NCBI GenBank assembly: GCA_000739535.1
Contig: DF820468.1
Coordinates: forward strand, 18,464 to 63,469
DNA length: 45,006 nucleotides
Reading direction: 5' to 3'
From: Candidatus Vecturithrix granuli
Lineage (GTDB): Bacteria; Moduliflexota; Moduliflexia; Moduliflexales; Moduliflexaceae
Below the pieces are notes generated by a model. The model searched no databases and was not told the origin of the DNA. It was given only the letters and a program-made list of their open reading frames with translations. The first letter of the stretch is position 1, and each line of letters starts with the position of its first letter. The translations under genes and the position numbers were made by a program. Of the stretch, positions 1-45,006 are shown piece by piece.

Positions 1-608
1 TCGTCGCGTCCATACTCTTTGATCACTATTTCCCATCCGCCTTGGATAGGCTCGAGGACGAACTCGAAACGGCCGCCGAACGGGCGATAGAAACGTTTGC
101 CATGGCTGACATGCCCAGAAAAACTCTCCACAAAACGGGGATACTGAAACCTTCGTTTGAATTCATTCAAAGTCATGCGTTTTACCTGTGATTGGATTCC
201 GTCGATACTACCGATGACTTCACCATTTGAAACGCGAAGCCAGTATTCTCCGCAGTGCGACAATGCCCATCCGTTCCCTGGCTTTGATCCCGGTCCGTTC
301 AGTGCCAGGATCCATTCACTGCCCGGCGGAAAAGTATCGCATGGAGGACGACAATGCATTCCATCCCCCATCAGAACAACGATACCGGAATCGAGCAGAC
401 CTCCCGCGAACGTTTCCAGAACCCTGACACTCATGGCCGGCGATTTGCCAAGGTGATGACGAATAATCCTGCCATGAACAACCAGGGGAGCATCTCTCGA
501 TACAGTCAGGAATGGTCCGTTCCAGGCACAGGAACAGGCACCAGAAGGGAAGGGAAACATAAAAAAGCATAGGCCAATCAACAGGAATACTGATGCTAAT
601 TTTTTCAT
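1..608 (-). CDS. Exported CSC-type (TIMP/netrin-like) protein, C-terminus beyond window
   Basis: The minus-strand frame stays open from an ATG at 608 to the window edge (202 codons seen), so the gene is cut by the border. Residues 1-24 form a clean signal peptide (MKKLASVFLLIGLCFF...). Cleavage after Ala24 would leave Cys25-Ser-Cys27 as the mature N-terminus, the arrangement found in TIMP/netrin-like OB-fold domains. Further cysteines follow in MHCRPPC and in LSHCGEY and could form disulfides. The start lies 1 bp after the stop of the upstream gene, so the two are very likely co-transcribed and translationally coupled. The fold is inferred from the CxC start only; the function, perhaps protein or metal binding outside the cytoplasm, is unknown. 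Confidence 0.7.
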   Translation of the reverse strand, partial: MKKLASVFLLIGLCFFMFPFPSGACSCAWNGPFLTVSRDAPLVVHGRIIRHHLGKSPAMSVRVLETFAGGLLDSGIVVLMGDGMHCRPPCDTFPPGSEWILALNGPGSKPGNGWALSHCGEYWLRVSNGEVIGSIDGIQSQVKRMTLNEFKRRFQYPRFVESFSGHVSHGKRFYRPFGGRFEFVLEPIQGGWEIVIKEYGRD

Positions 609-609
609 C

Positions 610-1290
610 TCAGGGCCTTTCGTAACCTTTCAGATAAACAAATGGTTGTGCCTCCAGATCGTCGGCGATGCACAGAATCAATGAATTGGTTGATGATCTG
701 GCCCGTTTTATCGCCTCCCGATAGCGTTGTGCAAGGATTGGCCAGAGATCTTCCTCTTGTCTGGACCGTGCAGCCTCATACCCGGCTCTGAGCCGGTGAG
801 CCTTGAAGAGAAGGAGAAAAGGAGCGATAGGAGTCCCGGACCGCTTTCTTAACCAATTGTCCACAAAATTCGCTTCTCCCACAGGACCTTCGCTCATGCC
901 CTCCCACTCACCCATAAGGGGCACTTCTTCCGAAAACATTTCTGCCTCGGCATGTACCTCCTGCCCGAGTATGGCGACCATCTGTTCCACCATAACCCTC
1001 CTCCTCGCACGTACCGCTTTTTCAGAATTGGAAGGGACTTCAAACGTCCAGAGATAAGAGTTGGGGGCAATGACTGCGAGATACGTCTGCAGGCACGGCT
1101 GTACCTCCTTCGGGTAGTGCGCAGGATTCAATTCATTTGTCGGCCGCAAACCAATGAAAACTACCTCTGAGAGTGAGGGGGTCTCTGGAGGTCGTGTCTC
1201 CGCGCCACAGAACCATTCGCCGCTCGCCACAGCTATACAAACCGCGATGCACACAGAACGCAAAATATGGTTCATCCAATGAAGTTTCAT
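610..1290 (-). CDS. Exported protein of unknown function
   Basis: This 226-residue protein begins with MKLHWMNHILRS followed by a hydrophobic stretch ending near SGEWFCGAE, consistent with a signal peptide. The rest is soluble, with a charged helical middle (around EKAVRARRRVMVEQMVAILG) and no family I recognise. I chose the ATG at 1290 because it overlaps the stop of the upstream acetyltransferase as TGATG, a classic coupling arrangement; a TTG one codon earlier is the alternative. It sits in a three-gene minus-strand operon between a GNAT acetyltransferase and the CSC-type exported protein. Confidence 0.65.
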   Translation of the reverse strand: MKLHWMNHILRSVCIAVCIAVASGEWFCGAETRPPETPSLSEVVFIGLRPTNELNPAHYPKEVQPCLQTYLAVIAPNSYLWTFEVPSNSEKAVRARRRVMVEQMVAILGQEVHAEAEMFSEEVPLMGEWEGMSEGPVGEANFVDNWLRKRSGTPIAPFLLLFKAHRLRAGYEAARSRQEEDLWPILAQRYREAIKRARSSTNSLILCIADDLEAQPFVYLKGYERP

Positions 1291-1931
1291 CAAAGGTCAC
1301 AGATCAAACGGGCCATGCCGGGGGAGCCAATTTCCGTTTGAAAGTACGGGTCAGGCCATTCGTCGAGAAGTCTGAAGCCATGTTTTTCATAGGCACGCTG
1401 TGCCGGGGTGTTTCCCATGTATATCGAAATCTGCGCTTGTCGATACCCCTTTCTTCTTCCTATATTGAGTATGTTGTCCAGTAAGCGGTCTACTATACCC
1501 CTTCTCCGATATGCAGGAATCGTTGCAACGCTGTCAATGACCCATGCACCTGGGACCGAGGGTGGAATAGACGCCGTGATTCGTGGCGGTTCCCCGGCGG
1601 CCATCTCCCTGATAGGAAATCTGCCCAGTTTCCCATATACTTCTGGCAGGGCTTCTATGAGTTTGGGGTAGCCCTGAGTATCGGGATTATAGCCGCCAAG
1701 CCCGGATACGGGACCTTCTTGAACTTCTGCTATTATATAGCAAGAGTGGTGAAACAGGTGGGGGGCGCCCGTTACGGTCAAAAGTTCCAAAAAACTCAGG
1801 CAGTCGTTTTCAGGGAGATTAAGAATGACTTCCCATATACCCCGTTTCACATGGGCCCTCCCGGCAGTCAATATGAGCCAGGCAAGAAACGGTGCATCAG
1901 TCGCTCTGGCATTGCGGATCTTTAGATCCAT
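1290..1931 (-). CDS. GNAT-family N-acetyltransferase
   Basis: A 213-residue GNAT protein that would transfer an acetyl group from acetyl-CoA to an unknown amine. The acetyl-CoA binding signature lies at VIDSVATIPAYRRRGIVDRLL (R-R-x-G-x in the beta4-alpha3 loop), followed by GNTPAQRAYEKHGFRL, the usual motif B with the conserved Tyr. The start has a GGAG ribosome binding site 8 nt upstream (minus-strand GGAGAACAAGA-ATG). It is first in a tightly packed operon with two exported proteins. An attC-like palindrome lies immediately upstream (1967-2024), so this operon may have arrived as a unit. Confidence 0.85.
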   Translation of the reverse strand: MDLKIRNARATDAPFLAWLILTAGRAHVKRGIWEVILNLPENDCLSFLELLTVTGAPHLFHHSCYIIAEVQEGPVSGLGGYNPDTQGYPKLIEALPEVYGKLGRFPIREMAAGEPPRITASIPPSVPGAWVIDSVATIPAYRRRGIVDRLLDNILNIGRRKGYRQAQISIYMGNTPAQRAYEKHGFRLLDEWPDPYFQTEIGSPGMARLICDL

Positions 1932-1966
1932 TCTTGTTCTCCATAAAGATGACTCCTCTCGGTATC

Positions 1967-2024
1967 GTCCAACGCCGGAATTGAGCCGGAACGGTACGCG
2001 ATCGGCTCGAAGGACTGGTTATAC
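1967..2024 (-). repeat. Short attC-like palindrome (58 bp)
   Basis: The outer boxes are GTCCAAC (1967-1973, fits RYYYAAC) and GTTATAC (2018-2024, 6 of 7 to GTTRRRY). Read on the minus strand they are GTATAAC and GTTGGAC, the latter a perfect R' box. Nine bases inside each box is a GAGCCG/CGGCTC stem. Total length is close to the 57-60 bp minimum known for attC sites. It lacks the longer core shared by the other sites in this window, so it could be an ordinary hairpin. Confidence 0.35.
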
Positions 2025-2108
2025 CCTCCCTCTTGATTCCCTGATCGCTTCAAGTATTTCCTGCGTGGTTACGTCCTTTATTGATAGAATTTTTGCCACC
2101 TCGCACAT
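2019..2108 (-). CDS. Short open frame, possible remnant
   Basis: A 29-codon frame from ATG 2108 (MCEVAKILSIKDVTTQEILE..., ending ESRGRV) whose TAA stop lies inside the outer box of the attC-like palindrome. The same frame is open for a further 14 codons upstream of the ATG, without a start. The composition looks protein-like, with an amphipathic helix at the C-terminus, so it may be the tail of a decayed cassette gene. No family is recognised. Confidence 0.2.
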   Translation of the reverse strand: MCEVAKILSIKDVTTQEILEAIRESRGRV

Positions 2109-2332
2109 GCCGCTATGACTGATGAGGGACAGCTTTACTTCAAGACACCACTACTCGCAGAATGCTTCATATGCTGAGATATTGAATCTTTTTTTTGATA
2201 TTCCATGATCTTCCCTGAAAATCGCACATAATCCAATAGCGTATCATACTCCACGGGAGTACGGTATCCAAACCATGCCGGAATCTGCGAGATTTCATTT
2301 CAATATTGTCACTATGAAAAAATGGAACTGAT
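2109..2332. other. Non-coding gap
   Basis: About 220 bases between the short frame and the YHS gene. AT-rich with a run of eight T around 2189. I see no convincing gene, promoter or terminator hairpin in it. Confidence 0.5.
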
Positions 2333-2785
2333 TTATTTATTCCCGGAGAATTTTGACCAATTCTTATCAGCCTTTTTAATATTACCCGGGATATCTTTGC
2401 TCCATTTTTCATGTGCTGCTTCGCTGCAATTAAGATACAGTTTGCCGTTGACTATTTTCCAGACTTCCGGATCGGTTTCCGCTTTTCTTGATTCTGTCAT
2501 TGCCCAGGCGCAATACCCATTGTACTGAGGCGCATATTTTTCGGGATTATTATCAAATATATCTTTGTGCTCTTTATTTGAAAAATACCAAATCAAGCCA
2601 TTCCATTGGGAAAGATATTGTTGATTTCCTGGCAATGCTTTCCCTTTCGTAAAATATGCGACAGTGTCATATCCATGAATGGCAATTGTATTTGAGATCA
2701 TTTTTTCAGCACCAAGTTCTGTTATACCAATTATAAATGTTACCATAAACACGAGGTATATCGCTATTCTTTCAAAATGTTTCAT
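2333..2785 (-). CDS. Exported YHS-domain protein
   Basis: A 150-residue protein with an N-terminal membrane or signal segment (IAIYLVFMVTFIIGITELGA) followed by a YHS domain. Diagnostic pieces are IAIHGYDTVAYFTKGKALPG, WNGLIWYFSNKEH, NPEKYAPQYNGYCAWAM and VNGKLYLN. YHS domains are small modules thought to bind metals or heme. An internal ATG at 2785 is preferred over the ATG at 2791 because GGAGGGAGG then has normal spacing. The gene is noticeably AT-rich compared with its neighbours, suggesting separate origin. It stands alone, with a TACTG-CATA-CAGTA palindrome about 20 bp upstream that could be an operator. Confidence 0.85.
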   Translation of the reverse strand: MKHFERIAIYLVFMVTFIIGITELGAEKMISNTIAIHGYDTVAYFTKGKALPGNQQYLSQWNGLIWYFSNKEHKDIFDNNPEKYAPQYNGYCAWAMTESRKAETDPEVWKIVNGKLYLNCSEAAHEKWSKDIPGNIKKADKNWSKFSGNK

Positions 2786-2921
2786 ATGCATCCTCCCTCC
2801 TTTTTGTCTACTGCATACAGTATATAGATGAGAAAATTAGGGAGCAAGAATTTACCCCTGGTGGTTTCTTGCGGTGTGCCGCGATGATAGAATGGGGTAA
2901 AATCATTTTGGTTTTGCAGAT

Positions 2922-4874
2922 CTACTTAGGCCAGTTCTTACCCGGTTTCCCCCAGTCGTACTCGTCAAATGTCCCTGCCTGATAGTCGTAGGTTGCCTCC
3001 AATGTCAGCAGCTCCTCGTCTCCACCAAGGTCAAACTCGCGCCAGTACGTCTGTTTCATGTCCGGACGAAAATTCATTCCTTCCTCAAGCCGGTCAGGTA
3101 TATCGTCCTTATCCGTATCTTCGCTTTCTTTCCAGCCTTGAGGCCAAAAAGTGTGGAAATTATTGAAGTGGGTAAACTCATGCATAACATCAACAGCAAA
3201 GGTGTCAATGTAGGTATAACTAAAAAAATTCCTCCCCGAAAGCGACGATGGTATTGACCGCTTGATCGCCGGAAGCTCAACATAGAACGTATCAGGGTCC
3301 CACGTATTCGTCCTGAGGTTGCATACATTAATGGTCTTGTGGCCGGCATAGAATGGATTGTACTGGCCTATAACGCCGCGCTGGCCACATTTGCATTCCG
3401 TGCCCGGAATCCCTTCGCACTGATACGCAATCCTGACATTCTGTCCAAACGGCCTTGCCGCCGGGGTTTGCTTCCAGTAATAGAACCAGTTGGGGTACTT
3501 TCCCCCGGGGTTGTTCTTTTCATCCCTGGGATAGAAGAACTGAACCTCTCGTGTCTCTTCTATCCTGCATGAATCCACTTTCAGGGTTGCCTTCACTGTC
3601 TTTCTGCCGAACTCGTTATTGTCCTCGGGTAACCCTTTATAGACAACGGTGAGCTTTCGTCCTTTTGGCGTTGACGATAGCGAAGCGGGAGTAATGGTTC
3701 GGCTTGATCCTTCTATCTTGGGAATGGTCCATTCAACTGAATCAGCATACTGCTCCGGTACAGTCCGGGCTTCAAGCTCCAGGGTAAGCTTGTTGGAATG
3801 TTCGCGTACGATGTACTCGTCACTGAAAACATGTCTGCTCTTGTCTTCAGGGCTAACGATTATGAGCTTCACCGATTTCATATCCTTGCATTCCTCGGGC
3901 TCTTGCCTGATCTTGAGATACAGCGTCATCGTGGAGCCTGGACGACAGCCAGGTGAAGGCCCCATTGGCCTGCCGATATCCTTGTTTAATGATATCTCTC
4001 CTCGTTTGAGCAGTTGTTCGAACTCTGGCCTGCTCAACGTCCATGTGGCGCTAAAACACCCCATTCCGAGGTTCGTCTTGCCGTCATCGCCCAGGAAGGT
4101 AACCGAGGGCGCATTGGCTGTAACTTCGATCTGACCATTTTCAGAGGTGACTGCGCTCACCACGCCGGCATGGAATTGCGGGTAACGTTCTCCCTGAGAA
4201 ATCTCGTAGCGAAGGAAGTTGGCCCAGCCGGTACATGATGATGGCGAATATGAGCTCCTGCGCACACACTTCTTTCCCATCAAGCCGGAAACAGCGATCT
4301 CTGTTGATAGCGAATCAATGTTATAATCCTTCTTGCCATCAAATCGTCCTTTTTTTGAATTGTAAGCATGCAGGACGATCAGATTACCGACAAACCTCTC
4401 CTTGATCGTGTAGAGAAGATCGGTCTTCACTTCATTATAGAAAAGTTCTTTTTCGCCACCGTTGACGACAATATACCCTTCCAGTGGTACAGCCTCAGGA
4501 ATTTGCATTGTCTCCATATTTTTAGAAATTTTGTTGCCCATCATATTTCTTGCCTGGGAGAACTGGTTATTGATGATTTCACGTTGACGATCCATCTCTC
4601 TCTCCGGCGTTTCAGCCGGCATGACAGGCATGGTTTTCATACCGGAAATGCCACCGGCTTTTTTGTTAGCCTCCATTATAAATTGCATGGCATCCCGATA
4701 TGCACCCATGAGACTGTTCAGATCGGTTGTGCCTTGCATCTGCTGCTCGATCTGTTTTGCCCGTTGCTCAAACTCTTCCAGAGACTGTGCAATTGCCGTA
4801 ATGTAAAAGAAAGAAAAAACTATTGCCCCGACTATACCCGTCAGTATCGTTCTTTTTTGCATATTACGTATCAT
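2922..4874 (-). CDS. Large exported putative zinc metalloprotein with HEFTH motif
   Basis: A 650-residue protein with an N-terminal signal sequence (ILTGIVGAIVFSFFYITAIAQ), a charged helical region to about residue 90, then a long stretch that looks like beta-rich domains. Near the C-terminus, VMHEFTHFNNFH carries an HExxH zinc-binding motif (His565, Glu566, His569). Possible third ligands are the acidic residues in DEELLTLEATY (about 619-626), as in gluzincins. Between them lies DTDKDDIPDRLE (586-597), a calcium-binding type-3-repeat-like segment. The start may instead be the ATG at 4862. No known peptidase family is recognised by eye; peptidase activity is an inference from the motif. Confidence 0.6.
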   Translation of the reverse strand: MIRNMQKRTILTGIVGAIVFSFFYITAIAQSLEEFEQRAKQIEQQMQGTTDLNSLMGAYRDAMQFIMEANKKAGGISGMKTMPVMPAETPEREMDRQREIINNQFSQARNMMGNKISKNMETMQIPEAVPLEGYIVVNGGEKELFYNEVKTDLLYTIKERFVGNLIVLHAYNSKKGRFDGKKDYNIDSLSTEIAVSGLMGKKCVRRSSYSPSSCTGWANFLRYEISQGERYPQFHAGVVSAVTSENGQIEVTANAPSVTFLGDDGKTNLGMGCFSATWTLSRPEFEQLLKRGEISLNKDIGRPMGPSPGCRPGSTMTLYLKIRQEPEECKDMKSVKLIIVSPEDKSRHVFSDEYIVREHSNKLTLELEARTVPEQYADSVEWTIPKIEGSSRTITPASLSSTPKGRKLTVVYKGLPEDNNEFGRKTVKATLKVDSCRIEETREVQFFYPRDEKNNPGGKYPNWFYYWKQTPAARPFGQNVRIAYQCEGIPGTECKCGQRGVIGQYNPFYAGHKTINVCNLRTNTWDPDTFYVELPAIKRSIPSSLSGRNFFSYTYIDTFAVDVMHEFTHFNNFHTFWPQGWKESEDTDKDDIPDRLEEGMNFRPDMKQTYWREFDLGGDEELLTLEATYDYQAGTFDEYDWGKPGKNWPK

Positions 4875-5171
4875 TTCCTTGTTCTTTTATGTTGTTATCG
4901 TCCTAAGCGCAAATACCTTTACCCCATACATCAGGAGAGACGAACATTGCCGCCAATGAAGCTGCATGGAGCGAAAAAAGGCCTTTAACGGTTCCGTTCG
5001 CTGAAAAGACATAGGTATCGGAAACTATGTGCGTCGATTGAGGTTTCAAGCCAAATTTTCAAGACATTACTCATGTCCGATGATTCAGAAGCGCCTATTA
5101 TGTTAGTCTGCGGTGATGTCTCTTTTTCATCTGGCTCGTCATGGGCATGCCCAATGAGGCGCGTTAGCCAA
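4875..5171. other. Non-coding gap
   Basis: Nearly 300 bases between two minus-strand genes. A 73-codon frame (4985-5206) overlaps the methyltransferase end and looks non-coding. On the minus strand GGCTAAC at about 5164 resembles an attC R'' box, but no matching partner at a sensible distance was found. Confidence 0.4.
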
Positions 5172-5936
5172 CTAAAAATGTGCCATACCCCCTTTCTTGA
5201 ACACATAAATCGCCCATCCCAGCGTTTCCCGTCCCCACCTCAGGTACGCTTTCTTATTCTCGCGCACTCGCTTCAGTACGGCCTCCACATCTGGATCATC
5301 CCGATGGTCATTCGCCCAGGTTTCCGCAGCATACCACTGGAGCCCTTCATACCTGTCCCAGTCATCCTGGCTGCTTACGAGCGTGTAAACTGCCTCCAAT
5401 CCCTGCTCTCGCCCGACCTCTGCATTCTGATAATGTGTTCCGAAGTCGTTCCGTGTCATTCCGATCGCTTCTAAATACTCTCTTTCCGGTTCATGCCGCC
5501 AGTATGGCTCTCCCACAACGATCCAACTTTCTGGGGCTGCCATCTTCTGCAGCGCGTTCAACGTCCCTCGATACCCGCCATAAATCCAACTCGCACCGAT
5601 GCAGGCGACCAGATCAAAGCTCTCTACGGTCTCTGGGACATACTTGGCCCCGTCCATCTCCAAGAAATGGAGTTGGGCATCCGGAACACGTTCTTGATGC
5701 TTCTTGTGGACATCAGCAATGCAGTAGGGAGAGCAATCAACTCCTGTCCCTGTCATTTGTCGGTACCGCTCTGCAAGCCTGATGAGAAACTCACCCTTTC
5801 CAGTGGCGATATCAAGCACGCGTGCCCCAGGTTTCAGAGGCAGAAGTGTGATAAGCTGTTCAAGTTTCTCAAGACTCATCGGATTGCAGAGAATGTGCTC
5901 CCGATGCGTGATGTTAAAGAACTTCCACATGTCCAT
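5172..5936 (-). CDS. Class I SAM-dependent methyltransferase
   Basis: A 254-residue methyltransferase. Motif I, VLDIATGKGEFL (residues 40-51), is the SAM-binding glycine loop. Later motifs are VDCSPYCIADVH, FLEMDGA, FDLVACIGASWIYGGY and SWIVVGEPYWRHEP, as in UbiE/Methyltransf_11-like enzymes. The substrate is unknown. The start at 5936 is fixed by AAAGGAGG 7 nt upstream; a longer open frame to 6005 runs into the palindrome and is unlikely to be translated. It follows an attC-like palindrome (5962-6070) on the same strand, so it may be a cassette gene. Confidence 0.85.
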   Translation of the reverse strand: MDMWKFFNITHREHILCNPMSLEKLEQLITLLPLKPGARVLDIATGKGEFLIRLAERYRQMTGTGVDCSPYCIADVHKKHQERVPDAQLHFLEMDGAKYVPETVESFDLVACIGASWIYGGYRGTLNALQKMAAPESWIVVGEPYWRHEPEREYLEAIGMTRNDFGTHYQNAEVGREQGLEAVYTLVSSQDDWDRYEGLQWYAAETWANDHRDDPDVEAVLKRVRENKKAYLRWGRETLGWAIYVFKKGGMAHF

Positions 5937-5961
5937 GCGTATACCTCCTTTATCAATGCCA

Positions 5962-6070
5962 TCCGAACGCCCGGCGTCAGCCGCCTTGAAGGGCGGGCGT
6001 AACAACCCTTAACATTCGGCAACCAACTTTCCCGCCCGCCCTTCAAGGTCGGCTGACGCCATTGTTGGGC
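5962..6070 (-). repeat. attC-like recombination site with 27-bp imperfectly paired arms
   Basis: On the minus strand the site opens with GCCCAAC (6070-6064, perfect RYYYAAC) and closes with GTTCGGA (5968-5962, 5 of 7 to GTTRRRY). Inside are two arms that pair over about 27 bp except for one unpaired A (GTCAGCCGACCTTGAAGGG against CCCTTCAAGGCGGCTGAC), matching the extrahelical bases typical of attC. The loop contains GGGCGGGAAAGTTGGTTGC, nearly the core seen at 27.15 and 43.95 kb. It lies between two minus-strand genes, as expected of cassette junctions. Confidence 0.55.
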
Positions 6071-6156
6071 GGATTGTTCGATCTGCAACCATCTCCGAAT
6101 ATGCAACCAATGTTGCCATACAGGGCGGCGTTTCGTTCAGCATACTTTTTAAATTG

Positions 6157-6624
6157 TTATTTTGAATATTTTTCTGAAAGTCTCTTATGAGCAATACACT
6201 CATCTTTTAATTCTGTAGCTGCCATTTTCCACCATTCCTGATGTGTATATTTCCCTTCTTTTATCAATTGTGGGTAGTAGACATAAATAAAACCCGGTCC
6301 CGAAATACCAAATAAACTTCGAATATTGGGACAACCATCAGCACCGACAAATAATTCATTCAGTGTTGTTGTTAAGTCATGAATAATAGATACACCAATT
6401 AAACATTTTGCCTTTTCGCTAATTTCTTGACATTGTTCCATCGGTTTCTTATTAAAAATAATAGAAGCATCTCTGATCGTTAAATTTGGGATAGATATAT
6501 CTAATCGTGTCATGATATTATGCTGTTCGTCGTTTAATTCAGCATAAGCAGACCATAAATCATCAGCAACCTTATTATACGTTACAGCAAAATTCCGTTT
6601 TATCGATAAATTATTCTCACTCAT
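6157..6624 (-). CDS. DUF2889-like protein
   Basis: A 155-residue AT-rich gene. The central part (LNDEQHNIMTRLDISIPNLT, then DASIIFNKKPMEQCQEI and CLIGVSIIHDLTTTLNELFVG, then GCPNI) follows the pattern I know for DUF2889 proteins, whose function is unknown. The C-terminal part is short for the family. The start at 6624 is chosen because GGAGG sits 5 nt upstream (GGAGGATAAA-ATG); an earlier ATG at 6636 lies over that site. Its low GC and codon use differ clearly from the neighbouring transporter operon, and an attC-like site follows it, both consistent with horizontal acquisition. Confidence 0.6.
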   Translation of the reverse strand: MSENNLSIKRNFAVTYNKVADDLWSAYAELNDEQHNIMTRLDISIPNLTIRDASIIFNKKPMEQCQEISEKAKCLIGVSIIHDLTTTLNELFVGADGCPNIRSLFGISGPGFIYVYYPQLIKEGKYTHQEWWKMAATELKDECIAHKRLSEKYSK

Positions 6625-6685
6625 TTTATCCTCCATGGCGACAAGTGTATATCTTTATCTACCGCCAAACAAGTTATTATCCAGT

Positions 6686-6719
6686 TCTGGATAACATGCC
6701 TTTTGTCATGTTATCCAGA
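6686..6719. repeat. Perfect 13-bp inverted repeat
   Basis: TCTGGATAACATG (6686-6698) and CATGTTATCCAGA (6707-6719) with an 8-nt spacer. A partial third copy, TTATTATCCAG, sits just upstream. It lies 50-80 bp before the DUF2889-like gene and could be an operator or a transcript hairpin. Confidence 0.7.
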
Positions 6720-6887
6720 TGAGCAGGTGATGATCGTCATTTTTTGACGCGTTTTCTTGACATCTACCTTTTGTCGTATGGTCGTTTCAACGTCATACCT
6801 TGCCGGACTCCGGAACGGCAAAATCGGTCATGGTGAAACGCTAAGTGACATCCGTTCGTTGAACAAATTCGAAACCAGCCAGGACTT

Positions 6888-6913
6888 GTTCCCTTCGACT
6901 CCGCTCAGGGAAC
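6888..6913. repeat. Short hairpin of the TTCGACTCCGCTCAGG type
   Basis: GTTCCCT (6888-6894) pairs with AGGGAAC (6907-6913) around TTCGACTCCGCT. This hairpin motif resembles dispersed palindromic repeats found in many bacterial genomes. It lies just downstream of the nucleoside hydrolase stop and may act in termination. Confidence 0.5.
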
Positions 6914-6950
6914 GGTATCACTTACCATTTCACCACGATCCAAATCGTCC

Positions 6951-8024
6951 TTATTGCTGCGTCAGTAAATCCACCATCACATTCCAGAAACGTTCTTCAT
7001 CAATGGTAAACAGAATGCGAACTTGCTGGGTACCGGCCGGGCCTTGTTTTTTGTACCCGAGGCTGCGGCCATAATCTAAATTATAATCCGCATTCACATC
7101 CACCCAGCGCGTTTGTTCTTCTGTGATCAGGGTCGGGTCAATCGTCACCGTCGCGGCAATGGTATCCCATACCAGGCGTGTAAAGTTCGCATCTTTCTCA
7201 AAGCGCGGGCCGTACGTTTCTTTAAAGACTTTCGTCACCGGGGTATCAACGCTTGTGACACGATCAAAAATGGCTTTATTGAAACGATATTTTTCACAGA
7301 CATCTAAGCCGACAATGAGTTGATCCGCAAAAGGGGCGCGAATTGTCATTTTGGCGGCTTCCGGATCGAACCACCAGTTAAATTCTGCGGCGGGCGTGGT
7401 ATTGCCGGGCACATCAATCGCGCCGCCCATATAAACCACCCGTTTGACCATTGGAATGATTTCCGGTGCCAGGCGGATTGCCATCGCCAGGTTCGTGCAG
7501 GGACCAATCGCAATCACTGTTACCTCGCCAGGATTGGCTTTGATCGTCTCAATCAGGAAATTGACGCCGTGCTGCTCGATTGGTTTCAGCGTCGGCTCGC
7601 CTCCGAATTTTTCCTTATACACGTCAAGATATGACGCCGGTTCCGGTCGGCCAAAACACCCGATATAACTTGACGCGCCGATTCCAAACATCTGGCGTTC
7701 GAGTTCGATTGTTTCATAGCGGTTGGCCCGTAACGGAAATCTTGCGCCCTCAGCGACCGGAATATCGGAACGTCCGATCAATTCCAATTGACGCAGCGCA
7801 TACGCGGTGCCTTCAGGAATCCAGGTATTTCCGGCGACAGTGACGACACCAAGCAGTTCAATCTCCGGGTGTCTGGCGAGCATGATCATTGCCACGCCAT
7901 CATCATACATCATAACCATATCCGTATCCAGAATCACTTTCTCTTTGGCGATTGCCGGGATCGTCAGCAAAACGGAAATCAACAGCGCCACACAAAAATT
8001 CCATACTAGACGTTTTGTAAACAT
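6951..8024 (-). CDS. Exported nucleoside hydrolase (IunH family)
   Basis: A 357-residue protein with a signal peptide (residues 1-26, cleavage near AIA-KEK). It would cleave the N-glycosidic bond of nucleosides to ribose and base outside the cytoplasm. The calcium/ribose-binding aspartates sit in ILDTDMVMMYDDG (31-43), followed by GVVTVAGN, EVTVIAIGPCTNLA, VVYMGGAIDVPG, EFNWWFDPEAA and IVGLDVC, all typical of the family. The start at 8024 has GGAGGG upstream; the longer frame to 8075 has none. It is last in a minus-strand cluster behind a binding protein and two ABC permeases, so the importer probably carries a nucleoside or its sugar product. Confidence 0.9.
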   Translation of the reverse strand: MFTKRLVWNFCVALLISVLLTIPAIAKEKVILDTDMVMMYDDGVAMIMLARHPEIELLGVVTVAGNTWIPEGTAYALRQLELIGRSDIPVAEGARFPLRANRYETIELERQMFGIGASSYIGCFGRPEPASYLDVYKEKFGGEPTLKPIEQHGVNFLIETIKANPGEVTVIAIGPCTNLAMAIRLAPEIIPMVKRVVYMGGAIDVPGNTTPAAEFNWWFDPEAAKMTIRAPFADQLIVGLDVCEKYRFNKAIFDRVTSVDTPVTKVFKETYGPRFEKDANFTRLVWDTIAATVTIDPTLITEEQTRWVDVNADYNLDYGRSLGYKKQGPAGTQQVRILFTIDEERFWNVMVDLLTQQ

Positions 8025-8258
8025 AGTTCCCTCCTTGTAACGATGCCGCCTGAATCTATCACAGTCTTTTTGCACACTGGCCTAAGCGCGATATATCCAG
8101 GTTTGGCAGATAGCATGAAAAAATCTTCATGAGCGACGACAAAGAAAAGGAGGACATTTTTAACAGATGTCAAGGAAATTCACAAAATTTTTACACCTCA
8201 AGAGCGCGATTGAAAATAAGCGTTTGTCAGGGTAAATGAAGTACGAAAGTAGAAGTAC
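8025..8258. other. Gap within the transporter cluster
   Basis: About 230 bases between permease and hydrolase. An imperfect hairpin (AGGGTAA...TTACCCT, 8229-8264) overlaps the permease stop and may be a processing or termination signal. No gene seen. Confidence 0.4.
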
Positions 8259-9158
8259 TTACCCTTTCACTCCGCCGGCAGTCAAGCCTTCTTCCAGAAA
8301 ACGCTGCATAATAAGAAACAGTGTAATAATCGGAATCGTCATAATGGTCGAAGCCGCCATGACGACATGCGGACGCGGCGTGGGATCGTTAAAAATGGTG
8401 TTGATCTTGATCGGCATGGTGAAAAGTTCGCGGGAATTTAAGAAGACCAGCGCGTATAAAAATTCATTCCAGGCAATCATGAAGGTATAAATCCCAACTG
8501 AGACTAACGCTGGCACCGCGAGCGGCATCGTGACGCGCCAGATGACTTGCAAGCGCGTACAGCCATCGATGAGCGCGGCCTGTTCAATTTCATCGGGGAT
8601 GGTCCGAAAGTAATTCGTCAGCATATACAGGGCAACGGGCAGGGTTTGAGCCAGATAGGTAATGACTAATAACCAGAGATTATCCTGGACGACGAATCCG
8701 AGATGGGCGCCGATGTTGGAAAGCATGGCAAATAAGGGAATAATCAGCAGCACACCGGGGAACATATACACTAACAAAATGCTATTCAATAAGAACTCTT
8801 TGCCGATAAACGACAGACGGGCGACGGAATAGGCCCCGAACACGGATAAAATCACGGCGATGAGCGCGGTCGGAATAGAGACTTTGAGAGTATTGATGAT
8901 ATTGACCTGAAAGTTCTGGAATTGTTTACTGGAAGGATCAAAGAGTTCTCGAAAGGCATCCAATCGTAGTTTAGCCGGGATATACACCGGTTTGCGTCCG
9001 CCGATTTCCTGATAGCTTTTAAATGATGAACTGACCATCCAGTAAAAGGGGAAAAGAATGCTGACAAGAAAGAAGGTCATGAGCAGCGTAAAAATCAAAC
9101 GCCGCCAGGTAAACCAGAGGGTCAGATGCTCGATCAATGTGCGTTTTTCGGAAGTCAT
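8259..9158 (-). CDS. ABC sugar/nucleoside transporter permease (MalG-like)
   Basis: A 299-residue inner-membrane permease with about six membrane segments (first at LIFTLLMTFFLVSILFPFYW). The cytoplasmic EAA loop is at QAALIDGCTRLQVIWRVTMP and docks the ATPase. This is the second permease of a CUT1-type importer. GAGGAGG lies upstream of the ATG, and only 2 bp separate it from the first permease. No ATPase gene is in the cluster, so a shared MalK/MsmX-like subunit elsewhere is expected. Confidence 0.9.
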   Translation of the reverse strand: MTSEKRTLIEHLTLWFTWRRLIFTLLMTFFLVSILFPFYWMVSSSFKSYQEIGGRKPVYIPAKLRLDAFRELFDPSSKQFQNFQVNIINTLKVSIPTALIAVILSVFGAYSVARLSFIGKEFLLNSILLVYMFPGVLLIIPLFAMLSNIGAHLGFVVQDNLWLLVITYLAQTLPVALYMLTNYFRTIPDEIEQAALIDGCTRLQVIWRVTMPLAVPALVSVGIYTFMIAWNEFLYALVFLNSRELFTMPIKINTIFNDPTPRPHVVMAASTIMTIPIITLFLIMQRFLEEGLTAGGVKG

Positions 9159-9160
9159 AG

Positions 9161-10102
9161 TTATTCCTCCTCAACGTTGCGCATGATAAATTTGACGTAG
9201 AAGCCCATAAAGACGATCAAGAGGACAAGTAAGATCATGGCGCTGGCTGCACCGCGGCCAAAATCAAACATTTTAAAACAAAATTCATACGTTAAGATCG
9301 GGAGCACTTTCGTGCCGAACCCTCCGCCGGTCAGCAGAAAAATATCGTCGAATTTGTTAAAGGTCCAGATTAAACGCAAGAGAAAGATTGCTCCTAAAAT
9401 GTAGTGTAATTCCGGCAGTGTGATATGCCGGAACTGATGCCATCTGTTCGCGCCATCCACTTCGGCCGCTTCGTAAAAGGTTTTATCAATAGCTTGAAGC
9501 CGAGCCAGGATCATGAGCATAGCAAAGGGAAAGTAGCGCCAGGCTTGAAAGATAATCACCAGCACTAACGCTAATCCTCTCGTGGCTAAATAGGCTTTGG
9601 GCATGGCAATCAGATCGAGTTTCAATAAGAGGTGATTGAGGACGCCGGAAGGGCGGGGATCCAGAATCCAGCGCCAGACAAAGGCAATACTGACAATCGG
9701 CGCGACATAAGGAAACAAAAAGATGGAACGCGCCAAGCCACGCGCGCGAAAGGGTTGGTTGAGCAGAAGGGCGGCGAGCAAGCCTAACACCAGCGTCAGG
9801 ATCGTCGCACTAAAGGAATAGACCACGCTCGTGACAGCCGCGCCCCAGACTTTGAGATTTTGATATTTAAAGGCAAAGTCCGTGAAAACCTTGCGGTAAT
9901 TGTCAAACCCAACGAAAGTCGCATTGAAGACATCATCCAGATTCCCCAGCGTGACGCGATGAAAGCTGACCCAGATGCTGAAGATCGCCGGAAAAATCAC
10001 CAGACCAAAGACGATCAGCGCGGTCGGCGACAGCAGCGCCACGCCTAAGCGAGCTTCACGGGCTTCAACTCCTTTGCCTCGAAACTGACTCAGGATTTGC
10101 AT
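9161..10102 (-). CDS. ABC sugar/nucleoside transporter permease (MalF-like)
   Basis: A 313-residue permease with six predicted membrane segments and an EAA loop at EAAEVDGANRWHQFRHITLP. The N-terminal hydrophobic segment TALIVFGLVIFPAIFSIWVS and the conserved region FKYQNLKVWGAAVTSVVYS are typical of CUT1 first permeases. A strong GAAGGAGGT site precedes the ATG. Two stem-loops (10136-10180 and 10196-10227) lie between the upstream binding-protein gene and this one and probably lower permease expression relative to the binding protein. Confidence 0.9.
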   Translation of the reverse strand: MQILSQFRGKGVEAREARLGVALLSPTALIVFGLVIFPAIFSIWVSFHRVTLGNLDDVFNATFVGFDNYRKVFTDFAFKYQNLKVWGAAVTSVVYSFSATILTLVLGLLAALLLNQPFRARGLARSIFLFPYVAPIVSIAFVWRWILDPRPSGVLNHLLLKLDLIAMPKAYLATRGLALVLVIIFQAWRYFPFAMLMILARLQAIDKTFYEAAEVDGANRWHQFRHITLPELHYILGAIFLLRLIWTFNKFDDIFLLTGGGFGTKVLPILTYEFCFKMFDFGRGAASAMILLVLLIVFMGFYVKFIMRNVEEE

Positions 10103-10135
10103 TCAGCTACCTCCTTCGGAACTACCCGTACCAAC

Positions 10136-10180
10136 CGGACAGCCTTGTGCGTCGAAACTCTTTGCAGACAAGGCTGTCCG
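10136..10180. repeat. Perfect 13-bp inverted repeat
   Basis: CGGACAGCCTTGT (10136-10148) pairs with ACAAGGCTGTCCG (10168-10180) across a 19-nt loop. It lies just before the first permease, downstream of the terminator-like hairpin. Confidence 0.7.
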
Positions 10181-10195
10181 CGGTACGCCAGGCAG

Positions 10196-10227
10196 AAAAA
10201 CCGGGTTTCTTGAAGAAACCCGGTTTT
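10196..10227 (-). terminator. Attenuating terminator after the binding-protein gene
   Basis: AAAAACCGGGTTTCTT is followed immediately by its complement, a hairpin with a stem of about 14 bp ending in a U-run on the minus strand. Placed 28 bp after the binding-protein stop, it should stop part of the transcripts, giving more binding protein than permease, as is usual in such importers. Confidence 0.75.
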
Positions 10228-10254
10228 AAGCATACTCGCAAACGTCAGAACAGC

Positions 10255-11595
10255 CTATTTGCTGCGTTCAGCGAGCAGGGCTTCCACTTGTTCCTGGAGC
10301 CAGGCTGCTCCTGATTCCGGCGTCATAATGCCTTCTAATGCAATATTGCTCAGGACTTGCGGGATTAAGTTGCGTCCTTCAATATCGCCAATCACTGCGC
10401 GCTGCGTGGCGCTATACGCTGGATTGAACATCCACCGTCCCATTGTTTCATAACCATTAGCAACTTGTTCCAATGTTTCCGGCGAGTATTTTTCAAAATA
10501 AGGACTGAGTTTTTTCCATCCTTCTACCTGGCTTTTCAGTACTGGGACCTTTCCGAAGGGCGCTAATGCCAGTACATCTTGATAGCCTTCTTTCAAGAAA
10601 AATTCTACGACTTTTTTTGCTTCCGGAGCCGCCCCATCCATAATGCTCAACGTGACTAACTGACCGTAAGACGCTGAACCATTTGGGCCCTTCATCATTG
10701 GGGCAAATCCGGTTTTGGCCGCCAGGTCTTCGACAGCTATTTGTACATTTCCTCCCCCCTCAAGGCCGGAACCATCCACGAGGTCATCCATAACATAGGT
10801 GCTGTAAAATACCATGCCAGATTGCGCTAATTCATACGATTCCCTCGCGCCTCGCCAATATTGCGGGCCGGGTAACGCACACTTTTGTAAGCCGGTATAG
10901 AATTCCAGAGCCGCGATCATTTCCGGAGTATTAAATGTCACCTTGCCGGTTGTCGGATCAAAAGGCCAGGCATTATTCGACATTGCAACCTGTTCGAAAA
11001 TTTGATGTCCATAATTCTGCCCTGGATCCGTTCCGAGAGTCAAGGCATACAGCAGCCCTTCCTGCCCCGGTAATTTTTCACAGGCAGCCTGGATGCTCTC
11101 CCAGCTTGTTGGCGCGCCTAAGCCCAGTTTTTCAAAGACATCCGCCCGATACCAAAGGGCCTGAATCCACCCATCAAACGGCACAGCCGCGTATTTCTTG
11201 CTATCCACATTCGTCACCATCGCAAGCGGGTTCACCCCGAAATCATCTTCGCCAACACTTTTGATGACTTCCGTGGCCGCATCTTCGTCTAATAGGCCAT
11301 CAGCGGTAAATGCTGCCACACGTTCGACGCCCATGCGCACGATGTCCGGCAAATCGCCCGCGCCTTTCGCAGTGGCAATCCGTTGAGAAACTCCCCCTTC
11401 CTCAATCGGCACAATTTTGATGGTCACGCCCGGGTTCTGCTCCATAAATCTGGCCGCCACCTTTTCATAGACAGCCACCCGGTCTTCCTCATTATCGGTT
11501 GACCAGAATTCAATCTCTACCGCAGCCTTTACAGAGCCGCTCACGAGTAGAACACACAGCATTAATATTGCTAAGAATTGAGAGACTTTTTTCAT
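10255..11595 (-). CDS. Extracellular solute-binding protein of ABC importer
   Basis: A 446-residue periplasmic binding protein with a signal peptide (residues 1-24, MKKVSQFLAILMLCVLLVSG...). VEIEFWSTDNEEDR, FMEQNPGVTIKIVPI and AKGAGDLPDIVRMG are the opening of the family 1 extracellular binding fold. The start at 11595 is chosen because GGAGG lies 8 nt upstream; the longer frame to 11631 has no ribosome site. It leads the minus-strand cluster of two permeases and a nucleoside hydrolase, so the ligand may be a nucleoside or a pentose derivative rather than an oligosaccharide; that is inference from context. Confidence 0.9.
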   Translation of the reverse strand: MKKVSQFLAILMLCVLLVSGSVKAAVEIEFWSTDNEEDRVAVYEKVAARFMEQNPGVTIKIVPIEEGGVSQRIATAKGAGDLPDIVRMGVERVAAFTADGLLDEDAATEVIKSVGEDDFGVNPLAMVTNVDSKKYAAVPFDGWIQALWYRADVFEKLGLGAPTSWESIQAACEKLPGQEGLLYALTLGTDPGQNYGHQIFEQVAMSNNAWPFDPTTGKVTFNTPEMIAALEFYTGLQKCALPGPQYWRGARESYELAQSGMVFYSTYVMDDLVDGSGLEGGGNVQIAVEDLAAKTGFAPMMKGPNGSASYGQLVTLSIMDGAAPEAKKVVEFFLKEGYQDVLALAPFGKVPVLKSQVEGWKKLSPYFEKYSPETLEQVANGYETMGRWMFNPAYSATQRAVIGDIEGRNLIPQVLSNIALEGIMTPESGAAWLQEQVEALLAERSK

Positions 11596-11687
11596 GATCT
11601 TTTCCTCCTTGTGTTTAGTTGTACGAGTCATGATATACGACAGACAATATCGTGATGAACATCTCTCCTGGCCTCACCTCCTTCCAT

Positions 11688-11707
11688 AACTTGAATGACT
11701 TCAAGTT
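11688..11707. promoter_or_regulatory. Palindromic operator candidate upstream of the ABC cluster
   Basis: AACTTGAA-TGAC-TTCAAGTT is a perfect 8-bp inverted repeat about 90 bp upstream of the binding-protein ATG. A minus-strand TTGACA lies 24 bp further upstream (11736-11731), though no good -10 is spaced correctly. Size and symmetry fit a dimeric repressor site. Confidence 0.45.
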
Positions 11708-11857
11708 ACCGTGAGTTAAAATTTTCATCTTGTCAAGAAGTTTTTACCTCGAAAGGTGAAATTGAGGGATCTCCCCACAAATCGAAAATTTTCTATTGAC
11801 AAACTTGCGCTATGCACGCATCCTATATGAGAATTCACAAGGAGGCAAAAGAAAGTT

Positions 11858-12082
11858 ATGCAGCACATTGTCCTGACCATCGAAGATCGCATAATCGAAC
11901 AAGCCATGTCTGATATTGCGCAGCATGAAGGTCTCAATCCACAAGACCTGATTATGCAGGCCATCCGCGCATTCATCCGGCAAAAGTCCCAACATGTCAA
12001 ACCGTATGCGTCGGTTACGAACAGCGCCCATTTCGGCAAAACACTCCGCGAGACGATTTGGGGGCGCACTGCCAATGGATAA
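11858..12082 (+). CDS. VapB-like antitoxin (toxin partner broken)
   Basis: A 74-residue protein with strong ribosome site AAGGAGGC. The N-terminal half (HIVLTIEDRIIEQAMSDIA then EGLNPQDLIMQAIRAFIRQ) looks like a ribbon-helix-helix antitoxin with a beta strand followed by two helices. The C-terminal part (KPYASVTNSAHFGKTL...) should be the toxin-binding tail. Directly after its stop, in the same frame, lies the C-terminal end of a PIN toxin, so the rest of the toxin gene has been lost. The antitoxin may be an orphan or may itself have an altered tail. Confidence 0.55.
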   Translation: MQHIVLTIEDRIIEQAMSDIAQHEGLNPQDLIMQAIRAFIRQKSQHVKPYASVTNSAHFGKTLRETIWGRTANG

Positions 12083-12259
12083 ACTCTTACGTTCAATCTA
12101 GCGGATGTCATGATTGCCGCGACAGCGGCGTTGTATGGTCTCCCGTTGTTTACGTACAATACCAAAGATTTCAAGTATCTCCCCAATGTCCGCTTGTGGC
12201 AGCCCGAAAGCATTGCTGTTAGCCAATCGAGCCAGCTTTTTTTCAGAGAAGAGAGTTGA
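12083..12259 (+). pseudogene. C-terminal remnant of a PIN-domain (VapC) toxin
   Basis: Without any start, the frame reads LTFNLADVMIAATAALYGLP, then LFTYNTKDFKYLPNVRLW, the last third of VapC-type PIN ribonucleases (the D-x-x-IAATA helix and the TxNxKDF strand). The N-terminal catalytic aspartates are absent. It follows the antitoxin in the same reading frame with just one TAA between, suggesting an internal deletion of the toxin gene. Not expected to be active. Confidence 0.75.
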
Positions 12260-12394
12260 TATGATAATTCAAACTTCCTATACGAATTATGAAGAAGCCT
12301 GACGATCAATCGCCAGGCTGAAAACATGATTTTGACATCTGATGTCCACTTTGGGGATAACCTTTTGCAGGGGTGGACTGGAGAGGAATATAGT

Positions 12395-13492
12395 ATGCTA
12401 ACTCACGAAAAAGATTTTCCGACAGAAACCACGCAAGTCGCTATTATCGGCGCCGGGCCGATTGGATTGGAACTGGCGGCGTCTTTGAAACGTGCCGGAG
12501 TTGATTATCTGCATTTTGACGCCAGACAGATCGGTTATACCATCTCCTGGTGGCCCAGGAATACCAGTTTTTTCAGCACCTCAGAACGGTTGGAGATTGC
12601 GGGAATTCCAATTCAAAATTCACATCAGCAGCGTGTGACCGGCGAAGAATATCTCGCCTATTTACGCGCAGTGGTGGAACAACTCGATTTACAGGTCAAC
12701 ACCTACGAACCGGTCGTGCATATCGAACGCCTGCAAGATGGTTTTGAGTTACGCACGCAGCCTTTGCAGGGTGAGCAGTGTTATCGCTGTCAGCAGGTTG
12801 TGATTGCGACCGGCGACATGGCGGCTCCGAATTATCTTGGCATTCCGGGGGAAGATTTGCCGCATGTCAGTCATTATTTTACGGACCCGCATTATTATTT
12901 TCGTAAACGGGTATTAGTGGTCGGCGGCAAAAATTCGGCGGTAGAAGCGGCGTTACGCTGCTGGCGCTCGGGCAGCCAGGTAGCGATCAGTTATCGCCGG
13001 GCGGATTTTGATGAAAAATCTGTAAAAAACAGTATTCTGCCCGATGTCAAAACCCAGATTCGTTCAGGGAATATTCAGTTTTACCCGCAAAGTCTCCCGA
13101 TTGAAATTACACCTCCACATGTGGTATTAGCGCCGACCAATGATGAAAATCGAGTTGAGGGAGAATCCATCATCCACCAGACAGATTTCGTATTGATTTG
13201 TACCGGTTTTCGCGCGGATTTACGCTTATTTGAGATTGCTGGCGTGCGCCTGGACGGCCCGGAACGCATCCCGGATTATGACCCGGACACAATGAAAACC
13301 AATGTGCCGGGATTATATGTCGCCGGAACCGCCGCAGGCGGCGATCAGAATCGCTATCGGCTCTTTATTGAAAACTGTCACGAGCATGTCGGAAAAATTG
13401 TCGCGGCCATTACAGGCCAGTGGCCCGAAAAACTGGGATCGATTCCCGCCCGTCAATATAGCGTTCCGCTGACATACTTTCAGGCCAATTGA
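12395..13492 (+). CDS. YpdA-like FAD/NAD(P) flavoprotein disulfide reductase
   Basis: A 365-residue two-dinucleotide-domain flavoprotein. [21 protein letters not shown] near the N-terminus binds [20 protein letters not shown] in the middle binds NAD(P)H, and [18 protein letters not shown] closes the FAD site. There is no CxxC redox pair, so it is not a thioredoxin reductase; the pattern matches YpdA/Bdr-type putative bacillithiol disulfide reductases. The start at 12395 has GAGAGGA 8 nt upstream; the ATG at 12326 has no site. It stands alone between the broken vapBC and the YfcC operon. Confidence 0.8.
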
Positions 13493-13819
13493 TCCGGAAG
13501 TTGCTAAACGAGGGACAACAAGGGATTAAAGAAAACAACGGATAAGACAAAAAAGTCAATCGAAAATCGTTTTTCTTGACAAAATCTTTTGGGGTTTGCA
13601 GGGTGAAAACTTCGTGAATTTTCTTTCCAAACCGGATGATGATTTCCGCTACAATACTGGAAAATAGCATCCATTCTACAAATTTTCTTGCGATCTATAA
13701 GATTTTACAGGTGGTCATCTTGAAGAGTTTTTTCTTGTTGTCTTGTTGACGGAAGAAAGAGAAAAAGTTGACTAAGCCGGTGAAGCATTTGTAGATCCCT
13801 ATTCAGAAGGAGTGATTGT
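13493..13819. other. Intergenic leader region of the YfcC operon
   Basis: About 330 bases, A/T-rich and purine-rich. It contains TTGACA at 13576-13581 without a well-spaced -10, and a second TTGAC near 13746. The promoter for the following operon probably lies here, but I cannot place it. No gene seen. Confidence 0.4.
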
Positions 13820-15232
13820 ATGGCTCAGGAGAAACCAATGAAAAAGAAGAGCAGAGTTCCGCATACCTATGTTGTGTTGTTTCTGGTTGTAATTGTCGTT
13901 GCACTCGCTTCCTACATTATTCCGGCCGGGCAGTATGACCGGGTGAAAGATGAGCATACCGGGCGTAATGTGGTTGATCCACAGTCCTTCCGTCAAGTGG
14001 ACAGTAATCCGACCACCTTTTTTCGTTTGTTTACTTCTGTGCCGAAGGGAATGAAAGAGGCGCAGGCGATTATTTTCTTTATCTTTATCGTCGGCGGCTC
14101 CTTCCAGATTATCACAGCGACCGGCGCGATTGACGCCGGAATCGGGAGAATTATCAAAAAAATTCAGGGGCAGGAGAAAATCATTATTCCGGTGTTTTTA
14201 ATCCTCTTTTCGCTTGGAGGCGCGACGTTCGGCATGGCAGAGGAGGCGATTGTCTTTGTGCCGATTGGCATCGCGTTTGCCCGCGCCCTTGGATTTGACG
14301 CCATCGTGGGGATGGCGATGGTAACGTTGGGGGCTGCCTGTGGCTTTAATGCGGGGGTCATGAATCCGTTTACCGTGGGCGTGGCGCAGGGCATTGCCGA
14401 ATTGCCCTTATTCTCTGGTATTGTCTTTCGCATTGTGCTGTTAATCGTTGTGTTAGTCATCACCTCGCTTTTTCTGCTGCGCTATGCTCATAAAGTGCAG
14501 CAAGATCCGACCAAAAGCCTTGTCTATGAATTAGAGCTTGCTGAAAAAGATAAGGCGCTCAATCTGGATCACCTGCCGGAGTTCAAAATCCAGCACCAAT
14601 TAGTGCTGTTGACCGTGGTAATCGGCCTGATTGCCATCATTATCGGCGTGTTTAAGGCAGATTGGTATATTACGGAAATTGCGGCAACCTTCTTGATTAT
14701 GGGGATTATCGGAGGGTTTCTCGGGAAATTCGGTCCGAGCAAGATTGCTGAAAAATTCGTAGAAGGCGCGCGTGCGATTACCTTTGGCGCTCTGATTGTA
14801 GGAATCGCCCGCACCATTCTGGTGGTAATGGAAGACGCGTTTATTATTGATTCGGTCATTCATGGTTTAGCCGGAATGATTCAAACCTTGCCCGGCGCGA
14901 TTTCTGCGGTTGGCATGTATGTGGTCCAGGTCGTCATCAATTTCTTTGTGCCTTCTGGCAGCGGGCAGGCCGCAGCCACAATGCCGATTATGGCCCCGCT
15001 CGCTGATGTGGTTGGGATCAATCGGCAGGTGGCTGTATTAGCCTATCAATTGGGGGATGGTTTTACTAACTCCATTATTCCAACCTCCGGCGTATTGATG
15101 GCAAGCTTATCACTGGCGAATATCAATTATGACAAATGGACGCGCTTTTTATGGCCTCTCATGGCTATCTGGCTTGGCATCGGAGTGATTGCGATGCTGA
15201 TCGCGACCATGATCAGCTACGGCCCGTTCTAA
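13820..15232 (+). CDS. YfcC-family carboxylate/amino acid carrier
   Basis: A 470-residue membrane protein with about 12 hydrophobic segments. VPHTYVVLFLVVIVVALASY then IIPAGQYDR is the hallmark opening of the YfcC/DcuC-like anaerobic carrier family. Other landmarks are GMAEEAIVFVPIG, GFNAGVMNPFTVGVAQGI and FVPSGSGQAAATMPIMAPL, the last two resembling ion-transporter substrate loops. AGAAGGAGTG lies upstream of the ATG. It is followed at about 100 bp by an N-acyl-amino-acid deacylase and an M20 hydrolase, so the likely cargo is an acylated amino acid, dipeptide or related carboxylate. Confidence 0.85.
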   Translation: MAQEKPMKKKSRVPHTYVVLFLVVIVVALASYIIPAGQYDRVKDEHTGRNVVDPQSFRQVDSNPTTFFRLFTSVPKGMKEAQAIIFFIFIVGGSFQIITATGAIDAGIGRIIKKIQGQEKIIIPVFLILFSLGGATFGMAEEAIVFVPIGIAFARALGFDAIVGMAMVTLGAACGFNAGVMNPFTVGVAQGIAELPLFSGIVFRIVLLIVVLVITSLFLLRYAHKVQQDPTKSLVYELELAEKDKALNLDHLPEFKIQHQLVLLTVVIGLIAIIIGVFKADWYITEIAATFLIMGIIGGFLGKFGPSKIAEKFVEGARAITFGALIVGIARTILVVMEDAFIIDSVIHGLAGMIQTLPGAISAVGMYVVQVVINFFVPSGSGQAAATMPIMAPLADVVGINRQVAVLAYQLGDGFTNSIIPTSGVLMASLSLANINYDKWTRFLWPLMAIWLGIGVIAMLIATMISYGPF

Positions 15233-15238
15233 AAATTT

Positions 15239-15312
15239 GCCCGCGAAACACGCCAAACACGCGAAAACAAGAATGATAAAGATTTTTCGCGTGTTTGGCG
15301 TGTTTCGCGGGC
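15239..15312. repeat. Perfect 29-bp inverted repeat
   Basis: The arms 15239-15267 and 15284-15312 are exact reverse complements with a 16-nt spacer. Each arm contains short internal repeats (CGCGAAACACGCC / AAACACGCG). It lies between the carrier and deacylase genes and, in translation, gives the AKHAKHAK / RVFGVFRG strings typical of dispersed palindromic elements. It may weaken readthrough or stabilise the upstream transcript. Confidence 0.85.
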
Positions 15313-15329
15313 TGAATAATGACAGACTT

Positions 15330-16715
15330 ATGTATGATCTCAAAATTGTCAATGCACAAATGGTAGATTTTGAACAACAGGAGTTTGTTCTCTGCGATCT
15401 TGGTATTGAGCAGGGAAAGATTGCCGAGATCGGGGCTATCACGGCGCCGGCCAAAAAAGAAATTGATGCAGGGGGACAGGTCGCAGCGCCCGGATTTCTT
15501 GATATCCACATGCACGAAGAAGTGCTGGGCGAAAGCGCGGATGGCGATGATTACGATATTGCCAACAAAATGCTGCTTATGGGCGTGACCACCTGCGTCG
15601 GCGGCAATTGCGGCAAAAATCGGCAGCCGGCCAAAGAATTCCTGACGTTCATTGATCAGCATGGCGCGCCGGTCAATTATCTGCTCTACGTCGGCCATAA
15701 CTCCCTGCGTCAATATGTCGGCGTGCCAACCTCGTATGATAAAGCCACCCCCGCCCAAATCGAGCAGATGCAGCAGCATGTCAGAAGCGCGCTTGATGAT
15801 GGGGTGATCGGGATTTCTTTCGGATTCGAATATGATCCCGGAATCGAACTCAATGAAACGATTCAGGTCTGTCAGGCTGCGGCGGATCGGCAGATTTTAC
15901 TTGCCGCGCACTATCGCAGCGACGCGGCCGCCGGACTTGATTCAATCCGTGAAATGATTGAGATTTCCAAAATTACAGGTCAGCCAATGCAGATCTCACA
16001 TTTGGGGAGTTGCACGGCGATGGGCTACATGCGGGAATCGCTTGAGATTATTCAGGCGGCGATTGACACCGGAGTTGATGTGGAGGCCGATTGTTACCCC
16101 TATCACGCATTTTGTACCTTTATCGGCTCTGCGGTGTTTGATGAAGGCTGCTTTGAGCGCTGGAATACCTCTTATGACAGCATTTTATTAACTGAAGAGC
16201 CTTTTAAGGGACAATATTGCAGCGAAGAATTATTTCACAAAGCACGTAAAGAATATCCGAATATGCTGGCAGTGGCCTTTGTGATGAACGAAGAGGAAGT
16301 GATTGAGTGCTTGAAAGCTCCGATTGTCACGGTGGCAAGCGACGGCGTGTTACGCAAAGGCAACGGCCATCCACGCGCGGCCGGAACGTTTCCGCGGGTA
16401 TTAGGTCGTTATGTGCGCGAACGCCAGGAATTGACTTTGATCGAAGCCTTAGAAAAAATGACCCTGAAACCGGCGCGGCGTTTGAAACTGGATCAGCATA
16501 AAGGACAAATCAAGGTCGGCTGGGATGCGGATCTGGTGATTTTTGATCCTGCCACAATTCTGGACGGAGCCACCTTTGAAGCGCCAGCGCTTCCGCCGGA
16601 AGGGATTCAGGCGGTGATCGTGAACGGCGAACTTGCCGTACAGGGGACGCAGATCGTGAACGCACGTCTGGGGCGAGCCATTCGCAGACAGGATATTCCA
16701 GGATGGGAGGTATAA
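15330..16715 (+). CDS. N-acyl-D-amino-acid deacylase (amidohydrolase superfamily)
   Basis: A 461-residue amidohydrolase that would remove the acyl group from N-acylated amino acids. PGFLDIHMH (His60, His62) is the first metal pair, and GGNCGKN places Cys94 like the bridging Cys of D-aminoacylase. AHYRSD and ISHLGS supply later histidines, and VASDGV the catalytic Asp. The start at 15330 is the first ATG matching the family N-terminus (MYDLKIVNAQMVD); an upstream extension would run through the palindrome. No clear ribosome site is visible. The next gene begins 1 bp after its stop, so both are co-translated. Confidence 0.8.
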   Translation: MYDLKIVNAQMVDFEQQEFVLCDLGIEQGKIAEIGAITAPAKKEIDAGGQVAAPGFLDIHMHEEVLGESADGDDYDIANKMLLMGVTTCVGGNCGKNRQPAKEFLTFIDQHGAPVNYLLYVGHNSLRQYVGVPTSYDKATPAQIEQMQQHVRSALDDGVIGISFGFEYDPGIELNETIQVCQAAADRQILLAAHYRSDAAAGLDSIREMIEISKITGQPMQISHLGSCTAMGYMRESLEIIQAAIDTGVDVEADCYPYHAFCTFIGSAVFDEGCFERWNTSYDSILLTEEPFKGQYCSEELFHKARKEYPNMLAVAFVMNEEEVIECLKAPIVTVASDGVLRKGNGHPRAAGTFPRVLGRYVRERQELTLIEALEKMTLKPARRLKLDQHKGQIKVGWDADLVIFDPATILDGATFEAPALPPEGIQAVIVNGELAVQGTQIVNARLGRAIRRQDIPGWEV

Positions 16716-16716
16716 C

Positions 16717-17895
16717 ATGATTGAACAGGTAAAAGCCTATATTGAAGATCTGAAAGCGGAACTGATTGCGTTAAGCGAATTTATTTACAAAAACCCGGAA
16801 TTGGGGTATCAGGAATTCAAATCTGCGCAGGCGCACGTGGAATTGCTCAAGAAACATGGCTTTGCAGTCGAAGAAGGCTATATGGGCATGGCGACCGCGT
16901 TCCGGGCTGAAAAATCCGGCGACAAGCCTGGTCCTACAGTGGCGTTTCTGGCGGAATATGACGCTCTGCCGGATATCGGGCATGGCTGCGGGCATAATAT
17001 TTTAGGCACCACCAGTACTGGCGCAGGCATTGTGTTAAGCAAACTGCTGCCGCAAATTGGCGGCCGGGTCGTGGTGATTGGCACGCCGGCCGAAGAAACC
17101 AGCGGGGCCAAAGCGCCGATGGCAGAACAAGGCGTGTTTGATGATATTGATGTCGCTATGATGGTTCATCCGGCCGATAAACATGCCAGAAGCGGACGTT
17201 CGCTGGCCCTGGAAGCGATTCAGTTCACCTATAAAGGCCGTACCGCTCATGCAGCATCTGCCCCGGAAAAAGGCGTTAATGCCCTGGATGCCTGCATCAA
17301 TACCTTTAACAATATCAACGCGTTACGCGAACATATCAAATCCTCCGCTCGCATTCACGGCATCATTGTAGAAGGAGGGAAAGCCGCCAATATCGTGCCG
17401 GAACTGGCGATAGCGCAGTTTTACGTGCGTGCGACGACCAAAGCGTATCGGGCGGAACTGGTGGAAAAGGTGAAAAACTGCGCGCGCGGGGCTTCCTTAG
17501 CGGCAGGAACAGAACTGGAAATCACGAATTATGAAACCTCCTATGATGATCTGGCGACGAATGAAACCTTGATGGATGGTTATGCAAAGCATCTGAAAGC
17601 TATGGGCGTGGAAAAACTGCACGAATCGCGCAAAAGTTTTGGGTCTGTGGATATGGGTAACGTCAGCCATGTCTGCCCGGCGATTCACCCGTATTTTGCG
17701 ATCTCAGCAGAGCCATTGGTCGGACATACTCGTGAATTTGCCGCGGCCAGCAAAACGCCCTTTGCCTACGACAGCATGGTCAAAGCGATTGGCGCGCTTG
17801 CGCTGACCGGCGTGGATGTGATTCGGGATCAAGACTTTCTGGCCCAGATTAAGGAAGAATTCCAAAATAAAGATACCATCGAGGATGAAGAATAG
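16717..17895 (+). CDS. M20-family metallo-amidohydrolase/peptidase
   Basis: A 392-residue zinc hydrolase of the M20D/AbgB-like group. FIYKNPELGYQEFKSA is the usual N-terminal signature, ALPDIGHGCGHN and PAEETSGAKAPM carry metal ligands, and KGRTAHAASAPEKGVNALDA opens the dimerisation domain. GGGAGG precedes the ATG (TAAC-ATG junction with the deacylase). The carrier, deacylase and M20 genes form a plausible uptake and hydrolysis operon for acyl-amino acids or peptides. Confidence 0.9.
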   Translation: MIEQVKAYIEDLKAELIALSEFIYKNPELGYQEFKSAQAHVELLKKHGFAVEEGYMGMATAFRAEKSGDKPGPTVAFLAEYDALPDIGHGCGHNILGTTSTGAGIVLSKLLPQIGGRVVVIGTPAEETSGAKAPMAEQGVFDDIDVAMMVHPADKHARSGRSLALEAIQFTYKGRTAHAASAPEKGVNALDACINTFNNINALREHIKSSARIHGIIVEGGKAANIVPELAIAQFYVRATTKAYRAELVEKVKNCARGASLAAGTELEITNYETSYDDLATNETLMDGYAKHLKAMGVEKLHESRKSFGSVDMGNVSHVCPAIHPYFAISAEPLVGHTREFAAASKTPFAYDSMVKAIGALALTGVDVIRDQDFLAQIKEEFQNKDTIEDEE

Positions 17896-17904
17896 TTCGT
17901 AGTT

Positions 17905-17923
17905 CTCGCTTGAGCGAGTTTTT
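17905..17923 (+). terminator. Rho-independent terminator of the M20 operon
   Basis: CTCGCT-TG-AGCGAG followed by five T, 10 bp after the M20 stop. Confidence 0.75.
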
Positions 17924-17924
17924 C

Positions 17925-17956
17925 GATGGAGTCCACCTCGGAAGGTGGACTCCATC
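17925..17956. terminator. Perfect 14-bp hairpin between convergent genes
   Basis: GATGGAGTCCACCT (17925-17938), loop CGGA, AGGTGGACTCCATC (17943-17956). Lying 14 bp after the msrA stop on the minus strand, it may end transcription from that side. Confidence 0.6.
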
Positions 17957-17970
17957 AACACTATAGCAGA

Positions 17971-18795
17971 TTAAAACCGTTGCCGTAGTTTTTGCTGCAA
18001 CTCTGGCGACAAGCCTAATTGTTCAACTTCTTCGCGCAGCATTTCAGCCGATCCGTCTCCGGCCAGATACCCGTTCACCCGCGCAGCTGCGGTAGAATTG
18101 ATAAAATCACTCATGTTTGGGTACATAGCCTTAAATTCCCGCATGAATTCCCGCTGATTTTGCAGTACGTATTTCTGGTGATAATCTTCCGCCAGATAAA
18201 ACTGCGTATAAGCGGCGATCTCTGTATGGATTTTCGCGCCGCGCTGCGCTTCTTGACGCGCTTTTGTCGTTTGCGCGAGGCGCTGCTGTTCCTCATTGTG
18301 ATAAAAGATCGCTGACATATACTGCCGCGACCACGATGGATACGTCGGATTATGGCTCTTCCAAAACACATCTAACAACTCTTCATAGCTGATCTGGGTC
18401 GGATCATAATCAATTTCAATCGTTTCCGCATGATCACCCAGAGCGTAATAGGTTGGATTGGCTTTGGTTCCGCCAGCATAACCGACGCGAGTACGCACGA
18501 CTCCCTTGATGCTCCCAAACTGGGCATCTGGTCCCCAGAATCAGCCCAGGGCAAAAGTCGCTGTTTGCGTCTGTGTCGGGACCGCCAGATCAATCGGCGG
18601 TTTTGTGTGTTCAGCAGCGTTCGCTGCTTGTGCAATTCTCATAATGTGTATCTCCTTTGTCGTATCAGGATAAAAGGCGTCCGAACTGCCGAATGTCACT
18701 GTTGACAGACTTGCCGTTCCGAGAAACAGGAACGCCAGAATTCCTGTCAGCAAAACCGTCCGCAACGGTCGCCTTTCAGTGTGTTGTGTTTGCAT
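17971..18795 (-). CDS. msrA: Peptide methionine sulfoxide reductase A, probable selenoprotein (UGA = Sec85)
   Basis: Read through one TGA, this is a 274-residue MsrA that reduces methionine-S-sulfoxide. The frame before the TGA ends ATFALG and after it continues FWGPDAQFG, so the UGA (18543-18541) takes the place of Cys in the catalytic GCFWG motif. The rest is intact: RVGYAGGTKANPTYYALGDH, AETIEIDYDPTQISYEEL, FWKSHNPT, YLAEDYHQKY. The protein contains no cysteine, so neither a normal catalytic nor a resolving Cys exists. Residues 13-32 are hydrophobic, so the long form is exported or anchored. A second ATG at 18642 (residue 52) has AAAGGAG upstream and would give a cytoplasmic form. A nonsense mutation of TGC/TGT is the alternative. 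Confidence 0.8.
18508..18528 (-). promoter_or_regulatory. Candidate bacterial SECIS hairpin
   Basis: Thirteen to 33 nt after the UGA, GATGC pairs with GCATC around CCA/TGG and a GTT loop, with a 2-nt GA bulge. Position fits bacterial SECIS elements, which sit inside the coding region just after the UGA. An alternative CTGGG/CCCAG stem overlaps it. No energy calculation was possible. Confidence 0.45.
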
Positions 18796-19148
18796 AATGG
18801 ATATCCTCTTCCCTCATCCTTGACTTCAATCGTGTTGACTTCAGCAGATCGCCAGTATCCTTGTTAGCAGAAAAAGCGGGATGGAAGCCAGCGATCCTTC
18901 AATCAACAATATTGCAGTGCAGTGTTGAGGTTATTCATAAATAGTATTTATACTTATTTATCATCTTTATCTAACTATTATGATCGGGTTTTCGAAAGTC
19001 AAGGAGAGAAATTGTTGTATTTTTGATCCTGAAGAGACCTGCATCTCCTCAGAGTGTATTCAGAGTTCTTCAATTCTGATCGTATTTTTTCATCTCGACC
19101 TCGCAATTTTTCTTGACATAGTTTGGGTATCAAACAATAAATGCACAC
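18796..19148. promoter_or_regulatory. Divergent upstream region of msrA and the MarR gene
   Basis: About 350 AT-rich bases separate the divergent genes. On the plus strand TTGACA (19113-19118) and AATAAA (19136-19141), spaced 17 bp, make a plausible promoter with the palindrome GTTTG-GGTAT-CAAAC filling the spacer. The predicted transcription start falls at or next to the MarR ATG at 19149, and no ribosome site is seen. The rest shows no gene. Confidence 0.5.
19121..19135. promoter_or_regulatory. MarR-type operator (first copy)
   Basis: GTTTGGGTATCAAAC: 5-bp arms with a 5-nt centre, between the -35 and -10 of the MarR promoter. The same palindrome recurs at 19801-19815. Confidence 0.6.
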
Positions 19149-19622
19149 ATGGAACGACAACAACAGTACATGCAATTGATAGAAACGTTATTCCGGGTGA
19201 TTAACAAATTCTACGCCCTTGAGAAAATTCCGAGAGATTATGGAGTCGGAGAAAATTTTTATCGCCAGGAAATTCATGCTATCGCTGTAATTGGTAATCA
19301 TCCTGACATCAATGTCATGCAGCTAGCAGAGCAGCTTGGCGTGACAAAGGGCACGATTTCGCCGGTCGTCACAAAACTGGAAAAACGCGGCTATGTCAGT
19401 AAATTGAAGGGCGGCGAGAGCAATAAAGAGATTTTACTGCGCCTGACCATCAAAGGGCAGATGGCGTATCATGGACACGAGATGTTTCATCTCAAACTTC
19501 ACGCCGAGCTGTTTGAGGAATTTGACCGAGAAAATCCTGAGCATATCGAGTTCTTGAAGCGATTTTTACAGGTTGGAGAACATCTGGTAGATAAATATCT
19601 GCAAACAGATGAGAAGTTGTAA
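19149..19622 (+). CDS. MarR-family transcriptional regulator
   Basis: A 157-residue winged-helix regulator. The helix-turn-helix and wing run from about 52 to 105 (DINVMQLAEQLGVTKGTISP, then VVTKLEKRGYVSKLKG, then NKEILLRLTIKGQ), flanked by helices for dimerisation. An operator-like palindrome overlaps its own promoter and an identical-pattern palindrome precedes the RND exporter gene downstream, so it most likely represses itself and the exporter until a ligand binds. The ATG at 19149 may be translated leaderless; the ATG at 19170 is an alternative. Confidence 0.85.
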   Translation: MERQQQYMQLIETLFRVINKFYALEKIPRDYGVGENFYRQEIHAIAVIGNHPDINVMQLAEQLGVTKGTISPVVTKLEKRGYVSKLKGGESNKEILLRLTIKGQMAYHGHEMFHLKLHAELFEEFDRENPEHIEFLKRFLQVGEHLVDKYLQTDEKL

Positions 19623-19685
19623 GCAGTGCTCCGAATTTCCCTCCTGGGAGAGGTTAGGGGGGGGAACGTTCGGGATTATTGGATA

Positions 19686-19754
19686 ACTACAACGGATTTG
19701 AGGAATCAACGGATTTCCCGGGGAAATCCGTTGATTCCTCAAATCCGTTGTAGT
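19686..19754. repeat. Perfect palindrome with 34-bp arms
   Basis: Arms 19686-19719 and 19721-19754 are exact reverse complements with a single central G. Each arm itself repeats CAACGGATTT twice, 17 bp apart. It lies between the MarR and exporter genes and would form a very stable transcript hairpin or cruciform. Confidence 0.9.
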
Positions 19755-19800
19755 GTTTGACAATTATTTACGGAAAACTCTTTATTTTTTTACCTTTACA

Positions 19801-19815
19801 GTTTGATTATCAAAC
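19801..19815. promoter_or_regulatory. MarR-type operator (second copy)
   Basis: GTTTGATTATCAAAC, same arms and spacing as 19121-19135, 20 bp before the exporter ATG. A TTGACA lies upstream at 19758-19763. Confidence 0.6.
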
Positions 19816-19835
19816 CATAAAGGTGAATAATCATT

Positions 19836-21377
19836 ATGGAAAAACTTCTAAAATATAGAATGTTGATTTTATTGGTATTGGTAGGGCTCACTATAGGGTT
19901 TGGAATCCATATCATCCACTTAACTCGCGACGCCGGGGTGTCATCTTTACTTCCCGAAGATCATCCCGATTACTTATACCGGAAGGAGATGGAGGAAGTG
20001 TTTGGCGCCACGGATCAGATCGTAGTGGGAATTAGTTCACAAGATACGATTTATACTCGCGACAATCTCAAATTGATCCACGAACTCACAACGTTTTTTG
20101 AAAATCTGGATGAAATTGATGCCGACGATGTCACCAGTCTGACCAATATTGATGATATGCAAGGCGTGGAAGATGAACTGTTGATTGAACCGCTGGTTTC
20201 CGTGGAGGAGATCGATATTCTCGATGACGAGCAGTTGCAAGCCATTTGTACACGGGTGCGCACGAATCCGCTCTTTCACGGCAAGCTGGTCAGCGCAGAT
20301 GAACGCAGCGCAGTCATTATTGCCGGAGTTCCTACCTCGGTGTCGATGAAAGATAAACGCGTCGCGGCTCTGAAAGCAAAGGTGGTCGTTAAAATCAGCG
20401 AACTGAGGGCGCGTTATCCGCAGACGACCATTACGCTCTCTGGAACCCCGATGCTCAAAGCCTATATTTCCGAATACATGCAAAAGGACATGCGTCAGCT
20501 TGTTCCGTTAACCGTGCTGGTTGTGATGCTGTTATTGTTGTTTCTGCTGCGCAGCGTATATGGCATGTTGATGCCGATTGTGGTGACGTTGTTCAGTATC
20601 GTCTGGACATTGGGGTTGAAAAGTTTAGTGCATTCTCCTCTGACTATCGTTGAAACGGCCATTCCGATTATGTTAATTGCCATTGGCTGCGCCGATGGCG
20701 TCCACATTATGAGCGAGTTTTTCGGCTTTTTGCGCAAAGGATATTCCAAAATAGACGCGCTGACCTCTGCCATGCGCATCCTCACCCTGCCAGTCATTTT
20801 AACCTCTGTCACTACCGCCCTGGGTTTTATCTCCTTGCTCAGCGCGCCGGGCGTGTCGATCCGCAATATGGGAGTGTATCTGGCCTTTGGCGTTATGGTC
20901 GCTATGATGTTCTCCCTGTGGTTTATTCCTGCCCTGACGTCTTTCTATCGTTCTAAAAAGATCCGAAGCGGACAACCGTCGGAGAATGCCCCTACAGCGC
21001 AAACATCACTCTTCTATGGCATTGCTGGAAAAATCGGACTCGCGACGGTTAAACACAGATTTCTGATTGTCGGTGTTGCATTGGTTTTTCTGTTGTTCTC
21101 CTTTCTGGGAATGCTGCACGTGCAGGTAGAATCTGATGAAGTACGCTATTTTAAACCTCAGAATCCGTTCCGTCAGGCTACGGAATATATCCAAAACGCG
21201 CTGGGCGGTATCACCAGTCTGGATATTATTATCGAAGGCCAGAATCCGGATGCCATCAAACAACCGCCCATTCTCAAGGCGATTCAGGAGTTACAACAGT
21301 TTTGCGAACAGCAGGAACTGGTCAGTTATTCGCTTTCCCTGGCCGATTTAATCAAACGTATCAATTACGTGTATTGA
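19836..21377 (+). pseudogene. RND/MMPL-family exporter, C-terminal part missing
   Basis: A 513-residue N-terminal portion of a protein family that is normally about 750-900 residues. It has TM1 (MLILLVLVGLTIGFGIHIIH), a large periplasmic loop, TM2-6 around IGCADGVHIMSEF, TM7 (FLIVGVALVFLLFSFLGMLH) and only the start of the second loop (VESDEVRYFKPQNPFRQ). It ends abruptly at INYVY where a nested inverted repeat begins; TM8-12 are not found downstream. Proton-coupled export is therefore unlikely. A MarR-type operator lies upstream. Confidence 0.75.
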
Positions 21378-21471
21378 CACGTCAGATTATGGTCAAATTT
21401 TCAAGAACCATTTTGTGCAAAATCAGACGAATTGACCATGAGAATCTGACCATAACCTTGCTGGTCAATAC
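21371..21471. repeat. Nested inverted repeat at the broken end of the exporter
   Basis: Outer arms GTATTGAC (21371-21378) and GTCAATAC (21464-21471); inner arms TCAGATTATGGTCAA (21382-21396) and TTGACCATGAGAATCTGA (21432-21449), imperfect. The exporter stop codon lies in the outer left arm, so this element or its insertion probably marks the truncation point. Confidence 0.55.
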
Positions 21472-21496
21472 ACTCGCACTCCTGAAATACGATTTT

Positions 21497-23164
21497 TTAC
21501 ATCAGGCCAAGATCCTTTATTACCTGGGGCAGGGTGTGGTAGGCTATTTTGTGGCCGCATTTTTCCTGCCAGCCCGCTTTCTCGAACAAATCGCGCACAG
21601 GCCCTTTCATCCCGGCAAGGGCGAATTCAATCCCCTGTTTGCGAAATTCATGCACTAAATCATGCAGCGCGTGAAGGGCGACCGCATCAATATCATTCAC
21701 GCCGGAGAGATCGAAGATCACATATTTGACCGCGGGTCTATCAACCAGACAATTGCGCAGATGGTTTTCAATAAAGCGGGTGTTGGCAAAAAACATGGCC
21801 GCATCTACTCGTAAAATCAGGGCATTGGAGAAGATTTGCGCATCGGGAAAGCGTTTGATGTTCAAAAAGGCGTTTTCAGCTTTCACATAGCCCAATTCGG
21901 CCATGTGGGGATGCGAACTGCGCCAGATGAAGACCAGCAGCGAAAATACCACGCCGATCAGAATTCCGTTTTCAATGCCCAGCATGAGTGTACAGACAAA
22001 GGTCAACGCCAGGGTCCAGCCGTCAACCCGTTTTAACCGGAAAAGGTGCCTGAGTTCCTGAACATCAATTAAGCCATACACAGCGACCATCACAATCGCC
22101 GCTAACACCGCATTCGGTAAGTAATAGAAGATCGGTGTGAAAAAAAGCAAGGTCAGCATGATAAAAATCGCCGTGATGATCGAAGCTAATCCGGTTTTAG
22201 CTCCGGCCTGATAATTGACAGCCGTGCGCGAAAAGCCGCCGGTCACAATATATCCTGAAAACAGAGCGCTAACCAGATTGGCCACACCCAGGCCGAGAAG
22301 TTCCTGATTCGCATCCACTTTATAGCGTTCTTTCGTCGCAATTGATTGGGCAATGGCAAAGGATTCGATAAATCCGACAAAAATGATGGTGATCGCTGTC
22401 GGCAGGAGTGCTTCAAGTGAATTCACGCTGAACGCCGGAAGCGAAGGCGTGGGAATGCCTTGCGGCACGTTGCCGACAATCTTTACGCCATATCGTTCCA
22501 AATGAAACGCAAAAACCTCAAGCGAGCCGAAAAAGACAATCACCAGCGGCGCAGGAAAACGCGAGCGTTTCTTTTTGAACCAGAGGAGGATTACGATGCT
22601 GCTGACGCCGATCAGGAACGTCAGCAGATTGGTCTGACGGATTTTGCGAACGGTCTCATAGAGCAGCGCAAAAATATTCTCCTGATTTTCTAAGGGAATC
22701 CCCAATAAGTGTTTTAACTGACTCAGGCCAATCACAATCGCTGCCGCTGAGGTGAATCCGCTAATCACGGCATGGGATAAAAAATTGACGACAAACCCCA
22801 TGCGCAGAACGCCCAACAGCAGTTGCAGCACTCCGGTCATGAACGTCAGAAGGAGCACCAGAGCAACATATTCTTTTGATCCCGGATCTGCGAGTTTTGA
22901 AACCCCGACAGACGCCAACAGCGACACCATCGCTACCGGCCCGACCGCCAATTGGCGCGACGTGCCGAATAGCACATACACAATCAGCGGCAGAGTGCAG
23001 GCGTACAGGCCAATGACTGGCGGCAGCCCGGCCAGCATGGCATACGCCATACCCTGCGGCACGAGCATAATCGCAACCGTGAGTCCGGCCGAAAAATCAC
23101 TTTTGAAATCGTCGCGCTGATACGTGCGTAGCCATGTCAGAGCGGGAACGTACCTGGCAAGCAT
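21497..23164 (-). CDS. SulP-family anion permease with STAS domain
   Basis: A 555-residue transporter. The N-terminal half begins DFSAGLTVAIMLVPQGMAYA and AGLPPVIGLYA, the SulP signature, with about 10-12 membrane segments. The C-terminal STAS domain includes VKYVIFDLSGVNDIDAVAL. Substrate could be sulfate, bicarbonate or another anion. The start at 23164 is supported by GGAGG 9 nt upstream and the family N-terminus; the open frame to 23425 is only the antisense-frame shadow of the ATPase gene. The ATPase gene ends 13 bp upstream, and the ribosome site overlaps that junction. Confidence 0.9.
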   Translation of the reverse strand: MLARYVPALTWLRTYQRDDFKSDFSAGLTVAIMLVPQGMAYAMLAGLPPVIGLYACTLPLIVYVLFGTSRQLAVGPVAMVSLLASVGVSKLADPGSKEYVALVLLLTFMTGVLQLLLGVLRMGFVVNFLSHAVISGFTSAAAIVIGLSQLKHLLGIPLENQENIFALLYETVRKIRQTNLLTFLIGVSSIVILLWFKKKRSRFPAPLVIVFFGSLEVFAFHLERYGVKIVGNVPQGIPTPSLPAFSVNSLEALLPTAITIIFVGFIESFAIAQSIATKERYKVDANQELLGLGVANLVSALFSGYIVTGGFSRTAVNYQAGAKTGLASIITAIFIMLTLLFFTPIFYYLPNAVLAAIVMVAVYGLIDVQELRHLFRLKRVDGWTLALTFVCTLMLGIENGILIGVVFSLLVFIWRSSHPHMAELGYVKAENAFLNIKRFPDAQIFSNALILRVDAAMFFANTRFIENHLRNCLVDRPAVKYVIFDLSGVNDIDAVALHALHDLVHEFRKQGIEFALAGMKGPVRDLFEKAGWQEKCGHKIAYHTLPQVIKDLGLM

Positions 23165-23177
23165 GGGATCAGGCCTC

Positions 23178-24722
23178 CTACAACAAATTTGGGAAATTAT
23201 CGAAACGGGCGGTTTTATAAGACCAGACATGCTCATATTCGACAAACTGAAAATCTTCTGGCAGGTTATGCGTGATCGAGAGAAACCGATCTGGCTGCTG
23301 AAAGGCATGCAGCCGGAGTTGGTTGATAATGACAAATTCCGCCAGTAGCCCCTTGGTTTGATTAAACTGTCCCAACAATTTTTGGTAATCCGCTTTGGCT
23401 TTTTCGTACAACGCTTTGTATTCATTTCTGATCGCAGTTACATCAAAGGCCTGAATATCATCCGCATAGATTCCTCGAAACACCTTATCGAAAATATTAT
23501 CCTGGACCCCCTGATAAAAAAACAAACTGCGGCCCTGATTAATGACATCGCTTTTGACTAAGGCGCGGAATTTTTGCTCTAATTCAAGTTCCGGCATATC
23601 AGCTAATTCTAATTTGTCGATCACCTCCTGGCGGCTCACCTGCCGATCTCGATGCTTGCTCAGGTACAGCACAATATTCTTCGCATGTTGCTGGTTGACT
23701 TTATCGAAAACTTTGGCAATATATTCCAGCCAGACAGATCTGATCCGCCCGCGTTCATCGAGAGTTTCGTATTCCAGGGTCTTCAGCATCCCCTCTGCGG
23801 TTGTGAAGTCTTTGTCAGGATACGTGGATTGAAACAACTCGCTGACGTAAAATGGATTCCCCTCGCTGATCCGCGCCATGGCATAGACCACTTCTTCTGT
23901 CATTGGCGTCTCAAAAACCTGGGCATACTTATAGATCATCTCCACAGTTTCATCTTCCGGCATCCCTTCCAGAAAATAATGCCTGAACCGGCTTGGCAGC
24001 ATCGTATGCAACAAATCCCGCAACCAGCCGATCCAACTGCCCGAAATCAATAACGGTGCATTCCGATATTCCGCTATACTCATATAGCCGGCCGCAAAAT
24101 CATTGGCCAGATTCGTCTTCCCTTCATCCCAGTAAATTTCACTATTCAAATATTGAAATTCATCAATTATCTGCACAATGAACTCATGCTGCCTGGTCGC
24201 AATGCCAAGCGGAGCGTCTCGAACCATCAGCCAGATTTCATCAACACCCTCGCGCTGAAATGCCGCTTCGATGCCTCGAATATCGCCGCTCAGATAGTCT
24301 AAGCCCGCTTGCCGGGCAATGTCTATGGCTGCCGTAAAACTGCCTTTGAGATCTTTGGGAGGGGTAATATATTCCGGCTTTTTGGTCTTATACGCAATAT
24401 ACTGGTAGAGAAACGTGAGAAAAAAATCTTTACAGAATTCCACTGCCCAAAGCTTCCCCTCTTTCACCTCATAATAAAACGGAATCACGCCGTCATTCTG
24501 CTCAAAGGTCAGATTATACAGGCGTTGCAGCAACGCGGTTTTACCCGTTTTGCGGCGCGAGAGGATCGCTGTGCTTATCGAGATCTCTTTCTTGATCCCC
24601 TCAATCCACTTCAGGAAAAACGCCAGTTCCTTTTTCCGGCCGGTAAACAGATCCGGATTACCGATTTTTTCTTTCAGATACGTTTTCATGAGTCGTGATC
24701 TGCCTTCCTCCAATTTTGCCAT
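23178..24722 (-). CDS. Archaeal-type P-loop ATPase, C-terminus probably truncated
   Basis: A 514-residue ATPase of the archaeal ATPase/DUF234-like group. NPDLFTGRKKEL leads to Walker A SRRKTGKTALLQ (55-66), Walker B VQIIDEFQYL, then a sensor region LLISGSWIGW and a winged-helix region (RDRQVSRQEVIDKLELADM). Relatives normally end with a PD-(D/E)XK nuclease-like domain; here the protein stops at EYEHVWSYKTARFDN, where that domain would begin. SulP follows 13 bp later, so a deletion may have joined them. Start could be 24722 or 24689. Confidence 0.75.
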   Translation of the reverse strand: MAKLEEGRSRLMKTYLKEKIGNPDLFTGRKKELAFFLKWIEGIKKEISISTAILSRRKTGKTALLQRLYNLTFEQNDGVIPFYYEVKEGKLWAVEFCKDFFLTFLYQYIAYKTKKPEYITPPKDLKGSFTAAIDIARQAGLDYLSGDIRGIEAAFQREGVDEIWLMVRDAPLGIATRQHEFIVQIIDEFQYLNSEIYWDEGKTNLANDFAAGYMSIAEYRNAPLLISGSWIGWLRDLLHTMLPSRFRHYFLEGMPEDETVEMIYKYAQVFETPMTEEVVYAMARISEGNPFYVSELFQSTYPDKDFTTAEGMLKTLEYETLDERGRIRSVWLEYIAKVFDKVNQQHAKNIVLYLSKHRDRQVSRQEVIDKLELADMPELELEQKFRALVKSDVINQGRSLFFYQGVQDNIFDKVFRGIYADDIQAFDVTAIRNEYKALYEKAKADYQKLLGQFNQTKGLLAEFVIINQLRLHAFQQPDRFLSITHNLPEDFQFVEYEHVWSYKTARFDNFPNLL

Positions 24723-24910
24723 ATTGGGGTTGAATTAGATGGCATTGATCAAAAGCTTTTTTGTAAATCCCTTGACTCAAATTCAATTGCCAATATGTCT
24801 TGAGAAGTCATAATCTATGTATCCTCCATCAACGTGTCAGGAGAACGGGTGATCTGAGCAATCTCGAAGTCGCTGTGGTATAGCGCAGCCATTTATCAGG
24901 ACTTCCGGCG
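24723..24910. other. Non-coding gap
   Basis: About 190 bases upstream of the ATPase. I see no gene or convincing regulatory element. Confidence 0.4.
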
Positions 24911-25195
24911 CTATGATTGGCGTTGGGCATATACTTCCCTCCCTTCCTGGAGAATCGTTCTGTAAATTAACCCGATATTATCCTTATAAGGATGAACTTC
25001 TTGAACGATCCGTTGAACAAGCTGATCAATACTCTTTCGTAACGGGTACATGATGTTGTCTCTCGAAGAATACTCATTCATTAATCCTCTGGACAGGCTT
25101 TCCCACGAAGAGAATACCAGGCTGACGTCTATGCTCAAGGCATCTTGATGGAACATATTTGAGATAAACATCTCAAAAATTCTCAATATTGTCAA
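24911..25195 (-). pseudogene. MNT-type nucleotidyltransferase with internal deletion
   Basis: The reading frame contains KSIDQLVQRIVQEVHPYK, the first helix of small MNT/KNTase nucleotidyltransferases, but jumps directly to DNIGLIYRTILQEGREVYAQ, the family's C-terminal end. The GSRARG and DxD catalytic segment that should follow HP-K-ILFGS is missing. About 40-60 residues appear deleted in frame. The first 48 codons show no recognised homology; a start at 25051 is likely for the original gene. Confidence 0.6.
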
Positions 25196-25317
25196 TCAAT
25201 AAGAACAATGAAATATCCTTTTACAGATATCAGGTCTGACAGTAGTACTTCCTGGGAAGGATTAATGTCCTCTGGGTCTGTGATTTCCCCCTGGAACTCA
25301 GAAACATCATCTGTCAT
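25192..25317 (-). CDS. Small acidic hypothetical ORF
   Basis: A 41-codon frame starting MTDDVSEFQGEITDPED and ending SVKGYFIVLID. It is acidic with a hydrophobic end, as if truncated. No clear ribosome site. It sits in a decayed region, so it may be a fragment. A 13-codon frame precedes it with GGAGGA upstream. Confidence 0.2.
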   Translation of the reverse strand: MTDDVSEFQGEITDPEDINPSQEVLLSDLISVKGYFIVLID

Positions 25318-25440
25318 GAAATGTTGTCTTCTCATCCAATTTTAGCAGATGAGAAAGATAACCCAGGGGATGAAATCGTTCATAGAATCCTCCTCTCTTT
25401 GGATAGACTTTAACCCCTCAATCCTGGGTATTGGCTTACA

Positions 25441-25728
25441 CTATACGCTTCGCAGCGGCGTCGGATCGCCCTGACAAATAAACGCGCCCCAATAAAACGG
25501 ATGTGGGTATTTGGCCTTCATGGCGAGTTGGACGTTGCGTAAGGCCTCGGCGTGGGGTTCGCCCTTCAGCAGAAGCTGATAGAAATCTACCATCAATTTC
25601 TGCGTCTGCTCATCTGGCACTTTCCACAAACTCAGCACCAGGGTTTTCGCGCCGGCAATCACGAACGACCGCCGCAGGCCAAACACGCCTTCGCCAATAT
25701 GTACAATATTATTCACTTGCATTGACAT
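25441..25728 (-). pseudogene. C-terminal fragment of a CHAT-domain protease
   Basis: GEGVFGLRRSFVIAGAKTLV, SLWKVPDEQTQKLMVDFYQ, HAEALRNVQLAMKAKYPHP and FYWGAFICQGDP are the last third of a CHAT (caspase-like) domain. The catalytic His and Cys, which lie upstream of GEGVFG, are missing. The fragment ends where the IS630-like element starts on the other side, suggesting the insertion cut the gene. Confidence 0.8.
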
Positions 25729-25778
25729 AGCCAGAAAATAATAGTGGCTTCATTACAATTGGTCAAGGAGGAAAAGTC

Positions 25779-26252
25779 ATGAAGCCCATTTCAGAAGATT
25801 TACGTCAACGTATTGTCGCCGTGTATGAAGAGGGTCAATGGTCTTATTCGCAAGTTGCAGAACGTTTTCGTATGAGTGTCAGATCCGTCATCCGCTTTGT
25901 CAAACAATATCGAGAAATTGGGAGTGTGTTGCCGAAACCGCCGTCAAATGGCAGTCAACCAACCATGAACGCTACTGATATCCAGTATCTCAAAGACACG
26001 CTGGCTTCACACCCTGATGTCCCTCAGGACGAACTGAAAGAATTACTGAGGATGGCGACAGGAACCCAGGTCAGTCAATCGACGGCATCTTGTCATCGGA
26101 GGGATTTCTTGGAGGGCTTGAGATACAAGGGGTGCGAGGAAGTTTGGTTGCCAACCGTCACGTTTCGTGGTCGCGCCCTTTTCACGCAGGTTATGCCTGT
26201 CGTTAGCCATCTTCCTTTTAACATCGGATCAATTGTGCAAGAAAAATGTTGA
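25779..26252 (+). pseudogene. IS630-family transposase fragment
   Basis: The N-terminal helix-turn-helix region is well kept (DLRQRIVAVYEEGQWSYSQV, AERFRMSVRSVIRFVKQYR), preceded by CAAGGAGG. After about residue 108 (QSTASCHRR) the sequence no longer matches, and the DDE catalytic domain is missing. It is the left part of an insertion sequence of the IS630/Tc1 group. Confidence 0.75.
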
Positions 26253-26307
26253 CATCATCATGAACTTGGTAGTTTCAGCAGATTGTACTCGAGAATACAC
26301 GAGAGGG

Positions 26308-26422
26308 AAAGATTTCTACCTCTAGAAATCTTTTGGCTTCTATCCATCTAATCCCATTTGGGGCGATTTCTACCAATAGAAATATGTTTCTACAGATAGA
26401 AAGAGATTTCTATCTGTAGAAA
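26308..26422. repeat. Cluster of four TTTCTA-N4-TAGAAA hairpins
   Basis: Units at 26313-26328 (loop CCTC), 26367-26382 (CCAA), 26387-26402 (CAGA) and 26407-26422 (TCTG). The last three repeat at exactly 20 bp. Loops CAGA and TCTG are complementary, so units three and four also form one 36-bp palindrome. Confidence 0.9.
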
Positions 26423-26461
26423 TCTCTTCAGACGACAAATACGGCGATTTGTCCGTCTAAA
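26366..26461 (+). repeat. 96-bp repeat, copy A (inverted relative to copy B)
   Basis: The 96 bases match the reverse complement of 44911-45006 with one mismatch. The right part is a second palindrome (AGACGACAAAT...ATTTGTCCGTCT). Copy B stops at the window edge, so the full unit may be longer. Confidence 0.9.
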
Positions 26462-26720
26462 CTAGAGTTGGGTTGCCAGGAGGTCGTTTTGGGGAATCTT
26501 CGTGTCTTCACCCCTTGATAACCCAATGATCATGATGTGTTGTCAAACACGAACCGGCGTTGCCGGAAGACATGATGGGAACGGTCGAATAGTCGGCGAA
26601 CGGCGCCGGATGGTGGGGATGTCCCGGAATTCCGGCCCATAATCAGTCACTGTCGAAAATGACCGTTCCTCTCCGTCTGTTTTCAGAGGTGGTTCGAGCA
26701 CACTGCCGAAGGAGGCATCT

Positions 26721-27071
26721 ATGATCGCGTATTGTGGCATCAATTGTGACGAATGTCCTTCCTACACGGGGACGATAACAGGTGATGAGACGCTGCTCGC
26801 AAAAATGAATGAAGCGTTTGGCAATGGGAAAACGGATGCGACCGACTTTGTCTGCCTGGGGTGTAAGTATGACGATGTGAAACTGATCGCCACGGATTGC
26901 GCACGCTGCGCAATCCGTTCGTGTGCGAAGGCGAAAGGCAAGGATTTCTGTGCGACGTGCGACGAATTCGAAACCTGTGACACCATGAAACCTTACAGGG
27001 GCGACGGGACAGCGACTCGCGATAAAAGGAACGCGTTCCTCCGCGCCAAGAACATTCGCGCAAACGGGTGA
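26721..27071 (+). CDS. DUF3795 cysteine-rich protein
   Basis: A 116-residue protein starting MIAYCGINCDECPSYTG, the typical DUF3795 opening. It has about 12 cysteines arranged as CxxC-type pairs (CLGCKYDD, CARCAIRSC, CATCDEFETC), probably binding zinc or another metal. Function of the family is unknown. AAGGAGGC precedes the ATG. An attC-like site with perfect R boxes starts 41 bp after the stop, so this gene is best read as an integron-type cassette. Confidence 0.85.
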   Translation: MIAYCGINCDECPSYTGTITGDETLLAKMNEAFGNGKTDATDFVCLGCKYDDVKLIATDCARCAIRSCAKAKGKDFCATCDEFETCDTMKPYRGDGTATRDKRNAFLRAKNIRANG

Positions 27072-27111
27072 TGTATTTACGGTGACAGGACTTATTGAAA
27101 ATACAGGGAAT

Positions 27112-27222
27112 GTCTAACGATCCGCTTGTAGGGGGACGCAAAACAGCGGGCGTAAAAATTGGTTGCTCAACTTCAGGGTGGTTGCGTCTGCCTTTTTGCG
27201 CCCATGAAGCGGGGTGTTAGGC
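27112..27222 (+). repeat. attC-like integron recombination site (best example)
   Basis: Opens with GTCTAAC (27112-27118, perfect RYYYAAC) and closes with GTTAGGC (27216-27222, perfect GTTRRRY). Inner arms pair in register: CCGCTT after AACGAT against AAGCGG before GGTGTT, then GACGCAAAA against TTTTTGCGCC. Total 111 bp, within the known range. The centre holds GCGGGCGTAAAAATTGGTTG, related to the cores at 5962-6070 and 43869-43977. It lies between two plus-strand genes. Confidence 0.75.
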
Positions 27223-27264
27223 AATAAATCGGGGAAAATAGTATATTGATTGGAGAGTTGCAAT

Positions 27265-27918
27265 ATGACGAATGATAAAATCTATTGGGATAAGATAGCT
27301 GATCAGTATGATCGACATGTCCAACGATCAGCAACGATGTATGAGCATATGCTTCAATTGATCACACAAGAGCTTACTCCGGAGATGATCATGTTGGATA
27401 TTGGGACAGGAACCGGAGAGATTCCTCTTCGAATCTGTCAGGACGTTCGCCGCATTGAAGCCATTGATTCTTCAGAGGCAATGATTCGCCAGGCGCAAGC
27501 CAAAGTGACCAAACAACAGGTTACGAATGTCATGTTTCACGTACACGACTCTTCTTCGTTGCCCTATGAAGATCACCTGTTTGATCTGGTACTGATCGCC
27601 AATGTGCTTCATATTCTTCCAGATCCAAGACGTGTCCTGACAGAAGCGTATCGGGTATTAAAAGATGAGGGAAAACTCCTTGCGCCAACGTATGTTCATG
27701 GGGAGTCTTTCACCACCCGACTGATCTCCTGGGTGTTGAAACACAGAGGGCATCCGATTTATACTCGGTTTGATTCGACCACATTGAAACGCTTCATTGA
27801 AGAGGCACACTTTACTGTCAGTCATCAAATGGTCTTGAAAAATATCATGCCTGTCTCATTTGTTCTGGCAAGAAAGCGAAGAAAAAGTAGTGATGAGGAC
27901 TCCATGAGTGATCTCTGA
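27265..27918 (+). CDS. Class I SAM-dependent methyltransferase
   Basis: A 217-residue methyltransferase. YWDKIADQYDRHV is the usual UbiE-type N-terminus, MLDIGTGTGEIPLRIC the SAM-binding motif I, IEAIDSSEAMI motif II, and FDLVLIANVLHILPDP with VLTEAYRVLKDEGKL the later motifs. Substrate is unknown. The ATG at 27265 has GGAGAG 7 nt upstream; a TTG at 27250 is less likely. It begins 42 bp after an attC-like site and is followed by a group II intron remnant. Confidence 0.9.
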   Translation: MTNDKIYWDKIADQYDRHVQRSATMYEHMLQLITQELTPEMIMLDIGTGTGEIPLRICQDVRRIEAIDSSEAMIRQAQAKVTKQQVTNVMFHVHDSSSLPYEDHLFDLVLIANVLHILPDPRRVLTEAYRVLKDEGKLLAPTYVHGESFTTRLISWVLKHRGHPIYTRFDSTTLKRFIEEAHFTVSHQMVLKNIMPVSFVLARKRRKSSDEDSMSDL

Positions 27919-27929
27919 AAAATAAGCCC

Positions 27930-29130
27930 CTAGAATAAAGGGAAAACCAGTAAGATTGCGGATGTACCTGGGAAGATCTGCAAAGAAATCTCTAACGACG
28001 AGACCAGAGCTCTATGGCAAACATTGCACCTCCTCGAAATACATGCGTTGCCTAACGATGGCATGAAGCCGGTATGCCATGTGACGGCGCGATACATCCC
28101 CCTCACAGAGAGGCCAAGGAAATGGCCAGGAAATACCTTTGAGGTCATCTAACCAGCCTGAATCCGAAAGGTGCAGGGGAAAGCAGCATGTTGGAAAAGC
28201 GGAGAACAGCAGAAGTAAGGGTATGAGGGGGTTCCGCAAGACCTGATGCCAATGGTGAAAACTGAATTGCTTGAATCCCACGAACTAGTGGGGTCATCCA
28301 CGGGGAGACCCGCAAGGTCACGGAGACCCAATAGGAGTCAGCTTACAGGGCGAAGTTGGTCAGGTAGGGGGTCTCAAATATGATGAAAGACGCATGGCTC
28401 AGAAATATTTAGAGATAGTGAGGCAGAAAGGTGAAAGACGGAAGACGTTACGAAAGGTCTATCGAAACATCAGAAATGGTGAATTATTCCTGATGGCGTA
28501 CGGAAAATTATACGCCAATAAGGGGGCAGCCACAAAAGGAACGGTTAAAACGGATACGGTAGATGGCATATCATTAGCGAGAATAGAGACCATTATCGGT
28601 GACCTGAAAAATGGCATGTACAAGTGGAAACCAGCGAGAAGAACACATATTCCAAAATCAGACAGGAAAATTAGCCCACTGGGAATGCCGTGTTGGAGTG
28701 ACAAACTGGTTCAGGAAGTCCTAAAAATGGTCATGGAAGCGTATTACGAACCGATGTTCAGAGAAAGTTCCCATGTATTCCGTCCCAACAGAGGCTGTCA
28801 CACAGCCCTTTCAACGATCTGCAAACAATGGCGTGGAACAAAATGATTCATCGAAGGTGACATCAAAGGCTGCTTTGAGAAGATTGACCATGAGGTCTTG
28901 TTACGGATAATCGGCAAAAGGATAGAAGATGAACGCCTCCTCAAGTTGCTAAGGGACATGTTAAAAGCCGGATATATGGAAGATTGGAAATATCATGGAA
29001 CATATTCCGAAACACCTCAAGGGGGGATAATTAGCCCTCTCCTGGCAAACATCATCCTGAATGAATTCGACGAATACGTTGAGGATGTGTTACTTCCCAA
29101 ACATACAAGGGGCGCGGGAAATCTGGTGGT
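27930..29130 (+). mobile_element. Group II intron, degenerate and 3'-truncated
   Basis: The 460 bases before the reverse transcriptase frame are non-coding, structured and purine-rich, as expected for intron RNA domains I-IV; the frame itself encodes a maturase-type reverse transcriptase. Domain V and the 3' end are absent because the element stops at about 29125, where unrelated sequence begins. I could not find a GUGYG 5' boundary, so the left limit is approximate. Confidence 0.6.
28394..29125 (+). pseudogene. Group II intron reverse transcriptase/maturase, broken
   Basis: Conserved blocks are DTVDGISLARIETIIGDLKN, SPLGMPCWSDKLVQEVLKMV, SHVFRPNRGCHTALSTI, FIEGDIKGCFEKIDHEVLL and TPQGGIISPLLANIILNEFD. 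A TGA (28844-28846) interrupts the frame at ...RGTK-stop-FIEGDI, where the family has Trp (TGG to TGA). The YADD catalytic region and maturase domain are lost by truncation after LLPKHTRG. Inactive. Confidence 0.85.
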
Positions 29131-29149
29131 ATTTTTTCGAGTTTGGGTT

Positions 29150-29595
29150 GCGCCCGCCTTCCAAGCCCGGTGAAGCCGGTCATTGATAAATTCTTCCCCA
29201 ATTGCATCAAATTCATCCAGGATTAAGATCAGCGGTTTGGTAAAATAAAGGCGTGCAAACACGGTGGACAATGTTTTCCATGAGAGAATATCAGGAAAAT
29301 CTCTCCCAAACCATTCACGTAAATTGGCGACCAGAATTTCTGACACCCCTTCATCGGTGGTCTCTTCTTTCGCAGGCTGCATCGTAAAGGTCTCATCCTC
29401 TTGAAACTGCTTGACAATCTGCTGCATCACCCAGGTTTTCTCGGTCTGTCTGGGTGCCCAGACGGTGATGTAATGTCCCCCTTCTTCAGGATCGTCTCCG
29501 AACAGTTGGGCGTATGCCCTGTCAATTAACGCTGTTCTGGGGGCGTAATAATGCAGTTTTGTATTGATTGGTCCATACGATGAACATTTCCGCAT
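29150..29595 (-). pseudogene. AAA-like P-loop ATPase fragment
   Basis: From an ATG at 29595 with AAGGAGAG upstream, the frame reads YGPINTKLHYYAPRTALIDR, then GGHYITVWAPRQTEKTWVMQ and KPLILILDEFDAIGEEFIN. These are the N-terminal half of bacterial AAA-like ATPases. The P-loop has Glu where the invariant Gly of GKT should be (RQTEKT), and homology ends near EEFIN, where the intron-side junction begins. Not expected to bind ATP. Confidence 0.7.
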
Positions 29596-29808
29596 GATGT
29601 CTCTCCTTTTGGCATATTCCATCTCATGTATAAAAAGAAATACTCAGGGATACCCAGAAAGTCAAAAGTTTTTTCAGGTATTCTTGTTTACAAAAACACA
29701 AAATAACTTGCCTAAAATATGCCTTTTCTGTATATACGCCCATGGAAATAACTACAAGAATAATGCATAAGCAAGAATGTTCTGATTTTTACTGGAACGG
29801 GGATCATC

Positions 29809-32007
29809 ATGGGTGAGGAACTCTATTCTCTGCTTATATGGTATGCAACGCTGCTGTTGATCGGTTGGGGGAGTTTTCCGATAGTTTTTACACTTTTCGA
29901 ACATTTCCCGGATCGTGGTTTCTCGTTTTCGAAGACTCTGGGATTGTTGCTCACGACTTATTTCGTCTGGATGGCGAGCAGTCTTGGTTTTACGCAGTAT
30001 CACCGTACCGCCTGCTTTGTCTCGGCAGCGGGATTTTTCGCAGCCAATGGTGTACTTACGCTCTTCAACAGGAAACAGATTTGGAAATATATCAGAACCG
30101 ATTGGCGTGTAATATTCGGATTGGAAGGACTGTTTCTGCTCTTCTTTCTCGGAGCTGTGCTTATTCGCATCTATACTCCGGATCTGACCGGCGCGGAGAA
30201 AGAAGCGGATTTCACCCTGTTAAATGCAATTTTACACAGTAACACCTTTCCTCCCAAAGATACCTGGTTTGCCGGATCCCCGATTAATTACTATTATTTT
30301 GGTTATACGATCTGGGCCACGCTGATCAAGCTCAGCGGCGTGATTGCGCCGATCGGGTTTAATCTGGCTTTGGCGACGATTGTTGCGCTGGCTGTCAGCA
30401 ATAGTTTCGGCCTTGTCTATCGCCTGACGCAGCGCGTTTCTTACAGTCTGTTTGCAGCTTTTCTGCTCATGATTTTTGGAAATCTTGACGGGTTGATCCA
30501 GATTTTGCAGCGCGGCGACGCGCTTTTTCCTTATGACTGGTGGCGAAGTTCACGCGTTATTCCCGACACCATCAATGAATTTCCCTATTTCAGTTTTTTA
30601 TTGGGTGATCTGCATGCTCATTTTATGTCAATTCCTTTTGTGTTACTCCTTTTAGGTTTACTCAGGCAATTCGCGGGAACCTGTCACCCGAAAAGTTCAA
30701 ACGCCTCTCTGGTACCGCTTGTCCTGTGCCTTGTCGTCTCGTTGGGAGGAACGGCCGTGATCAATAATTGGGATTATCCAACTGTATTGCTCATCAGCGC
30801 CGGATGTCTGTTCCTGGCATTCCACAATCCGCTCTGGAAAGATGTCGTACCTTCGCGGCGGCTGTTCTATGGCATCGGGCTTTTTGCGCTTTTGACAGGG
30901 TTGAGTTATGCGTTCTTTCTCCCGTTTTATGCCCATTTTACGCCGCAAGTCACGCTGAAAAATTTGCGCCTGGTTTCCGCAGTCCAGCGCACCGAACTGC
31001 GCTATTTTCTGATCATTTACGGGTTATTTTTATGGACGCTGGGTCCGGTTCTTCTGAAAAATATTTTCAACCTGCGCTCCTCTTCTTTGGCGCGCCAACC
31101 TCTTGTAATCCGAGTAAATAGCGTCTTGTTGGGCCTGGTGCTGCTCTATGTGTGCCAATCGGAACGAGTATTACTGCTCAGTGCGGCCATGAGCCTGTTC
31201 TTTCTGTATACCCTCTATCGTGATGCGTCAGAATCGGCAAACGCCAGTTTTGCCTGGGGACTTCTGCTTATGGCGTTTGCGATTGTCGCTGGATGTGAGA
31301 TGTTCTATATCAAAGATTTTTATGGACATCCCTTAGAACGTCAAAATACGATTTTTAAATTTTACTATCAGGCATGGATTTTCCTTGCTCTCGGTATTCC
31401 CTACGCACTCTATGACGGGGCCTGCGAAGCGCTGCGGATGTCGAAAATCTTGAAATTTCTCTGGAAGTTCGCATTTATTCTGTTCTGCGCCGCATGTTGT
31501 TGTTATCCGATTCTGGCGACCTGCGAAAAGACAAACCGTTTTCGTGGTGCAACACAGGGCGGTTTGCCGTATCTTCCAACGTTAAATGGAATCACATATA
31601 TCGCCTATCGCGAGCCGGATGAATATGCGGCTTTAATGTGGATTCAGGAACATCTGGAGCAGGATACGGTGATTTTAGAAGCCACGGGTCGTCCTTATTC
31701 CTTTTTTGGCCGTGTGGCAACGACGACCGGGCGCAGCACCGTATTGGGATGGGGCAATCATGAAGCCTTGTGGCGCGACCAGACCTGGCAAACAATTATG
31801 CAGCGCACGCAAGATATTCAAGCTATCTATGAAACGCTTGACAAAAATATGATCATGGAACTATTACATCAATATCAGGTAGAATATATTTATGTCGGAA
31901 AATTAGAACGAGAAAGCTATGATTCCAGGGGGTTAGAAGAATTTCAACCTATGTTTCCGCGTGTGTATGAAAATGGCAGCGTGAAAATTTACGCCGCCCC
32001 TTTTTAG
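29809..32007 (+). CDS. DUF2298 (YYY-domain) multi-pass membrane protein
   Basis: A 732-residue integral membrane protein of the family named for its Tyr run, seen at INYYYFGY (159-166). Other signatures are GAEKEADFTLLNAI (128-141) and NEFPYFSFLLGDLHAH, where acidic and His residues recall glycosyltransferases of the GT-C type. About 14 hydrophobic segments are spread along the chain, and a soluble C-terminal region (from EYAALMWIQEHLEQD) follows. A sugar or lipid-linked sugar transferase role in the envelope is inferred only. No obvious ribosome site (ATG at 29809). Next gene is 225 bp downstream. Confidence 0.8.
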   Translation: MGEELYSLLIWYATLLLIGWGSFPIVFTLFEHFPDRGFSFSKTLGLLLTTYFVWMASSLGFTQYHRTACFVSAAGFFAANGVLTLFNRKQIWKYIRTDWRVIFGLEGLFLLFFLGAVLIRIYTPDLTGAEKEADFTLLNAILHSNTFPPKDTWFAGSPINYYYFGYTIWATLIKLSGVIAPIGFNLALATIVALAVSNSFGLVYRLTQRVSYSLFAAFLLMIFGNLDGLIQILQRGDALFPYDWWRSSRVIPDTINEFPYFSFLLGDLHAHFMSIPFVLLLLGLLRQFAGTCHPKSSNASLVPLVLCLVVSLGGTAVINNWDYPTVLLISAGCLFLAFHNPLWKDVVPSRRLFYGIGLFALLTGLSYAFFLPFYAHFTPQVTLKNLRLVSAVQRTELRYFLIIYGLFLWTLGPVLLKNIFNLRSSSLARQPLVIRVNSVLLGLVLLYVCQSERVLLLSAAMSLFFLYTLYRDASESANASFAWGLLLMAFAIVAGCEMFYIKDFYGHPLERQNTIFKFYYQAWIFLALGIPYALYDGACEALRMSKILKFLWKFAFILFCAACCCYPILATCEKTNRFRGATQGGLPYLPTLNGITYIAYREPDEYAALMWIQEHLEQDTVILEATGRPYSFFGRVATTTGRSTVLGWGNHEALWRDQTWQTIMQRTQDIQAIYETLDKNMIMELLHQYQVEYIYVGKLERESYDSRGLEEFQPMFPRVYENGSVKIYAAPF

Positions 32008-32040
32008 TGAAAATTTAACTTCTTTACCTACTCTTTATCA

Positions 32041-32196
32041 GGCTTTTTCGCCGTAGGCGATATGGTATTGTAGGAAAAACTCCCTCCACTCTGCATTTTG
32101 CCGTAGGCGATCTACAGGGCAACTACTGGGCGGGAAGATGGGGGCGGGTGGTCTTGCTCATTGCTACAATACCGTATCGCCTACGGCGAAAAAGCC
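32041..32196. repeat. Long inverted repeat, 33-bp arms, with extra partial copy
   Basis: Arms 32041-32073 and 32164-32196 are reverse complements with one mismatch and extend loosely a few bases further out. A third partial copy, TTGCCGTAGGCGATCTAC, lies at 32098-32115 in the orientation of the left arm. The repeat fills the gap between the DUF2298 and surE genes. Confidence 0.85.
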
Positions 32197-32232
32197 AGAT
32201 AAAATGGTTGACAGGAAAGGCTCAAAGAAACG

Positions 32233-33015
32233 ATGAACATTTTACTGACAAATGACGATGGCATTTATGCTGACGGGATTTCGGCCATGTATCAGGCATT
32301 ACGCCAAAAAGGGCATGAAGTGGTGGTGGTCGCCCCGGATAGCGAACGAAGCGCGGTGGGTCATGCCATTACCGTGTCAGACCCCTTGAAAGTGGCTTTC
32401 GTTGACGTTGAAGCGCGAATTCGAGGTTATGCGATTAAAGGCACCCCCGCAGATTGCGTCAAACTGGCGGTGAATGCCTTATTAGAGAGAAAACCGGATC
32501 TCGTCATCTCCGGCATTAACAGAGGGGCCAACACAGGCTATCACATTATTTATTCAGGCACAGTGTCGGCGGCGACCGAAGCGAGCATGTTTGGACTCAC
32601 AGCGATTGCAGTCTCATTAGATGTCTCGCTCAGAAAAAGCGGTGCAATCGATTATAACTATGCTGCTCAATTTGCGACCAGATTGTGTGATGTTGTAGCA
32701 CAGCACGGGGGACTTCCTGAAGGAACACTATTAAATGTGAATGTTCCCGGAGGCGATCCGCAGCAGATCAAAGGGGTACGAATTTGTAAGCAAGCCAGAT
32801 TTCATCAGGCTGATGAGTATGAAAAACGGGTAGATCCGTTTGAACGAATTTACTATTGGCCGAAATTGGAACAGGTCAGGGTGACGAATCCCCCAGAAGT
32901 TGAGGTGGATTATCGTTTGCTCAAAGCAGGTTTTATTGTGGTGACGCCCATTCAATACGATCTGACGGATTACAAGATGATCTCACAATTACAACAATGG
33001 ACGATTAAACTGTAG
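32233..33015 (+). CDS. surE: 5'/3'-nucleotidase SurE
   Basis: A 260-residue metal-dependent phosphatase that removes phosphate from nucleoside monophosphates. The metal site NILLTNDDGIYADG (Asp8, Asp9), VVVVAPDSERSAVGHAIT (conserved Ser), GTPADCVKLA and LVISGINRGANTGYH (Asn ligand) are all present. GTVSAATEASMFG follows as usual. Length is normal. AGGAAAGG lies upstream. Confidence 0.95.
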   Translation: MNILLTNDDGIYADGISAMYQALRQKGHEVVVVAPDSERSAVGHAITVSDPLKVAFVDVEARIRGYAIKGTPADCVKLAVNALLERKPDLVISGINRGANTGYHIIYSGTVSAATEASMFGLTAIAVSLDVSLRKSGAIDYNYAAQFATRLCDVVAQHGGLPEGTLLNVNVPGGDPQQIKGVRICKQARFHQADEYEKRVDPFERIYYWPKLEQVRVTNPPEVEVDYRLLKAGFIVVTPIQYDLTDYKMISQLQQWTIKL

Positions 33016-33126
33016 AAAACGGAGTTCCTTGTATTTTTTTCTTGACCGGGAGCGGATAATTTGGTAAGGAATATAAAACAAAAATACTGAAAATAAAAAT
33101 CTGCAACAAGCGGAAGGGGAGGATAT

Positions 33127-34182
33127 ATGAATTGGTTTATAGGTGGTATCATTATTTTTGCGATTGTGGTAATAGCCATTCTTATCTATCTCATTATTCA
33201 TACTCCGATCTTTACGGTACAGGAACAACAGGCAGTCGTGATTGAACGCCTGGGGAAATTTAAGCGGGTGTGCGGGCCGGGGTGGCATATGATCTGGCCG
33301 TTCCTTGATAAGAAGCGCAAGTTTCGAGAGGGGGGCGTGGAGCATGAATCTATTGACCAACGTGAACGCGCGGTTGATTTGCCCAAACAAGATGTAATCA
33401 CAAAAGATAATGTGCAGGTGCAAGTGGATAGCATGGCGTATTACGAGATTTCAGATCCGAAAAAAGCGGTGTACGGTATAGATGATGTGCTTGTCGCCGT
33501 GAATCAGTTGATCAAAACCGTGCTGCGCAATGTGATTGGCGATACCACGCTGCAAGAAATGCTCAGCGGCCGGGAAGCGATTAATCGCAGATTACGCGAA
33601 CAGGTGGAAAATGCCAGCGGCGACTGGGGGATTACGATTCGCAGTGTCGAACTGCAAGCAGTGACTCCGCCTCCGAGTTATGTCGAGGCGATGCGCAAAG
33701 TGTCGGAAGCGGAATTAGCCAAAAAGGCTGAGGTGACCAAAGCTGAAGGAAAAAAACAGGCTTCGATTCTTGAAGCGGAAGGGGAAGCGGAAAAAATTGA
33801 TCGGATTTACAAAGCGATTCACAATGGCAAACCGACAGAGGAATTGTTACGGATAAAATATCTGGAAGCTCTGGAAAAAATCGCGGATGGCAAAGCGACG
33901 AAAGTGTTTATGCCGTTTCCTACCAGTCCGTCCAGTCCAGGTTTCGGCTTTCAACAAGCCTTTGAAATGGCCGCAGGTTTAGACGCATATTCTTCTGCGC
34001 CGTCCCAGCCTTCTCATGAGAGTCCACCGCCAAAACCAGCGACTGAGAGTCCGACAACGCCTATTCCGAAAGAACAACAACCTGCGCCAGGAGAGCCGCC
34101 TAAACCGGGAGCACCCCAAAAGAAAATTATTCGGCGCGTAGTCAAGAGACCACCTGGCGCGCCAGGAACGCAAAAACCCTGA
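33127..34182 (+). CDS. Slipin/SPFH (band 7) membrane protein
   Basis: A 351-residue stomatin-like protein: one N-terminal membrane segment (residues 4-24), then the SPFH domain starting TVQEQQAVVIERLGKFKRV and continuing through DLPKQDVITKDNVQVQVDS and VIGDTTLQEMLSGREAIN. A coiled-coil region (SEAELAKKAEVTKAEGKKQA) follows. The last 60 residues are proline-rich (SPPPKPATESPTTPIPKEQQ), unusual for the family. Such proteins form membrane-bound rings; partners here are unknown. GGAAGGGGAGG precedes the ATG. Confidence 0.9.
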   Translation: MNWFIGGIIIFAIVVIAILIYLIIHTPIFTVQEQQAVVIERLGKFKRVCGPGWHMIWPFLDKKRKFREGGVEHESIDQRERAVDLPKQDVITKDNVQVQVDSMAYYEISDPKKAVYGIDDVLVAVNQLIKTVLRNVIGDTTLQEMLSGREAINRRLREQVENASGDWGITIRSVELQAVTPPPSYVEAMRKVSEAELAKKAEVTKAEGKKQASILEAEGEAEKIDRIYKAIHNGKPTEELLRIKYLEALEKIADGKATKVFMPFPTSPSSPGFGFQQAFEMAAGLDAYSSAPSQPSHESPPPKPATESPTTPIPKEQQPAPGEPPKPGAPQKKIIRRVVKRPPGAPGTQKP

Positions 34183-34219
34183 AACCATTGTTCAAGGTTT
34201 TCCCGAAATGCCTGCCGTG

Positions 34220-34302
34220 CAGTTGTTTCGGAAATGAGAAACAAAATTCCCAAAACCTCAGTTGTTTTAGGAAATCCGCTTTGTTCCATTCCCGAAACAA
34301 CT
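34220..34302. repeat. Three copies of an AGTTGTTT motif, two as inverted repeat
   Basis: AGTTGTTTCGGAAATGAGAA (34221-34240) is near-complementary to TTCCATTCCCGAAACAACT (34284-34302), and a third direct copy, AGTTGTTTTAGGAAAT, lies at about 34260. The cluster sits between the slipin and TPR genes and may be a hairpin or binding-site group. Confidence 0.55.
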
Positions 34303-34315
34303 CAAGAACTTGAAA

Positions 34316-35344
34316 ATGAAACACATTAAAGTCAGCCTCGAAGATATTTCTGAGTTCGATCTAAAACTTGCCAAAAATCCTCAGGTTCTCCCGCTTATTG
34401 AGCAGATTGTAAGTTTATCGTCTGAAGAACGCGAACAGCAGCGTCAAGAGATTCAGCAAAAAATTGGACGAGGCGAAGCCAGTTTATTTGAAGAGCATGT
34501 GTATGCGAAACTCCTTGAACCGCGCAAAGCAGAATGGATTCGCGTTATTTATAAAAACTTGCCACGCATTGAACAGGAACTGGGAAAATATCAGCCCTCT
34601 GACGCCGAACAGGCGCAAGCCCCTCCTGGAAATCTTCACATTGAACCCGCTGCCCCTATAGTAGATGAATATCCGTCCGAGCTTTTGAATTTTCTGGCGA
34701 CTCAGAAACCACCGACTCCACCCAAAAGCTCCCTTGAGAGCAAACGTTTCTCACCGCGTCCGGTATCAACTTCTCCGCCAAGATCTCGCCGCTGGTCTAT
34801 ACAAGATGTCGCTCTAGGCCTGTTGCTTCTTAGCGGATTTGTCCTGTCTATGTGGTATGTCCTGGCTTCAGAGCAAGAATCTCCTCCAATAACGACATTT
34901 GACAATCCGCAAGCAGAGCAAAGGGGAGAATCCGATATGTCGGGTGAACTTCAGGCGCAAATCCAGGATCAATTTGATAAGGCCGTTCATGCCCTGCGTT
35001 TTGAGGACTTTGAACAGGGCAAACAAAAGATTTTTGAGCTTCTTGATCAGTATCCGCAGAGTTCATTTGCCAGAGATGCCCGTCTGATCCTCGCGGATAT
35101 GTATCGGCAGCGACAGAACAATCCGGATGAAGCGATCGAACACTATCAACTCTTTCTCGAGCAGTATCCGCAGAGTTCGCAAGCTGGTATTGTATTGCTG
35201 AAAATGGGATATGCCTATGAAGATTTGCAAGATGCTCTCAATGCTAAAGAAACATACAGGTTGCTCATTGCACGACAGGGAGCCAAAAGTCGCTTAGGGC
35301 AGCTTGCTCAGGAACGCCTTTCCCGTTTGGAAAACCAGGAATAA
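34316..35344 (+). CDS. Membrane-anchored TPR protein
   Basis: A 342-residue protein. An N-terminal helical domain (about 1-95) is followed by a proline/serine-rich linker, a single membrane helix (DVALGLLLLSGFVLSMWYVL) and then TPR-type repeats: FEDFEQGKQKIFELLDQYPQ, then PDEAIEHYQLFLEQYPQSS and DALNAKETYRLLIARQ, as in YbgF/Tol-Pal-associated proteins. ATG at 34316 is chosen over the TTG at 34310. It is convergent with trmJ, 12 bp apart. Confidence 0.75.
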   Translation: MKHIKVSLEDISEFDLKLAKNPQVLPLIEQIVSLSSEEREQQRQEIQQKIGRGEASLFEEHVYAKLLEPRKAEWIRVIYKNLPRIEQELGKYQPSDAEQAQAPPGNLHIEPAAPIVDEYPSELLNFLATQKPPTPPKSSLESKRFSPRPVSTSPPRSRRWSIQDVALGLLLLSGFVLSMWYVLASEQESPPITTFDNPQAEQRGESDMSGELQAQIQDQFDKAVHALRFEDFEQGKQKIFELLDQYPQSSFARDARLILADMYRQRQNNPDEAIEHYQLFLEQYPQSSQAGIVLLKMGYAYEDLQDALNAKETYRLLIARQGAKSRLGQLAQERLSRLENQE

Positions 35345-35356
35345 ATGATTGCGGAG

Positions 35357-36127
35357 TCATTCCCCCGCTGTTTTTCCTGGTTTGACCCCTTTGCGTTGGA
35401 GAAATTTCATCACTTCATGAAAAATGCCTCGCAGAATGCGCACTTCGCGTTCATCAAGCTCTGTACGTCCAAGAACATCGCGCAGAGATCGCATAATACC
35501 CTGGCTGGAAGGAGTTTTAATAAATTCAATGCCCCACAGAGTGGTTTCAATCTGCTGATACATGCCCTCAAGCTGGTGGTAATTGGCAGGGGGAAAGCTT
35601 CTTTTCGCTTCAGGAAGCGGAAGAGGAGTTTGTTGAGCCGCAAGAAACAATTCATAGACCATAATTAACACGGCTTGCGCTAAATTCAAGGAAGAATATG
35701 CCGGATTGGTCGGGATCGTCACATAAGCCTGACACAGGGTTAAAGCGCTATTGGGAAGCCCTGAATCTTCGCGACCAAATACCAGAGCTACATTGCCCTG
35801 AGTCGCCCGGCTTAGTAACTCTGGCGCAGCTTCACGCGGGTGTTGCACCGTAAACTTTGCCTTTCGCGGTCTGGCTGTCAATCCCACGGTGTAATAAATA
35901 TCGTGTAAGGCTTCCTGAAGCGAGGCAAAACGTTCAATCGCCTGAATTTCCTGCTTTGAACGTGGAGCAGCGACACTGATGCGCCACAGATCATCGGCGG
36001 CCGGCTCAACCACTCGAAGCCGGACAAGCCCCATATTCTTCATGGCTCGTAGCGTTGCGCCAATATTAATCGGATCTTTCGGTTCATAGAGTACGATAAT
36101 GATGTTTGAAAAAATTACTGGTATCAT
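35357..36127 (-). CDS. trmJ: tRNA/rRNA methyltransferase, TrmJ family (SPOUT)
   Basis: A 256-residue SPOUT methyltransferase, in TrmJ acting on ribose 2'-O of tRNA nucleotide 32. The knot motifs are IIIVLYEPKDPINIGATLRA (motif 1), NVALVFGREDSGLPN (motif 2) and NPAYSSLNLAQAVLIMVYEL (motif 3). The C-terminal helical region after LPEAKRSF is as in TrmJ. Start at 36127 fits the family and has AGAGGA upstream; the open frame to 36259 is not supported. Family member assignment between TrmJ and related TrmH group 1 enzymes is likely but not certain. Confidence 0.85.
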   Translation of the reverse strand: MIPVIFSNIIIVLYEPKDPINIGATLRAMKNMGLVRLRVVEPAADDLWRISVAAPRSKQEIQAIERFASLQEALHDIYYTVGLTARPRKAKFTVQHPREAAPELLSRATQGNVALVFGREDSGLPNSALTLCQAYVTIPTNPAYSSLNLAQAVLIMVYELFLAAQQTPLPLPEAKRSFPPANYHQLEGMYQQIETTLWGIEFIKTPSSQGIMRSLRDVLGRTELDEREVRILRGIFHEVMKFLQRKGVKPGKTAGE

Positions 36128-36295
36128 GAGAAATCCTCTGCTCTTTCCAATAAAATCTTTTGAGCCAAATCCTATAGTGAGAATAAGGAATTTTGACAAT
36201 GATTTTTTACTTTGTTCGAAATTATTCATCCTTGTTTGAAACATGGGGATGTGTTGCAACGACTTTCTTTAAATGATGCCTGCTCGATTTCTCTA

Positions 36296-36325
36296 TTGAC
36301 AAATTTATCATACTTCTTGTATAGT
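36296..36325 (+). promoter_or_regulatory. Sigma-70-type promoter
   Basis: TTGACA (36296-36301), 18-bp spacer, TATAGT (36320-36325), 42 bp before the SUMF1-domain gene. Confidence 0.6.
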
Positions 36326-36367
36326 TACATACGGTAATAGCGAAATCTCTATGAGGAGTAAAAATGT

Positions 36368-38152
36368 ATGAATAAGAACCCTCCAAAAGTCTATATCAAG
36401 CTTGTTGAACTTGGGAATCGAAAACAAGACGTACTGTATGTCTTAGCGAGAATTCAAGGATTAAAAGACACTCCTGAACAACTTGTAGCCCATATTCCGT
36501 GTTATATTTCTGATCAAGTTTCTTCATCCCTGGCACAAAAAGTCAAGATGTATCTGGAAAAAGCCGGAGCCACTGTCGTACTTGACGCTGAGTTACCTGA
36601 CCGCTCCGACGAGTCTGAGGATCATTCCTGGACAGCGTTTGATAGTCCAGGATATGACCTTACAAGTGTTGAAACTGCCGAAACTTCGCTGACTGACGTA
36701 GTTCCATTCGAGACAGAGGCCGTTGAGGCCACAGATATTCCAATCGTCTATCCTGATATGCTCGAGAAACCAGCGTTTGAGCAATCTTCATCACATCGTA
36801 AAAGATCTTTCCAACAAGATAGATATGCTGAACGTCTGACGCAGGTTGTGGATGTTTCAGAACCGGCATCTCCGAAACGACGATCTAAAAGTGCACGCCG
36901 CACTTCCTCGCGTGCTCTCAAGACGGTAAGTATTGTACTGTTGTTCATCCTGGTGCTCGGTGCAGTCGCCTGGCTCTTGCTGTCCGGGCAATTTGACCGG
37001 ATCACTCAAACATATCAGCAGAATCCGGTTGTCGGGCAGGTAGGCGTGCTTGAAGTGACCAATGCTGAACAAGCTGAACTTCGGTTGTATCACATTATTG
37101 GAACCAGAGTGACTGAACCCATTCCGCTCGAAGGCGAAGAAACTCGCTTAAAACAAGGAGATTATTATCTCGAAGCCAGGAAAGGCTCCCAGACCCTTCA
37201 ATTTCCGGTCTATATTCAGGGACGTGGCCATCGCCTCAAGCTGGATGTTGAATTCCCTGTCAAATCTTCGCCTTCAAAGAACGTGGCCTATATTCCTTCA
37301 GGTTGGTTTCGGATGGGCAATAAAGAAACCAGTGTCGCTCATTTTGGATTTCCTGATGAAAAGCCTGATATTGACGTGTATGTCAGTGGGTTTTTTCTCA
37401 GCCGCTATGAAGTCACAAATCGCGAGTTCCTTCAATTTCTGAAGACCGGCGGGTATGAAAATGAAATCTATTGGGAACGTTTGTTGAAAGATTGGCCTTC
37501 TTTGGTAGAGCAGATCCCCTCCTATCTGCGCGTGTATGGCAATGATGGCTGGAAGTCGGTGAAAGCCTATATTCATGCCCGTTTTATTGACACCGATGAC
37601 CGACCTGGCCCGAGATTATGGGAGGATAGATCATCCCCTTATGGTTACGGTCAGGAGGAGCATCCCGTGACAGGCGTCTCATTGTATGAGGCTGAGGCCT
37701 ATTGTCAATGGATGACCCAGCAAACCGGAATGATCCATCGCTTGCCGACAGAAGCCGAATGGGAAAAAGCGGCACGGGGCTATGAAGGCTATTTCTTTTC
37801 GTACGGTAATGAATACGACCCGACCAGAGCCAATACTGAGGTAGGCAACACCCGACCTATTGGCTCATATCCACCGAATAGTTATGGTTTATATGACATG
37901 ACAGGCAGTGTATGGGAATGGGTGCGTGACCAGTATCGCGCCAATGCCTATCAACTTCTGCTCGAAAAGTATCAAACCGAGATTAGAAATCCGCTTACCT
38001 TTGATGAAAGCATGCGCTATGATCGCGGGGTTGTCAGGGGCGGATCATATCGAAGCGTCAACCGGGTTAATGCCCGAACTCCGGTGCGTTACCCGATGTT
38101 TCCCAATGATTGGCATACCAATATCGGTTTCCGGTATGTCGTTGTTCCATAG
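36368..38152 (+). CDS. Membrane protein with L7/L12-like N-domain and SUMF1/FGE-like C-domain
   Basis: A 594-residue protein. Residues 8-73 (VYIKLVELGNRKQDVLYVLA, then EQLVAHIPCYIS and AQKVKMYLEKAGATVVL) follow the pattern of the ribosomal L7/L12 C-terminal fold. A charged linker, a membrane helix (187-207), a short beta-like domain and then a SUMF1/sulfatase-modifying domain (from VAYIPSGWFRMGN to GFRYVVVP) follow. The domain has RLPTEAEWEKAARG and GVVRGGSYRS, but lacks the two cysteines of true formylglycine-generating enzymes, so a catalytic FGE role is unlikely. GAGGAG lies upstream. Confidence 0.8.
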   Translation: MNKNPPKVYIKLVELGNRKQDVLYVLARIQGLKDTPEQLVAHIPCYISDQVSSSLAQKVKMYLEKAGATVVLDAELPDRSDESEDHSWTAFDSPGYDLTSVETAETSLTDVVPFETEAVEATDIPIVYPDMLEKPAFEQSSSHRKRSFQQDRYAERLTQVVDVSEPASPKRRSKSARRTSSRALKTVSIVLLFILVLGAVAWLLLSGQFDRITQTYQQNPVVGQVGVLEVTNAEQAELRLYHIIGTRVTEPIPLEGEETRLKQGDYYLEARKGSQTLQFPVYIQGRGHRLKLDVEFPVKSSPSKNVAYIPSGWFRMGNKETSVAHFGFPDEKPDIDVYVSGFFLSRYEVTNREFLQFLKTGGYENEIYWERLLKDWPSLVEQIPSYLRVYGNDGWKSVKAYIHARFIDTDDRPGPRLWEDRSSPYGYGQEEHPVTGVSLYEAEAYCQWMTQQTGMIHRLPTEAEWEKAARGYEGYFFSYGNEYDPTRANTEVGNTRPIGSYPPNSYGLYDMTGSVWEWVRDQYRANAYQLLLEKYQTEIRNPLTFDESMRYDRGVVRGGSYRSVNRVNARTPVRYPMFPNDWHTNIGFRYVVVP

Positions 38153-38182
38153 TGAAACACCCAAACACTGAAAGGAGTGCGT

Positions 38183-39382
38183 ATGAAAGTTATTATTTTA
38201 GCAGCCGGTCGCGGGAAAAATCTCAATCCGCTCACAGAAACCCGTCCGAAACCCATGATCTCGATTTGTGGAAAGCCCGTCCTGGAGTATATCATCCGCG
38301 GGCTGGTAGAAACGGGCAACCGAGATATTCAGATCGTGGTGGGGCATGGTGCTAATAATATCAAGAAATACTTTGAACGCGGCGAACGGTTCGGAGCCAG
38401 TATTCAGTATATTGAGCAAATGCAGCAGACCGGGATCGGAGACGCCGTGTTGTTAGCGCAAAAAAAGTTTGTGCCCGGAGAACGGTTTTTTCTCGTCTAT
38501 GCCGACATCCTGTTTGAATCGAACATTTTTGCGAAAACAATTGAAACCTATAATTTGAAACTGGCCCCGGTCGCTTCGATCACGTTAACCCCTACCATTC
38601 ATCCCTATTACGGCAACGTTTCTATTAACCAGCACATTGGGATTACCAAAATTGTGGAACACCTGGATGAGACCCAGGCAGGCAGTTATGTACTGGCCGG
38701 GGTGTTTATTTTCGATTATACCCTCTTTGATGTGCTGAAAGAGACCAACGGCAATATGCAGATGGCCTTTGAACAGATTGTGCAAAAACAGGGGCTATTC
38801 GGTTCAATTTTTGAGCACGAATGGATTGATTTAGGTTATCCCTGGAACGTGCTCGATGCAAACCGCTTTCTCATGCAATCCTATCGCCACGCCACGATTG
38901 CGAGTTCCGTGAAATTTGACGGGAACGTGACGATTAACGGGCCAGTGCAAATCATGGAAGATGTCGTGATCGGCGGGGGATCAATTATCAACGGCCCCTG
39001 TTACATCGGGCGTGGAACCTATATCGGCAATAACGTGCTGGTTCGTAAAAATACGTCAATCGGAGCGGAGAGCGTGATCGGATTTGGCGTGGAACTCCGC
39101 AATTGCGTGCTCTTTGATAAAGTCAGGATCGGACGCTTATCTTTTATCGGCGACAGTGTGATTGGCGAAGATGTGGAGATCGGCTCAGGCATTATGACCG
39201 TCAATAATTTGATGACCGGCGAAACCGTCAAAGTGAATATTAACGGACAACTCGCGGATAGCGGATTGGTGAAATTGGGAGCATTTATCGGGGATCGAAC
39301 CAGGGTAGGGGCAAGTAATACGCTGGCTCCAGGAACAATTATTCCGGCAGGTCGCTTCGTGCCGCATCATGTTTCTTTATAA
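38183..39382 (+). CDS. Sugar-1-phosphate nucleotidyltransferase with left-handed beta-helix (GlmU-like)
   Basis: A 399-residue bimodular enzyme. The N-terminal nucleotidyltransferase carries LAAGRGKNLNPLTETRPKP; the usual TR of GxGTR is KN here. VYADILFESNIF and GVFIFDYTLFD complete the fold. From about 245, hexapeptide repeats (VTINGPVQIMEDVVIGGGSI, CYIGRGTYIGNNVLV) form a beta-helix acyltransferase-like domain, as in GlmU. GlmS follows 21 bp later, which supports a role in amino-sugar nucleotide synthesis. Start 38183 has AAAGGAG upstream. Confidence 0.85.
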   Translation: MKVIILAAGRGKNLNPLTETRPKPMISICGKPVLEYIIRGLVETGNRDIQIVVGHGANNIKKYFERGERFGASIQYIEQMQQTGIGDAVLLAQKKFVPGERFFLVYADILFESNIFAKTIETYNLKLAPVASITLTPTIHPYYGNVSINQHIGITKIVEHLDETQAGSYVLAGVFIFDYTLFDVLKETNGNMQMAFEQIVQKQGLFGSIFEHEWIDLGYPWNVLDANRFLMQSYRHATIASSVKFDGNVTINGPVQIMEDVVIGGGSIINGPCYIGRGTYIGNNVLVRKNTSIGAESVIGFGVELRNCVLFDKVRIGRLSFIGDSVIGEDVEIGSGIMTVNNLMTGETVKVNINGQLADSGLVKLGAFIGDRTRVGASNTLAPGTIIPAGRFVPHHVSL

Positions 39383-39403
39383 GCGAAACAAGGAGGAGAG
39401 AAT

Positions 39404-41215
39404 ATGTGTGGAATTGTTGGAATTGTAGGAACAACGAATATCTCGGATCGCTTGTTTCGCTGTATCAAGAACCTTGAATATCGCGGCTATGATTCCTGCG
39501 GCATCGCAATTCTTTCGGAAGAAGGGATTGAGGTGCGGAAAAATGTCGGGGCTGTAGATGAGGTGAACAAAACCGAGCATTTGACAGAGCCGCAGGGACA
39601 TGTTGGAATCGCTCACACGCGCTGGGCCACGCATGGCGGCGTGACGCAGACTAATTCCCATCCGCATCTGAGCGGCGATGGGGCTTTTGCGGTCATCCAT
39701 AACGGGATTATCTCAAATTATCGGCAGTTACGCGAGGAATTACAGGCCAAAGGGCATCTCTTTGCTTCTCAAACCGATACTGAAGTCATTCCGCATCTGT
39801 TAGAAGCATCGTATCAGCAAGAACAGGATGTTGAACAAGCTCTGTTGAAAACAATCGCGCGTCTGGAGGGCACGTATGCCTTTGCCTTTGTGACCACGCA
39901 TGATCCAACAAAAGTGTTCTGCGCGCGCAAAGAAAGCCCGCTTGTCCTGGGAATCGGGAGTGATAGCATGTTCCTGGCTTCAGATATTAATTCCTTTATC
40001 GAATATACCCGCGATATCGTGATCTTGAATGATTATGAATACGCGCTGATTACCTCGGATAGTTATCTGATCAAGGATGTCAAAACCGGCGAGCGTATCC
40101 CACGCACGGTCCAGACAATCACCTGGAGTCCTGAGGCGGCTCAAAAAGGCGGATTTCCGACGTTTATGCTCAAAGAAATTCATGAGCAGCCCAATTCTAT
40201 CCACACCGTCCTCAGCATTGAACAGGCGCAAATCCATCAACTGGCCGCAATGATTCATGAACACCAGCGTACCTATCTGGTCGGGGTAGGCACCACGTAC
40301 TACGTCGCGCTGGTCGCTCAATATTATTTCGCGTCTCTGGCCAAAACATTTTTACCGGCCCTGAGTTCAGATGAATTTGAATACGCGGCCGAGGTCGATG
40401 GCAACACGCTCTTTGTCTGCAATTCCCAGTCCGGCGAAACCTACGACACCTTAAAAGCGCTGCGCTTTGCCAAACAGCGCGGGGCGGCCTCTGCGGCCAT
40501 TGTCAATGTGATTGGCTCTTCGATTTCGCGTGAAGTGAACCTGGCGATTATGCAGAGTTCTGGCCCGGAAATTTGCGTGTTGAGCACCAAAGCCGCCGTG
40601 GCGCAAATGACGATTCTGCTGCGCGTCGCGCTGGAATTGGGAAAAATCAAAGGTGTCCTGTCAGAGCAGCAGTATGAGGAAGCGCAACTCCAGTTGAAAG
40701 ATTTGCCTGAAGCAATTCAGTGGGTACTTGATCAACGCATGAGTGTGATCCGGAAAATTGCCACAACGCACTGTCACATCAAAAACTGGCTGTTCCTGGG
40801 GCGAGGAATTTACATGGCTGCGGCGATGGAGGCGGCTTTAAAGATGAAAGAAGTCACGTACCAGCATGCGGAAGGGATGCCGGGCGGTTTTATGAAACAT
40901 GGCACGATTTCTTTGATTGATAAAGAGATGAATACGCTTGTCCTCGTGCCGCCGCAACGGGAAAAAGACCTCTATGAAGCCACCATGAGCAATGTCGAAG
41001 AAGTGAAAGCGCGCGGCGGTTTTATCGTGGGATTTCATTACGGAGAACCCGATTCCAGGTTTAATGAGGAAGTAATTTTTCGCGACGTGCCCTCGATGCT
41101 GGCACCCTTGCTCGAACTTGTGGCCGGACAATTGTTTGCGTACTATTCAGCAGTGACGTTGGGCAGAAACATAGACAAACCGCGTTCACTTGCCAAATCT
41201 GTCACTGTTGCATAA
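39404..41215 (+). CDS. glmS: Glutamine-fructose-6-phosphate aminotransferase
   Basis: A 603-residue enzyme that makes glucosamine-6-phosphate from fructose-6-phosphate and glutamine. Cys2 (MCGIVGIVG) is the glutaminase nucleophile, with NLEYRGYDSCGIA, HTRWATHG and NGIISNY. The two SIS domains contain SQSGETYDT and FLGRGIYMAAAMEAALKMKE. It ends SLAKSVTVA, where GlmS proteins usually end KSVTVE. The last codon and stop (GCA TAA) coincide with the outer box of an attC-like site. AAGGAGG precedes the ATG. Likely co-transcribed with the GlmU-like gene. Confidence 0.95.
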   Translation: MCGIVGIVGTTNISDRLFRCIKNLEYRGYDSCGIAILSEEGIEVRKNVGAVDEVNKTEHLTEPQGHVGIAHTRWATHGGVTQTNSHPHLSGDGAFAVIHNGIISNYRQLREELQAKGHLFASQTDTEVIPHLLEASYQQEQDVEQALLKTIARLEGTYAFAFVTTHDPTKVFCARKESPLVLGIGSDSMFLASDINSFIEYTRDIVILNDYEYALITSDSYLIKDVKTGERIPRTVQTITWSPEAAQKGGFPTFMLKEIHEQPNSIHTVLSIEQAQIHQLAAMIHEHQRTYLVGVGTTYYVALVAQYYFASLAKTFLPALSSDEFEYAAEVDGNTLFVCNSQSGETYDTLKALRFAKQRGAASAAIVNVIGSSISREVNLAIMQSSGPEICVLSTKAAVAQMTILLRVALELGKIKGVLSEQQYEEAQLQLKDLPEAIQWVLDQRMSVIRKIATTHCHIKNWLFLGRGIYMAAAMEAALKMKEVTYQHAEGMPGGFMKHGTISLIDKEMNTLVLVPPQREKDLYEATMSNVEEVKARGGFIVGFHYGEPDSRFNEEVIFRDVPSMLAPLLELVAGQLFAYYSAVTLGRNIDKPRSLAKSVTVA

Positions 41216-41307
41216 CGGCTCTGCTTCACCGGGCGGAAAAAGCGGACGAAACATCACTTGAAGGCATACCGCCGTATTTTCCCGCCCACCCTTTGCGCTC
41301 GTTAGGA
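41210..41307 (-). repeat. attC-like site abutting the glmS stop
   Basis: On the minus strand it opens TCCTAAC (41307-41301) and closes GTTATGC (41216-41210), each 6 of 7 to the R boxes. The arms align: TAACGAGCGC...GGGCGGGAAAA against TTTTTCCGCCCGGTGAAGC...CGTTA. It follows the minus-strand flavoprotein gene, as cassette sites follow their gene. Closing sequence TGAAGCAGAG resembles that of the site at 43869-43977. Confidence 0.5.
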
Positions 41308-41369
41308 TACCCCTTTATTTTATACCGCATGAACCATTATGAGGTGGAATGCTGGTATATTGACATGTA

Positions 41370-42137
41370 TTAATGATTCCTTGCCAGATGGATTGCCAGC
41401 ATGTCGAAAAATGTGCCGGTCAATTTTTTTAATGGCCTTAATTTTACAGGATAATAGTAATCCGATTCAAACCAGCCATTGTTCCTATAGTAGGTATAAT
41501 CGCGAAAATTCTCATTTAGCATGATTTTCATGCTTGAGCGTGACATTCTAAACATCATGAGCTTGAATACGGATGGAGTTGGGTATTCGTTTTTTATGAA
41601 TTGTGTATAGAATTTTTTACTCTGTTTGTCAATGATCGTCTCAATGTTTTTCTGGCCTTTCTCTGTCATCGGTTCAAGCGTTGTGATGCAACACCCGTTG
41701 ACCACATTGAAGCCTAATCCTTGTCCAATGAAGTTGAAGTATTTGACAATATCTTTCCCTCCATAGATTCCTTGTGCCACGATACTGGTGAAGGCTTTTC
41801 CAAAACAACACGGACGATGCAACACGAATCCCAGTCGATCAAGGAAGATTTTCATGATGGCTGAGACATGAAAGGCGTAATTCGGAGAGGCGAAGATGAC
41901 CCCGTCTGACGTAATCATTTTTTCAATGAGTATATCGCGATCGTCGTGGAATGGACAATATTCTTCCCCCTTGTCGAAGCACAATTTACACCCTTGACAG
42001 GTTTGCAAGTTATACTCACGTAACGGAACGATTTCATAGGCTATATTGCCGAGTGATTGTAATGTTTGTAAAAATTGTTCAGCAGCATGATACGTATGCT
42101 TCTTCCGGGCGCTTCCAATAAATGCCGTCACTTTCAT
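41370..42137 (-). CDS. Iron-sulfur flavoprotein (flavodoxin-fold, Isf-like)
   Basis: A 255-residue flavodoxin-fold protein. AFIGSARKKHTYHAAEQFL is the FMN phosphate loop, CQGCKLC followed seven residues later by another Cys is the compact cluster motif of iron-sulfur flavoproteins, and VIFASPNYAFHVSAIMKIFL is the second FMN loop. The C-terminal third is helical and specific. It would pass electrons between FMN and a [4Fe-4S] cluster; partners are unknown. GAAGGAGAAG precedes the ATG. Confidence 0.85.
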   Translation of the reverse strand: MKVTAFIGSARKKHTYHAAEQFLQTLQSLGNIAYEIVPLREYNLQTCQGCKLCFDKGEEYCPFHDDRDILIEKMITSDGVIFASPNYAFHVSAIMKIFLDRLGFVLHRPCCFGKAFTSIVAQGIYGGKDIVKYFNFIGQGLGFNVVNGCCITTLEPMTEKGQKNIETIIDKQSKKFYTQFIKNEYPTPSVFKLMMFRMSRSSMKIMLNENFRDYTYYRNNGWFESDYYYPVKLRPLKKLTGTFFDMLAIHLARNH

Positions 42138-42362
42138 TCATGTCTTCTCCTTCATTGTCATACTTTAAGTGTTTCCTGAGCATCTTCTGATTCAAGTTGT
42201 CGTGCATCAAGTGGCCTAAGACTCTGGCATAAGTCGCGTCCGATAAGATCGAGCATCTCCGCCAGTTCATAAAACTCCACAACTTAAAAACATGGCCGGC
42301 TGGCCTTGTGAGGATGTCGGCTTGATGCCGTGTGAGACGCATCTGCACCATTATGAAACTGC
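42138..42362. other. Gap upstream of the flavoprotein
   Basis: On the minus strand a GTG-started 40-codon frame (42280-42158; MEFYELAEMLDLIGRDLCQ, then SLRPLDARQLESEDAQE) looks protein-like but has no family and no clear ribosome site. No attC-like site was found here, unlike the next gap. Confidence 0.3.
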
Positions 42363-43316
42363 TCACGGTAACGGGATGCGAGCATGGGGCCTCCTGGGAA
42401 TATACCCCGCATACGACATATACTTTTGTAAGGCATCCATAAAGGTCTCCGTCTCTCGCAACTGCGATAAATACAAGTTGCGTTGAGCCAGAATAGGCGC
42501 ATCAAAGAACCAATAGATTGACATCAGCGGTGAAATCCACAGACGGCTGCCTCTCGTTTTCTTTGTCAAGTGATAGTCGCCATAGTGCCCTTGTACTGCC
42601 GAAATGATAGACGAGTTAATCACGCTGGCGTCTTGCCAATCTTTGCCCTGGACATAAAGCACGGCTTCTTCATAGGCCTGATACGCTTCCATGTGGGGCG
42701 TCAATGCGCATGCTCCTAAGAAGCCTCCGTCCTGGGTCAACACGGCGATGTTTTCCAGGACGTGAGCATACGCGAGGTCTTGTTCAGCGCCGAAGCCAAT
42801 ACAGGCGACAATCCGGACAGGAAGGTGTTTCAGTTCATTCACAACGAACAATGACGTCGCATCTTCAATAAGAGTGCCTGTGCCAGCTTCATCGCCTTGT
42901 ATGAGGCTGTCAACGCCCCCATCAATGAGCAGGATGCCATCGATAGAGAGGTGATTGAGCAGGACACGATAATTTTCTAACAAGGGACGCGCCCCTGTCT
43001 TTTGAAAACACCATACGGTGATGGCTTCGCGCCGCTTCTCCTCAAACCATTGCGCTAGGTATAATTCGGGAAAGTATAGTACTAGACCGTTGTAATCGGC
43101 CGTCACTCCCACCAGAGTATCTGTCAGGCGCGTACCATGAGTACAACTCACAATGTCAGAAAAGCTAAAGTTGGCTAAATGGGCTTTTTGTCCTCGCCGT
43201 TGCAGCTCAAAATAGAGAGGAAGACCACAAAAGGTGTCAAACCCGCCCCCCATACCAGCAATAAGCACGTTCTGGCAAGGAGCTAATTGGGTAAAAATAG
43301 GCAGATTCAATTCCAT
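42363..43316 (-). CDS. DUF1152 protein
   Basis: A 317-residue protein of the DUF1152 family, functions unknown, found in archaea and bacteria. NVLIAGMGGGFDTFCGLPLY and LLIDGGVDSLIQGDEAGTGT are the key glycine-rich segments, recalling nucleotide or sugar-phosphate binding folds. ARIVACIGFGAEQDLAYAH-type sequence follows. The start is uncertain: 43316 fits the family, 43403 gives an extra 29 residues. It lies in a minus-strand run with a 125-residue protein. Confidence 0.75.
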   Translation of the reverse strand: MELNLPIFTQLAPCQNVLIAGMGGGFDTFCGLPLYFELQRRGQKAHLANFSFSDIVSCTHGTRLTDTLVGVTADYNGLVLYFPELYLAQWFEEKRREAITVWCFQKTGARPLLENYRVLLNHLSIDGILLIDGGVDSLIQGDEAGTGTLIEDATSLFVVNELKHLPVRIVACIGFGAEQDLAYAHVLENIAVLTQDGGFLGACALTPHMEAYQAYEEAVLYVQGKDWQDASVINSSIISAVQGHYGDYHLTKKTRGSRLWISPLMSIYWFFDAPILAQRNLYLSQLRETETFMDALQKYMSYAGYIPRRPHARIPLP

Positions 43317-43424
43317 AATCCGCTGCTTGAAGCGACTCACACTCTGCGTCAATCGTTTGTGAACTGAGCGCAGCGGGGCGCTCCCCTTTGTACGCAGTGC
43401 CAAGGGGCACTGGCCTTCGAAAGT

Positions 43425-43802
43425 TTATTTTTCCGCCCCAAACCCATAACCAATCAAATCGTTAAACCCCAATTCAAAAACCGTGTCATCTTCCAGATGT
43501 GTAACAATATAGGCTAATCGGTGCAGCTCTTGCTCAATCTCAAAAATACGTTGACAAGGTTGGTCAATCTCTTGCCGCTCTTCGCTGGAAATATCATCTT
43601 TCCCGTACAGCACGTAGCCACTTTGCCCATGCCCATAGTCTGGGCGTATACTGCGAATCAGGTATGAGCGCAGCTTTTGGGTATCGTTCAGGAAGTGGTC
43701 GAGGGCCTCGTTGCGATGTTTCAAGCGTTGCTCAAGTTGAGCGCGTCGGTTCGTGACGGCTGCTTTGATTTCTTTGCCAGCCTTTCGGAAAACAATGTGC
43801 AT
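43425..43802 (-). CDS. Small helical protein of unknown function
   Basis: A 125-residue, charged, mainly helical protein (AAVTNRRAQLEQRLKHRNEA, then ISSEERQEIDQPCQRIFEIE). No family is recognised. GAAGAGGAGAG lies upstream, and a GGGGC/GCCCC stem is in its leader. It lies just after the attC-like site 43869-43977 on the same strand and could be the first gene of a cassette, followed by DUF1152. Confidence 0.6.
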   Translation of the reverse strand: MHIVFRKAGKEIKAAVTNRRAQLEQRLKHRNEALDHFLNDTQKLRSYLIRSIRPDYGHGQSGYVLYGKDDISSEERQEIDQPCQRIFEIEQELHRLAYIVTHLEDDTVFELGFNDLIGYGFGAEK

Positions 43803-43868
43803 AAGTATCTCTCCTCTTCAGGTTTTTCTTGTCGGGGCCGAATCTTTTTGCACTCGCCCCGAAATTCC

Positions 43869-43977
43869 TAATAACTCTGCTTCAGGGGTGGCACAGGCGG
43901 CGGCCACTGCACTTGAGGTAAAGCAACCAATTTTCCCGCCCGCCTTTCCTGGTCGCCGTTCATACGCATCGTTATGC
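43869..43977 (-). repeat. attC-like site after the PIN toxin gene
   Basis: On the minus strand it opens GCATAAC (43977-43971; 6 of 7) and closes with a degenerate GTTATTA (43875-43869). The core GGGCGGGAAAATTGGTTGC is the clearest version of the shared sequence, and CCTGAAGCAGAG near the closing end matches the site next to glmS. It starts 26 bp after the toxin stop. Confidence 0.45.
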
Positions 43978-44002
43978 CAAATCCTTCCGTATGATACACC
44001 CA

Positions 44003-44473
44003 TTACGAAATGTTCTTTGCGATAGGTTCCTGTCCGTGTGTGCCGCCTGAGGCATTCCATAACACAAGATACTCCCCTGGGGTACAGATCGTGATTTTGC
44101 CCGGGTCGGCAGATTGATAGTCGTCAGTATGTCGCGTCAGTAGATATCGGATCTGATGGCGTATGGCGGTATGATACTGAATCGCATCTTCAAAATCGGT
44201 AAATGCCGCATGCAGCGCCTCATCAATCGTCTGGGCATCAACGGGTAAGACCGTGACCAGGCTCCGTAATTTATGTAAATAGGTCAAGGCGGCATCGCGT
44301 GATCGTAAGCGTCGGAGAATATAAGAGAGGTTGGCAAAGATGAGTGAGGAGGTAGAGCCGATCAGATGACGTTCTTCAACCAACGTGAGCACCCGTGCCG
44401 AGTCATGATAGAAGGGCTGTCGTTCGGCAAAGACATCCAGGATCATATCCGTATCAAGAAAAAGAGAGTTCAT
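44003..44473 (-). CDS. PIN-domain toxin of a type II toxin-antitoxin pair
   Basis: A 156-residue PIN nuclease. LFLDTDMILDVF gives the first catalytic Asp, FTDFEDAIQYHTA carries the central acidic residues, and the helical middle NLSYILRRLRSRDAA is usual. Such toxins cut RNA. It overlaps the antitoxin by 4 bp (ATGA). C-terminal residues (ASGGTHGQEPIAKNIS) extend beyond the typical end. Toxin-antitoxin pairs are frequent in chromosomal integron arrays, and an attC-like site follows. Confidence 0.85.
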   Translation of the reverse strand: MNSLFLDTDMILDVFAERQPFYHDSARVLTLVEERHLIGSTSSLIFANLSYILRRLRSRDAALTYLHKLRSLVTVLPVDAQTIDEALHAAFTDFEDAIQYHTAIRHQIRYLLTRHTDDYQSADPGKITICTPGEYLVLWNASGGTHGQEPIAKNIS

Positions 44474-44724
44474 GTTCGATATTTCTCCAGAAGATAGGTG
44501 GTATAGTCCTCCTCCAAATCAAGATCCTGATCAAGATGAATGATCCCTGATAATTCTCTGACGGTCGGAGAGATCGGGCTTCTGGTGTGTGGACGTTCCT
44601 GGTCGAGCAAGTATCGAAAATAGCGTTCAACCAGGGCGGAAAGACTTTGCTGGGTATTCTGCGCATAGATTTTCGCTTGCGCAATAATATCCTGATCTAA
44701 TTTTAATGTCAGTTTGGTATCCAT
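44470..44724 (-). CDS. DUF6364-like antitoxin
   Basis: An 84-residue protein starting MDTKLTLKLDQDIIAQAKIY, a ribbon-helix-helix-like DNA-binding antitoxin, with an acidic C-terminal tail (LDQDLDLEEDYTTYLLEKY) to mask the toxin. The PIN toxin overlaps it by 4 bp, ensuring coupled translation. A 10-bp inverted repeat overlaps its promoter and is probably bound by this protein. Confidence 0.85.
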   Translation of the reverse strand: MDTKLTLKLDQDIIAQAKIYAQNTQQSLSALVERYFRYLLDQERPHTRSPISPTVRELSGIIHLDQDLDLEEDYTTYLLEKYRT

Positions 44725-44742
44725 GTCATGTTCCTTTCTTTG

Positions 44743-44782
44743 AATACGTATAATAATTTATGGATATATACGTATTTGTCAA
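44743..44782 (-). promoter_or_regulatory. Toxin-antitoxin promoter and operator
   Basis: Minus-strand TTGACA (44782-44777) with TAAATT 16 bp later. A perfect 10-bp inverted repeat, AATACGTATA (44743-44752) and TATACGTATT (44767-44776), spans the spacer and -10, typical for autoregulation. Confidence 0.65.
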
Positions 44783-44910
44783 GAAGAATCATTCAGCATC
44801 ACAAATTTTTATGGATGACGAATGATACTGTTGTCATTATTGCCTTATTCTTGGCTATGTCGATCATTTTGCTACTTATAGTCTGTTGACTTATAGTCAT
44901 CATATTTCAT

Positions 44911-45006
44911 TTTAGACGGACAAATCGCCGTATTTGTCTTCTGAAGAGATTTCTACAGATAGAAATCTCTTTCTATCTGTAGAAACATATTTCTATTGGT
45001 AGAAAT
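44911..45006 (-). repeat. 96-bp repeat, copy B at window end
   Basis: Reverse complement of 26366-26461 with one mismatch (GAAGAC for GACGAC). The window ends inside it, so its true length is unknown. Confidence 0.9.

Follow-up and report, generated by a model that had tools for sequence, protein, structure and literature searches.

A Probable Sec-Containing MsrA of the Clostridium oremlandii Type

Reviews count the GUFWG-bearing form of MsrA among the established selenoproteins of bacteria (PMC13188914; PMC9312934), and Sec-MsrA has been counted in marine metagenomes (PMC2398784). The MsrA of Clostridium oremlandii (PDB 4LWJ, 4U66, 7C13) has been described as natively Sec-containing (PMC4333827); it contains Sec but lacks Cys, exceeds its Cys version 20-fold in activity, and works with glutaredoxin, not thioredoxin (PMC4333827; PMC4479559). 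The stretch of DNA analyzed here (the window; 45,006 nucleotides from Candidatus Vecturithrix granuli) carries an msrA gene that we read, with a probability of about 0.95, as a functional gene for a 1-Sec MsrA of the C. oremlandii type, in which UGA would be translated as Sec by a system whose SelB, although absent from the assembly, should exist in the organism. The central features are as follows.

17971–18795, minus strand: msrA, 274 codons with one in-frame TGA; its own stop codon lies at 17973–17971
18541–18543, minus strand: catalytic-site TGA (residue 85), interpreted as Sec from the frame and from the same TGA in eight relatives
17974–18156, minus strand: C-terminal helical domain, residues 214–274, corresponding to C. 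oremlandii residues 145–209 (phmmer alignment; domain borders from PMC4333827)

The first-pass annotation had suggested alignment with known Sec-MsrA proteins, and the best PDB matches of the window protein are all the C. oremlandii selenoprotein. The phmmer alignment places window residues 77–267 onto C. oremlandii residues 8–198, taking in both the active site and the C-terminal helical domain; it reaches residue 267 and at the sequence level covers the region of that domain. Glu124 of the window protein aligns with Glu55, which donates the proton in the C. oremlandii enzyme. The two share UGA at the catalytic position in GUFWG, the lack of a resolving Cys, the catalytic Glu, and the helical domain that is absent from other MsrAs. 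They differ in that the C. oremlandii protein (209 aa) has no N-terminal hydrophobic extension, whereas the window protein has one together with a candidate internal start, and the two organisms belong to different bacterial lineages. By description, the window protein also resembles predicted bacterial Sec-MsrAs such as MBI4965933.1 in its catalytic Sec and GUFWG motif (PMC13188914; PMC9312934). Ordinary 2-Cys and 3-Cys MsrAs, such as that of E. coli and the second one encoded in the same genome (L001), share the MsrA catalytic domain, but they contain other Cys residues besides a catalytic Cys, have no helical domain, and fall in a separate clade. The first-pass annotation had missed that a 1-Cys-type MsrA with a C-terminal helical domain is already characterized. 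The Sec-MsrA type is therefore already known, and the window adds a little-studied bacterial lineage to its clade.

The In-Frame UGA and Its Conservation

Read from 18795 to 17971 on the minus strand, the 274-codon frame contains a single internal stop, a TGA, in the context ...TQTATFALG-TGA-FWGPDAQFGSIKGVVRTRVGYAGG... (codon 85 of 274, 18543–18541). The first-pass annotation had placed this stop exactly at the catalytic Cys of MsrA, and the G-TGA-FWG context bears this out. Its further observation, that 189 codons after the TGA stay open with the conserved MsrA residues kept and without any cysteine, also holds on reading the frame: there are no Cys codons among the 274, and hence no resolving cysteine. 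Pfam PMSR matches the window protein with 154 bits, spanning the TGA. As had been foreseen for automated annotation, a standard ORF caller cuts msrA in two, giving an 84-aa ORF (18541–18795) and a false 175-aa ORF with a GTG start (17971–18498), and the present reading corrects an annotation that would yield two false proteins.

Relatives were collected by a scan of one genome per species in 84,980 species, which detects close relatives only and gave 30 MsrA loci, and further MsrA loci came from a search of 115 genomes. Ordinary MsrAs read at the catalytic codon have TGC or TGT. The codon is TGA in eight divergent relatives, from Desulfomonile (L023; 62% identical to the window protein), Deltaproteobacteria (L024), Nitrospiraceae (L025), the Olavius Delta 4 symbiont (L027), Alkalihalobacillus deserti (L031), G001 (L091), G038 (L093), and G019 (L094); G001 is the nearest genome of the same family as the window genome. 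Conservation of the UGA in related genomes, proposed earlier as a check, is thus found, and because the same codon is TGA in relatives of different lineages, its presence at codon 85 is not a matter of chance. Closely related Cys forms come from Halanaerobium (L026, L028, L029) and Sporosarcina (L030, L032), and L124 is a further one. A tree built from 26 proteins groups the window protein with C. oremlandii MsrA, all eight TGA forms, and six Cys forms in one clade with 100/100 support. The Sec/Cys label requires four changes on this tree, and Sec and Cys have therefore been exchanged more than once. A search of the phylum of G038 added one member to the clade, a Cys form. Residues invariant across the clade, among them Glu124, are retained in the window protein; Tyr116, taken as the catalytic Tyr of the C. 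oremlandii type, is likewise invariant in the clade.

A pseudogene or a sequencing error, with a nonsense change at the catalytic Cys codon of a Cys-MsrA, would explain why the frame is broken by a stop codon, and the genome does have a second, Cys-containing MsrA. We consider this exceedingly improbable, given the shared TGA in divergent relatives, the 189 open codons with their conserved residues, and the Sec genes present in the genome (see below). The first-pass annotation had allowed for relatives with TGC or TGT combined with disabling mutations in the window copy; what we found is TGA in relatives, and no other disabling change was seen in msrA. Tryptophan at the catalytic position of MsrA could not perform the reaction, and reading of the msrA UGA as Trp was rejected on this ground.

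A SECIS-Like Hairpin Downstream of the UGA

The published model of the bacterial SECIS asks for a loop of 3–9 nt with a G within the first two loop positions, at 16–37 nt from the UGA. The msrA transcript has a hairpin that agrees with it.

18508–18528, minus strand: SECIS-like hairpin; the loop AGUUUG begins 19 nt after the UGA, fitting the model; p = 0.11 when taken alone

Hairpin strength was compared with that of synonymous recodings of the same peptide. A first version of this test permitted non-canonical closing pairs, and it was redone without them to give the p values reported here. Jointly, the nine Sec genes have a stronger hairpin than expected (Fisher p = 2.6e-5), a combined value that is optimistic since the genes are related by descent and the test went through one refinement, whereas in eleven Cys genes the hairpin is not stronger than expected (p = 0.97). 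By itself, the hairpin of the window msrA is not significant in the recoding test (p = 0.11). A SECIS-like hairpin 3′ of the TGA is accordingly found in TGA relatives and not in Cys relatives.

Selenocysteine Machinery of the Genome

The genome assembly that contains the window comprises 8.38 Mb in 21 contigs, with an estimated completeness of 93.8% and a contamination estimate of 10.75%. The first-pass annotation had proposed a search for selA, selB, selD, and tRNA-Sec. Three of these are present, namely selA (631 bits), selD (383 bits, on the same contig as msrA), and a tRNA-Sec with a UCA anticodon, but SelB was not found in the assembly by two profile searches and one protein search. Matches to TIGR00475 were rejected as SelB, being EF-Tu, IF-2, a CysN-like protein, TypA, LepA, and EF-G on reading of the sequences, and the PF09107 profile gave nothing above its cut-off in this genome. 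SelB is present in G001, G002, and G003, and G001 carries both selB and the UGA-MsrA. In G001, hppA, rplY, and ispE (named by reading their sequences) all flank selB on the same side, no farther than about 9 kb from it; all three went undetected in the window genome, while pyrB, which sits on the opposite flank of selB in G001, was found. Because these neighbors are missing together with selB, the absence points to a single assembly gap, although ispE or rplY could be too divergent to detect.

The missing SelB could also mean that the organism lacks it, with a decaying selenium system that no longer reads the msrA UGA. This is very unlikely in our view: loss of hppA, rplY, and ispE alongside selB is what one gap would give in an assembly of this estimated completeness, and selA, tRNA-Sec, and the UGA-containing selD are intact. 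The selD gene (L021; G000:C16:161214-162149, minus strand) has an in-frame TGA near its start, LTTAAG-TGA-AAKMD, and selD is likely a second selenoprotein gene of this genome.

On the contig of msrA, at about 163 kb of G000:C16 (L097:11009-11105, minus strand), there is also a tRNA of 97 nt, scoring 58 bits as tRNA-Sec yet bearing the Cys anticodon GCA. It lies upstream of selD, with yedF on one side and, on the other, a small ORF that precedes a selenocysteine-lyase-like cysteine desulfurase. This tRNA resembles selC* tRNA-Cys, known from other bacteria in forms whose anticodon is UCA (PMC7609411). A suppressor tRNA of such a kind, adjoining selD, might read UGA as Cys and so produce an ordinary 1-Cys MsrA, but the anticodon here, GCA, reads UGC and UGU, not UGA; the UCA anticodon belongs to the separate tRNA-Sec, and the msrA UGA is followed by a SECIS-like hairpin. 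We therefore give Cys decoding a negligible probability. The earlier proposal of Sec insertion yielding a one-selenol enzyme is supported, and the protein matches the known 1-Cys type; Sec incorporation at this UGA is what we infer from these comparisons.

Proposed Mechanism

If the msrA UGA is read as Sec, tRNA-Sec(UCA), made with SelA and SelD, would decode it, delivered by a SelB presumed present in the cell and directed by the hairpin, which starts about 12 nt after the UGA. The selenol would then attack methionine-S-sulfoxide, and Glu124, corresponding to Glu55 of the C. oremlandii enzyme, would donate a proton. Because the window protein has no resolving Cys, the oxidized Sec would need an external thiol for its regeneration, most likely a glutaredoxin.

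N-Terminal Segment and a Candidate Internal Start

Ahead of the catalytic domain, the window protein has an N-terminal extension with the following features.

18793–18795, minus strand: upstream ATG, start of the long form, preceded by GAGG at 18808–18805 in the sequence
18697–18753, minus strand: N-terminal hydrophobic segment LLTGILAFLFLGTASLSTV (19 residues, hydropathy 1.9), predicted to serve either as a membrane anchor or as an export signal
18652–18658, minus strand: Shine-Dalgarno-like AAAGGAG before the internal ATG, seen in the sequence
18640–18642, minus strand: internal in-frame ATG, 33 codons upstream of the Sec codon and a candidate start for a cytosolic form

Judging from its predicted segment, the long form is probably either anchored in the membrane or exported. 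Similar hydrophobic segments occur in the seven other non-Firmicute Sec forms, so that the members of the Sec clade found outside Firmicutes carry a hydrophobic export segment. Once exported, a selenoenzyme that lacks a resolving Cys would have to be reduced by something outside the cytoplasm; inspection by eye around the Sec-MsrA genes showed no conserved neighbor able to supply one.

The internal ATG is positioned between the hydrophobic segment and the catalytic domain. Seven of the eight Sec forms with an export segment have an ATG 32–33 codons ahead of the UGA, in a linker otherwise variable in sequence, and an SD-like motif precedes an internal start in six of the eight (one of them a TTG at −38), compared with a frequency of 5.7% among the internal ATGs of these loci. 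In G001 (L091), the internal ATG has no SD and lies within the hydrophobic segment, and for these reasons it is unlikely to be a start. By inspection, no such internal start site is seen in those Cys forms that have an export segment (Halanaerobium, L124). The data in which the pattern was noticed also served to test it, and its test by synonymous recoding was not significant (p = 0.15). Among the titles listed by a literature search, none was a direct precedent for a bacterial MsrA with an internal start. We therefore put forward only tentatively, as a possibility somewhat short of even odds, that one gene with two in-frame starts gives both an exported or membrane-anchored and a cytosolic Sec-MsrA; this arrangement would then be one that the Sec forms of several phyla have kept and that was not seen in Cys forms. 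If true, the conserved second start would make Sec-MsrA dual-located.

Genomic Surroundings and Additional Observations

In the window, msrA stands alone. It is divergent from a MarR-type regulator gene (19149–19622), which precedes an MMPL-type transporter, and on its 3′ side it is convergent with an M20-type peptidase gene. Rfam at gathering thresholds gave no family in the window, and no tRNA was found in it. Elsewhere in the window, at 28844 on the plus strand, an in-frame TGA was identified by eye inside an apparent reverse transcriptase (WRGTK-TGA-FIEGDIKGCFEKIDHE), which is probably a broken copy.

Some observations concern related proteins. In Alkalihalobacillus deserti (L031:5070-6666, plus strand), a second MsrA-like ORF directly follows the UGA-MsrA and has His at the catalytic position (FAGGHFWFM). 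The Halanaerobium Cys forms (L026:5049-6143, L028:5049-6146, L029:295-1389) have an N-terminal hydrophobic segment and are extended at the C terminus by a long stretch whose sequence looks like that of an MsrB domain. Finally, NCBIfam NF041383 (VPGUxxT thioredoxin-like selenoprotein, type 2) matches residues 73–204 of the window protein (P0001), the MsrA domain, with 44 bits against a cut-off of 275, and this family may contain an MsrA-derived domain.
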